Shown piece after piece: positions 1 through 64,000 of a stretch of DNA of 64,000 nt (the first letter of the stretch is position 1; each line of letters opens with the position of its first letter). The translations under genes were made by a program, and so were the position numbers. The notes below the pieces were generated by a model. The model was given only the letters and a program-made list of their open reading frames with translations. It was not told the origin of the DNA and ran no database searches. The DNA is taken from contig NC_058339.1 of NCBI RefSeq assembly GCF_905475395.1, positions 93,816,520 to 93,880,519 of the forward strand. Direction: 5' to 3'. This DNA comes from Chrysoperla carnea. Taxonomy: Eukaryota > Arthropoda > Insecta > Neuroptera > Chrysopidae.

Positions 1-2261
1 TAGCGAATTTCCGAAGGAAATGGAGTATATGGTACGCTCTCCAGCGATCGTAATTTAAGTCCGATTTGAATAAAATTTGGTGTCAAGAAAGGGTTTTAGT
101 ACGCAAAGAACAAAATTTATGTGAGGGAATTTGCTTAGCTAACGCAACTTCTGCGTTAAGAATTTTTTACATTTTATGATTTTTAGGAAGACAAAAATAA
201 TTTTTTTATCGATTTTTTCATCTAAAAACATGAAAGTTCTTATGGACTTTTCTTCTAATTTTTTAGATTAAAATTTCTAATCTTTCTGCCCAATATTGTT
301 AGCGCTTTTGATGTTTACGAAGGTAAACACACTAATTTAGTTAGTTAGTTAAATACCTATAGTAGATTTAATATTGTGTGTGTAAGTTCTTTACAAAGAG
401 TTCTTACTTTATTTAAGTTGTTTATTTACCAACTTATTATACACTAGGTGCTATGGGTGTTATCATTCTAATGTACATACAGAAATACATGAAATGATAT
501 TATTGGAACAAAGTTCTCTAACGGTGAGAAAACTTGTAGAAATCGTCACGAAACCGTGTGAGATATGCCTGTTTGTGTTTATACCATATACATGACAACC
601 ATTATATGTTCACCTACTTGACACTAATCAAATTTATTACTATTCTGTTGGCTGTTAAACGAACGAAGGTAATGTTTTTTTTTTTTTTGCATAAATAGAA
701 TCTGTGATAAATTTTACCACAAAAAAAATGAAAATTCAGCGTACTTGCTTAAACAGCCAAATCACTTTAAGAACTATAAAACCAAAAATAAATTAAAAAA
801 TTGAAATCAAGTTGAACAAGAATAGCACCTCACATGGACCTACACCACCTAGTCTATTATGGGTGACTGTGGGAACTTCAATAACTTGAATTCTATCAAC
901 GATCACATTATTATACATTATACATTATACATGTAGAGGTATATTAAGTTTAGTAGTATTTACTAAAAACTCAAATTTAATAATTTAATTCATATGAGTT
1001 TAAATTCATCAGATGAAAATAATCAATTTGAATTTGTAACATTTTAATTTTTTTGGAGATATCAAAAACAACCCATTTCAATTTTTACTTAAAAAGTAGG
1101 TATTCATCCAATCGTTAAATTTATCCTATTTTTGGAACTATGTTCCTTATCGCACGTTATAATTTGTTTGCTGGTTGGGAGGTAAATCAAAAAAATGTGT
1201 TACCAAGGAAACTTAAACTTTTTTAACCGATTCAGTTTGCCATGAATTTTGAGAATATTTTGAAAATAATTTACAATCTGTCAATTTATATTGTTTATCC
1301 AAAAACGAGGTATCAGTTATCAGAAGAAGTTAAAGATTATAGAGATAATTTAAAGTAAGAAAAAATAAATTTTATGTTATGACATAATAAAGATCTTGAT
1401 TAAACCAAATGAATTTAATGTACGTACATATTGGGTTGACTACTAAATCAAAAGTATGTCTTTTTTAATAAACTAATATATTTATAATAGTTAATAAAGT
1501 ATAGAGGTTAAAGTAGATCCAAATATAAGTTAGGTAACTTCAAACCTCAACTGTCATCAGCTTCTATAGATTTTGTAAATCTTAAGATTCAAAATCTATA
1601 GAATTATGTTTCCCATTTTAATTTTACCATAATATTAAATAAAGAGTAAAAAAAAAGAGTAAAGTAAATTAAATTTTAAAATAAATAACACAAAAATTGT
1701 AATTTTTGTACCCCCACCCCAACTAAATGTAACATCATATTATTACAAAGAACTTACTATTTTATAAAACATGTATAAGGGTAGTAGACCCATAAAAAAG
1801 ATCCGTCATTCATATCAATGAAGGGTGGGAGATATTTTATTCACATGGAATGAAATATCGTATCGTATCGTATCGTATTGTAAATATCACATCCACATCC
1901 ACATGTGTGATGTTATCTGGATACCTACCTGTGAGAACCAACCACATTAGATTCCCATGCTGCTATCAGATCAGACGGATCATTTACTGGGTCTGAGTCG
2001 GTCCTGATTGTGGACACATTATCTCAATCTGAATATTTATATATTTTATCAGTTTTATCCAAAACTTTGAACTCTACACATCAAATTATATTTGTGACAA
2101 GAATTAATTATACAGTGACGATTTAACATATCATGACGTGACCATTGTTGGTGTGTTTTTATTATTAAAATTATATTTTAATTGTTGAACAGTGTTACAT
2201 TGTTGGCGAAGTGTGTTTTTGTTTTATTGTTAATAATTTTGAACGGAAATTTAAAAAAAAA
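1..2261. other. Upstream region of deadpan, no gene seen
   Basis: No coding region or RNA gene could be supported here. The stretch is AT-rich with short tandem runs (ATTATAC near 905-930, TATCG near 1857-1880). A segment at about 715-772 resembles one at about 4301-4358 (shared AAACAGCC..ATCACTTTA-type core), so it is an interspersed repeat. Promoter and 5' UTR of deadpan must lie in the right-hand part, but the transcription start is not identifiable by eye. Confidence 0.6.
868..876 (+). promoter_or_regulatory. Candidate Su(H) (Notch effector) site
   Basis: TGTGGGAAC fits the Suppressor-of-Hairless consensus YGTGRGAAM exactly and lies about 1.4 kb upstream of the deadpan start codon. A second near-match, CGTGGGAAT on the minus strand, lies at 3922-3930 in intron 2. 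HES-family genes, deadpan included, are known Notch targets. Functional use is inferred only; a 9-mer can occur by chance. Confidence 0.3.
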
Positions 2262-5200
2262 ATGCCTATCAGTGAGGATGAATACGATCATCAAACACGT
2301 CATCATCAAACTAATCCACAAAATCCATCGGGAATGTCTAAAGCTGAATTACGACGTGTGAGTACCCGGTAGGAACTATGTTCCTATCGTATATTCGTAT
2401 ATAATAAATGTAGCGCTTAAGTTTTTTATTCTTTTGCTTTGATTTTTTAATATAGTTCCAAAAATAGTTTTGCATTGTTGCACAAGTTTTAGTGCAACAA
2501 TCAATATTGTTGGTAGTTTAATGGATTATATGTTACGAAAATTTATTTCTTGAATATTTTCATGTGACACTTCTTGGACAGTCTAAAATGATGTTTTAGT
2601 AAAGTTAAAAATCGATAAGTTAATTTACTAAGCGATCTTCAGATATGATATCTTAATGACTAAATGCCCTTGATAAATGACTTATTTCCAAGTCTTATTT
2701 CTAAACGGTGCGGATAAGAAATTAAATTAGACCCGCTGCTACTTTTAAATTAGACCATGCTTGTTTACAAAGCGCCTGTCATGAGAATAAGACATAAGAC
2801 ATACGAAACGAAACGAAAACTATAATTCAAGATTGTGGACTGTTAAAAAGCTATCTTTAAACTGCCAACAATCGTATGACTTTTAAAGTATCTTGGGAAC
2901 AAACCATAAGCGTTCCAAAAACCATAACTCATAATTTGTGGACCGTCAAAAATCTTACATTTTTGGTATAACTGTTTGGCAAGATATTTTAAAAGTTATT
3001 TGTAAATAGAAATAGATATTGCGATTTGTTAAATAATCGTAATAAAATGGATGATTTTTATTATTTTGCAGAGTAATAAACCAATTATGGAAAAACGTAG
3101 GCGTGCCCGAATCAATCATTGTTTGAACGAATTAAAAACATTAATATTGGATGCAATGAAAAAAGACGTAAGTATCTAAACGATTAAATTATAAATTGAT
3201 CTATAATATTTTATACATAAAAAATAAAATTAAATATCTTTTATAATTTACCGATTCTTTTATGCTCTTTTAATATTTTTTTGCGGTTTTCAAAAGATTT
3301 TGTTTTGTTGTAAATCTTTTTAAATACCTTCAACAAGTACCACAATGGTATATACAGTGTGTCCACGAATAGAGGTTGATTCCGAAACCAACGAGCTATT
3401 ATTCGCATATATTTTTAAAAGCATTATCTCGTATTTTTCACCACTTTCAACTTTTCGGCTAGAGTGAAACTAACATAAACCATATTGAAATCTTGCGTAT
3501 TTGTTTTCCGTTTTATCGCTAGTTAATTATTTACTTGATGTTATTGGTACAACCATTCGATTGACATACTGTAAAAATTAATATATTTTTTATATTATGA
3601 TAAAATTAAACATAAACAGGGAGCCTGTGACAGTAAAACTGCATTTACACGGACTTCGTAATTTCGATTATGAATCAATTTTATTTAACGACAGATACAA
3701 TATGTAATAGATGTGCCAATGTTTATCCTGGCAGAAAACCTCGACAAACCTAGTTCATATTGTACGTATCATTGACTCATAAGCCAAATTTCTAAATCCA
3801 TGTAAGTGCAGTTTTACTGTGACAGGCTCCAAGACTAACATATAAATATGTTGTTTGTAAAAATAAAAAAATAAAAAACAATCTGATTACTTGTTTCGGC
3901 CACAGTCACCTCTTGAACGATATTCCCACGGTTTGTTCGTCCTCCTCCAACTCTTAAGTACTATTTCATCCATCATGATGCAACAAGGTCATCTCAATTC
4001 ATCTCACTTGTATATATAAATCTATCTTTATTCTCTCATTTCTTAATTCAATTAATTTATTAATAAAACATTAAAATTCATTTAATTACAAAATGTGATT
4101 TTAATTTAGGAAAGAAAAACCACTTCTTGTTTTTAATTAAGGATGTGCGAATGCCAAGCCAATTTTGGATAAAAGGCATGATTGTTTTTTATATACAGTT
4201 GGACTAAGTCTAAATCAATTCTTAAAATTTTAGGTAGGGTTGCCTGATTAGTTAATTAAATAAATTTTCTTCATGATGAAAAACTTTGAACTATTATTTA
4301 CCGCAAAAAAAATGAACTTTCACCGTAATTGCTCAAACAGCCGAACCACTTTAAAATGTTATTTTTATTTTTAGCAACTTTTTTTTTTCTTAAAAAATCG
4401 TAAAAAACACTTGATACAATTTTTTTTACCAAAATATTTATGTTCAGAAATAGAATAACATATGTAACCATAAAGCCATAATATTTATTAAATCTGACCC
4501 TAAATTCACTAGTCTGTTAAATTCCCATTAAATTTGACAAAGGTTCAATTTGATGATGCGTTTAGCAGGTTCAAATTGTTGAAATACATTCTCTATTATT
4601 TATTATTTATTATTGCCAATTTTAAAATCTTTTTTTATGTTTATAAAGAAAAAATAGATTGTTATGTCTTCACAAAAAAAAAAAAAAAAAAAAAAAACTG
4701 TGGCCTACAAACTTAATAAACTTGTGCAGAAAAAAATCATGTGACCTAAATCCTTTCAAAAAAAAATTATTGACATCCTTTTTTTTTATTAAAAAATAAC
4801 CGTGAGAAAGGATTAACAGTATGAAATCCTTTGTTAAATACATGCCTTTATTCAAACTAGGTAAGTGGGTCGTCACACCCACGCACAATGTATGAAATCC
4901 AAATTTTGGCAAACAAAGACCTTACAGAAAAAGTAAATTCACATAATAGAGAAGTTATTAATTTTTTTATCACAAATTCATATATAAATGAAAGAATAAT
5001 TCATCTAAAGTAAACTTAAATAATTTTTTTTTAAATTAATAATTCCATTTTTTTTATTAATTATTAATTTAAAATACTTATATTTTAACAGTAGTGACGT
5101 ATTTACAACCGTTAAGGCTGTGAGTAAATCGGTTTCTATGAAAATTTACGTTGTAATATAGTGAAAACCAGTTGAGAAACAAACCTATTATCATTATTCA

Positions 5201-6526
5201 TGTTATTTTATCATTTCTCTATGCAGTGGCGTTACAAAAATTAGATGTTGGCGTCACTGCCGTTTGAATTTGTAGTATTCATTCTAAATAAATTTATTTT
5301 TACAACTGTTTTCTAAAAAATGGTTTCTTTTGTTACAGCCAGCCCGTCATTCGAAACTCGAGAAAGCTGATATTTTAGAAATGACCGTCAAACATTTACA
5401 ATCAATTCAACGACAACAAATGGCTGCATCCGTTGCTACCGATCCAACGGTTGTTCATAAATTTAAATCTGGATTTCATGAATGCGCTGGTGAAGTGACA
5501 CGATTCATCGGAACCATGGATGGAATTGAAAATGGCGTTAAACAACGTTTAGTTGCGCATTTATCAAATTGCGTGAATGGATTATCACAGATATCGTCAC
5601 CATTTGGACAATTCTCAGCATCGAATAACAGTGGTCTTGGAACATTTCATTCCACCAACAATTCAATACCTCAAGTTTCAGTTCTACCTCAAGTCTCATT
5701 CTCATCCGCAGGAGATGTGAATAACAATAGTGGTGAAAATGCGGCTAGAATTCAAATGCCAGGTGGAATACAATTGATTCCGAGTCGATTACCTACTGGA
5801 GAATTGGCTTTATTGGTCCCTAACAGCAGTAATATGCCGTTTTTCCCAACCCAATCAAGTTTTGTTACACAATCCAAACCAATTGTTGATTCTTCAACTC
5901 AATACGAGCAACACATTACCAAAAATCATGTTAGCGCTTTTACAACAGTTACAAGAACAAAAAGTCCTCAGCACACGTTACATCGAAGTCCAATTCCAAG
6001 TCCTGCATCGACCACGCATAGCGAAGATGTGAGTGAAACGTACAAACATGACACACCCTCACCTCCAATTCAAGGCGGAGCAACCTCTACTCCTTTTACT
6101 CACATCACATTTAAAAGGACTGAGGATTACGGTCAAGTAACTTCATCAACTTCGGTTTCGCCAGAGTTGAGAAACGATGAAATGAAAATTTCTTACCATC
6201 CAATACCAATTTACCAGCATGCAGAAAAAGTTCCACGATCGTATGCTTCTGGAAGTGGTCCATGGAGTTTGGAGTCATCCAGGAAACGTACTTTTAATGA
6301 AACTGAAAGTGACGGACTGTTAACAATTGCCAATGAACCGTTAACTAAATTGAAAAAATCCTCTTCATCTGAAATTGTTTCTAGTAGCCAATCGTATTCT
6401 AGTTCTGTAAATCGATCCACAACTGATTCGGAAAATTCATCGTTTGAAACGAGCACATCAGCGAACACGTCTGGCAACTCTGGTAGCACCAGTGGGAGTA
6501 ACGACTCTATGTGGCGTCCTTGGTGA
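2262..6526 (+). CDS. dpn: Deadpan, bHLH-Orange HES-family repressor
   Basis: Three exons: 2262-2357, 3072-3167 and 5339-6526, joined by GT-AG introns (GTGAGT, GTAAGT donors) in phase 0, giving about 459 residues. Exon 1 encodes an acidic N-terminus ending SKAELRR. Exon 2 carries the basic region and helix 1 ([22 protein letters not shown]), and exon 3 begins [21 protein letters not shown], the loop and helix 2. An Orange domain follows ([18 protein letters not shown]). Next come the deadpan-like [12 protein letters not shown] motif, a Ser/Thr-rich tail and the C-terminal WRPW Groucho-binding tetrapeptide. HCLNELK, the IPSRLP motif and DGI after the Orange core favour deadpan over hairy. The family represses proneural and differentiation genes in neural stem cells through Groucho, binding E/N-box DNA in the nucleus. 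Length is close to the Drosophila protein (435). Intron 2 (2.2 kb) holds several repeats. Confidence 0.95.
3353..3368. repeat. Tc1/mariner-like terminal sequence (fragment)
   Basis: TACAGTGTGTCCAC after a TA resembles a Tc1/mariner inverted-repeat end. The reverse complement of the same 14 bases occurs at about 57767-57780, also next to a TA. No partner end or transposase was found near either, so both are isolated ends or chance matches. Confidence 0.25.
3620..3830. mobile_element. MITE with GGAGCCTGT..CAGTAAAACTGCA ends, deadpan intron 2
   Basis: A 211-bp element whose two ends are inverted copies over about 30 bp (GGAGCCTGTGACAGTAAAAC at the left, its near-perfect complement at the right). 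The interior is non-coding. A related partial copy begins at 62626 and runs to about 62705, so the family is interspersed. No clean target-site duplication was seen, so I do not assign a superfamily. Confidence 0.6.
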
Positions 6527-7006
6527 CGTTTTGTGATTGTTTAGTATATTTGGATAGTAGGAGAACTGTTCGTAGTAAAATGGGCCCCAAGTCCACTTCT
6601 CTTGGGATGTTTTTGCTTAGGACAGTTCTTGGACCACAAGATCTCTGTTAATTGTTAGTAATATATTATTATAATTTTTTTTTTATAAAAATTTTAAAAA
6701 TTAAGTGCACTTAAAACACATTTTTTTATGAATAAATTTTTGACGACCATTCTTCGACCACGATCAGTATTAATACTATTTTATGTTCAGATTTATTCGG
6801 ATCAAAAATGGCGACAAATAGCTTTAATTATTTTTTAAAAAACTTTTTTACTTTTTTATATTTTGTTACATTAAAAAAATAACTGTGATCAATGAAATTG
6901 TAAGTTTTATTTGGTACACAAACCTATTTTTTTGAAATCCTCTTTTTAGGTTTTAGCCAATTATTCGAAGTGAACTTATGCAAAAAGGTATGTATGTCTC
7001 AGCAAT
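6527..7006 (+). other. deadpan 3' UTR and spacer
   Basis: Non-coding sequence after the WRPW stop. AATAAA occurs at 6731 and again near 7005; either could serve as the polyadenylation signal. Nothing else recognised. Confidence 0.4.
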
Positions 7007-7445
7007 AAAGGTGTATTTTCATGATGATGCTTGACGCTGAGTTTCAGCGTCAAGTTACATCACGTGATCAATTTAATTCAGAAGCGTCAAATCGTTAAAA
7101 GCTAAACGATCTCTAGTTTAAATTTAAAAGATGTAACTTCATGAGGACGCTTGACGCTGCATTTTGAGCGTCAAATTAGGAAACCACCTAGCTGGAAAAA
7201 CAAGAACTATGTCCAGCGTCAATTTGTAAAAAGGAGCGATTTTTATTTTAAATTTATTTATCTCATTACTCTCAAAATTAATCCTGATAATAAAAATAGG
7301 ATATATTTTTCTATGATAAAGTCATTTTAGGCTGCCATCTAGATGAAAAAAATGAAATCTTCGGCAGCGACAAATCGTAAAATGCTAAACATTGCTTAGC
7401 TTTGACGCTGCTAAGGTTTTTTTTCTCATCCAGATGGCAGCTATG
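7007..7445. mobile_element. AGCGTC-hairpin MITE, copy 1
   Basis: Contains the recurrent core TGACGCTGAGTTTCAGCGTCAA, here given in two halves: TTGACGCTGAG then TTTCAGCGTCAA, followed by a CACGTG. A second TTGACGCT..AGCGTCAA hairpin lies at about 7148-7173. The right part has the AAAATGCTAAACATTG and CATCCAGATGGCAGC blocks seen in other copies. Related copies lie near 32276, 33797, 37796 and 58536, with shorter pieces near 25026 and 37106. Non-coding; element borders are approximate. Confidence 0.6.
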
Positions 7446-7834
7446 ACATTTTACTACACCACCATCTGTGGACATCATATTGAATCATAAATTTAAGATT
7501 TCTGTAAAAATAGTGAACGAGTAACAATTCATGGCCACCTGTTCTGATACACTCAATGAATCGAGACGATACAACATAAAAAAAATTGAAATCTGTACAT
7601 ATATTTTGGCTGTGTAAAACAATCCATATCCTTATTTCGGGTGTTTTGGAAGAGGGATAAACGAGAGCAAGAGAATAGAGGCTGGGGAAGTGTGCGGGTA
7701 TCCAAATAGTTAGAAATAAAAATGTATTAAATTACTTTTAAATTATTTATTTTAATAAAATTATTATTAAACTATACTTAAATAAAAATTTAATTATTTT
7801 TTGTTAAATTAAAACTTTACAAACAAAACACTAT

Positions 7835-9914
7835 CTACATAGCATCAAAATGAAATCTATGTGATTCCTGTAATCGTTCCTTTCTATCTTCTTGCCGTTC
7901 CTTCCAATACAAGCCCAATATAATTAAGGTAATAATTCCACACAAGCCGGTGAGTCCTGCTACACTCATTAAAATTAATTTACTTGGCGTTACAAATAAT
8001 TGTGCTTTCCATTTCGATGGTTCATCCGTGGGCCACGGGATCACAACCATTTGTGAGTTGGGTATAATTTGAGTCCAGTCACGTGATCGATTCGATAGAC
8101 CCACTGTTAAGGTATCAACAAAATTTGGTGTTCGACCCAAGCCAAATATTGTGAATGGTAGATTTAATGAAAAGTGAGCGGATTGTGGCAATTGAGCTGA
8201 AACGGCCCGACGTAATTTCGCTTCTTGTCGAAATTTTATTGAAATACGTGGACCGGGTAAATTTGTTCCTGAAAAATTGGGAAATTTTTTATAGTTTTTT
8301 AAATTTTAATGCAAGGTTTACGAAATTCTGCAGGTGATTAGATTTAGTATGTTCGAAACGAGACTAGACTGCTAGGACAATGACGAATCTGATAATAAAT
8401 ATTTTGGACTTACCATAAGTTCGTTTCTTTTTACCCAAATTTCCCACAATCATATGATTATTGCTGTTGGTGAGGCCAGTCAGGACCATAACTTTAATAA
8501 ATGTGGCATCATAATCCAAATTATTACGGAATGCACTAATTTTGTAGGGTGACGTTGGTGATGTCATACTTTTTTGGACAAAAATCAAATCCAAAATACC
8601 ATCTTGATAAAAATCATAGAAGACAGCCATCACCGTGTTGTTATTGAACGGGCGTAATGCTTTCCAACGAATCACATACGTACGATTCAAACTTCCACAA
8701 CCGGTTTCACAGTGGACATTCTCCAGGAAAAAACTTTGCGGTGCTCCATTTGGATTGGGTTTCAAAGTGGCTAAAAAATATGGTAAGAATTCAGTTTAAT
8801 CACTTTTCTTTAAAAAGAGCACCTCAAAATCTATAAAATCACTCATTTTCAAAACTCCCGGAAAACTTTCCAGGTAACCTCTTTTTTTTTGAACCAAATG
8901 AGTCTTTTTTAAGAAAAATCGAATAGTTTTACCTAAAATATCGGGATAACCATCCATATTAAAATCGCCACTACGTAACGTAATCACATTCGTATATAAT
9001 TGGCCATCTTTTCCATTCGGATCAACAAATCCCCAAACACGATTATCCGTATCCTTAAAATCAATATTCAAATCTTGCCACGTATCCTTCTTGTACACTA
9101 AAATCGTTGAATTCTCACAACCTTTATCGTAACAAACGGGCGTTATTAAATCCATTTGTCCGATTAACTCCACATCGATAAAAATCGATTGTCCAATATG
9201 ATAACCAGGCGGTTTTGGTATAATCGTATTATTAAATATAAATTCACGATCAATTTCACTCCCGTACCAAATTTCAAAATGATCTTTTGTTGTTAAAAAT
9301 AAATCCGCTGTGTAATCCGCGTTCACATCCAGAAATGCATTCGAATGTGGATAACGTATTGCGGGCGCATCACTACTAACATTCATTAACAGTTCTCGTG
9401 GTGCGGTTCGATTCGTTCCAAATATCCAGAAAGCACGTTTTTTATCTTTATTCACACCAAATAAATCGATGATCATGTCTTGATTGTAATCGATCGCTAA
9501 CGGTTGTCCAATCATTTCGATTAGTGGTGTTTCGGTTGTACAACTTAAATTATTTAAAGCACCCCACAACACGTACGCAAATGTTTTACGATTCTTTGTA
9601 TCGAATGTTGTCACTAGAACGTCCATAAACGCATCACCATCAAAATCACCTGGTACTACACTTGTCACATTGTTCGCGAATGTACATTGCATGTTGATTC
9701 CAGGTCGTAGCAGTGGTTCTTCTTCCGCTGCAAGTAAGATTTGAACGGTTCGTGTACCATCTCGTAGAACAAACACATCCGTTAATTCGTCCGAATTAAA
9801 ATCACCAAATGCTGCTGGTAAACCATCCGTTATTGAACCAAATACTAAATTTGTTATATCATTTGCCAAACATTTCGTAATAATTATGGATAATATTAAA
9901 AATTTTTGTAACAT
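7835..9914 (-). CDS. ITFG1/TIP-like FG-GAP repeat membrane protein
   Basis: Three exons read on the minus strand: 9914-8933, 8770-8414 and 8268-7835. Both introns are short (162 and 145 bp) with GT-AG ends and phases that match, giving about 590 residues; the human homologue is about 612. Residues 1-17 look like a signal peptide (MLQKFLILSIIITKCLA). FG-GAP/VCBS-type calcium-loop repeats follow, for example FGDFNSDELTDVF, PGDFDGDAFMDVL, DVNADYTADLF and GDFNMDGYPDIL. A single C-terminal membrane helix near residues 545-567 (LMSVAGLTGLCGIITLIIL) is followed by a basic cytoplasmic tail. This architecture is that of T-cell immunomodulatory protein / linkin, a cell-surface adhesion protein. It is convergent with deadpan. 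The start was chosen because it gives the signal peptide. Confidence 0.92.
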
Positions 9915-10494
9915 TTTTGGGACTGTTTTGCTCTAAAAACCAAAGAATAAGAATTTTATTTAGCGAAGTTTTTATTAAGAACTTACCCACTAACTTTTAC
10001 ATGCTATAAGTTCCAAAAGTATACTTGTTCTTTTATCTAATATTTAATATTTAATAATTTAGTTTTGATAAGGTTAAATATTAGTCATACCAAAATTCTT
10101 TGTATTTTTTTGACATTTGTATTTGTCAATAATATTTACTTCGATTCCTTTCCTACATTTGTAGTTTGATATGCTTTTACTAGATGTCAGTCTAACCTTG
10201 GTTTGTGTCTTAGAAGTCTTTAAGCAAAATATTTTTAAATGCAAACATTTAATTAAATAATAATTTAATAATTGGATCAATTGTGGAATCTGAAGGAGAA
10301 TTTTATTAATATTCCACGCTAACTTAAGTAAAGAATACAGATACATACTAAAAAGCCTACTCCAGAGGATTATGCATTGATTTGTTACATTCACTGATAG
10401 ATGACTCTACTAAGCTCTATTTTTTATTAATAAACTAAGCTCTGTTTTTCTATTTATTGTTCCAGCATAGACGTGTTTTTTAATTATTTATTTA
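9915..10494. repeat. Spacer with an orphan foldback terminus (10231-10326)
   Basis: No gene seen. From about 10231 to 10326 the sequence matches the right-hand end of the foldback family at 10495-21592 (ATTTAATAATTGGA, GGAATCTGA, TTAATATTCCACGCTAACT). It lacks an internal block of about 45 bp and the last bases of the terminus. It is a broken, stand-alone end lying just 170 bp from the intact element. Confidence 0.7.
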
Positions 10495-10625
10495 CCACAA
10501 TATAGTTAGCGTGGAATATTAACAAAATTTATTAAATCATATATCAAAAAATTGCTCTCTAAATGCTCCATCAGATTCCAAAATTGCTCCAGTTATTAAA
10601 TTATCAATTAATTAAATATTTGCAA

Positions 10626-10922
10626 TTAAAAATACAAAATTTTATTTTCCAATATCTCAGTAAATTGATAGTTTTTCCTAACGTTTTTGCTATCAATAAA
10701 TTGCTCCCGTTTATTTCTTTCGGGATATAACAATAACGATCTATAAATATCAATTATTTTTGCATAATTAATTAAAATTAATAATTGCAATTCAAACAGG
10801 TATGTGATGACGTCATTCACAAGGGGAATGTCATAAACTAAGGGGAGCGGGAAGAGAAAGAAAAACAAAAAAGAAATAATAATAGAAAGTAAATAATTAG
10901 ATGTATCAGTGAAAAATATCAA
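10626..10922 (-). other. 98-codon open frame in foldback arms (uncertain)
   Basis: A 98-codon frame of the same length occurs in all four arms in this window: here, 21165-21461, 53404-53700 (minus) and 56444-56740 (plus). It starts MIFFTDTSNYLL, has a hydrophobic N-terminal half and a charged C-terminal half (ERNKREQFIDS). The copies in the two elements differ at three residues, all non-synonymous, which does not argue for protein selection. No family recognised; it may simply be an open stretch in a conserved repeat. Confidence 0.25.
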
Positions 10923-12290
10923 AAAATTGCTCCGTAAATACTCTTTCAGATTCCAAAGTTGCTCCAGTTATATAATTAATATGTAATTAAATATTTTCAA
11001 TTAAAAATACAAAATTTTATATACACAAAGGGGTTGGGGGGGAAGCATGAACATATATAACAATAGATTGTAGTTATTATCTATGGTTATGATATTTGTT
11101 TTATTTAATTAAATATTAAAAGAAAATAAACAATCATATGTATCAGCGGAAAGTATCAAAAAATTGCTCCGTAAATACTCTTTCAGATTCCAAAGTTGCT
11201 CCAGTTATATAATTAATATGTAATTAAATATTTTCAATTAAAAATACAAAAATTTACATACACAAAGAGGTTGGGGGGGAAACATGAAAATATATAACAA
11301 TAGATTGTAGTTATTATCTATGGTTATGATATTTGTTTTATTTAATTAAATATTAAAAGAAAATAAACAATCATATGTATCAGCGGAAAGTATCAAAAAA
11401 TTGCTCCGTAAATACTCTTTCAGATTCCAAAGTTGCTCCAGTTATATGATTAATATGTAATTAAATATTTTACATTAAAAATACAAAATTTAACATACAC
11501 AAGGGGAATGGGGGGAAACATGAAAATATATTACGATAGATTGTAGTTATTATCTATGGTTATGGTATTTGTTTTATTTAATTAAATATTAAAAGAAAAT
11601 AAACAATCATATGTATCAGCGGAAAGTATCAAAAAATTGCTCCGTAAATACTCTTTCAGATTCCAAAGTTGCTCCAGTTATATGATTAATATGTAATTAA
11701 ATATTTTACATTAAAAATACAAAATTTTACACACACAAGGGGAATGGGGGGAAACATGAAAATATATTACGATAGATTGTAGTTATTATCTATGGTTATG
11801 ATATTTGTTTTATTTAATTAAATATTAAAAGAAAATAAACAATCATATGTATCAGCGGAAAGTATCAAAAAATTGCTCCGTAAATACTCTTTCAGATTCC
11901 AAAGTTGCTCCAGTTATATGATTAATATGTAATTAAATATTTTACATTAAAAATACAAAATTTTACATACACAAGGGGAATGGGGGGAAACATGAAAATA
12001 TATTACGATAGATTGTAGTTATTATCTATGGTTATGGTATTTGTTTTATTTAATTAAATATTAAAAGAAAATAAACAATCATATGTATCAGCTGAAAGTA
12101 TCAAAAAATTGCTCCGTAAATACTCTTTCAGATTCCAAAGTTGCTCCAGTTATATAATTAATATGCAATTAAATATTTTCAATTAAAAATACAAAATTTT
12201 ACATAAACAAGGGGAATGGAGGGAAGCATGAAAATATATAACGATGGATTGTAGTTATTATCTATGGCTGTGATATTTGTTTATTTAATT
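10917..12290. repeat. Tandem repeat, about six 236-bp units, left arm
   Basis: Units begin at TATCAAAAAATTGCTCC at 10917, 11154, 11391, 11627, 11863 and 12099, so the period is 236-237 bp. Each has AGATTCCAAAGTTGCTCC, a short G-run (GGGGTTGGGG or GGGGAATGGGG) and TAGATTGTAGTTATTATC. The mirror array is at about 19797-21170. Subterminal arrays of this kind usually hold transposase-binding sites in foldback elements. Confidence 0.92.
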
Positions 12291-12783
12291 CTTTTTGAGG
12301 TTAATTATATCATTTTTATTCGCCGTTGTATTTTCATTAAAACATTTTTAATTTAAATAATGTTTCAATAAGTTACTTGAAGAATAATTATTTATTGTTA
12401 TTATATTTTTATGGTTGTAAAAGGTGAGTCGACAAACCTTTATTTGTTTACATAAATTATCGATGTCTTAGGTTATTTGTTTATAAACTTTTATTTTGTT
12501 TATATATAATAATATTGTTGAATTTTCAGTTTTCAGATAAAAATATTGGCAAGCAGTTGGACTAAAATTATATTTCTAAAAAGAGATCAATCATCGAGAT
12601 GATATTGAATCCGGACAATTCCCATAACTCGCCGATGTACCTATTAACCCGAATGTTGAATGGAAACCTATGAAAATATCTGACCAAGGCATTGTAATTA
12701 CTAATTTCTCATGTTTTCTATCATTAGTATGTTTTATTGCGTTGAATTAGTTTTAATTTTTATTATTATTACTTTTTTCAGTT

Positions 12784-12873
12784 ATGAAAATACTGATTCG
12801 TCAAAACACTTACGGAATAGCTGACCGAGCACGCGATACTAAAATCGACAAAGTTGTTGCCTTGAAAAAGTAA
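12784..12873 (+). pseudogene. Captured CDK10-like kinase exon, left arm
   Basis: After an intron-like ...TTTTTTCAG acceptor, the frame reads TYGIADRARDTK then DKVVALKK and a stop. This matches the glycine-loop-to-catalytic-lysine segment of CDK10 kinases (family pattern GTYGIVYRARDTK..VALKKV). After a one-base shift the downstream codons still give VKMEHNK, like the VRME.EK that follows in the family. Upstream lie a consensus donor (GTGAGT at 12424) and another acceptor near 12530, so at least one more exon may have been taken along. The glycine loop is altered and the frame is closed, so this is a dead host fragment carried by the transposon, as in Pack-MULEs. Confidence 0.8.
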
Positions 12874-13546
12874 AAATGGAACATAATAAAAATTATAACC
12901 GATGAGCAAAGAAATTCCAGTCGTTCTACTTCATAAAGACAAAATTGATAATATATAATTTTAATTGTACACATACGTATTTTTATGGATTTTCAATGTT
13001 TTATTAAATAAATTAAAGGTGGAAATGATATTATATAAATCTATTGAAAATAAATTATTTTTATTTTAGTAAATTATTTATATACATATTAAGTGCAAAC
13101 AAATAAACATATTATTAATAAACAAACATATTGCACATATTATTTACATTTTACATTACACTTTACATTAAATTTTACATTTTGGTCCGCTCAAAATAAT
13201 AATAATGCTTTTGCGTGAACTTATTCAAAGTCTCGGAAGTGCCAGGCTTGAGATAATTAACGCAATATATACATAAAAAACGATTTTTGGCCAATATTTC
13301 AATAACCAACTGGATGAAAAAAAGGTTCAAACAAATATTGTCGAAAAGTTTTTTTCCTAAGAAAAATGTAGAATAAAAAATTGTGATATCTCAAGTCATT
13401 TTCCCGAAAATAGAGAAAAACGGCCAAATATATATATATTTATATGCTACTTAACAATATCTTGAAACTGATTGATTTTATAACAAATAAAAATGTTGAG
13501 TGAACATTTTTGATATCTTTAACCGTTTTCAAAACGATCAATTATA

Positions 13547-14030
13547 CAGTGTGATCAAATTGGAGGTATTTTTTCCAGTAGAGTGATATTGACATGTTAC
13601 GCGTGACTAATGTCAAACTAAATACTTACTATTAACTATTATATATAAATACTAACTAAATAACTATTATTCAGTTTTCATTGACATTTCATCATGGAAA
13701 GACTTACGCCTCAACAACGTTTACAAATCGTGCAATTATATTGAAAAGTGTTTATCGAGCGTTCAGGCCAATTTATGGTGTACATTATCGTCCTACCGAA
13801 CTATAGAGAATATTGCTGCTGTAAATGAGAGTTTTGCCTTAGACCCAGAAGAATCGATTCGGCGACGATCTCAACAACTTGGCCTATCTTATGGCACTAC
13901 TAGGGCGATTTTACGCAAAGATCTGTGTTTGAAAGTGTTAAAATACAGCTAGTTCAAGAATTGAAGCCGGCCGATCTTTCAAAGCGTCATAATTTCAGTC
14001 GTTGGGCTCTTAAAAACTCGCAAAAATTTA
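13547..14030 (+). mobile_element. Decayed mariner inside the foldback element
   Basis: Begins with a TA followed by CAGTGTGATCAAATTGG, a mariner-like end. An ATG at 13694 opens MERLTPQQRLQIVQLY. Further mariner blocks follow in shifted frames: RPTE, NIAAVNESF, IRRRSQQLGLSYGTTRAILRKDL and VQLVQELKPADLSKRH. There are stops and frameshifts and the whole C-terminal catalytic half is missing. It lies in the unique centre, just inside the left arm, and has no mirror copy, so it is probably a nested insertion. Confidence 0.8.
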
Positions 14031-14158
14031 TCTAAATCATACTTTTTAACTTTTATTTGTGGGGTATGTAAAGTCTAAAAATGTGAATCTAAAATTAAAT
14101 AATAATAATAAAATTAAATGTTTTGAAAGTATCTAAAAATTTTTTTAAGGAATTCTAT

Positions 14159-17100
14159 TTAAACTAAAACATATAAGAGAGTAGCTATTCTTACACTGGG
14201 TAATTGAGTTCGTAAAATCCTTGGCGATGGTTCCAAATCATTGATTTGTACCCATCTATCATTTATGGTATGGGTGTATGCAATATAATGCCCCAAACCG
14301 TTAGGTACTATGGACGGACTGAACTCAATTACGCCAGATAAAATATATGTTTTATTCCCTAAACTTAATTTTTTAGGGATTTCGTTTAAATTGCTTTTCA
14401 ATAACGGCTCTTTGTTATTTAGAGAAAAAAAAATCGATTTTTCGTAAAAATGATTTACGTCCAAACATAAGTAAGAGGAAAGCGTTACTGTTCGTCCCAC
14501 CATTTGTCGTACTTGACAGTTTTTACAATAAAAACTTGTTTTTTCGATCTCATTTAGGATACTTCTTTCTAAAGTATCGAAGCCATAATTCCAAATTAAT
14601 GTGGCATTCACATTTAAAATAGACAGTCTCCTTTGTTCAAATAATCCGCAATCTGAGCAATGGCTTTCTTCGTTTATTGACTCATGGCCAAGCATAAGCC
14701 CCTCAAACAGCCTTGAAATATCTTCTCGGCAGTCAATGCGATTATTTACTTCCGGGTACATAGTGCGTAAAATTTTGAGTCTTTTTTCGTAAAACTTAAA
14801 ATTCGCGCCATTTTCTGCATACAAACATACTGTTGAAAAATATTCTGATTCGCTAATTTTAAGTTTTACGAAATCTCTAAAGTTTTTAAAATTTAGATAT
14901 GTGAATGCCATGACTTCTGTCAAGCTGTCAAATGGACACGTGTTTATAAGAAATAGTTTAAGTTTATTTATTTTGCACGGAGGAAAAGTGCTGCCGTTTT
15001 TTATTATGTTGTGCTGTTTCTTCTTTTTTTTGTAAACTTGTGAATTTTGATTATCAGCGTTTCCATGTAAAATCTGCACATCTGGACATGCAGTAACATA
15101 CTTTCCTCTTTTTATTGGCGGACCCATAGTTGGCGATGAAGAATTATTTACATTTTTTTTATTACATGAGAGGGGTATCGCTAATAGGTCCGTAGAACCT
15201 AGACCAAGGTCTTCTTTGTGCCCAGGTTTTTTATTTAATATTATTGAAAAATTATTTTCAGAGTTTTTATGTAGGGAAATTTCTCTAAAATCATATTCTT
15301 TTGAATCTTGAATTAAATTAAGATTTGTGGTAGTTTGTTTTTTGCCTGGGTCTTGATTGGGCTTATTGCCAGCATGGGTATCTTTTGGCGTGGAAAAGAA
15401 TTTAGGTCTTTCAAAACAATTCTTACTTACATCTATAGAATCTTCTTCGGCAGTAAAATTCATTTTAACAGATTCGTCAGCAATTACCTTATTCTTCCAA
15501 TTTTCAATATAATTAAGCACACTCTGGTCTTTATTCTTATCAATGATAGAATTTTTTATAATTATTTTTGTATTGTTATAAGCACTTCTGGCTTCTATCA
15601 TTCTCGATTTTAGAGTTTTAGTGTGCTCAACTATAAATGAATCAGCTCGTAATGGTTGACGATCTGTTAAAACAATATCTTTAATATATTTAAAATAATT
15701 TTCTGACCGTGAAGAAGTTGCTACCAGATGTTCGGAGTTATAATTCCTCCTCATTACATTTGTCCATGCCGGAAATTTTTTAAATAACAATTCCAGATTT
15801 TTTTTAATCTCAGGCAAATAGTAAGGATTTGTATCGTTAAAATTAATGGAAACATTTGAGTTTTCACTTCGCGCTTGATGGAAAAGATCTTCTATATACC
15901 TAGATAAATCTTCATTATTTAGCTCATCAACATTTATCATGTCATGGCAACGAGATAAATGTTTTTCATCAGATACATCAACATTTATCTCGTTGTCATG
16001 ACATGATAAATGTTTTTCACAATTATTGTTATGATTGCATGTATTCATAATTTTCACTTCATTATAATTTATTGTAGTATCGTCAAATTCAAATGTTTCT
16101 ATTTTTTTTAACATCCACTTGATGTCATCCTTACAACCTATTTCATTTTGACTAATATTTATTAGAGCTTTCATTGTTTTTTCGACATCTTTTAAAGCTT
16201 CTAAATTGCTCATAAAACCAATGGCTCTAAGATAAAAATCTTTTATGGGGAAATTTTTATTGATAAAGCATTTGAGCCTGGATACCCAATGAATAAGATG
16301 GGCAATGTCGATACGTAAATATGGTGGATTTAAATTTACGGATTTACCGCTTAAAGCCTGGTAACATCGCGATAAATATTCTTTGTAACTGATATGATTA
16401 GTAGCCAAACAAATAGCATTTTGTAAGGCTTTTGACATATCAGTTACAACTTCTAAAGGTATCTTCGCCTTAGAAGAAAGCCATTCGGTTAACCAAAACT
16501 CAATTATTTTTGTATCGTGTCGTTCGGACAACATTTGGCAAACCGGGACTATTAGAGAGCCAATATATGTTACGATCTGATACAAAAATATTGGGCCACA
16601 ATAATAATTTCCCTCAGACGTAATCTTTCGAACGATGCTCCCTGTTGCATCTATTGATACAATAGGATTTAAATTTAAAATATCATTATATACATCCGTT
16701 TGTTCAGGTGTCCAATACATAACAAAAAATTTGTCAAAACCAATTTGTTTAATCACTGGACTGAGCTCAACATTATTTCTTTTTAAATTTCTAAGGGAAT
16801 ACCATAAGTCTCCCTCTATACCAAGTCGTTTTTTTTTCCCTTCATGGCGGATTTGGTTTAGAGTACTTACCGATGGAATAATAGGAGCTATTTGTTGACC
16901 GTATTCATTAAATTTTTCTATCAGCTTCCTATTGAAAACTTCACTTTTCATGAACTCCATAGCCTTCCCATATTGATCTCTCAGCTCACCAGACACATGC
17001 CTTTTCTTTGTATGGTAAACTTGTTTAGTATCTAATGTGTATATTTTCATTGATACATTGCTATCAGCAAAAGAAAATGTACACTCGCCATAAATAGCGG

Positions 17101-17761
17101 CTTTACATAATTTGTCAGCACAAGCACCATTAATTTTAATAATAAAAATATCTTTATCAGCACTGTCTAATTTATAAATATTGCGATTTTTAAAGTTAAA
17201 CGCACATGGTAACTTCTGCTGCACATAAATTAATTCGGAGAGAATGTGTGTCCACCCTTTACGCAGAGCATAATATTGTTTCTGTTGTTTCTTATCATAT
17301 TTCAATATTGGTTTTATTTTTAACCACTGTTCATCGTTAAATAACACATTAAAATTAATTAGTTTTTTTTTATCAAATTTAGGATTATTTTGCGGATGAA
17401 TCGTAAAATCACAATCGTTGATGTCACTATTTTCCATAAATTCATCCATCACTAACAGATCTTCATTTTCAGATGAATTAGTATCATTTTTTTCAATTTT
17501 ATCTGAAAAATGTAGATTCCGTGCTTCAAGGTAAGATGTTTTGATGCTATGTCTATTTTGAAAAATATCAAAATACAAAGCAACAGGTGTCTTAAGATAT
17601 TCCCCAGATTTCTGTTTCCAAATTTGACAAATTTCCTTCCAAATAGGATTTGATTTTGGTTTTAATTTTCCTTTTTCAAGAAAAATATCGAATTGAACAA
17701 TTCGATTTAAAACTTCAGTTATGGAAACAGCGGCCCAATTCGTCATTTTTGCTATAATCAA
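14159..17761 (-). CDS. MULE/NOF-like transposase with C-terminal ubiquitin-protease-like domain
   Basis: One uninterrupted 1200-codon frame. A MULE-type DDE core is suggested by FVMYWTPEQ then SIDATGSIV (about residue 369, first Asp) and EVVTDMSKALQNA (about 441, second Asp); the third acidic residue is not certain. A Cys/His-rich stretch (about 590-640) has two similar EKHLS.CHD..NVD blocks. From about residue 935 the protein resembles a C19 ubiquitin-specific protease. It has a Cys box NTCPFDSL (about 941), paired CxxC motifs CSDCG (about 1035) and CKNC (about 1082), and a His box GLGHYIAYTHT..RWVQINDLEP (about 1155). It would cut and join transposon ends in the nucleus; the protease part could trim ubiquitin or a like modifier. 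The frame is minus, between the two arms. The first Met is taken by default; the second (MTNWAAV) is also possible. Fold assignments are from motifs only. Confidence 0.8.
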   Translation of the reverse strand: MIIAKMTNWAAVSITEVLNRIVQFDIFLEKGKLKPKSNPIWKEICQIWKQKSGEYLKTPVALYFDIFQNRHSIKTSYLEARNLHFSDKIEKNDTNSSENEDLLVMDEFMENSDINDCDFTIHPQNNPKFDKKKLINFNVLFNDEQWLKIKPILKYDKKQQKQYYALRKGWTHILSELIYVQQKLPCAFNFKNRNIYKLDSADKDIFIIKINGACADKLCKAAIYGECTFSFADSNVSMKIYTLDTKQVYHTKKRHVSGELRDQYGKAMEFMKSEVFNRKLIEKFNEYGQQIAPIIPSVSTLNQIRHEGKKKRLGIEGDLWYSLRNLKRNNVELSPVIKQIGFDKFFVMYWTPEQTDVYNDILNLNPIVSIDATGSIVRKITSEGNYYCGPIFLYQIVTYIGSLIVPVCQMLSERHDTKIIEFWLTEWLSSKAKIPLEVVTDMSKALQNAICLATNHISYKEYLSRCYQALSGKSVNLNPPYLRIDIAHLIHWVSRLKCFINKNFPIKDFYLRAIGFMSNLEALKDVEKTMKALINISQNEIGCKDDIKWMLKKIETFEFDDTTINYNEVKIMNTCNHNNNCEKHLSCHDNEINVDVSDEKHLSRCHDMINVDELNNEDLSRYIEDLFHQARSENSNVSINFNDTNPYYLPEIKKNLELLFKKFPAWTNVMRRNYNSEHLVATSSRSENYFKYIKDIVLTDRQPLRADSFIVEHTKTLKSRMIEARSAYNNTKIIIKNSIIDKNKDQSVLNYIENWKNKVIADESVKMNFTAEEDSIDVSKNCFERPKFFSTPKDTHAGNKPNQDPGKKQTTTNLNLIQDSKEYDFREISLHKNSENNFSIILNKKPGHKEDLGLGSTDLLAIPLSCNKKNVNNSSSPTMGPPIKRGKYVTACPDVQILHGNADNQNSQVYKKKKKQHNIIKNGSTFPPCKINKLKLFLINTCPFDSLTEVMAFTYLNFKNFRDFVKLKISESEYFSTVCLYAENGANFKFYEKRLKILRTMYPEVNNRIDCREDISRLFEGLMLGHESINEESHCSDCGLFEQRRLSILNVNATLIWNYGFDTLERSILNEIEKTSFYCKNCQVRQMVGRTVTLSSYLCLDVNHFYEKSIFFSLNNKEPLLKSNLNEIPKKLSLGNKTYILSGVIEFSPSIVPNGLGHYIAYTHTINDRWVQINDLEPSPRILRTQLPSVRIATLLYVLV
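15941..16002. repeat. Inverted repeat within the transposase frame
   Basis: GTCATGGCAACGAGATAAAT is followed about 20 bp later by its near-complement ATTTATCTCGTTGTCATGAC. It encodes part of the duplicated EKHLS/CHD peptide blocks, so a small hairpin-forming duplication shaped this segment. Confidence 0.7.
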
Positions 17762-17981
17762 TTAAGTTTATTGAATTCATGAATTAGAAAATAATAACAT
17801 ATTTAATTCCATACTTACATTATAATTATATAGATAATAATTAAAACAAAAGTTTCACTAATTATATCGCACCTCGATTGGAGTCAAAAGCGTAAATAAA
17901 ACAAATAATTAACTTCTTTAAGAAATTTATTTATCCAAATTAAATAAGAATCAGATTGCAAACATACATCAATCAATAAAT

Positions 17982-18104
17982 AATTGTTAACTTTTCCAAG
18001 AATTTTAAAATGCCGATCACAAAAATTTACACTTTTAGACTAAAGTGTAAGCCGCTATTTTAGTGACCGTTTGATTTTGAAATTCTTGGAAAAAGTTAAC
18101 AATT
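17982..18104. repeat. Hairpin repeat, 123 bp
   Basis: AATTGTTAACTTTTCCAAGA at one end and its near-complement TCTTGGAAAAAGTTAACAATT (last bases trimmed in the match) at the other, with GACTAAAGTGTA-type bases at the tip. It lies between the transposase start and the right arm. Probably a small MITE; no superfamily assigned. The rest of 17762-18610 shows nothing else recognisable apart from the likely transposase promoter. Confidence 0.6.
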
Positions 18105-18610
18105 AAATGATGACAATTAATCAATAGGGCAAGATAATTTTTATGAAAAATTATGAAGGATAATTTTTTATGAAAAAAAAAAAAACAATTTTAGAATTTT
18201 TCGCATAAAATATTTATTTATAACATTTGTTTCGAGATCACATTCTCTTCTTCATTACAATATTACCCAATCAATACAAAAGTTATAATTTATTAGTGAA
18301 GATTTTTTAAAACTGAGAAATATACAAATATCACATATTTATTTTATCGTTGATGAAAATTAAGTAGTCTTTTGCTGCGTATAGGATAGTAAGTAAAGGA
18401 TATGCTGACTTTACCATACACGCGCGCTTAACCCTAGAAGTTGCGCCAATCTAATTTTGCTGAAAAATCATTCAATTTGAGAAAAAGCCATTGGATCTTA
18501 TATTTTGGACTATTATAAGGATCTAATCTATTTTTTTTTCTCAAAATAACAATCAGCCGTTACTGAAAAGTAATTTGAGTGATATCCCTGAAAAATTAAA
18601 TTTAGTGAAT

Positions 18611-21592
18611 ATCAATCAGTTTCAAGATATTGTTAAGTAGCATATAAATATATATATATTTGGCCGTTTTTCTCTATTTTCGGGAAAATGACTTGAGATA
18701 TCACAATTTTTTATTCTACATTTTTCTTAGGAAAAAAACTTTTCGACAATATTTGTTTGAACCTTTTTTTCATCCAGTTGGTTATTGAAATATTGGCCAA
18801 AAATCGTTTTTTATGTATATATTGCGTTAATTATCTCAAGCCTGGCACTTCCGAGACTTTGAATAAGTTCACGCAAAAGCATTATTATTATTTTGAGCGG
18901 ACCAAAATGTAAAATTTAATGTAAAGTGTAATGTAAAATGTAAATAATATGTGCAATATGTTTGTTTATTAATAATATGTTTATTTGTTTGCACTTAATA
19001 TGTATATAAATAATTTACTAAAATAAAAATAATTTATTTTCAATAGATTTATATAATATCATTTCCACCTTTAATTTATTTAATAAAACATTGAAAATCC
19101 ATAAAAATACGTATGTGTACAATTAAAATTATATATTATCAATTTTGTCTTTATGAAGTAGAACGACTGGAATTTCTTTGCTCATCGGTTATAATTTTTA
19201 TTATGTTCCATTTTTACTTTTTCAAGGCAACAACTTTGTCGATTTTAGTATCGCGTGCTCGGTCAGCTATTCCGTAAGTGTTTTGACGAATCAGTATTTT
19301 CATAACTGAAAAAAGTAATAATAATAAAAATTAAAACTAATTCAACGCAATAAAACATACTAATGATAGAAAACATGAGAAATTAGTAATTACAATGCCT
19401 TGGTCAGATATTTTCATAGGTTTCCATTCAACATTCGGGTTAATAGGTACATCGGCGAGTTATGGGAATTGTCCGGATTCAATATCATCTCGATGATTGA
19501 TCTCTTTTTAGAAATATAATTTTAGTCCAACTGCTTGCCAATATTTTTATCTGAAAACTGAAAATTCAACAATATTATTATATATAAACAAAATAAAAGT
19601 TTATAAACAAATAACCTAAGACATCGATAATTTATGTAAACAAATAAAGGTTTGTCGACTCACCTTTTACAACCATAAAAATATAATAACAATAAATAAT
19701 TATTCTTCAAGTAACTTATTGAAACATTATTTAAATTAAAAATGTTTTAATGAAAATACAACGGCGAATAAAAATGATATAATTAACCTCAAAAAGAATT
19801 AAATAAACAAATATCACAGCCATAGATAATAACTACAATCCATCGTTATATATTTTCATGCTTCCCTCCATTCCCCTTGTTTATGTAAAATTTTGTATTT
19901 TTAATTGAAAATATTTAATTGCATATTAATTATATAACTGGAGCAACTTTGGAATCTGAAAGAGTATTTACGGAGCAATTTTTTGATACTTTCAGCTGAT
20001 ACATATGATTGTTTATTTTCTTTTAATATTTAATTAAATAAAACAAATACCATAACCATAGATAATAACTACAATCTATCGTAATATATTTTCATGTTTC
20101 CCCCCATTCCCCTTGTGTATGTAAAATTTTGTATTTTTAATGTAAAATATTTAATTACATATTAATCATATAACTGGAGCAACTTTGGAATCTGAAAGAG
20201 TATTTACGGAGCAATTTTTTGATACTTTCCGCTGATACATATGATTGTTTATTTTCTTTTAATATTTAATTAAATAAAACAAATATCATAACCATAGATA
20301 ATAACTACAATCTATCGTAATATATTTTCATGTTTCCCCCCATTCCCCTTGTGTGTGTAAAATTTTGTATTTTTAATGTAAAATATTTAATTACATATTA
20401 ATCATATAACTGGAGCAACTTTGGAATCTGAAAGAGTATTTACGGAGCAATTTTTTGATACTTTCCGCTGATACATATGATTGTTTATTTTCTTTTAATA
20501 TTTAATTAAATAAAACAAATACCATAACCATAGATAATAACTACAATCTATCGTAATATATTTTCATGTTTCCCCCCATTCCCCTTGTGTATGTTAAATT
20601 TTGTATTTTTAATGTAAAATATTTAATTACATATTAATCATATAACTGGAGCAACTTTGGAATCTGAAAGAGTATTTACGGAGCAATTTTTTGATACTTT
20701 CCGCTGATACATATGATTGTTTATTTTCTTTTAATATTTAATTAAATAAAACAAATATCATAACCATAGATAATAACTACAATCTATTGTTATATATTTT
20801 CATGTTTCCCCCCCAACCTCTTTGTGTATGTAAATTTTTGTATTTTTAATTGAAAATATTTAATTACATATTAATTATATAACTGGAGCAACTTTGGAAT
20901 CTGAAAGAGTATTTACGGAGCAATTTTTTGATACTTTCCGCTGATACATATGATTGTTTATTTTCTTTTAATATTTAATTAAATAAAACAAATATCATAA
21001 CCATAGATAATAACTACAATCTATTGTTATATATGTTCATGCTTCCCCCCCAACCCCTTTGTGTATATAAAATTTTGTATTTTTAATTGAAAATATTTAA
21101 TTACATATTAATTATATAACTGGAGCAACTTTGGAATCTGAAAGAGTATTTACGGAGCAATTTTTTGATATTTTTCACTGATACATCTAATTATTTACTT
21201 TCTATTATTATTTCTTTTTTGTTTTTCTTTCTCTTCCCGCTCCCCTTAGTTTATGACATTCCCCTTGTGAATGACGTCATCACATACCTGTTTGAATTGC
21301 AATTATTAATTTTAATTAATTATGCAAAAATAATTGATATTTATAGATCGTTATTGTTATATCCCGAAAGAAATAAACGGGAGCAATTTATTGATAGCAA
21401 AAACGTTAGGAAAAACTATCAATTTACTGAGATATTGGAAAATAAAATTTTGTATTTTTAATTGCAAATATTTAATTAATTGATAATTTAATAACTGGAG
21501 CAATTTTGGAATCTGATGGAGCATTTAGAGAGCAATTTTTTGATATATGATTTAATAAATTTTGTTAATATTCCACGCTAACTATATTGTGG
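18611..21592. repeat. Right inverted arm of the foldback element
   Basis: Complement of 10495-13476 with the same unit order reversed; six tandem units lie at about 19797-21170. The arms looked identical at the landmarks checked, which suggests recent insertion or continuing gene conversion between them. Confidence 0.9.
19214..19303 (-). pseudogene. Captured CDK10-like kinase exon, right arm
   Basis: Mirror copy of 12784-12873 on the opposite strand with the same codons (TYGIADRARDTK, VALKK). Because the two copies face each other across the element, a read-through transcript could form double-stranded RNA over the kinase-derived sequence. Confidence 0.8.
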
Positions 21593-21664
21593 TCCTTAAA
21601 TGCGCAAGTTAAACGCGACTTTTATTTCAACTGAACATTGATAGATGGTGTACAAACTGGCAAA

Positions 21665-22158
21665 TCACTACATAGTATAAAACAAAGTCGCTTTCTCTGT
21701 CCCTATGTCCCTTTGTATGCTTAAATCTTTGAAACTACGCAACGGATTTTGATGCGGTTTTTTTTAATAGATAGAGTGATTCAAGAGGAAGGTTTATATG
21801 TATAATAACATCCATTAAATAGTGGAGAAGTACTGCTATTTTTGAGGTTAATAGTTAAAAATGTAAAAAGTAAATAAGTAAAAATGTAGTGTATGAATTT
21901 AGATATTCCAAAGATAGCAGGAAACTTCATGGTATAGGGAAAGGGGGATTGTTTTACTCCAAATTTAACGCGTGCGGGCCACGGGCAGTAATGAATAAAT
22001 CAAAACTACTGGATCGATTTTAATCACATAGGCTATATATTTTATACCCGTGCGAAGCCAGAGCGGGCCGCTATGTTTTTATATACAACGTTCACAGTTT
22101 TTCTGTAGTGTATTTAGTATCAGCATTGCACCCGTGCAAAGCCGGGACGGGTCTCTAG
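21665..22158 (+). mobile_element. Non-autonomous Helitron, 494 bp
   Basis: Starts TCACTACATAGTATAAAACA and ends with a GC-rich hairpin region (AAGCCGGGACGGG) followed by TCTCTAG, the CTRR Helitron terminus. The host base before it is A and the one after is T, the classic Helitron insertion context. Copy B of the duplication (near 25158) shows the empty site: joining GGCAAA to TTATAAAT reproduces B exactly. No Rep/helicase coding sequence. Confidence 0.88.
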
Positions 22159-22405
22159 TTATAAATAAAAACCAAAAAAATTTACTCAGAATATTTTCAC
22201 ATTGACATTTTATTACTAAACTGTTCATACGATAATAAATTTTATACTCCTAATAAATAAAATCAATCAAATTTGAATAGAGACTCCAAAGACAATATAA
22301 TTTGAGTTATTAAAAATTGAACACATAAAAATAAAAGATAAAAATTTAATATTTATAGAATATATGAGCTTGTATGAAAATGGTATTTATCCTATTTGCA
22401 TGACA

Positions 22406-22544
22406 TTAGAAAACTTATAATCTTTAATTAACTTTGAAAAATAATCTAAAAAATTCAATTTTAAAAATTACATACAACATGATTATTATAATTGAATTTT
22501 ATAAATAAGTTTTCAAAGTTAATTAAATATTATAAGTTTTCTAA
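22406..22544. repeat. Palindromic repeat upstream of ZNF genes
   Basis: TTAGAAAACTTATA..TTTAATTAACTTTGAAAA faces its complement about 130 bp later. The same hairpin is at 25673-25801, and its right half appears again near 41535-41590. It is a MITE-like hairpin carried along with the ZNF upstream region. Confidence 0.7.
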
Positions 22545-22556
22545 TATATTTTTATG

Positions 22557-22788
22557 CAAGACACTTTAATATTCAAGATAAGAACCTTATTATATAAAAT
22601 AATAATGAGATCTATTTTGACGATTATATTAATTTAGTTCGCATTGATATTCAGAGATGGCATTAAATGACATGCGATAAAAATTAGCTTTGACTTTCGC
22701 TTCTGTTTTACTGACATATTCTTTGGTTGTAAGTTCATTTTATCTGAACATATTTAATTGCAAGTTTTAAATTATAAAATTCAGTAAA
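22557..22788 (+). promoter_or_regulatory. Conserved ZNF upstream region
   Basis: The block AAGATAAGAACCTTATTATA..GAGATGGCATTAAATG..CATGCGATAAAAATTAGC is shared with 26700-26934 and, more diverged, with about 42015-42190. Its retention at three places suggests a promoter, but the start site is not defined. Confidence 0.45.
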
Positions 22789-23523
22789 ATGGCAAATAAT
22801 TCATTTAAAGATGAAATTGATCCTTTATTGAGAAACGAAGAAAACAACATTAAACGTAAACAAGACGTAAATAAACAAATACTGAACGAAAATGTTAAAA
22901 TGGAAGAAAGTGGTTTAGTGACACAAGTTTTAATTAAAGAAGAAATAGATCTGGAAAATGGTATAAATCAAGAAAATGTGAATTTGACGCAAGTGTGGAT
23001 CAAGGAGGAAAAATTAGAAGAAAGTGACTCAATGGAACATGAGCATGATCAAAAAAATAAAAAATTTGCATGTGATTTTTGTAATAAAACCTTCAATCGA
23101 CGAAGCCATTTTATTGTACACAAACGAATTCACACGGGAGAAAAACCATTTTTATGTGAAATTTGTGGTAAATCGTTTTCACAGTCGCAACCTTTAATTG
23201 CCCACAATCTAATTCACACGGGTGAAGAACCATTCTCTTGTGAAATTTGTGATAAAAAATTCCGTCATCAAAATAATTTAATCGTTCACAAACGAACTCA
23301 CACGGGAGAAAAACCATTTTCATGTGATGTTTGTGATAAAAATTTTACTCAGCAAAGTGTTTTAAATACACATAAAAGGATTCATACAGGTGAAAAACCA
23401 TTTTCCTGTGAAATTTGTGATAAAAAATTTACCCGCCAAAATACTTTAAAACAACACAAACGAATTCACTCGGGGGAAACCCCTTATTTAAGTGATATGT
23501 GTGAAAAAACATTTTCATGTTAG
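22789..23523 (+). CDS. C2H2 zinc-finger protein A, truncated form
   Basis: 244 residues starting [14 protein letters not shown], nearly identical over about 70 residues to the intact paralogue at 26935. An acidic N-terminal part contains VLIKEE and VWIKEE. Five complete C2H2 fingers follow (about residues 94-232; C-x2-C-x12-H-x3-H with TGEKP linkers). A damaged sixth finger (YLSDMC, first Cys replaced by Ser) fuses directly into FSC and a TAG stop at 23521. Downstream, the same frame stays open for 270 codons with more fingers, so the stop and the fused finger are secondary. A five-finger product could still be made. Nuclear DNA-binding role expected from the family; targets unknown. Confidence 0.5.
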
Positions 23524-24336
23524 GTTTGTGATAAATCCTTTACTCAGTCTCAAGGCTTAATTCAGCATAAAAGAATTCATAGCGGTGAGAAACCATTTTC
23601 TTGTATTATTTGTGAACGAAAATTTTGTTGGAAAAGTAGTTTATTTGTACATAAACGATCTCATATTAAAGAAAAATCATTTCAAATTAAAAAATTTTCG
23701 TGCGATTTTTGTAAAAAGGCATTCAGTCGACGAAGTAATTTAAGAAGACATGAAAGAAATCACGCGAGAGAAAGAAAGGAAATTCTTGAAGGCGAAAATG
23801 TACAAATTAAAGAAGAAATCAATTTGGAGCAAGTTGTAATTAAAGAGGAAATATTAGAAGAAAATGGTCCAATGGAAGATGAAACCCAGAAATTAGAAGA
23901 TAAAACTCATTCAAAATCTGAAAAAAACAAACCAAAATGTCCGTTTTGTAATAAAATCTTCAGCCAACGAAGTAATTTAATTGTACATCAACGCACTCAT
24001 ACCGGAGGAAAACCATTTTCATGTGTAGTTTGTGGTAAAACGTTTTCTCAGTCTCATGGTTTAATTGAACATAAACGAATTCATACTGGTGAAAAACCAT
24101 TTTCCTGTGAATTGTGTGATAAATCATTTAATCGACGAAGTATTTTAATTGCCCACAAACGAACTCATACTGAAGAACAACCATTTTCATGTGAAATTTG
24201 TGGGAAAAAATTTAGGCAACTAAGTGGTTTATTTAAACATAAAAGGAGGATTCACATCAAGGGTGATTTTGCTAATGAAAATGTTGCAGAAGAAAATGTT
24301 CGAATTAAAGAGGAAATAAATTTTGATCAAGTATGA
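23524..24336 (+). pseudogene. 3' part of ZNF A, separated by a stop codon
   Basis: In frame with the preceding truncated gene. After the TAG it encodes three more fingers (VCDKSF.., FSCIICERKF.., FSCDFCKKAF..) and an acidic spacer with QIKEE and VVIKEE. Four fingers follow (CPFCNKIF.., FSCVVCGKTF.., FSCELCDKSF.., FSCEICGKKF..), then a terminal RIKEEINFDQV and a stop. Without the interruption the gene would have about 13 fingers in two modules. It could be expressed from an internal Met (23824), but no separate promoter is visible; a pseudogene segment is the simplest reading. The TAG context gives no known read-through signal. Confidence 0.6.
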
Positions 24337-25108
24337 TCATTAATTACAGTTGAAAACACAAACAAATTTGATCCCATCTTATTGGAATTTTTGTTGATTC
24401 CAAAATTATTTATCCAATCACTAACTTTGGGTCTTTTTTTCAGTTGTGATGTCAGTTTTTCGCTAGCTAGCACTTATATGCTTAATTCCGGGATCAGGAC
24501 TCCACATTCTTCAAACCTGCTAGAGCTAGGTAAACTTTGATCACAAATTTGAAAAGTATGACCCAAATTTAGTAGGATTTCTTACTTGGTTTATCAAAAT
24601 TGGATAAAATTATATTTCATTTGTAGTAGATATTATAATTAATTTTATTAATAAATTAAGTAAACAATACTGAGTTGAACATTCATTCAATTAAACGCTC
24701 CAAATATTCCCGCTCATCCAATCCGATCTGATCCCTGATACCTCTCCGCCCTCCTATGTAAATAAGTATTTCAAAATCATGGCGAATTCATAGTGTTCTT
24801 AGCTATGTTTCAAGTGCAAGTTTAGCGTTAGGTACCCGGGAAAATGAAACAATAGGAGATGATCCTCAAAATCGGACCAGTTTGGAGAAGGCTTTAAAGA
24901 AAAATAAAAAAATTTCTTGGGTTTTTTCTTTTTTTTAATTTTGTAAATTTCATTTTTAGGACGAATATCTCGAGAAATATCGACTTTCGATATTGATTCA
25001 CTTTTTTTCAGGTAAGTAGAATCTTAATTTGACGCTCAAAGACAGCGTCAAGCGTCATTATGTGGTTACATAATTAACAGAGACTATATCAGTAAACAGA
25101 TAAATATC
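24337..25108. other. Spacer between duplicated ZNF units
   Basis: No gene seen. A short piece of the AGCGTC-hairpin family (TTTGACGCTCAAAG..AGCGTCAAGCGTC) lies at about 25026-25062. Otherwise unremarkable AT-rich DNA. Confidence 0.4.
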
Positions 25109-25245
25109 TTAAACGCGACTTTTATTTCAACTGAACATTGATAGATGGTGTACAAGCTGGCAAATTATAAATAAAAATCAAAAAAATTTGCTCAGAATAT
25201 TTTCACATTTTATTACTAAACTGTTCATACGATAATAAATTTTAT

Positions 25246-25495
25246 CATGAAGGTTATAAAGAAGGAGAACGATCGCTACGTGCTAAAGCATTAGAGCACC
25301 TATCCCTGAAAATTTCTAGAATTTATAGTACATTTTCAGCCACCAGCCGCGCTGTCGTCGGTAAGTAGTATATTAGCGCACAACAGCCCGCATTTAATGA
25401 TACAACTTAGCGATCCCAGCGCCTCACTTATTTTGTCCATATTTTGGGGACAATATTTTCTATTGCGATCGTTCTCCTTCTTTATAACCTTCATG
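25246..25495. mobile_element. P-element-like MITE, 250 bp, with empty site
   Basis: Ends are CATGAAGGTTATAAAGAAGG and its complement, about 30 bp inverted. It is flanked by an exact 8-bp duplication AATTTTAT (25238-25245 and 25496-25503). The other ZNF duplication copy (near 22234) shows the site with one AATTTTAT and no insert. An 8-bp duplication with CATG ends fits P elements best; hAT also makes 8 bp but normally has other ends. A second copy lies at 37199-37524 and a lone end at 28589-28619. No coding capacity. Confidence 0.85.
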
Positions 25496-25824
25496 AATTT
25501 TATACTCCTAATAAATAAAATCAATCAAATTTGAATAGAGACTCCAAAGACAATATAATTTGAGTTATTAAAAATTGAACACACGAAATAAAAGATAAAA
25601 ATTTAAAATGTATAAAATATATGAGCTTGTATGAAAATGGTATTTATTCTATTTGCATGACATTAGAAAACTTATAATCTTTAATTAACTTTGAAAAATT
25701 ATCTAAACAATTCAATTTTAAAAATTATATAGAACTTATTTATTATAATTGAAGTTTATAAATAAGTTTTCAAAGTTAATTAAATATTATAAGTTTTCTA
25801 ATGTTGATGCATATAGGATAAATA

Positions 25825-26676
25825 TAGGGATGTGACATTGTATATAAAAAATCGATTTTTAATTAATCGATTTTTTATTATGCATTAAAAATCGATTGAT
25901 AAACAATCGATTTTTCTTAAGAAAATAATCGATTTTGTTATATTAATCGATTTTTTCTAATTTGTCAATCAATTTTAAAATAAACTCCATAAATATTATG
26001 TCAATAAATTTATTAATTAAAAATAAACAACAGAAATAATAAATTTTATATAATGAACACAAATTAAAGTTTTAAAACAATCAAAATTTTTTTTCACATA
26101 AGTCAACAAAATTAAATTATCCAAAAAAAAAAACTAGATATTCGTACTGAACTAATAAGTTCTTATAAAATCAACACAAATTAAAGTTCTAGAATAATCA
26201 AATTATAAAAGGTTCAAATTAAAATAAATCAAGAAAATCAAATTATTCAAATGAAAAAAACTAGAAATCCGTAGGCAACGAGTTAAGAAATAACAGCTTG
26301 GGTAAGCGTTTGGATAATATTCGGCTCCTGGTCTTTGTTAATATGGCGCCAGCTTTCGAGAACAATCTCTCGGCTGGAGCCGAAGAAGCCGGTACTAATA
26401 GGTGCTTACACGCCAAATGTGCGAGTTTGGCATAAGCTCCCTCATAGATTTTCCAGGATTCCAAAGCATCTTCTTCTCAGGTTGTCGGTTTTCTTCAATG
26501 GATCTTTTAATATAATTCATAGTTAAGTAAAAAAATCGATTCATAGTAAAGTAAAAAAATCGATTATTAATCGATTATTAATATTAAAAAAATCACGTAT
26601 TCAAATCGATTTTTACTTCAAAAAAATCGATTTTTAATCGATTATTTTCATAATCGATTATTTTTTCACATCCCTA
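25825..26676. mobile_element. hAT transposon remnant with ATCGATT arrays
   Basis: TAGGGATGTGA at the left faces TCACATCCCTA at the right. Both subterminal zones are dense in AATCGATT motifs in alternating orientation (about 25850-25960 and 26530-26665). In the middle, minus strand 26464-26261, a 67-codon frame encodes the C-terminal hAT dimerisation motif (LACKHLLVPASSAPAERLFSKAG..LTKTRSRI), as in ZBED-type transposases. The catalytic core is missing, so it is a deletion derivative. An exact 8-bp target duplication was not resolved (ATAAATA occurs on both sides with an offset). Confidence 0.8.
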
Positions 26677-26934
26677 GCCATAAATAGCATTTTTATGCAA
26701 GACACTTTACTTTAATATTCAAGATAAGAACCTTATTATATAAGATAATAATGATATCTAATTTGACGATTATATTAATTTAGTTCGCATTGATCTTCAG
26801 AGATGGCATTAAATGGCATGCGATAAAAAATTAGCATTGACTTTCACTTCTGTTTTACCGATATATCTCTGGTTGTAAGTGCATTTTATCTGAACACAAT
26901 TAATTGCAAGTTTTAAATTATAAAGTTCAGTAAA

Positions 26935-28017
26935 ATGGCAAATAATTCATTTAAAGATGAAATTGATCCTTTATTGAGAAACGAAGAAAACAACATAAAA
27001 CGTGAACAAGACGTAAATAAACAAATACTGAACGAAAATGTTAAAATGGAAGAAAGTGGTTTAGTGACACAAGTTTCAATTAAAGAAGAAATAGACATGG
27101 AAAATGGTATAAATCAAGAAAATGTGAATTTGAAGCAAGTATTGATCAAGGAGGAAAAATTAGAAGAAAGTGACTTAATGGAACATGAACTAATTACAAC
27201 TGAAGATAAAACTGTTTCAAAATGTCAAAAAAATAAAAAATTTTCATGTGATTTTTGTAATAAAACCTTCAATCGACGAAGCCATTTTATTGTACACAAA
27301 CGAATTCACACGGGAGAAAAACCATTTTCATGTGAAATTTGTAATAAAACCTTCAATCGAGGCAGTCATTTAAAAGTACATACACGTACTCATACCGGGG
27401 AAAAACCATTTTCATGTGACATTTGTGGTAAATCGTTTTCACAGTCGCAACGTTTAATTGCCCACAATCTAATTCACACGGGTGAAGAACCATTTTCTTG
27501 TGAAATTTGTGATAAAAAATTTCGTCATCAAAATAATTTAATCGTTCACAAACGAACTCACACGGGAGAAAAACCATTTTCTTGTGAAATTTGTAGTAAA
27601 GAATTTTCCCATCAAAATGTTTTAAATCGACATAAAAAATTGCACACGGGAGTGAAACCATTTTCGTGTGATTTCTGTGATAAGAAATTTTTATTGGAAA
27701 ATCATTTAAATGATCATCAACGAATTCATACTGGTGAGAGACCATTTTCATGTGACGTGTGTGATAAAACATTTACTCGAAAAACTATTTTAACTGTTCA
27801 CAAAAAACGTTATCATACGAGAGAAGAACCATTTTCTTGTGAAGTTTGTGGTAAAAAATTTAATCAACTAAGTAGTTTCAATAAACATAAAAGGACTCAC
27901 ATCAAGGACGATCTTAGCAATGAAGTATTTGAAGAAGAAAATGTTCGAATTAAAGAAGAAATCGATTTTGAGCCGGTATTGATTAAAGAGGAAATATTAG
28001 AAGACGATAAGGAATGA
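26935..28017 (+). CDS. C2H2 zinc-finger protein B, eight fingers
   Basis: A single open frame of 360 residues from [11 protein letters not shown] to a stop at 28017. Residues 1-100 are acidic and carry two I-K-E-E motifs (VSIKEE, VLIKEE). Eight C2H2 fingers run from about residue 101 to 325 with TGEKP-type linkers. The C-terminus carries VRIKEE and VLIKEE. IKEE fits the SUMO acceptor consensus (hydrophobic-K-x-E). No ZAD, KRAB or BTB domain. It is the intact tandem paralogue of the damaged gene at 22789; relative to that copy it has one extra finger ([13 protein letters not shown]). Probable sequence-specific transcription regulator in the nucleus; target unknown. The ATG was chosen because it is conserved in all three paralogues (MANN). 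Confidence 0.88.
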
Positions 28018-29127
28018 TTTCTGCATTTTAAATGAGTAATTTACGTGTTAAATTTATTTTGGGCTGGGGCTAAATTTATTTAGTCTGGGACTATTCGTAC
28101 ACTGCGGATAATCTGCTTGTATGTAATATCATCTGATTTTTTTTAGCTTTCTACATATAATTATTATTATTTTATCAATCGTAGTTTATATTTTTCATGT
28201 CAATAAATAAATAATAAATCAATTAAAATGAATAAATAATTTTTTTTTTTTTATAAATTTTACCAACTACAGATTATAGTTTATTACATAGATAGGCAAC
28301 TCCTCTGAACATTAAGGGGTAACGATGTTTCTTGTTCATATTGGCGCGGCCATGTTTTTTTCCTATTGCTGACATCTGGCGTCGAGAAGAAAACATGTAT
28401 ATAAAGCTACCTACATTTTGATATTATGGAAACGAACCTTTTTGAAAGTATTTTGCAAAATTTTTATCTGGTCTGATTTAAAATCTCATAACTGACATTA
28501 AAATGTAAATCGACATCCGATCGAATAATCTACTCTTACATATAAATTAAAATAAATAAATAATAAATTTCTACATAAATGTTCTAGAGCGATTGTTCTC
28601 CTTCTTTTTAACCTCCATGTACTGTATACCTGAACGACCATAACCTGAAACACTTGACAGCTAACGCTATTGATTGTTATATGGCGGCAATATTCAAATG
28701 TTACTCTATTTAAAATAATTTATTTTTTTATTTATGTAAATGTATCTGTTACAGTTTTATTTCTCGTTATTTTAATTTTGATTTAATTCTATTTGAATAA
28801 AATTTAATTTTTTGTTTTTGTGATTTTTTACATAATTTGAAACTTTATAAATTAATGCAATGTCCGTCTCGCGACAGTATGAATTTGGCTGCCGGTACCA
28901 ACTACGCTCTGGTCGGTTGTTACTATATTAAAATTTAACTTAACTACTCGTTCAAGTTACCGCGAATATATAAAATTACATAATCTTCATACAAACTTTT
29001 AATAAATTTTTGTATCTTAAATTAAGGTATTTAAATTGAAATTTTAATATACATTCACTAAAGCTATTATACAATTTTTTTAACGGCGGTTATTTTAATT
29101 TTGATTTAATTCTATTTTGATTAAATT
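28018..29127. other. Spacer with a lone P-like MITE end and UGT 3' flank
   Basis: No gene seen. At 28589-28619, GCGATTGTTCTCCTTC..CCATG matches one end of the P-like MITE family without its partner. From about 28855 the sequence matches 33185-33424 downstream of the second UGT (ATGTCCGTCTCGCG..CCGCGAATATATAAAATTAC), so the UGT duplication includes the 3' flank. Confidence 0.5.
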
Positions 29128-31238
29128 TTATTTCGTTTTTTGTTTTTGTGATTTTTTACATATTTTGAATAGAAACTTTATAAAATAAATAACAATAATC
29201 AAAATTAACAAAATAACTACTAAACATATTGCTAGCACATCTAACATATAAAATTCAATAATTGAATAATCTTTTAAAGGATTTTTCATGTATTCAGTTC
29301 CATTATGGCGGATGGTATGCTCAATCCACCAAATTGCCGTATCCAACGATGGATTGATTTGATCTTTGTATACATTTGCTAGTTTTTTTATATTTTCCTT
29401 ATATCTGAAAGTAATAATTATTTTTGAGAATTCACATTTATTAAATACTTCTATAAATTGCACTTACATCGGATCATTTATTACATTAACAATAGCGTCT
29501 TGTAATTCAATAATATTTAATGTTGCCATTTGCTGTTGAATTCCAATTTTAAGCTCGTGAACTCTATGAGCCATAAAGTGATGATCCGCAAAAATATTAA
29601 TGGGAATCAATGGCACTTCAGCAAAAATAGCTTCTTCTATAGAATGTACTCCACCTTGGTTTATAAAACATTTGACATTTGGATGATCTAAAAAAAGCAA
29701 AATATTTTTTTTTTTTTGCCTGTAGAAAAATATTTATTATTTATATTTACTTAAAACATCATTTTGTGGAAACCATTTTTGTGCTAAGATATTTGGATAT
29801 TCTTTGAAGATAGAATCAGTATTCCATCTCCATAAAACTTTGTACGGTAAATTCGTTAAAACTTCGATTAAAACTTTCAAAGTTTCTGGACGAAATGATT
29901 CAAGTTGAATACTTGTGCCAAAACTTAAGTAAATCACACCTTGTGAAGCATTGTCTAGAAAATCTTGTAAGTTCTAAATGAAAAATTATTATAAATGTTA
30001 TCAAAGATAATAAATAAGAACACTAGGATATTTCGAATAAAATTTAAATTTTTCTTCAATTTCCTATACAAACTTTTGTATTATATAAATACGTGTTTCG
30101 ACTACCAAGCAGTCATCAGTATGAATTAGCTAATCTGAATTACTCTTATAGTGTACGTTACCTACTTGCTAATTTACTGACGCGATTAGGAATTGAGAAA
30201 GATGGCTTTGACATCACCTGGCGAGGCAAATGTGAAACAAAGTGATGGCAAGTGGTATACAAAACAATTACAAAGTTTTTAAATTAATAAATTTCTTAAT
30301 TGAATCCAATTAATCTACGAAATTGGGAAATAATCTTTAAATTTAATTTGAAAACTTTTTTCCCTAGATATTTTTGATAAAACAAAATTTATTAGATTTC
30401 AAAACTTTACCTTGGGTAAGGGATTAATTGGTTTATAATGCAAACCAGCAATGTTAACAACACCTAGTGATTGAATAACGGATCCCGTAAATGCTGGATG
30501 TTGGTTAACTAAACAAATCTTCATACTATTTCTTGCCTCCATGTATTCAATAGCTTCTAAACCAAAATATTTCTTTACAATTCCCTTTTCCCATTCTATG
30601 TATTCGGTTCTAATTGGGTAATACCATAACTGCGTTAAGATTTTATAGAAACGTCTTTTGATGGATTTATCAGGATGTGAAAATGCATATAACGTATCTA
30701 CACTTTGTAAAATAGGCATTGGTAGTCCCATATCCATATCCAAGAACAATGAATTCGTCATAGATAACATTCCAACTACCGGACAATTATAAAGCTTACT
30801 AAACGCTACGTACGGAACCGTAAGCCATTCCATTACAACGATATCGAAATGATAATTGGTCCTGTTTGAAACCAGATCTAGAACTTCAGAATGCTCAAAA
30901 GCTATCTCTATTCCAGTTTCTATCATATATTTCAAGAAATACAGGAACGGTTCTTGATTTTCTGTATACATATTCAAATGTTTATGATCAGGAATTTCTA
31001 ATTTTCTATTTAATTCTAAATTTATTTCGGTTAAATTTGATAATGTTTGTTGATTTATTGGGTGTGTAGTTATATAAACAATTTCATGGCCACGATTTAG
31101 CAACTCAAATAAAATTGGTCTGAAGAACATTTGATGTGTGTATGCTTTTGATGGTACCACAAATAATATTTTCGCACACTCGCACATATTTAATATTGTT
31201 ACAATTAACACAAATTTTGTTATTGTGAAATAATTCAT
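29128..31238 (-). CDS. UDP-glycosyltransferase, copy 1
   Basis: Four exons on the minus strand: 31238-30411, 29973-29751, 29687-29468 and 29404-29128. All junctions are GT-AG and the phases join to 515 residues, the usual insect UGT length. A signal peptide (MNYFTITKFVLIVTILNMCECAK) is followed by the donor-independent N-terminal half with the SKAYTHQMFF catalytic-His region. The C-terminal half has IYLSFGTS, WFPQNDVL and the UGT signature (NHPNVKCFINQGG..EEAI..VPLIPINIFAD). A C-terminal membrane helix (VLAICLVVILLILIIVIYFI) ends in a lysine-rich tail (KKSQKQKTK). The enzyme transfers sugar from a UDP-sugar to small lipophilic substrates in the ER lumen; substrate unknown. The upstream Met at 31331 would add 31 residues before the signal peptide, so MNYF is preferred, as in copy 2. 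Confidence 0.92.
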
Positions 31239-31569
31239 AATACCTAATTTTTTATTTTTATTGTAAAACTTAAGAATGAAATTTAACAGACATATGTGTC
31301 TGGATACATGGAATAAATTTTTCATGTACAATTACCATGTTATATTATCTTACAAATTGACAATACCATTCATACCATTGCAATGATAAGATTATTGAAA
31401 ATTTTATAATTATAGTTTACATTATTATACCTTATATATCACTTTAATTATCATACTTTATTTTCTAATTACTAGCATTTTACTTAAAGAGCTAGACAAT
31501 TGTGGTGTAAGAGCTAATACGCTCAAACTCTTTCAATCATAATTAACTAATACGATAACAACGTGTCTA

Positions 31570-31720
31570 ATGTTTTCAACAGTGCCAAATTTCCTAAATA
31601 TATACATTCAAAATGAAAAAAAAGCTGTAAAAGGAATACCTCAGGGTAGCATTTTAGGTCCCATATTGTTTGTGCTGTTTATGAGCGATATGCCTTCTGC
31701 ACAGTCATACGACTGTATAC
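31570..31720 (+). pseudogene. LINE reverse-transcriptase fragment
   Basis: A short frame contains VKGIPQGSILGPILFVLFMSDMP, here seen as the PQGS..LGP..F block of non-LTR reverse transcriptases (motif around the B region). Nothing upstream or downstream extends the polymerase; the YxDD box is not present. It is a small relic of a Jockey/I-type LINE; clade not resolved. Confidence 0.7.
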
Positions 31721-32275
31721 AAAGTCTGTTAACAGACTTGTCTATATATACACAAGTCTGTTAACTCTATATAAAATGCATTAGAAACATATGTTCCCTT
31801 ATTGATGTACGAGTTAGTTCCCTAAACTGCTACATAGTAACGCCACTAGTATCGAATCCAAACCACTGGCCAGTAATTAATTAATTAATATTAAATTTTT
31901 ATTTCACCAAATATTATTATTAATTAATTAAAATTATTTATTACTTTAATAAAAATATAAATAGAATTTACACAAAATTAAAACTTGTTTATTTTGATTT
32001 TCTACTAATACCGCTGTTTGGATTTGACACTTGTGGCGCTGTCTAGTGTTTAATAATGTAACTAAAATATTTCCATTAAGAGGCGCATGGTTTTTTCAGA
32101 AGTTAAATTAATTTAGTATATATTATATGGCTGTAGTCTGAAGTATTTTAAAACTGTTTCATAATATCGATTATAATTTAGTTCGATATAACATTTTTAG
32201 TGTCAAGTAAAGGATACCAACGTAAATTAATTAAAGCTAAAATATTTTCAGCTTTATTGCTGCCTGCATCTTAAA

Positions 32276-32415
32276 GGTATGATTTCATGGTGACGCTTGA
32301 CGCTAGCTTCTAGCGTTAAATTTGATCGCATGATATAATTTCTATCAGAGTGCAATCTAGATTAAAAGCAAATTTGACACCAGAAGCAGTGTCAAGTGTC
32401 GCCATGATCTAAGAC
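32276..32415. mobile_element. AGCGTC-hairpin MITE, copy 2
   Basis: GGTGACGCTTGACGCTAGC opens the element; TTTGACACCAGAAG..GTGTCAAGTGTCGCCATGA closes it. The two ends are roughly inverted. Shorter and more diverged than the 7007 copy. Confidence 0.5.
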
Positions 32416-33424
32416 GTCATAAAACATAAATGAATTTATATAATTATTCTGATAGACACAATTTACACCGTTTAAATAGACTAATCACAAATAAAGAAAA
32501 TAATAATTATTATATTAAAGACATTGAAATAGGTATTTATACACCATGTTATCGTATCTTAATCATTAAAAATACCATTCATACCATTTTAATGATAAGA
32601 TTATTGAATTTTTTAATTTTTTTTTTTTTTGTAATTATACAAATAAAAAAAATAAAAAAGTAGAATTTGTTAGTGATGGGACGGATGTTTGTACTTTGTA
32701 CGTTCGCGAAAGCGTAAAAGAGTCCGTCGTATAAATCGATTACAAACAAAACGGTATAAGTTTGTAAAGTCGCAATATTTCAACGTTGTTCAATGATGGG
32801 TCAATATTATTTTAAATAGTATTTAATGAATAATTATTACCCTGTCTTTTATACGGTTTTTTCCCCTAATTATTAATTTAATACTACTTAAATAATTATT
32901 TAACTACAAAACTATGGCAGTATTTTGGAAGTCTATACGGAACGAGTTTGTCTTCAGTAAGAGCACTGTACAGTGCTCGCTGTGTATCACAGAACGCACC
33001 CTATGTAAATGTACCTATAGGGCTTTTCATTTTAAAATCACGATTCACATTTGTTTCGTACTAAATGATTTATAACCAATGTGATAAAATGAATAACAAA
33101 TATCTTCTATCTTAGTCCTACTTATTGCTGTCAGTACGAAAAAATAAACTCTGCACATGCGCTTATGACATGATGAAAAGTCCTATTAATGCAGTGTCCG
33201 TCTCGCGGCAGTATGAATTAGGCTGCGGGTACCAACTGATCTGGTATAGATGTAAGTTGCCGCGAATATATAAAATTACATAATCTTCATACAAACTTTT
33301 AATAAATCTTTGAATCTTAATTTAAGGTATTTAAATTGAAATTTTAATATACATACTAAAGCTATTGTACAATTTTTTTAAGGCAGTTATTTTAATTTTG
33401 ATTTAATTCTATTTTAATTAAATT

Positions 33425-36400
33425 TTACTTCGTTTTTTGTTTTTGTGATTTTTTACATAATTTGAATACAAACTTTATAAAATAAATAACAATAATCAAA
33501 ATTAACAAAATAACTACTAAACATATTGCTAGCACATCTAACATATAAAATTCAATAATTGAATAATCTAATAAAGGATTTTTCATATATTCAGTTCCAT
33601 TATGGCGGATGGTATGCTCAATCCACCAAACTGCCGTATCCAATGGTGGATTGATTTGATCTTTGTATAAACTTGCTAGTTTTTTTATATTTTCCTTATA
33701 TCTGAAAGTAATAATTATTTTTGAGATTTCACATTTATAATATTATTATTTATCATAGGCAATTTCACAAAAATTAAGGAAATTGCTTCTCAACTCCTAA
33801 AGGTGTATTTTCATGATGACGCTTGGCGCTGATTTTTAGCGTCAATTAGGCCACATTGTTAATTTTAGCTGTGCTGCCAACTGGATAAAAACAAAAACTT
33901 CAGCAGTGTCAAATCGTAAAAAAACTAAACATTGTTTAGTTTTTTCGATCCAGTTGGCAGCACGGCCTAAACATTATTTTATGGCACTGATAAACCCACA
34001 ATTAATAATCATATTCATCAGTCATTTATAGCTGTTAATCATTACCATTTGTCTTATTAAAAATGAGGTTATGGAATAATAAACTTTTTTGTCGTTCCTT
34101 TTTACAGTTTGACACTGGACTTAGTTCTATTTTTTGCAGTTAGTTGGAATCCTAATTTGACGCTCTAAGCCAGCGCCAAAGCAAGCGATATCATGAAATT
34201 ACATCTTTTGACTTTTGTCTACTACTAACAGAACCAAGAACATATATATTAGGACGTGAAGCTCCTAGGCCGAGCTATAAGCGTTTAAATACATTTTTAT
34301 GCTTTCCTTCTGGCTCTTTTTGTACTTACTAACAAAAAGAGCCAATGTCTTAAGATTTATCGAAATTTCTATAAATATTTCTTACATCGGGTCTTCTATT
34401 ACATTAACAATAGCGTCTTGTAAATCAATAATATTCAATGTTGCCATTTGCTGTTGAATTCCAATTTTAAGTTTATGAATTCTATGAGCCAAAAAGTGTT
34501 GATCCGAAAAAATATTAATTGGAATCAATGGCACCTCAGCAAAAATGGCTTCTTCTATAGAATGTATTCCACCTTGGTTTATAAAACATTTGACATTTGG
34601 ATGATCTAAAAGAAGCAAATAATATTTTTATTTTTTTTTAATTCAAAGAAAAAATATTTATTATTTATATTTACTTAAAACATCATTTTGTGGAAACCAT
34701 TTTTGGGCTAAGATATTTGGATATTCCTTGAAGATAGAATCAGTATTCCATTTCCATAAAACTTTATACGGTAAATTCGTTAAAACTTCGATTAAAACTT
34801 TCAAAGCTTCTGGACGAAATGAATGAGGTTGAACAGTTGTGCCAAAACTTAAGTAAATCACACCTTGTGGAGCATTGTCTAGAAAATCTTGTAAGTTCTA
34901 AATGAAAAATTATAAATGTTATCAAAGATAATAAATGAGAACTCTAGAATATTTCGACTAAAATTTCAATTTTTCCTCAATTTCCTATATAAACTTTTGG
35001 ATTATATAAATACGTATTTCGATTGCCAAGTGGTCATCACTATTAATAAGTTAATCTTAGTGACGGTCTGCACATTTGTATCTAACAAATTGTGACGTTG
35101 GCCAATCAGATTCAAGCAGGTTATTAATGTTTGACCAATAAGCGTGATTCTATAACCTGATTTTGACACTTAAAATAAATTTGATTGTATATCGTTTTAA
35201 GTATCCCATATCTTATATATTTAAACGAGCAATTCTTGTATATATATATATATACAAGATCTTGGAAATGGCTCCAACGATTTTCATGAAAATGAGTATG
35301 TAGGGGTTTTTTGTGGCGATAAGTCGATCTAGCTAGGTTTCATTTATCAGAAATGTCGTTTTATCCGTCTTTTCATGAAAAATTCATCAGACATCTATTG
35401 GTGTATAACGTAGTTAATGAAATACAATGCAAATTATAACATAACAAAAAGGAGGCGTTTGAGTAGTCTAAAGTGAAAAATATGACTCTTGCTGACATCT
35501 ATTGGCGAATAACCGAGCAAAGCTCGGTCATCCAGATATTGTTCTTTAAATCTATAAGAATTTGTCGCCCACTTTGGTTTATATATTTCTTCGAGCAATT
35601 TGGACATCCAAAATTGTTCAATGTCAAAATTAGGTGATAAAATAAATTTTAACGTGTATATCACGTAACCTAAAACACGAGCCGCCATGATCTGATGTCA
35701 TATATAGCCAAAAATAATATGTATTAATTACTAATTTGTTGACGGCTGTCATAGTAATTATAGGTTATGTTACCATCAACTTTATTTATACATATAATAA
35801 TTATATACACGACTGTTGTTTTTACCAATATTACGTCACCAAAATGAAAGCGTGTTTATTTTGTCGAAATAATTTTTTGTGGCTTTTTATTAGGCAAATC
35901 AACATTTTGAAGTACTTTTTCAAACATAGTAGAAAACCCTATTGATTATTCTATAAAAAAAAACCTACCTTGGGTAAGGGATTACTTGGTTTATAATGCA
36001 AACCAACAATGTTAACAACACCTAGTGATTGAATAACGGATCCCGTAAATGCTGGATGTTGGTTAACCAAACAAATCTTCATACTATTTTTGGCTTCCAT
36101 GTATTCAGTTGCTTCTAAACCAAAATATTTCTTTGCAATTCCCTTTTCCCATTCTATTAATTCTGTTCTAATTGGGTAATACCATAACTGTGTTAAGACT
36201 TTATAGAAACGTCTTTTGATGGATTTATCAGGATGTGAAAATGCATATAACGTATCTACACTTTGTAAAATAGGCATTGGTAGTCCCATATCGAAATCCA
36301 AGAAATATGAATTCATCGAAGATAGCATTCCAACTACCGGACAATTAAAAAGCTTACTAAACGCTACGTACGGAAACGAAAGCCATTCCATTACAACGAT

Positions 36401-36796
36401 ATCAAAATGATAATTGGTCCTTTTTGAAACCAGATCTTGAATTTCAGAATGCTCAAAAGCTATTTCTATTCCAGTTTCTATCATATATTTCAAGTAATAC
36501 AGGAATGGAAATTGATTTTTTGTATACATATTCAAATGTTTATGATCAGGATATTCTAATTTCCTTGTAAATTCTAAATTTATTTCAGTTAAATTTGTTA
36601 ACGTTGATTGGTTTATTGGTTGTGTGGTTAGATAAACAATTTCATGGCCCCGATTTAGCAACTCAAATAAAATTGGTCTGAAGAACATTTGATGGGTGTA
36701 TGCTTTTGATGGTACCACAAATAATATTTTCGCACAGTCGCACATATTTAATATTGTTACAATTAACACAAATTTTGTTATTGTGAAATAATTCAT
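33425..36796 (-). CDS. UDP-glycosyltransferase, copy 2
   Basis: Four exons on the minus strand: 36796-35969, 34897-34675, 34605-34386 and 33701-33425. Their lengths (828, 223, 220, 277) are identical to those of copy 1, giving 515 residues. Signal peptide MNYFTITKFVLIVTILNMCDCAK, IYLSFGTTVQ, WFPQNDVL, NHPNVKCFINQGGIHS..EEAI, and the same membrane helix and KKSQKQKTK tail. The protein looks roughly 90% identical to copy 1, so the tandem duplication is fairly recent. Introns have grown: intron 1 (about 1.07 kb) has gained repeat sequence with a TATATA palindrome near 35237 and an ACCGAGCAAAGCTCGGT hairpin near 35513. Intron 3 has gained an AGCGTC MITE. Same expected role: UDP-sugar conjugation of small molecules in the ER. 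Confidence 0.92.
33797..34205. mobile_element. AGCGTC-hairpin MITE, copy 3, in UGT intron
   Basis: GTGTATTTTCATGATGACGC at the left and its rough complement GCGATATCATGAAATTACATC at the right. Inside lie an AGCGTCAA hairpin and the CCAACTGGATAAAAAC / CGATCCAGTTGGCAGCA inverted pair. The matching intron in UGT copy 1 is only 63 bp, so this insertion followed the gene duplication. Confidence 0.65.
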
Positions 36797-37198
36797 GATA
36801 TTTAATTTTTTTTTTTTTATTGTAAAACTTAAGAATGAAATTTAACAGACATATGTGTGGACATGGAATAATTTTTTTTACAACTTATGTACTACTTACC
36901 ATGTTATTTTATCTTTATAATTGAAAATACCTTTCATAACATTTTACTGATATGATTATTGAATGTTTTTAACTATATATCATAAACTATATAGCATAAA
37001 TTACCTTTAACTATAACTATAACTATATATCATAAATTACTATATATCACTAGCTGTGCCCTGCCACGCTTCGCTATAAAGATATAATTTCATAATGACC
37101 AGAGAATATATCGGTAAAAATAATGACGCTTGTCGCTGGCTTTGAAAATATATTATGACATATTTTATAGGTTACGTTTAACACTGGTCAGTATACTA

Positions 37199-37524
37199 CA
37201 TTAAGGTTATAAAGAAGGAGAACGATCGCTATAGAAAATATTGTCCCCGAAATATGGATAAAATAAGTGAGACGCTGCGATCGCTAAGTTGTATCAATAA
37301 AAGCGGGCTGTTGTGCGCTGATTTGAAATGATATATCAATTTGTACATTATGCAACTAACTTCATCTGCTTGTACTCATAAACAGCTAACTTCGCAGATA
37401 CTACTTAATGATGACAGCGCGGCTGGTGGCTGAAAAATGAACTATAAATTATACAAATTTTCAGGGACAGACGCGATAATGCTTTAACACGTAGCGATCG
37501 TTCTCCTTCTTTATTACCTTCATG
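37199..37524. mobile_element. P-element-like MITE, 326-bp copy
   Basis: Same family as 25246-25495, in the opposite orientation (shared AGAACGATCGC ends, GACAATATTTTC-type and CAGCGCGGCTGGTGGCTGAAAA blocks). It is about 75 bp longer in the middle. Flanks GTATACTA (37191-37198) and GTATACTG (37525-37532) are an 8-bp duplication with one mismatch. Confidence 0.82.
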
Positions 37525-37795
37525 GTATACTGGTGTAAATTTCGGAATACACCCATAATGAATGTAAAATATTTAATCAAACTAATAAATAATTAAACTG
37601 TTTACCATTTAATTAATAAATTCCAAAATAAAAGACTTTTCAGTTACTGAATTAATAATTGTGATACAATTATAAAAAACGACCTTGTATACTTTCCTGT
37701 GAATTTTATTTCATTATTATTCTAAATATTTCAATAGTTAAGTAATTAAAACATTTTTTATCAAAGTAATTAACAACATATCAAAAATAGAAAAA

Positions 37796-37985
37796 TCTAT
37801 TTTCATGATGACGCTTGACGCTGAGTTTGAGTGTCAAATTAGCTGTCACGTGGTTAGTTTAGGCCGTGCTATCATCTGGATGAAAAAAAAAACTTCAGCT
37901 AAACAATGTTTAGCTTTTTACGATTTAAAGCTGCTGAAAATTTTTTTTTTTTATCCAGGCAACACCACGGCTTAAACTTTTAATC
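37796..37985. mobile_element. AGCGTC-hairpin MITE, copy 4
   Basis: TTTTCATGATGACGCTTGAC followed by GCTGAGTTTGAGTGTCAA, CACGTGG, TAGGCCGTGCT and the GCTAAACAATGTTTAGC palindrome. Closest to the copies at 33797 and 58536. Confidence 0.6.
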
Positions 37986-38698
37986 ATAGAAAAGTATATC
38001 CTATTTTTATTATCAGAATTACTTCAAAATGTTAGTTTTACTAATAAAAAGCCACCAAAAATTTATTTCGCCAAATTAAACACGCTTTCTTGCCAAAAAC
38101 TTAAATTTTAAAACGCGGGCATCCAATTTGATGACATAATATGGGTATCACTATACGAAATAACACAAATAATTTTGACAGATATATTCATAGACATCTG
38201 ATTATAATAAATATAAATACTTATTATTTATGTATATATTAAACCCAGCTGTCTACACTGAACTAATTGATGGTCTATGGTTCATACCGATATGACATCA
38301 CAGCAGGGCTTACCCGCGTTTTAGGTCACGTGATATACAGTTTAAAAAGTATGATTTTTAATTTTAATATTTTAAAAGAAAAATGTGTTTTTATGACTCG
38401 AAATCAGAATATTTAAGAATATTTTTACATAAATTTTAACTTTTTTCAAATTTCATGATTTATTTTTCACTAACGATAATATCCTATTTAGAAAAAAAGA
38501 GTATTAAAAAATAATACAGCATATTATTTATTATTTTTTAAGGGGGATTTTAAGGGTTTTTGGCTAAAGCTTTAAGGGCTTTAAGGATAAATATTTTTGA
38601 GAGTTTGTAACACTGGAAAACAATGTCAAAGTGACATAAATAAAAAAAAAAAACCTGATTAAATTGTTAATTTCTAAACTAAAGATAATAAGAACAAA

Positions 38699-41320
38699 AT
38701 GGCAAATAATTTATTTCAAGATGGAACTGAAAATGAATTCGATTTGCAGCAAATATTTATTAAAGAAGAAACATCACAAGAAAGTGATAAAATGGAACTA
38801 ATTACAACTGAATATGAAACCGATAAATCAGAAGTAAAAAGCTCTTCAAAAACTACGCAAAACAAACCATATTCATGTAATTTTTGTGACAAAAGATATA
38901 ACGATCGAAGAAATTTAAGAAATCATAATCGATTACACACGGGAGAAAAACTATTTCCCTGTGACGTCTGTGATAAAACATTTATCCAAGTCCACAGATT
39001 AATTGAACATAAACGAATTCATACCGGGGACAAACCATTTTCATGTGAAGTTTGTGATAGAAAATTTACTCATCAAAGCACGTTAATACGACATAAAGTT
39101 ACTCATACGGGTGAAAAATCATTTTCATGTGATGTTTGTGACAAAAAATTTACTCAACAAAGTACTTTAAAACAACATAAACGAATTCATACGGGAGAAA
39201 AAGGATTTCCTTGTGATGTCTGTGAAAAAGCATTTGTTCAAGAAAATAATTTAATTGAACATAAACGAACTCATACGGGTGAAAAACCATTTTCATGTGA
39301 TGTGTGTGACAAAAAGTTTTCTCAATTACAAGGTTTAGTGCAACATAAAAGGATTCATAATGGTGAAAAACCATTTTCTTGTGATATTTGTGATCGAAAA
39401 TTTAGTTGGCGTGGTAGTTTAATTGTGCATAAACGATCTCATACGGATGAAAAATCATTTTCATGTGGATTTTGTGATAAGAAATTTTCACATCCAAGTA
39501 GTTTAACGAAACATCAAAGAATTCACAACCAAGAAGATTTTATGGGTGGGGAAGAAAATGATTTTATTAAGGAAGAAAAATCTATGAAAAGTGAACTAAT
39601 TGAAGAGGGAAATGTACAAGAAGAAGTAAATTTGGAGGAAGTTATGATTAAAGAGGAAGCATTAGAAGAAAATGACTCCGAATTAGAGGTGAAAAAAACT
39701 AAACCACATTCATGTGATTTTTGTGAAAAAAGTTATAAAAATCGAAGAAATTTAATTGTCCATCAACGACTTCATACCGGTGAAAAACCATTTTCATGTG
39801 ATGTGTGTGATAAAAGATTTTCGCTACTTCAAAGTTTAGTTCAACATAAACGAATCCATACGGGTGAAAAACCATTTTCTTGTGAAATTTGTGATAAAAA
39901 ATTTACGCAACAAAGTACGTTAATACAGCATAAACGTATTCACACGGGAAAAAAACCATTTTCATGTGATTTCTGTGCGAAAGCATTTGTTCAAGAAAAT
40001 AATTTAATTGATCATTTGAGAGTTCATACTGGTGAAAAACCATTTTCATGTGAGGTGTGTGATAAAACATTTTCTCAGCTTCAAGGTTTAGTTCAGCATA
40101 AAAGGTTACATACGGGTGAAAAACCATTTTCTTGTGAAATTTGTAATCGAAAATTTACTTGGCAAGGAAGTTTAACGAAACACAAAAAAACTCATCTCCA
40201 AGGACAATCAATCGATGAAGAATTTGAAGAGAAAATTGATGAAAAAATGGAAAACTGTAATAAATTTGAAGAAATAATTACGAAAAGTGGACTAATTGAA
40301 GAAGGAAATGTACAAGAAAGAGTAAATTTGGAGCAAGTATTAATTAAAGAGGAAATATTAGAAGACCAGGACACAATGGAACTGAAACTGAAAGATCGAA
40401 CAACAGAACAATTAGAGATTAGAACTGTTTCAAAAGGTCAAATAAATAAAAAATATTCCTGTGATTTATGTGCGAAAAGATTTAAAAATCGACGAAATTT
40501 AATTGGGCATCAACGAATTCATACCGGTGAAAAACCATTTTCATGTGAGATATGTAATAAAACATTTTCTCAACTTCAAGGTTTAATTCAACATAAAAGG
40601 ATTCATACTGGTGAAAAACCATTTTCTTGTAAAATTTGTGATCGAAAATTTAGTTGGCGAAGTAGTTTAATTGAACATAAACGATCTCATACGGATGAAA
40701 AATCATTTTCATGTGACATTTGTCATAGAAAATTTATTAATCCACGCAGTTTAACGCGACATAAAAGAATTCACATCGAAGGCGAAAATGAAGAAAATGG
40801 TTTAATTAAAGAAAAACTTTTTGATGAAAAACATGAAAACTGTAATACATTTGTCAGTGAAAGTGGTCAAATATATTTTTCTTGTGAAATTTGTGATAAA
40901 AAGTTTAAACATCGAACGAATTTAACAGCTCATAAACGACTTCATTCTGGGAAACGATTATTTTCCTGTGAAGTGTGTAATAAAGTTTTTATCCAAGAAA
41001 ACAGTTTAATTGAACATGAACGGATTCATACTGGTGAAAAACCATTTACCTGTGAAATCTGTGATAAAAATTTTACACAACAAAGTTCTTTAAATCGACA
41101 TAAAAGAATTCACATCAAAGAAGATTCTATCGATGAAGTATTTCAAGAAGCAAACGATTTAATTAAAGAAGAACCAATTGAGAGTGATGAAAACCTTGAA
41201 AACTATAATGAAATTGAAGAAAACTTTAAGAATAATGAAATTGTTTTAGAAAGAAATATTGGAATAAAAGAAGAAATAAATTTTGATCAAGTATTGATTA
41301 AAGAAGAAATACAATTTTAA
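38699..41320 (+). CDS. C2H2 zinc-finger protein C, 21 fingers in four blocks
   Basis: A single frame of 873 residues beginning MANNLFQDGTENEFD. I count 21 canonical C2H2 fingers in blocks of 8, 6, 4 and 3, with TGEKP-type linkers inside blocks. Acidic spacers lie between blocks, at the N-terminus and at the C-terminus, and together hold seven I-K-E-E motifs (for example IFIKEE, VMIKEE, VLIKEE). The first finger in blocks 1-3 is of one type (C.FC.K.Y..RRNL or close), so the gene grew by duplicating whole spacer-plus-block modules. No ZAD or KRAB. Paralogue of the genes at 22789 and 26935 (shared MANN start and spacers). Expected to be a nuclear DNA-binding regulator; IKEE fits a SUMO acceptor site. 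Targets unknown. Confidence 0.88.
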   Translation: MANNLFQDGTENEFDLQQIFIKEETSQESDKMELITTEYETDKSEVKSSSKTTQNKPYSCNFCDKRYNDRRNLRNHNRLHTGEKLFPCDVCDKTFIQVHRLIEHKRIHTGDKPFSCEVCDRKFTHQSTLIRHKVTHTGEKSFSCDVCDKKFTQQSTLKQHKRIHTGEKGFPCDVCEKAFVQENNLIEHKRTHTGEKPFSCDVCDKKFSQLQGLVQHKRIHNGEKPFSCDICDRKFSWRGSLIVHKRSHTDEKSFSCGFCDKKFSHPSSLTKHQRIHNQEDFMGGEENDFIKEEKSMKSELIEEGNVQEEVNLEEVMIKEEALEENDSELEVKKTKPHSCDFCEKSYKNRRNLIVHQRLHTGEKPFSCDVCDKRFSLLQSLVQHKRIHTGEKPFSCEICDKKFTQQSTLIQHKRIHTGKKPFSCDFCAKAFVQENNLIDHLRVHTGEKPFSCEVCDKTFSQLQGLVQHKRLHTGEKPFSCEICNRKFTWQGSLTKHKKTHLQGQSIDEEFEEKIDEKMENCNKFEEIITKSGLIEEGNVQERVNLEQVLIKEEILEDQDTMELKLKDRTTEQLEIRTVSKGQINKKYSCDLCAKRFKNRRNLIGHQRIHTGEKPFSCEICNKTFSQLQGLIQHKRIHTGEKPFSCKICDRKFSWRSSLIEHKRSHTDEKSFSCDICHRKFINPRSLTRHKRIHIEGENEENGLIKEKLFDEKHENCNTFVSESGQIYFSCEICDKKFKHRTNLTAHKRLHSGKRLFSCEVCNKVFIQENSLIEHERIHTGEKPFTCEICDKNFTQQSSLNRHKRIHIKEDSIDEVFQEANDLIKEEPIESDENLENYNEIEENFKNNEIVLERNIGIKEEINFDQVLIKEEIQF

Positions 41321-42189
41321 AATTAATCGTGAACTAAATAAAGTCGAAGATAAAACTGATATATTTTGCAACAATTCATGTTTTTTTTTAAAAATATTTT
41401 TAATTCATTGTTTACACCGTTATAACAAAATAAAAAATATAAATAATGTTTAAAAATGCTGTAATTAAATGTAAAAAAATATTTAAAATACATACAATTA
41501 ACTCAGTCAATTGTTTGTTTTCACTTGTTATACAATAATTGAATTTTATAAATAAGTTTTCAAAGTTAATTAAATACTATAAGTTTTCTAATGTTGACGC
41601 ATATTCGCTCCGTGCGTGAGTTTCGTTTCCATGGTAACGATACACTACTTTAATTATAGAATTGTATGGATGCATATAAAATTGTATGGATTGCATTTAA
41701 GACTTACATTTAAAATTTAATATTATTGTCTCACAAATTTAAATAAATAATTATGATAATTTACATTTGAAAAATAATATTTGTACAATTTGATTTCTTA
41801 TTTTCACAATTTTTAATGCATTAAGTTTAATTAATTCGTGTTTTTCAATAATTTTAATTTGACATTTCTATTACATTAACATGTAAAGAATTGCAAATTA
41901 GTCATAACAGCCCCCTTTAACTCCAAAATTTTTCACTTAAAGCGCTGGCATCGATTTTATTGTCCCTACCATGACTACGCACACAACGAATAGAAGAAAT
42001 ACCATTTTTATGCAAGACAATAACCTTACTATTCAAGATAAGAACCTTATTATATAAGATAACAACGAGATCTATATAGACAATTATACCAATTTAGTTT
42101 GCAGGGACAATCAGAGATGGCATTGAATTGCATGCGATAAAAATTAGCATTGACTTTCGCTTCTGCTTTACCGATATATTGGTTATTTT
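41321..42189. repeat. Spacer with a displaced ZNF upstream region
   Basis: No gene. 41535-41600 matches the right half of the ZNF hairpin (AAGTTTTCAAAGTTAATTAA) and 42015-42190 matches the ZNF promoter block (GATAAGAACCTTATTATATAA, GAGATGGCATTGAAT, CATGCGATAAAAATTAGC). It runs directly into the H2A 5' region, so a ZNF promoter now sits in front of a histone fragment. Confidence 0.65.
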
Positions 42190-42705
42190 GTGGAAGGCTC
42201 CATTACGCCAACGTTTATATTTTTTCGGTAATCAAATTAATTAGTATCAATTAATAAAAATGTAGGACGTGGCAAAGGAGGTAAGCTTATTAATTCTATA
42301 ATTAATTTTGTTTACAAGATATTTATTTCAAAAAATTGATAAATTTTTTTTGCAAAATTTTCTTTTTATCATTAGGCAAAAGTTAAAGGAAGTAAAGTTA
42401 AAGGAAAGGCAAAATCCCGTTCCAATCGAGCAGGACTTCAGTTTCCCGTCGGAAGAATCCATAGATTATTGAGGAAAGGCAATTATGAGGAACGAGTTGG
42501 TGCCGGGGCACCTGTATATTTAGCAGCTGTAATGGAATATTTGGCCGCTGAAGTTTTGGAATTGGCGGGAAATGCAGCAAGAGACAACAAAAAAACAAGG
42601 TATAAAATACATAACATAAATAATTTCGACTAGGTTAGAAACGTAATTTTAAGAAAATAAATAATTTTCATTTTTATATCAATTTTCAGAATTATAAACT
42701 ATAGC
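42190..42705 (+). pseudogene. Histone H2A.X partial inverted copy
   Basis: Plus-strand copy of the H2A.X 5' flank and first two exons. Exon 1 (42260-42280) reads ATG TAG, having lost two bases relative to ATGTCTGGACGTGG. The GTAAGC donor is kept. Exon 2 (42376-42599) keeps [20 protein letters not shown]..and [15 protein letters not shown], but carries a 16-bp duplication near its start that breaks the frame and has NYEER in place of NYAER. The copy ends six bases into exon 3 (CAG then AATTAT) at a break in homology. It is a dead partial duplicate of the minus-strand gene at 43094-45110. Confidence 0.9.
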
Positions 42706-43093
42706 TCATTTCACATTATACGTTTTGATCGAACGGAAAAAACATCCCATCGAACGTCGCTCCAAAGTCGTATCTCACGGTAAACGGACAATGTACGTCA
42801 CTAAGTTTACAATACTGTTTCACCAACCGAGCTTCATATTTTCAAACAGTAAAAATCACGATAGAAGCAAAAAGTGCGTCAGCTAGTACGTCACAGATTT
42901 TAATGGTCTTTTACAAAATTTGAGTCATAAAAGTGTCAAAGTCTTGTGATGTTCTTCTAATCGACTAAAAATGTTTCAAAATCGTGCAATATGAAACGAG
43001 CATTACAATCAGAAAAACAACTTTATTTTAAAAAAAACTTATCTAACGATTTCCGCTTAAAAATTACTTAATTAAAAAAAATAAAAAATATAA

Positions 43094-45110
43094 CTAATAG
43101 TCCTGAGATTGTGAAGATTTTTTGCCTGCACCTCCAGAGGATGTCGATGTCTTTTTAGGTAGAAGTACTGCTTGTATATTGGGAAGAACACCACCTTGGG
43201 CGATTGTCACACCAGAAAGTAATTTGTTTAATTCTTCGTCATTTCTGATGGCTAGTTGTAAATGTCTTGGAATAATTCTGAAATTAAAACGAAATCGCTA
43301 ATCAAGACAAAATTCTTTCAAAAAATGAAATCTGAAAGTTTTACATAGATTTCTTTAGTTTTTTTACCCTAAGCCCAATGAAATTTTAATATTTACAAGC
43401 CAGTTTTTTACCAAAAGGAAATTCTCTGACTTTCCCATGTTTTCCAGTTGAATACTTCAAAAATCCCAGACCACCAAAGTAGTACTTTTAAATTGCTTTG
43501 AAAGAAAGTGGAACGAAAATTTTACAAATAACGAGCATGAAAACTTACGATCACATGCGCAAATTTTTTTAATTAATTTGAATAGAAAAATAAAACTATA
43601 AAAATACTTTTAGAAGTTTATTATGAAAATGATAAAATTGCTCTTTTTGACTTTGCTCTTTTTTCACGGTATCATCTGAAATTTCCAGGTTTTCTAGAGG
43701 TTTTTATTGAAACGCGCCATTACCAACCAGGGTGATGATCTCATTAATATAAAATCCCCTAAATTTTCCATGATTAGGCTCGAGTACGATAACTGTGGCG
43801 CCACGATTTGACAAAAGAATATTGTCAAACACACATAAATAAAGCGAAAATGAAGAATACCAATTTTCGAGTTTTGGCTTAGTTCTCGAGATAATGAAGT
43901 CTAAAAAGGAAATTTTTATGTCATTAAATTCGTCATTTTTGTAATTTAATTCATAATCATTGTGCTAACTCGATCCCATTAAAGGCGTGACCAACCTGTA
44001 GATCAGTGAATGAACGCAATCACAGGGTAAATGGAAAGGCTAAAAACCCGCAGACCTGTGCTAACAAGACCCCATTAAAGGCATGGCCAACTTGTAGACC
44101 AGTGAATGAACTCAATCACAGGGTAAACGCAAGGGCTAAAAACTCGCAGGCCTGTGCTAACACGACCCCATTAAAGGCATGGCCAACCTGTAGATCAGTG
44201 AATGAACTTAATCACAGGGTAAACGCAAGGGCTAAAAACTCGCAGGGCCTGTGCTAACACGACCCCATTAAAGGCATGGCCAACTTGTAGACCAGTGAAT
44301 GAACTCAATCACAGGGTAAACGCAAGGGCTAAAAACTCGCAGGCCTGTGCTAACACGACCCCATTAAAGGCATGGCCAACCTGTAGATCAGTGAAGAAAA
44401 AAAATTAACTAACGAATTTGTTCGACGAAATTGTAATATTACAATTTAAAATCAACTAATGTTTAATTTTGTAATTTTTAAATCAACTAAAGTCGGTAGT
44501 GTAGTGTTATAATTGAAAATCGATAATATTAGTTCAAAATCGACATATTAAAAAAATTATAGGTATGTTTTTCAGAATTCTTTCAAAGTATAAGCTTTAA
44601 ATTTTAGTATCCACAGGAACTTATCAAATTTAAACGATTCAACATACAAAAAATGGCCATACAAAAAATTATTTATTTTCTTAAAATTACGTTTCTAACC
44701 TAGTCGAAATTATTTATGTTATGTATTTTATACCTTGTTTTTTTGTTGTCTCTTGCTGCATTTCCCGCCAATTCCAAAACTTCAGCGGCCAAATATTCCA
44801 TTACAGCTGCTAAATATACAGGTGCCCCGGCACCAACTCGTTCTGCATAATTGCCTTTCCTCAATAATCTATGGATTCTTCCGACGGGAAACTGAAGTCC
44901 TGCTCGATTGGAACGGGATTTTGCCTTTCCTTTAACTTTGCCTAATGATAAAAAGAAAATTTTGCAAAAAAAATGTTAAAAATTTATCAATTTTTTGAAA
45001 TAAATATCTTGTAAACAAAATTAATTATAGAATTAATAAGCTTACCTCCTTTCAATTTTTTAAATGTCTGGACGTGGCAAAGGACTGAGTCCTTTGCCAC
45101 GTCCAGGCAT
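43094..45110 (-). CDS. Histone H2A.X gene with a disrupted first exon
   Basis: Minus strand. Exon 3 (43277-43094) encodes [20 protein letters not shown] through VLLPKK and the tail KSSQSQDY. The SQ-acidic-aromatic end is the H2A.X phosphorylation motif used at DNA breaks. Exon 2 (44941-44734) encodes [17 protein letters not shown] to NAARDNKKT with canonical NYAER. With a normal 22-nt exon 1 the protein would be 137 residues. Exon 1 here (45110-45046) begins ATGCCTGGACGTGGCAAAGGA but is followed by an inverted copy of itself, so it is 65 nt long with a frameshift and stop before the GTAAGC donor. Introns and the SQDY tail mark a replication-independent variant. Either the gene is dead, or exon 1 is wrong in this assembly. 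Intron 2 holds a minisatellite. Confidence 0.78.
43965..44395. repeat. 96-bp minisatellite in H2A.X intron 2, about 4.5 units
   Basis: Units start at CTAACTCGATCCC-type bases at 43965, 44061, 44157, 44254 and 44350. Shared blocks are CCCATTAAAGGCATGGCCAA, TCACAGGGTAAACGCAAGG and CTAAAAACTCGCAGGCC. The same unit occurs in both arms of the palindrome at 50369-52514. It is GC-richer than its surroundings and creates a spurious open frame. Confidence 0.92.
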
Positions 45111-45190
45111 TTTTATTAATTGATACTAATTAATTTGATTACCGAAAAAATATAAACGTTGGCGTAATGGAGCCTTCCACAAAATAACTT
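44690..45190. repeat. Inverted duplication arm at H2A.X (partner 42190-42680)
   Basis: The 5' flank (GGAAGGCTCCATTACGCCAA), exon 1, intron 1, exon 2 and the start of intron 2 face a plus-strand copy about 2.1 kb away. Exon 1 in this arm has also become a local palindrome (about 45062-45113, 25-bp arms). Confidence 0.88.
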
Positions 45191-45280
45191 TAACTGGCAA
45201 ACGATCACAGAAAAGGCGGTTTGTAATTTTAGGAATAAAATATATTCTATCTAAGATTTATTACGATAGAACGTAATAAT

Positions 45281-47390
45281 TCTATCTAAGATTTATTACG
45301 TTCATTATACCCTGTACATATGAAATATATACCAAGGTATACTAATTTTAGTCCCAAGTTTGTAACGCTTAGAAGTATTGATGATACGAACAAAATAGAC
45401 CTTTTTCATGAAAAACATATAGAAAAATATAAATAGTTTGATTAAAACAACAAATGTAATATTTGTATATGTAAATTTATTTGCATAATCCACTTTTTTT
45501 TTTTTTTTAATTTTTCAAAGAAAAATTAATTGTTATGTATACATTCGATCACTTGGATCATCTTCAGAACATATCAATAAAGTTAAAAATTTACACGGTT
45601 TATATACTATTTTTGCTTGTGACGTAATGAACAAGTGATAAAACAAGTTAAAAACCTGTTCACTATTTTGTTGAAATACATTTTATTTTTGCTAAAATAT
45701 ATCTTATTATTATGAAGGTCAAGAATTTTATTTATTTAATATTAAGGTAGTACCTACACGAAAGTGATATTCCAAGAATTTCTCAAAACTCAGAATATAA
45801 AATATTTAATTCATATTACACTTGCTGTTAAAATTAGAAGATGATTTACCATGTCATACATGAGATATTAGCAATTAAAAGTGACGCAATTTGTACGTGT
45901 ACATGGGAGAAGTATATAAAAATACACAAATTTACAAATATTATATTTATTTACCAATGAATGACGTTCACCATCTCTATGAAAAACTAATATAATGTAG
46001 AATACTATATTTAAAAAATATATAAAAAAAAATAAAAATTATTTACCATATAGTTTCGATAAAAAACTTAAATAAATAACTCGTTTTAGCGATGATTTTT
46101 GTGGAAAAGATATGAAGACTAATGTTAAAGGCATATGTCATAGTGTGTGTGTTTATATGTATACTAGAAACAGTAGTGAGGAACTACAGTCTTGTGAAAA
46201 TAATATATGGTATATGTATAATAGTCATAGCACAGTTAATGCACTGAATGATAGTATTAGTCCAAAACTTTTTGACTGGACGGTCGCGGAGGAACTACCT
46301 TAATAAACTTATTTTGTTTCAAAATTTGTAAATAAGTCAGGTGTAATTTGTTAAAATAGCTATTATAAATATTGTCAGATTAATAAAAATAAAATTAAAT
46401 TAAATTAAATACATGGTATGTACATGTAAGTCATATGTGGAAAATAAAAAAAACAACAAAGGGGAAAATTTAATGCCCAACCCCCCAATGTCTCTAATAT
46501 TAAAATTACTGGTTTCATCTTTATTTCAATAGCTGAAATAAAGAAGATGAAACTAGGTCAGTTTGGTCGTTCAACAATAAATCTGGACCTTCCTTATACT
46601 TGAACACCTCCAGTGACTCCAGTAGGTTGAGTTTTTGTCCTTTTTCTGTGATATGTAATATTTTGAAGTTGGTGTTCTTGGGTGTATGGTCCTCTTCTCG
46701 TAGGTGATTTGCAAAATTGGAATCCTGTTTTTTTTAACCTATATGAAGATAAATGTTCCTTTTTACGTGTAGAAAAAGCTCTACCCGTTTGGCCGATATA
46801 TACAGCATTGCAATCACCACAGATTATTTTATATACACCCGATTTCTTCATAATATCACATTTGGACTTGTTGTTAAGTATTTGATTGCCCATAGTTGAC
46901 GATGGGCGAAACGCGATATTTAAACCTTCATCCCTTAAGACTCTTGCGACCCCTTCTGATATGTCTCCGAAATACGTGATTGTGACAAATATTAACGGTT
47001 CCTTTGTAGTACCAGGACATGCTGCAATGAGGGCCATTTTTCTTCTTTTATTTCTTATGAGACGGTTAATCAAATTAGATTCATTGTTTTTTGTTCTTTG
47101 AAAAATTTAAAAAAAAAAAAAAAGTGGATTATGCAAATAAATTTACATATACAAATATTACATTTGTTGTTTTAATCAAACTATTTATATTTTTCTATAT
47201 GGTATACAAATATACATTTCAACTGCTAAATAGTCATCATAAGAATTATCTAATTGCACTTATTCTGTTTTTCATGAAAAAGGTCTATTTTGTTCGTATC
47301 ATCGCATCAATACTTCTAAGCGTTAATTAGTATACCTTGGTATATATTTCATATGTACAGGGTATAATGAACGTAATAAATCTTAGATAA
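45281..47390. mobile_element. Penelope-like element fossil with inverted terminal repeats
   Basis: A GIY-YIG endonuclease-type region lies between two inverted copies of one sequence (about 45281-45520 and 47091-47390; shared TATACCTTGGTATATATTTC and CATATGTACAGGGTATAATG). The left copy is shorter. Inverted or tandem terminal repeats and a GIY-YIG domain are hallmarks of Penelope-like retroelements. No reverse transcriptase was recognised, so it is an incomplete old copy. A CATTCGATCACTTGGATCAT motif near 45544 is also typical of this group's ends. Confidence 0.7.
46594..47073 (-). pseudogene. Penelope-like GIY-YIG endonuclease region (fossil)
   Basis: A 159-codon frame with the GIY-YIG pattern GVYKIICGDCNAVYIGQTGR, F..R..EH, and an upstream FGDISEGVARVL.DEGLNIAF block typical of the linker before this domain in Penelope-like elements. 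It is only the C-terminal part of the element's protein. Confidence 0.75.
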
Positions 47391-47555
47391 AATTATTGAA
47401 TAATGTTTTATTCGAGACAATTCTTTTATAAATAAACAAATATGATTGGTTGAAATTTGAAATTATTTAATACTAATATTTAATATTTTTATCTTTACGT
47501 TTATAATTTTCAATCAATAGTAAAAAACGCTTTAATTTCATTTTAGATTTTAAAA

Positions 47556-48401
47556 ATGTTTCATAAATCAATACGAAGTATATTGAAAACACAATATCGA
47601 TTTTACGTAGCAAAAATCGAGCAACAAACTGAACACTTACCACTTGAAGAAATTGGAAATATTATAAAAATAAAACCAGAAAGATTAGCTGCAGCTTTTC
47701 GAAAGAATGAAAAATTAAATCGTACACATTCTAGTCATTGGAAATGTTTTTTCAACACTTTAACAAATCAAGGTTTTAAACCCGAAATATGTTTAAGTAT
47801 GGTCACAAATTATCCCGAATTGTTATATAAAAAAGAGAAGGATTTAATCAATGGTTTAGAAAATTGGAGAAATTGCCAGTTTGGTGAGAGCGCTGCTATT
47901 CATCTTCTTTCAACTCATCCACATTTCATTGATATTCCATCTAATCAAATTTACGAACGTACAAATAATTTAAGTTCGCTAATTTCGTCAAGGGTTAAAG
48001 TTAAACAGTTAATTGAGTTAAATCCAAACGTAATGGTCGTAAATTGGAATCAAATAACACAATCTATTGATTATTTAACCAATATTATGAAAATAGAAAT
48101 GTCTGAAATTTATAAATCTAGTGCGTTACAATTACCTCTGGAAGAGCTACAATGCCGACACACTTTTTTGGTACGTTTAGGATTGTTTAAACCACGTAAT
48201 CCAAAAGCCAGTCCTTTAGATCCCTGTACTAATCCAAAACTACGACAAATTACTGATACGGATGATACAGTTTTTGCTAAAAGTGTGTGCAAAGTTAGTT
48301 TAGAAGAGTTTCGAGTTTTTCAACAATTGTTTGAGAGAGAACATTCACAAACTGATATAGCACCGGCTGTTTCCAATTTTGGACAATTCCTCTTAACATA
48401 A
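47556..48401 (+). CDS. mTERF4-like mitochondrial transcription termination factor
   Basis: 281 residues, one exon in the coding part; a TTTTAG just upstream could be an acceptor for a 5' UTR intron. The N-terminus (MFHKSIRSILKTQYRFYVAK) is basic and lacks acidic residues, as expected of a mitochondrial presequence. Repeated helical mTERF motifs follow (LTNQGFKPEICLSMVTNYPELL, NCQFGESAAIHLLSTHPHF, KQLIELNPNVMVVNW). The C-terminal part LPLEEL..RH.FL.RLGLF and VFAKSVCKVSLEEFRVFQQLFERE matches the mTERF4 end (family pattern FL.RTACTS.EEF.VFKKLL.RE). mTERF4 brings the rRNA methyltransferase NSUN4 to the mitochondrial large ribosomal subunit. AATAAA near 48478 may be its poly(A) signal. It looks intact. 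Confidence 0.9.
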   Translation: MFHKSIRSILKTQYRFYVAKIEQQTEHLPLEEIGNIIKIKPERLAAAFRKNEKLNRTHSSHWKCFFNTLTNQGFKPEICLSMVTNYPELLYKKEKDLINGLENWRNCQFGESAAIHLLSTHPHFIDIPSNQIYERTNNLSSLISSRVKVKQLIELNPNVMVVNWNQITQSIDYLTNIMKIEMSEIYKSSALQLPLEELQCRHTFLVRLGLFKPRNPKASPLDPCTNPKLRQITDTDDTVFAKSVCKVSLEEFRVFQQLFEREHSQTDIAPAVSNFGQFLLT

Positions 48402-49130
48402 AAACCTGTAATAATGAAAAAAAAGTTTGAGTTAAAATAGATATCATAAAAAAAAATTATAATATAAGATTTTTAGAATAAATGAAGAGTTATGGGTACA
48501 ATGATTAAATCAAATATAAATCGGCATTTTTGTCAACAAATTCGATCTATAAATATATTTTATTATATGAGTGAGTAATAAAAGAGATTAAAATGTGTTA
48601 CAACATAACCAACCCTTTGTAATTCTAAACAATTCGTAGTACAATTATTTGTACTACCAAAAGCAATAAATATTTAATTACGATTCTTTGCTTTTAAGTT
48701 TTATTTTTACAAAATATTTTGTTATTACAGTTACCTTTATTAAATAGGCATAATTTTATTACTAAAAGTGATGACGATTTGTTTAGAATTATAATCAAGG
48801 GACAATTTATGGTTTACTTAAGTTTATCTGTCTTTCAATTTGTTAAATTCCACACCCATTAAAAAAAAATTATGTTACTATACTTTCCAAAACATAGTTT
48901 TTGTAAATTTTGTTATTGTTCCGCAAAAATTTTTATTATATTGTAAAAAAGTGGGCGGGTGATATGAAAGAGATTAAATTACGGGTAAATTGTTATCATG
49001 ATTCTAATTTAAATATTATAACATATTTTATTTTGAAAAACAATAATTTATAATAAAAATGTGTGTTAAAAATTTGTATAACGCGAAAAGTTAAATGTAA
49101 TGTAAACTGTAATTTTAAATAGCAACTTAC
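48402..49130. other. Spacer between mTERF4 and P-like remnant
   Basis: 3' UTR of mTERF4 and AT-rich DNA. I looked for the missing downstream exons of the P-like transposase on the minus strand and saw none. Confidence 0.4.
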
Positions 49131-50188
49131 TTGTACATGATCCGCAATCTTATTGGTTTGCTGATCCCCAAAATCTTCAAAACCTTCAACGCAATCTTTA
49201 TGGACATTATACGTCAAATTACGTGATAGACTCATTTCGTCAAAAAGTAAGACGCATGTCCGGTTTGAAGGATCGAGTCTATTCACCATTCGACTAAGTC
49301 CATTAAAGATTTCCAAATTAAGTCCTGGTGACACGGGTAAGCGGTTTAAAAATTTCATCAGGGTGACTCTTGACGGAAGCGCAAATATCTTGGATAACAA
49401 TCTGTATCCACTTGGGCTCTGTTTAAACAAAGCCAGAGATATAACTTTGTCGTCTGTGGAAAATCGACGCCCCTTCATTTTCTTTTTTAAGCAACTAATC
49501 TGACTCAAAAAAAACTTTCTGCAATTCTCGTTCAGACTTTCTGTAAGTTTGTTGAAACTTGCCTGCGACGAGAATTGTTCTGCTTTTTTTAAGCGAGCTT
49601 GAAAATTTAACGACTTGCGAAGCTGGTATGATGCCCGCCGTTGAAATTTTCGTGCTGTAATATACAATCGCTTTTTCTGAGGCGACAATCTAACTTTTGT
49701 TAATGAGTCCAAATACTCTGCACCTTAAAAATGAGAATGATCAAATTATTACTATACATATATTTAAATTTAAGTGGCATATGGAAGATTGTATCAAAAA
49801 AGAATTATTATCATATAGCCACGACAAATTATTTTAATGGCATAATCTTTTAGTAGACCTACTTATAAATTAAATGCGTGTCGAAACGGCATTCATAATA
49901 AAGCGATTAATTTTCAAGGTATTTAAATTTTGTTTTATTTATTCATTTCAAAATTTATAGAACTAGAATTTGAGGTTACTATTAAAAAAAATTGTTTGAA
50001 CTGAAAAAATTCTTACCATGTAGAGACAGGTGTTCTAGGAGGTGATTTTTCTTGAACCAAACGACTCGGACCAGGAACAGCTAATTCTTTCAAACTACCA
50101 GGCTCTTGAACCAATTCATTTGGCCTTGAAACATTCACCTCCAAAGAAGAATACGCCTCTTCCACATCTGCATTTCTCTGGACTTCTG
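49131..50188 (-). pseudogene. P-element/THAP9-like transposase fragment
   Basis: Main exon about 49723-49131 on the minus strand, with acceptor AAG and donor GTAAGT. It encodes a basic helical stretch (SPQKKRLYITARKFQRRASY), then SPSGYRLLSKIFALPSRVTL and the RNase-H start CVLLFDEMSLSRNLTYN..GFEDFG, where the Asp of FDEM is the first catalytic residue. This is the P-element/THAP9 pattern. A second exon-like frame at 50188-50019 (AG before, GTAAGA after) encodes PEVQRNADVEEAYSSLE..; its phase does not fit the main exon directly, so an exon may be missing. No THAP DNA-binding domain and no later catalytic region were found. It is a partial P-type gene, either a transposon relic or a broken host-domesticated copy. 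Confidence 0.75.
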
Positions 50189-50838
50189 GAAGAGTAAAAA
50201 TAAATATGATATAAAAAACCATTTTTCGAACACGAAACGTCTCCTTGAATCATAGTTTACTTGATTCGAATGAAAAATTCACCTATTTTTTGATTATAAA
50301 TATAGCTTTACAAATTGAATTCCTTTAAATTTCGTATTCTAATAGTATTTATTCTTCGATTATTTGAGGTAATAGTGTACGTTTAGCACTTTTTCTTATA
50401 AAACATCCTAGAACATCAGGAAAAAAACCATTTTCAAGCATTTTTTACGTAGATTACGAATCCATATGCGACGATACCGAAAAATTCTTTAATTTAGGAA
50501 AATATGGTTTTTGAAAATATGAATTTTCTTGGTTAATACAAGTTATATTATAAGCCTAAAATGGAATATATGGGTTAAGTTAATTAAACATATGTTTTTA
50601 TGATATTTTATTTACCTTATTTATTATTGAATATGTTAAAATTATACAAAAATTATAAAAATATATTCAATAAAATAATATTTTTAAATATTTAAGTATT
50701 TAGTAGGTATCAAAACAAATATGGCGTCAACAAGTGACATTTACCTTGTTTGTGTATACATTTAGAAAATAGGGTTGACGACACAATTGATGGATAGTAT
50801 GAAAGCCTAAAAACAACTATTAATCTACGATACTCATG

Positions 50839-51500
50839 CTAACTCGATCCCGTTAAAAGTACGATTGACATCAAATCACAGAGTGAACGCAAGGGCCAAA
50901 AAACCCGCAGACCCGTCCTAACTCGACCCCATTAAAGGCATGGCCAACCCGTAGATCGCAGGGTGAATTCAATCACAGAATGAACGCAAGGGCCAAAAAC
51001 CCGCAGACCCGTCCTAACTCGACCCCATTAAAGGCATGGCCAACCCGTAGATCGCAGGGTGAATTCAATCATATGGTGAAAGCAAAAGCCAAAAATCTGG
51101 CGAGCTCGTGCTAACTAGACCTTAAAAGCATGACCAACCTGTGGTACACAAGATGAACGCAGCCATTTGCGAGTTGTTTGCCTCATGCGTTCACCATGTG
51201 ATCTACGGGTTGGCCATGCCTTTAATGGGGTCGAGTTAGGACAGGTCTGCGGGTTTTTTGGCCCTTGCGTTCACTCTGTGATTGAATTCACCCTGTGATC
51301 AACAGGTTGGCCATGCCTTTAATGGGGTCGAGTTAGGACGGATCTGCGGGTTTTTGACCCTTGCGTTCACTCTGTGATTAAATTTACCCTGTGATCAACA
51401 GGTTGGCCATGCCTTTAATGGGGTCGAGTTAGGACGGGTCTGCGGGTTTTTGGCCCTTGCGTTCACTCTTTGATTTGATGTCAACCATACTTTTAACGTG
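50839..51500. repeat. 96-bp minisatellite, inverted arrays at palindrome core
   Basis: Forward units start at 50839, 50918, 51014 and 51111 (CTAACTCGACCCCATTAAAG); reversed units fill about 51170-51500 (CTTTAATGGGGTCGAGTTAG). Same family as the H2A.X intron array. Confidence 0.9.
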
Positions 51501-51596
51501 ATCGAGTTAGCATGAGTATCGTAGATTAATAGTTGTTTTTAGGCTTTCATACTATCCATTAATTGTGTCGTCAACCCTATTTTTGCATGTTTACAC

Positions 51597-51846
51597 CATA
51601 TATGTAATACTAAAGCTATATGGGCAGTTGGTACGGGAAAGAATGTCCAAACTTTACGGTGCCGACAATATTTGTTTTCTCTCTCGTTCGAGACATTTTA
51701 TCTATACTACGCATGCTAGATCTATACTGCGCATAGCTGACAAATGCGATTGGAAGAGTGAGAGAACGATACACTATCTGTTTCACTTAGTCCGAACGCC
51801 TTCCACTTATAGGAACTGCCCATATAGCTTTAGTATTACATATATG
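51597..51846. mobile_element. MITE with 8-bp duplication inside the palindrome
   Basis: CATATATGTAATACTAAAGC and its complement form about 33-bp inverted ends. It is flanked by the exact 8-bp duplication GTTTACAC (51589-51596, 51847-51854). The other arm of the palindrome has the uninterrupted sequence, which serves as the empty site. 8-bp duplications fit P or hAT; CATA-type ends lean to P. Non-coding. Confidence 0.85.
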
Positions 51847-51999
51847 GTTTACACAAACAAGATAGATGTCACATGTTGACGCCATATTCATTTTGAAACT
51901 TAATACTTTACATTTAAAATAAGTAAATAAATCATTTCTCAAATTGATAAATTTCTCTCAAAGTCAACTTCCCGAGCGATTGTTGTAAAAAGTATTGAA

Positions 52000-52219
52000 T
52001 GCTACTTGCGGAATAAGTAGCAAATATGACAGTCGTGATTACGGCATTCGCTCTAAGGTTATGAGACATTCTTATGAAGACTCGTGTGGTTGTCGCAACT
52101 CGCCTACGGCTCGTAGCGACATCTACCACACTCGTCTTCATAAGAATGTCCCATAACCTTACGCTCACGCCGCAACACCACGACTGTCAGATTATTTGCT
52201 ACTTATCCCACATGTAGCA
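52000..52219. repeat. 220-bp imperfect hairpin
   Basis: TGCTACTTGCGGAATAAGTA at one end and a rough complement at the other (TACTTATCCCACATGTAGCA). Arms of about 95 bp share GACAGTCGTG and GACATTCTTATGAAGAC. It is absent from the matching left arm of the palindrome, so it is a separate insertion. Confidence 0.7.
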
Positions 52220-52514
52220 TTAATAACTATTATTGAATATATTTTTATAATTTTTGTATAATTTTAACATATTTAATAATAAATAAAGTAAATAACGACC
52301 TATTTTAATTAATTTAATACAGTTAATAATTTTTAGGCTTGAAAATATTAACCAAGAAAATTGAGTATATTTTCCTCAATTAAAGAAAAACTATAAGTTT
52401 ATAGGTATTGTCGCATATGGATTCGTAATCTACGTAAAAAATGCTTGAAAATGGTTTTTTTCCTGATGTTCTAGGATGTTTTATAAGAAAAAGTGCTAAA
52501 CGTACACTATTACC

Positions 52515-53272
52515 ACTTAATTTAGTAAATATACTCAACTCATGCCATCATTGTGGAATTTATTATTTAAATAAACATTTATTAACAGTAACATGATACG
52601 TCCACATGAGATTTTTAGGTTAGGTTACAATTTTTTGTATTAAAATTTATAAAAAACCAAACATTTTAAAATTGTAAGAAATTATGTATTCGTTAAACGC
52701 TAATTTATAATGAAATATACTCATTTCATGATTGGATATCTTTTTAAAATTCAATAATGTACACATTTAATAACAATAATCTAATATTTCCATATGAGTT
52801 TATTAAGTTAAAAATTCAATAAATAATAATTTGAATAGGTATGTACTTACATTATCGCCAGCATATTACACATGCATTTTTGTTTCACTCGCTTTACTTT
52901 CGCATCACCATTTTTATTTATTAAATATTTTAATAATTCACAAATAATAAATTTAAATGTATCTAATATATACAAAAATTATTTTGTAAATAAACATAAT
53001 GACACTATGACAGTAGACAAAACTATTTATAGTCGATAACATAGAGTACAACATATATTTTTTCTTTGTTTTTGTTTAAATCAGCGCTACAGGTAGCTTG
53101 AGATGAACTAAATTTGTCTAAAAAGTTCCCATCAAAGACTATAGGATAGACAAGAAGCAGAAGTATAATTATAAGTGACATCTGGAGTCTGAGGCGATCA
53201 ACTATTAAGTTTGTAGGCCTTTGCGGGTATGACTATTAAGTTTGACTACTTTGCGGGGGTGACTATTAACTA
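52515..53272. other. Spacer, no gene seen
   Basis: AT-rich. A short tandem motif (GACTATTAAGTTT and TTTGCGGGGGT types) lies at about 53200-53268, right at the edge of the next foldback copy. Confidence 0.4.
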
Positions 53273-56200
53273 CCACAATATAGTTAGCGTGGAATATTAA
53301 TAAAATTTATTAAATCATATATCAAAAAATTGCTCTCTAAATGCTCCATCAGATTCCAAAATTGCTCCAATTATTAAATTATCAATTAATTAAATATTTG
53401 CAATTAAAAATACAAAATTTTATTTTCCAATATCTCAGTAAATTGATAGTTTTTCCTAACGTTTTTGCTATCAATAAATTGCTCCCGTTTATTTCTTTCG
53501 GGATATAACAATAACGATTTATAAATATCTATTATTTTTGCATAATTAATTAAAATTAATAATTGCAATTCAAACAGGTATGTGATGACGTCATTCACAA
53601 GGGGAATGTCATAAACTGGGGGGAGCGGGAAGGGAAAGAAAAACAAAAAAGAAATAATAATAGAAAGTAAATAATTAGATGTATCAGTGAAAAATATCAA
53701 AAAATTGCTCCGTAAATACTCTTTCAGATTCCAAAGTTGCTCCAGTCATATAATTAATATGTAATTAAATATTTTCAATTAAAAATACAAAATTTTACAT
53801 ACCCAAAGGGGATGGGGGGAAGCATGAAAATATATAACAATAGATTGTAGTTATTATCTATGGTAATGGTATTTGTTTTATTTAATTAAATATTAAAAGA
53901 AAATAAACAATCATATGTATCAGCGGAAAGTATCAAAAAATTGCTCCGTAAATACTCTTTCAGATTCCAAAGTTGCTCCACTTATATAATTAATATGTAA
54001 TTAAATATTTTTAATTAAAAATACAAAATTTTACATACACAAGAGGAATGGGGGGAAACATGAACATATATTACGATAGATTGTAGTTATTATCTATGGT
54101 TATGATATTTGTTTTATTTAATTAAATATTAAAAGAAAATAAACAATCATATGTATCAGCGGAAAGTATCAAAAAATTGCTCCGTAAATACTCTTTCAGA
54201 TTCCAAAGTTGCTCCAGTTATATAATTAATATGTAATTAAATATTTTCAATTAAAAATACAAAATTTTACATACACAAGGGGAATGGGGGGAAACATGAA
54301 CATACATTACGATAGATTGTAGTTATTATCTATGGTTATGATATTTGTTTTATTTAATTAAATATTAAAAGAAAATAAATAATCATATGTATCAGCGGAA
54401 AGTATCAAAAAATTGCTCCGTAAATACTCTTTCAGATTCCAAAGTTGCTCCAGTTATATAATTAATATGTAATTGAATATTTTTAATTAAAAATACAAAA
54501 TTTTACATACACAAGGGGAATGGGGGGAAACATGAAAATATATAACAATAGATTGTAGTTATGATCTATGGTTATGGTATTTGTTTTATTTAATTAAATA
54601 TTAAAATGACTTGAGATATCACAATTTTTTATTCTACATTTTTCTTAGGAAAAAAAATTTTCGACAATTTTTGTTTGAACCTTTTTTTCATCCAGTTGGT
54701 TGTTGAAATATTGGCCAAAAATCGTTTTTTATGTATATATAGCGTTAATTATTTCAACTTTGGCACTTCCGAGACTTTGAATAAGTTCTCGCAAAAGCAT
54801 TATTATTATTTTGAGCGAACCAAAATGTAAAAAAATATAAAATGTAATTAATATGTGCAATATGTTTGTTTATTAATAATATGTTTATTTGTTTTCACTT
54901 AATATGTACATAAATAATTTACTTCTAAAATAAAAATAATTTATTTTCAATAGATTTATATAATATTATTTCCACCTTTAATTTATTTGATAAAACATTG
55001 AAAATCCATAAAAAGTGCTCGGACAGCTATTCCGTAAGTGTTTTGACGAATCAGTATTTTCATAACTGAAAAAAGTAATAATATTAAAAATTAAAACTAA
55101 TTCTACGCAATAAAACATACTAATGATAGAAAACATGAGAAATTAGTAATTACAATGCCTTGGTCAGATATTTCCATAGGTTTCCATTCAACATTCGGGT
55201 TAATAGGTACATCGGCGAGTTATAGGAATTGTCCGGATTCAATATCATCTCGATGATTGATCTCTTTTAAGAAATATAATTTAAGTCCAACTGCTTGCCA
55301 ATATTTGTATCTGAAAACTGAAAATTCAACAATATTATTATATATAAATAAAATAAAAGTTTATAAACAAATAACCTAAGACGTCGATAATTTATGTAAA
55401 CAAATAAAGGTTTGTCGACTCACCTTTTACAACCATCTTTACAATAAATAATTATTCTTCAAGTAACTTATTGAAACATTATTTAAATTAAAAATGTTTT
55501 AATGAAAATACAACGGCGAATAAAAATGATATAATTAACCTCAAAAAAAAATTAAATAAACAAATATCACAGCCATAGATAATAACTACAATCCATCGTT
55601 ATATATTTTCATGTTTCCCTCCATTCCCCTTGTGTATGTAAAATTTTGTATTTTTAATTGAAAATATTTAATTACATATTAATTATATAACTGGAGCAAC
55701 TTTAGAATCTGAAAGAGTATTTACGGAGCAATTTTTTGATACTTTCCGCTGATACATATGATTGTTTATTTTCTTTTAATATTTAATTAAATAAAACAAA
55801 TATCCTAACCATAGATAATAACTACAATCTATCGTAATATATGTTCATGTTTCCCCCCATTCCCCTTGTGTATGTAAAATTTTGTATTTTTAATTAAAAA
55901 TATTTAATTACATATTAATTATATAACTGGAGCAACTTTGGAATCTGAAAGAGTATTTACGGAGCAATTTTTTGATACTTTCCGCTGATACATATGATTG
56001 TTTATTTTCTTTTAATATTTAATTAAATAAAACAAATATCATAACCATAGATAATAACTACAATCTATCGTAATATATGTTCATGTTTCCCCCCATTCCC
56101 CTTGTGTATGTAAAATTTTGTATTTTTAATTGAAAATATTTAATTACATATTAATTATATAAGTGGAACAACTTTGGAATCTGAAAGAGTATTTACGGAG

Positions 56201-56871
56201 CAATTTTTTGATACTTTCCGCTGATACATATGATTGTTTATTTTCTTTTAATATTTAATTAAACAAAACAAATACCATTACCATAGATAATAACTACAAT
56301 CTATTGTTATATATTTTCATGCTTCCCCCCATCCCCTTTGGGTATGTAAAATTTTGTATTTTTAATTGAAAATATTTAATTACATATGAATTATATGACT
56401 GGAGCAACTTTGGAATCTGAAAGAGTATTTACGGAGCAATTTTTTGATATTTTTCACTGATACATCTAATTATTTACTTTCTATTATTATTTCTTTTTTG
56501 TTTTTCTTTCCCTTCCCGCTCCCCCCAGTTTATGACATTCCCCTTGTGAATGACGTCATCACATACCTGTTTGAATTGCAATTATTAATTTTAATTAATT
56601 ATGCAAAAATAATAGATATTTATAAATCGTTATTGTTATATCCCGAAAGAAATAAACGGGAGCAATTTATTGATAGCAAAAACGTTAGGAAAAACTATCA
56701 ATTTACTGAGATATTGGAAAATAAAATTTTGTATTTTTAATTGCAAATATTTAATTAATTGATAATTTAATAATTGGAGCAATTTTGGAATCTGATGGAG
56801 CATTTAGAGAGCAATTTTTTGATATATGATTTAATAAATTTTATTAATATTCCACGCTAACTATATTGTGG
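53273..56871. mobile_element. Non-autonomous foldback element, same family
   Basis: 3599 bp with the same CCACAATATAG termini. Matching arms are 53273-54603 and 55541-56871 (1331 bp each), each with a terminal unit and about four 236-bp units (left starts 53695, 53931, 54167, 54403). The loop 54604-55540 equals the inner part of the right arm of the large element, with a deletion near 55013 that removes part of the kinase-derived exon. The transposase and the inner left arm are gone. The 9-bp flanks TATTAACTA and TAATAAATA agree at 7 of 9 positions, a possible aged target duplication. Confidence 0.88.
54604..55540 (-). pseudogene. Foldback loop with remnant of the captured kinase exon
   Basis: Minus strand keeps the ACTGATTCGTCAAAACACTT and GGAATAGCTG part of the exon, then jumps at about 55013, losing the codons for ARDTK..VALKK. 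The upstream captured segment (AACCCGAATGTTGAATGGAA) is retained. Confidence 0.7.
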
Positions 56872-57341
56872 TAATAAATAAATAACCATATAACCATAAA
56901 TAAATATATAATATTTCATTATGAAATAACGTGCCTAAAAATTCAAGGTATAAGCTTGAATATAATTTTTTCTTTAAATAAATTTAATACCTAATAATCA
57001 CCTCACCTGTGTAAAAACTACATTAAACTTTATAAAATAATTAAAGCTAAAAAATAATGAATGTAAAATGTGAATGATATGAAAAAAGTTTTTCAGGTGT
57101 AGGTAAATAATAATAAACAATTTTATTCTTAACCAAAATCATTTAATTCAGTTATATATCAAAACTAAATAAATAAATTCTATAATAAATATTATTAGTA
57201 TTTTTTCTTACCTCTAAATATACGAAAAATTGATATGTATTATATTTTTTCTATAAATTAATTTTGTCAGATACAGTAAAAAGAACCATTCGTTCACCTT
57301 ATTTGTACTAAACATAGGTTTTTTTAGTTTTCCCTTGTTTT

Positions 57342-57473
57342 CATTACCCAGTTTTAAATTAAGATAGAAATTTGTTATCAGAAAGTTAATGGCCTGCAAG
57401 TTTTTTTGATGAGTAAGCAGACCAATAACTTTCTGATAACAAATTGCTTTCTTAATTTAAAATTGAGTATTGG
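57342..57473. repeat. Hairpin repeat, 132 bp
   Basis: AAATTTGTTATCAGAAAGTT at the left faces AACTTTCTGATAACAAATT at the right, with arms of about 58 bp. Probable MITE, family unknown. Confidence 0.65.
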
Positions 57474-58048
57474 AAGTGTTATTTTTTTTTTAAATGAATA
57501 ATAATTTTTTTCTAATTTAAAACAAATTTTGTATTTGAGTCATAATTGTTAATTGCGAGTAATTTCTCTTAGTATCGTTTTGTCAACTTATAATAAGGAA
57601 GGGTAGTTTATCAAAAAGAAAAATAGTGATTCCAAATTTTTGGCTACCTTGTAGATTATTTAGAAGTTCTAAATAGGTATACTTTTCGGAATAAATTTAA
57701 TTTTGTATAAAAAATGAAATTTTTTCATAAAATACAAAATAAGACAAGTATTGGTCCCTCTATCATGTGGACACACTGTATAATGATCAATATGATCAAG
57801 TTAATAAAAAAAGATTGGCCTTTGTGTGTAAATGAGTTATTTTGAATTTTACGAATTTAATATAAATAATAAATTCTTTGATGGTGATTAGTGATCGAAA
57901 GTTTTTTTTAAACTATACTTGTACTTGGATCAGATTAGCGTCTGGTTATTGGTCATTATAATCACTATTCAGTTGCTATAATACTGTAAAAAAAGTAGTT
58001 TAGAAGCTAAATCCCAACAGATGAACACACAGACATATCGATCGGGAT

Positions 58049-58165
58049 AAAAATTAATAAATAGGCAACTTGTATTACGTATAAGTTATACATATTTAAT
58101 AATTTGTTGATTATTTGACAAACACTCACATATATGTAGTACAAGTTGCCTATTTATTAATTTTT
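58049..58165. repeat. Hairpin repeat, 117 bp
   Basis: AAATTAATAAATAGGCAACT at the left faces AGTTGCCTATTTATTAATTT at the right. Short MITE-like element, non-coding. Confidence 0.65.
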
Positions 58166-58535
58166 CAATCAATTTTTGCATTGACTGTTTCATTTAATTA
58201 ACAATTTATTGTTTATTAACAAATAAAAATATTTTCCCCGCGGTTTATTACATTTTCGTTAATTTGCCGTTTTTTGATACCTTCTCTTACTGTACTATTA
58301 CTATTATTGATATAAATCAATATGTTTTTTGTTGATCGAAATTAAAATAAACATAAATAAAATATTTGATTGATTTGTGATGCTAATTTTATTTGGGTAC
58401 AACCAAGTTAAGCTTTAAGCAGATGTAAATGGAATGGATCAGATAGAGTAACAATAAACTTTATGTAAGTATACCAGCGCTCTACAGAGTGGCCCACACA
58501 CACACAACTATAATTAATAAATTTAATTAAGGTTT

Positions 58536-58660
58536 GTTTTGATGATGACGCTTGACGCTGAGTTTGAGCGTCAAATTATGTCACGTGGTTATTTTAGGCC
58601 GTGTTTAAATCTTTAGCAGCGTCAAATGATAAAAAGCTAAACATTGTTTGTAAGCTAACA
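58536..58660. mobile_element. AGCGTC-hairpin MITE, copy 5 (partial)
   Basis: GATGATGACGCTTGACGCTG, AGCGTCAAATTATGTCACG and GCTAAACATTGTTTG blocks match the other copies; the right part is missing. Confidence 0.55.
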
Positions 58661-60555
58661 TCTTTAAAATTAAATAAATATGTAGTTGTGGATATAAAAA
58701 AATTAATCAATAATTCATTCATTATCAATCAAGCAATCAATCATCAAATTCAAATCAATAATATAAACAATAAACAAATAAATAAATAAATAATTCATTT
58801 TAAATTTAAAATTTAAATCTATTTTAGTAGCACCATTATCATACCATGCAGACATCACAGTCTGAGTCAACAGCATAAAATAATAATCAACTAGCTCGAC
58901 CCGTACGGAATTACACTCCCATAGCTACCGTAATCCGTGGCTACCCTGTACCCGTGCTTAATAACAACAAATTTTGTGGAAAAGTAGGGAAAAAAATCAA
59001 AAGTTCTTAAATTGATATTAGGAGAACATGTATTAAAAATAGTAACTATATGTCTAGAGTATTAGGAGAACATCTGTAAAAACTAACATGTTTGCTTAAT
59101 AAAGTTATTATTTAAATTTATGATATTTGTTCATTCAAATTAATTGTCAAGCGTGTTTGAGTGGTATATTTTTAGACCGCAAGTATATTTTTCGTCAAAC
59201 CTCGACATCAGAAGCTTGAAAATGATTATAAAACGAGTTTCCCGAAAACTATAGGAGACTACGAGGATACCGTTCAGCCTGGGCATTTACTTAGTGCTCA
59301 AACTTTTGAATTTTGATAATTTTTAGTGCTTTGTCTAACATTATTTAGTAGCTGAACAAACAAACTAAGCAAGAACGTTAGCTTAGCTTAGCATAACGTA
59401 GCTGAAGCGTACCGCAGCTTAGCGCTAACTAAATGAGCTGAAGTAATGTTTGAATTTGTTATTAAGTGATTACAAAAGTGATTTATGTCTAGTTTAGTGT
59501 GTTTGTGTTTCTGTTGTTAAGTTGATGTCGTACACGGTTCAATTGTTGTTAACAATAACAATCAATCAACAATGCTTTATTTATTTAATAACAACAACAA
59601 TGATGATAATATTACAACAATAACAACAACAACAATCAGAACTTTAATAGAAAATTATAAAATATCATCATTTAATTTATGTTTACAACATTCATTTTAT
59701 TTATTATTTAATTTTATTTATAATTATGTAAGTAAAGTATTTTATTTTATTTTATTTTATATTTATTTAATTAGAAACAATCAATATAATCAATTTTAAA
59801 TACAAGCTGTCTCTTTTAAGACCTTAAACATATGCTTAAAACTCGAACAAGTGAAATTAAGAAAATTGAAAAAACCTCCGTCAAATTTTTCGGGTATAGA
59901 CGCACATTTTACACAGACATTAAACTTGATCTAGGTTTTGAAGTTCAATGAAAAGTTCACTCTATTCCATAAAAGGTAATCGATAAGTTAAAACTTTAAA
60001 TTAGAAAGTTGTTATTGATTAAAAAGGAAATATTTTTTGTTCGAAAAATTTTTCCGTAAACCGTACAGTTTAATACTGAAAATTTTCTATCCAAAAGTAT
60101 TCGTATGTTTTCTGCAGAACCTAGGCACTCTTTACAAAAATTTGAAATAAAAATGGTTTGTTTTTCTATTAAAACCATTTTTTGTTGAAGACCATTGAAT
60201 GAAGAAATGCGCAAAAGTCTATGATACGTAGTTTTTTATTGAGTATTTTTGCTATCAATTTTTGTCGAAAATATTCGATTTATAAAATAATGTTGCAAAC
60301 CAAAAATGTTTGCGTTTTTATAAAGAACAATTTTGTAATTTACAATGTCCATCTAATGTTTGTCAGTTATGAATTAGAGTGAGGTTTTAATTGAACCTGA
60401 AAACTGAGATCGAATTCAATGTCAGCCAGATATGTGATGTGTGTCTTTGTAATTTACTTTTTTCGTTTGAATCATTGTCCTCGATTTAATTTATTTTTTA
60501 TGTCATGTTAAAAAATCATCCTGTATTTATACATCAAAAGTATTCAAGGATATTT

Positions 60556-61046
60556 TATTAAGGTAGTACCAGCATGAAATCACTTTTCGACAGATTTGGC
60601 CGAATTTTTTTTCTCGGGTTTATAATAGCTTTATTTATGAATTCCTAAAATTTCATAATTTTTGACCGTTTAGATCGCGAGATATTTAAAGACAAAGTTC
60701 GCGATTTTGAGGGTCATGTCCCATTTAAAGCATGTAAAATGTCCGTCTCTCCAACTATTTTTTATGATATTATTATATATTGAAGAAAAAGTAGAAAAAA
60801 ATGTTTATACAATAAAATTCTAAAAAAAAAATTTAGAAATTAATTTTCACTTTCGAGATATTAATTTTGACGTAAATTGATCGAAATTGGGACGTTGGCA
60901 TATGCCAATTATATAATTATTTCCCATTTTAAACGGTCAAAATTTCTGAAACTTTGGGAATTAATAGTAAGCATTATTAAATTCTTAAATTTAATTTTTC
61001 GTTAAATTCTGTCGAAAAAAAAATTGTACCATTGCTTTAACATAGA
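60556..61046. repeat. Degenerate inverted-repeat element
   Basis: AAGGTAGTACCAGCATGAAA then TTTTCGACAGA at the left; TCTGTCGAAAAAAAAATTGTACCATTG at the right forms a rough complement. Inner blocks GACCGTTTAGATC and AAACGGTCAAAATT also face each other. A related left end (TATTAAGGTAGTACCTACACG) is at 45741. Old, non-coding. Confidence 0.5.
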
Positions 61047-62625
61047 AACTGCAAATACCATGCTGGAAATACCTTAAACCAAAATTTCAAAGAGCTGTAT
61101 CTTTGCCAAAAAATAATTGAATTAGGAAATTACAATAAAATTTTAAAGAAGTTAAAGAGACAAAAAGTTTTTTATTTATTTATTACCTACGTTAAGAAAT
61201 AATTTTAATTTAAAATAATGTTTTATGAAAATTATAATTAATATTTAGAAAAAATCAGAATTATTATTAATTTTCATAAAAACATTTGCATAAGAACAAT
61301 TTGCATAATTTCCAGACAAACTTAAAAAAAAAAGTTTTTTTTTTGTAGCGCCACAAGATCCTTAATATAAATAAATAATTAATTATTAATAATAACTATT
61401 TAAGATGTATATTTAGTATATATAGAGCGTTTGTAGTGTACTATCAAGGATCCAAAACCCCTTTCAACCTTCTAACATCCTTATAGTCTAGTCTAGATAT
61501 TATATAACATGAAAGGGTAATAATTGCATTTCATTAAAAACGATATAATGAACGATATAAGAGAAAATGTTAGCTTAGTAATGGAGTTCTTTTGCTGAGT
61601 GTTTGTCTTTGAATATAGCTAACTAAGCATCTATCTGCTTGCTGTAGCTTATTGTTAGCTGCATTGTAAGCATATCATATCATAGCATACATTTAGCATC
61701 TAATAAGAAATAACATCAGCATCTATTTTATTTATTTATTTATTTGTTTGAAAATTTAATTTAAATATTTATTATTTATTTAAAATAAATATTAAATTAA
61801 TATTTTTTGATATTTAATTAAATTCTTATTTTATTATCAATTAATTAATTAATTAAAATATGTAATTGTATCTACTATATATTATATTGAAATTGATTTA
61901 ATAATTAATATCGCATTTAAAATGAAGACACCCTCATATTTTCTAAGGTAATGGGTCACGTATATTTTAAGAGACTTAACCGAAATGTGAAATTTAAACT
62001 CAGTTTACTACAAATTGGGAAGTAGGGCCGATTCTTAATATTTTGCCTATCATAGATTGTATTGCAAAGCAAACTTATATATTATTACCCTAGCAAGTTT
62101 GTTTCTGTCTTATCCTTATCTCTATGTATATGATGTGTCTTAAAATAAAATTTAAAATTTAAGTAGGTTAAGTTAAGTTATAAGTAGGTATCTGATGCCT
62201 ACTTAACTAAACTTAAATAAAATCAATTAGATAATACTGATATTTGAAGGTATTTTAATTAAATTGTACTTAAGTAAGTACAGCTACATAAATTAAATAA
62301 TATTTAATTCAAGTACATTTTAAGTACATTTTAGGTACATTTATACTATTACACGTGTGCGTGGGTATTCTTTACTTTACTTTACTTTACTTTACTTACA
62401 CTTACACTTCTTATGATTCAAATATTTTATATACTTACTTAACTAATACGTACAATAACAGTAACAGTAACTAACTAAGTACACTTAGTACTTATTATAA
62501 TACAGTATGGTTTTATTACTTACTTATTTAAAAAACTGAACTTAAACAGTACAGTGTACCTTCTTACATTTTATTTTGATATCAAAACTCATAAAATCAT
62601 TCGAATATTTTATTGTTATTAGCGG

Positions 62626-62705
62626 GGAGTCTGTCACAGTAAAACTGCACTTAGACGGATTTCGAAATTTCGCATATAAATCAATACGATTTAACGATAG
62701 GTAGA
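62626..62705. repeat. Partial MITE copy (family of 3620-3830)
   Basis: GGAGTCTGTCACAGTAAAAC followed by GCACTTAGACGGATTTCG matches the left end and interior of the deadpan-intron element; the other end is missing. Confidence 0.6.
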
Positions 62706-63603
62706 TGATAGATTAATATGTGAAATTTCATTTCTATTAGTCATAGATTGTCTGTCTTATTGATAACAATTATTTATTGATGAATGACTTGTTATTTATT
62801 GATTGATAAAATAATCATTAAAAACAGACACACGTGCGAACCAAACCTATTTATCTTGAAATTTGTTGTGCGTACATCAAAATTCAAAAAAAACAAAGGG
62901 TGTAGCATTTTGTTTATTTATACCAAAGTACACTCCATTACCAGGTACCTACGTTAGTTACACCAAGGTACGCTTAATTAATTAGTAACAACAATACCTA
63001 CGTTTATCTAATCTAACAATAAATATACAAAATGATAAAATTTATCATTTTTATTTTCAAATAAACAATCTAAATATTATTGATTCTGCAGTATAATAGG
63101 GAATGGTACGCTACTGGAAAGGACTCTATTCCCACTTCAATATTTCGAAATATATTGCTTCCTCGAAACTTATGAAAAGAACCCTTTTTCATGTAAAATT
63201 TACAAATAATATCTAAAACTGCCATAAACTTAATAGTTTGAAAAGAACCTATTTTCGCGACCTTGAATAATTTTTTGTGTGTGTATATTCTTTTCCAATG
63301 ATTTTCCGTGTATTTTCTTAAGTCATATCTTGCATCGGAATTAGGATATTATTTTTTCTGGCTATAAGTTAATGGAAATCAATTTAAATTTTTAATTAAC
63401 ATTTTTCGTTTGAGGCATTTTCATCGATTTTTGTTGATCGAGTTTCAAGAATATGTCAATTTAAGGTATATTTATTACATTAGATAAGATCAGATCAGAT
63501 CAGATCAAATCAAATCAAATTAAATTAAATTAGATTAAATCAGATGATCATATCATATCATATCACACATATAAATATAGTTTTATTAAACTATTTTTAA
63601 ACA

Positions 63604-63695
63604 TATTAGTAATGTAACGAATATTATATTTTTTATATTCATAAATACGAATATGAATATTAAAAATTATGAGAATATTCGTTACATCACTAATA
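63604..63695. repeat. Small hAT-like palindrome
   Basis: TATTAGTAATGTAACGAATA at the left and its near-complement at the right (ATTCGTTACATCACTAATA). TAGTGATGTAACGAATA-type ends are common among hAT MITEs. Confidence 0.55.
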
Positions 63696-64000
63696 ATATT
63701 ATATAAAGATGAAGCCAATAACCTGGCTATGTTTAATGTTTAATGTTTAATTGAATTGAATTAAATTAATTTTTGCAGATAAATAGTTTAACATTGTATG
63801 ATTATTTATTAATCATTTGCATTCTATTATTTATAATATTTATTTATAAATGGATTTTATTACCATGTAATATAATTGAAGTAAGTATTTATTTATTTAT
63901 TTTATTTATAAGTCTGTCTGTCTGTTTGTTTGTTTGTTTTATTAAATTAAATTATTATTATAATTTACACAGGTGTATATTTAATTATCAAAAATTCACT

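Follow-up and report, generated by a model that had tools for sequence, protein, structure and literature searches.

The window analysed here, a stretch of 64,000 nucleotides on contig C3 of the 559-Mb Chrysoperla carnea assembly (337 contigs), raises the question of how what looks like a piece of a protein kinase gene came to lie inside the arms of a transposon, and whether it does anything there. The transposon, element A (Table 1), combines long inverted repeats with tandem repeats inside them, the hallmark of foldback elements. A degraded repeat, which we take from its motif to be Tc1/mariner-like, forms the inner edge of the arms of the long elements of this family, and its sequence at 13229-13480 is found at 24 further places in the genome. 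A matching target duplication was looked for at the insertion of element A, and none was found.

Table 1. Features of the window, with positions counted from its first nucleotide.
Feature	Position	Strand	Remark
Foldback-type element A, 11,100 bp (11.1 kb)	10494..21593	.	ends ACCACAATATAG...CTATATTGTGGT
Left arm of element A, 2985 nt	10495..13479	+	paired with the right arm over its length, one mismatch
Right arm of element A	18608..21592	-	from arm pairing
Tandem array in left arm, about six units of 236-237 bp	10874..12290	+	mirrored in right arm
Donor-like GTGAGT after ATGGTTGTAAAAG	12424..12429	+	
Putative upstream CDK10-type exon remnant, PITRR / YLLTRMLNGN / MKISD	12621..12684	+	two frameshifts; weak alone
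Intron-like stretch GTAATT...TTTTTTCAG, 88 nt	12694..12781	+	from reading the sequence
CDK10-type kinase exon remnant, P-loop to VALKK	12788..12893	+	frameshift-aware match extends to 12955
Degraded repeat	13229..13952	+	13229-13479 within left arm
Transposase-like ORF, 1195 aa, intact	14159..17746	-	ATG at 17746
Kinase remnant, right arm copy	19194..19299	-	mirror of left arm
Second, short family element, 3601 bp, one copy of captured region	53272..56872	.	truncated at the counterpart of 12832

The initial annotation had read, within the left arm, a peptide and VALKK matching the region of CDK10 between the P-loop and the lysine, preceded by an intron-like acceptor and an upstream consensus donor. 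All of these are present: the frame runs from an ATG at 12784 through TYGIADRARDTK (12808-12843) and VALKK (12856-12870) to a TAA, the acceptor TTTTTTCAG ends at 12781, and the donor-like AAAG/GTGAGT lies at 12424 (GTGAGT in 10 of 12 rows of aligned copies, GTAAGT in one, missing in L036). Against the whole genome, the 29-aa peptide of this frame gave 20 scored matches, 18 of which we read as copies or fragments of the transposon family and two as real kinase genes, L029 (C5:18618808; 64% over 25 aa) and L030 (C3:58905561; 52%). With 158 bits to CDK11B, L030 is the CDK11 gene. The L029 exon, a protein kinase by Pfam, reaches 95 bits to CDK11B; by exclusion of CDK11, and by motifs that we take to be those of CDK10, L029 is a putative CDK10-type gene, with no CDK10 chain among the best 60 of the 248 matches of its exon in the PDB. 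The 29-aa peptide itself drew four matches from the PDB (phmmer, up to E 10), the top three of them CDK11B at E 0.013-0.021, which serve as a lead only, and a Pfam scan of it was silent. Since the CDK10-type gene is on contig C5 and the window on C3, the parental copy is unlinked to element A.

The L029 exon matches the arm at the nucleotide level. Positions 12788-12893 share 72 of 105 aligned nucleotides with it (68.6%, score 68), against a mean of 27.7 and a maximum of 47 in 2000 dinucleotide shuffles, none of which reached the observed score. The same stretch scored only 34 with the genome's CDK11 gene, placing the piece closer to the CDK10-type gene, whose exon-intron layout it shares, and bearing out the match that had been proposed from the peptide. 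Frameshift-aware alignment of DNA to protein over 12796-12955 gave a score of 98, compared with a maximum of 44 in 300 shuffles (0/300) and of 40 in 486 pieces of the window outside the elements (0/486). Furthermore, of 100 bases aligned between the old copy L032 and the L029 exon, 76 agree, and this match lies further into the exon. When the arm is compared by plain blastn with the 40 kb around the host gene, the kinase stretch, at E 0.003, comes behind an AT-rich chance match at 2e-4, so that this method is insufficient alone to reveal the homology. An identity of 68.6% falls under the cut-offs that Pack-TIR-type surveys apply for young cases. That AT-rich DNA came to resemble a kinase motif by chance is extremely unlikely, for although the peptide is short and Pfam says nothing of it, no shuffle and no genomic piece equalled the two alignments, and the match carries on past the frameshift.

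The homology appears to extend upstream of the kinase exon. In the host gene, the exon preceding the kinase exon ends PITRRGFLTSFKTGKTMNIPDSD and is followed by an intron of 69 nt (boundaries read from the sequence); the intron-like stretch of the arm, at 88 nt, starts 9 rather than 6 nt past the aligned GAC codon, and thus no more than 3 nt from its aligned position in the parental gene. Ahead of it, 12621-12684 aligned to the preceding host exon with a frameshift-aware score of 32, which was reached by 4/300 and 1/300 shuffles, by 14/2000 and 9/2000 in larger shuffle sets, and by 3/486 control pieces. The match is not significant by plain nucleotide alignment (49/1000 shuffles as good, or 197/1000 with the intron included) or with BLOSUM62 without frameshifts (609/2000 and 931/2000). 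A 30-aa peptide from this stretch matched only 17 places, which we read as family copies, and a 25-aa peptide found no match in the PDB. We nevertheless accept the stretch as a probable remnant of the preceding host exon, weak alone but collinear, because strand, order, spacing and the place of the intron all fit and the scores ignore these. The captured stretch would then run from about 12621 to 12955 and hold parts of two host exons with the intervening intron, the upstream exon being statistically the weaker. As the intron lies at nearly the same place in both, genomic DNA rather than mRNA was most likely the source of the capture.

To place the capture within the history of the transposon family, we collected its copies. 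The captured region matched 22 places in the genome, grouped into 16 loci, of which 14 were fetched and two (C5:3916707 and C6:10410829) left out. Four of the 14, the long elements A to D, carry the region in both arms, so the earlier statement that both arms carry it in opposite orientation holds for these, including the mirrored copy in element A, but not for the eight loci with a single copy in the stretch examined (L032, L033, L034, L035, L037, L038, L053 and the second window element). Six of these eight are truncated at the position corresponding to 12832, and in L035 and L053 one end is incomplete; the last two fetched loci are one-sided and broken (L031) or devoid of arms (L036). Perfect 9-bp target-site duplications (TSDs) flank eight of the ten fetched elements with both ends found, to which this tally is limited; they are missing in element A and the second window element. 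L032, at 2186 bp, has the textbook Pack-MULE layout of arm, single captured piece and arm within a perfect TSD, and it shares with the seven other single-copy loci the hallmark of Pack-MULEs and Pack-TIRs, host-derived sequence between two inverted repeats. Inside another arm-bearing locus, L057, neither a kinase piece nor any other clear gene was present.

Aligned family copies are 85-99.9% alike over the captured region (78-86% for L036), with L032 the most diverged of the two-ended copies at 85%. Elements A and B (the latter on contig C1) differ at 38 of 10,719 nt (99.6% identity). A one-base deletion after VALKK is common to all seven loci that retain that stretch (A, B, C, D, L031, L032 and L035), which indicates that decay preceded spread. 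What had been described as a captured host CDK10-like exon is of CDK10-type origin, but it is longer, involving two exons, and because it is old, frameshifted and common to the whole transposon family, it is not a fresh exon capture.

Two of the loci deserve mention on their own account. In L036, the piece without arms (4745-5100) lies about 900 nt upstream of a transposase remnant of 25-33% identity; we considered a capture common to a distant transposase family and rejected it, taking the locus as a broken old copy, since the same contig holds remnants of the present family at distances of 20-54 kb. L037 (C5:18588974-18592235) is a family copy only 26.3 kb from the CDK10-type gene, for which arithmetic after the fact gives a chance of about 0.15%; it was likewise rejected as the site of capture and is not the ancestor, being a truncated derivative that carries its own TSD.

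An intact ORF is present in B as well as in element A; elements C and D are broken. Relatives of this transposase, 1082 and 1107 aa long and 29-34% identical to it, occur in many near-identical open copies (counts that are lower bounds, 39 of 148 candidates having been scored). These related families, for example L056 (C1:7848878-7851991), look recently active, and their C-terminal region is presumably protease-like, judging from its motif. Of the 20 places in the genome that matched the MULE domain PF10551, none lies at the transposase of element A or its listed relatives; a Pfam scan of this transposase and of the 34%-identical relative L056 returned nothing useful, and a scan of viral contigs with the transposase found no relative. 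A single-sequence structure prediction of the transposase core (15347-16759, minus strand) reached a pLDDT of 38.7 and was left unused. The family does show the Mutator-like combination of TSDs in the 8-10-bp range and long inverted repeats, and from TSD and arms, with the PF10551 test negative, we provisionally consider membership in the MULE superfamily likely.

Taken together, the homology, the exon order, the near-identical intron place, the 9-bp TSDs, the many loci and the decay before spread argue that a foldback-type, probably Mutator-like transposon very probably captured genomic DNA of a CDK10-type gene, two exon parts and an intron, from the host lineage. In this respect, the initial annotation's reading of a Pack-MULE-like capture within a foldback element of an animal is upheld by the host gene, the intron place, the TSDs and the layout of L032. 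Capture may have come about when DNA was copied in the course of gap repair or fork switching, after which the inverted repeats would have grown inward over the piece and left the long copies with it in both arms. The simplest order would begin with capture into a short or a long element and continue with decay; the arms would then have extended over the piece, which would have been mobilised together with them by the transposase that long copies such as element A encode.

Given the high divergence, the donor species could differ from the present host. It is conceivable, if rather unlikely, that the element arrived by horizontal transfer with the CDK10 piece already captured in another species: the fragment has a low identity to the resident gene, while the aligned copies of the family are far more alike among themselves, L036 included, and the two long copies A and B differ little. 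However, an ancient capture followed by decay yields the same picture, and the genome holds the old copy L032 as well as decayed copies.

Returning to capture from the host lineage, the second half of the question is whether the piece now serves any purpose. It is unable to encode a kinase and in all likelihood now rides as passive cargo. On balance unlikely is a role of the arm as the 5' leader of the transposase gene, with the captured exons perhaps spliced into its mRNA. On the minus strand of element A, the right arm indeed lies upstream of the transposase ORF and in sense to it, the arms bear splice-like signals, and an acceptor-like ATTATAG stands just before the start of the ORF; such a leader would, however, contain in-frame stops, and since the copies are young, splice-like signals common to them are weak evidence. 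Less likely still is that the captured exons were co-opted as spliced leader or promoter-proximal transposase sequence and retained in both arms for that reason; part of a gene for a cell-cycle kinase of the host would then have become regulatory sequence of a selfish element.

Small RNAs from the hairpin arms directed against the host kinase, which the initial annotation had suggested, find no support. A reading from sequence alone easily suggests a gene-silencing hairpin, the piece lying in opposite orientation in the two arms so that read-through transcripts could form long duplexes. Nonetheless, arm and host exons share no exact word longer than 10 nt on either strand, their best ungapped 21-nt window agrees at 18/21 positions in sense and 16/21 in antisense, and 8 of the 14 loci carry the piece only once. 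Some small-RNA pathways tolerate mismatches, but at this divergence silencing of the host gene is very unlikely.

Gene capture by transposons is known from plants and flies. It is not new in an animal foldback element, since published animal Pack-TIRs include Ssk-FB4 in a Drosophila melanogaster foldback element; the 100-genome animal survey is reported to have found none in insect reference genomes, that polymorphic fly family aside (PMC8277862). A literature search joining CDK10, gene capture and transposon returned no paper with all three. The CDK10 piece is a new case of Pack-TIR-type capture, an old and decayed one. As characterized in the same report, Ssk-FB4 likewise is a host gene piece in a foldback element, probably of Mutator type, that has 9-10-bp TSDs and is multicopy through transposition, but it is young, polymorphic, expressed and nearly a whole gene (PMC8277862), whereas the CDK10 piece is old, partial and frameshifted and, in the long copies, lies within both arms, with an intact transposase ORF alongside. 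With plant Pack-MULEs, as outlined there, the family shares arms around a genomic gene fragment with an intron, and the 9-bp TSD, in L032 (PMC8277862); unlike them it resides in an animal-type host, and its transposase is without a Pfam MULE match. Tetris of Drosophila virilis has comparable long inverted repeats, tandem units of about 220 bp (236 bp here) and 8-10-bp TSDs, and the description of that element reports no transposase ORF and no captured gene (PMC4079207). The Tm1 Mutator/Foldback elements of root-knot nematodes resemble the family in their composite foldback arms, 9-bp TSDs and long and short classes, and differ in their short 13-15-bp arm repeats and gene content, the stem 'captur' being absent from the text of their report (PMC3169594). 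An old multicopy case that combines a host gene, an intron, TSDs, and both single- and double-copy forms allows the steps of capture, decay, spread and arm growth to be put in order.

Within the window, element A and the element at 53272-56872 lie 32 kb apart and are the only ones of the ten that lack a target duplication. We considered an inversion between them as an explanation of the missing TSDs and rejected it, as the flanks, compared by eye, do not fit. To the right of element A, at 22771-24336 on the plus strand, are ORFs that, from their motif, we take to be a C2H2 zinc-finger protein. To its left, at 8796-9932 on the minus strand, lies what is apparently a host gene, an ORF in which Pfam finds FG-GAP repeats (PF13517, PF01839).
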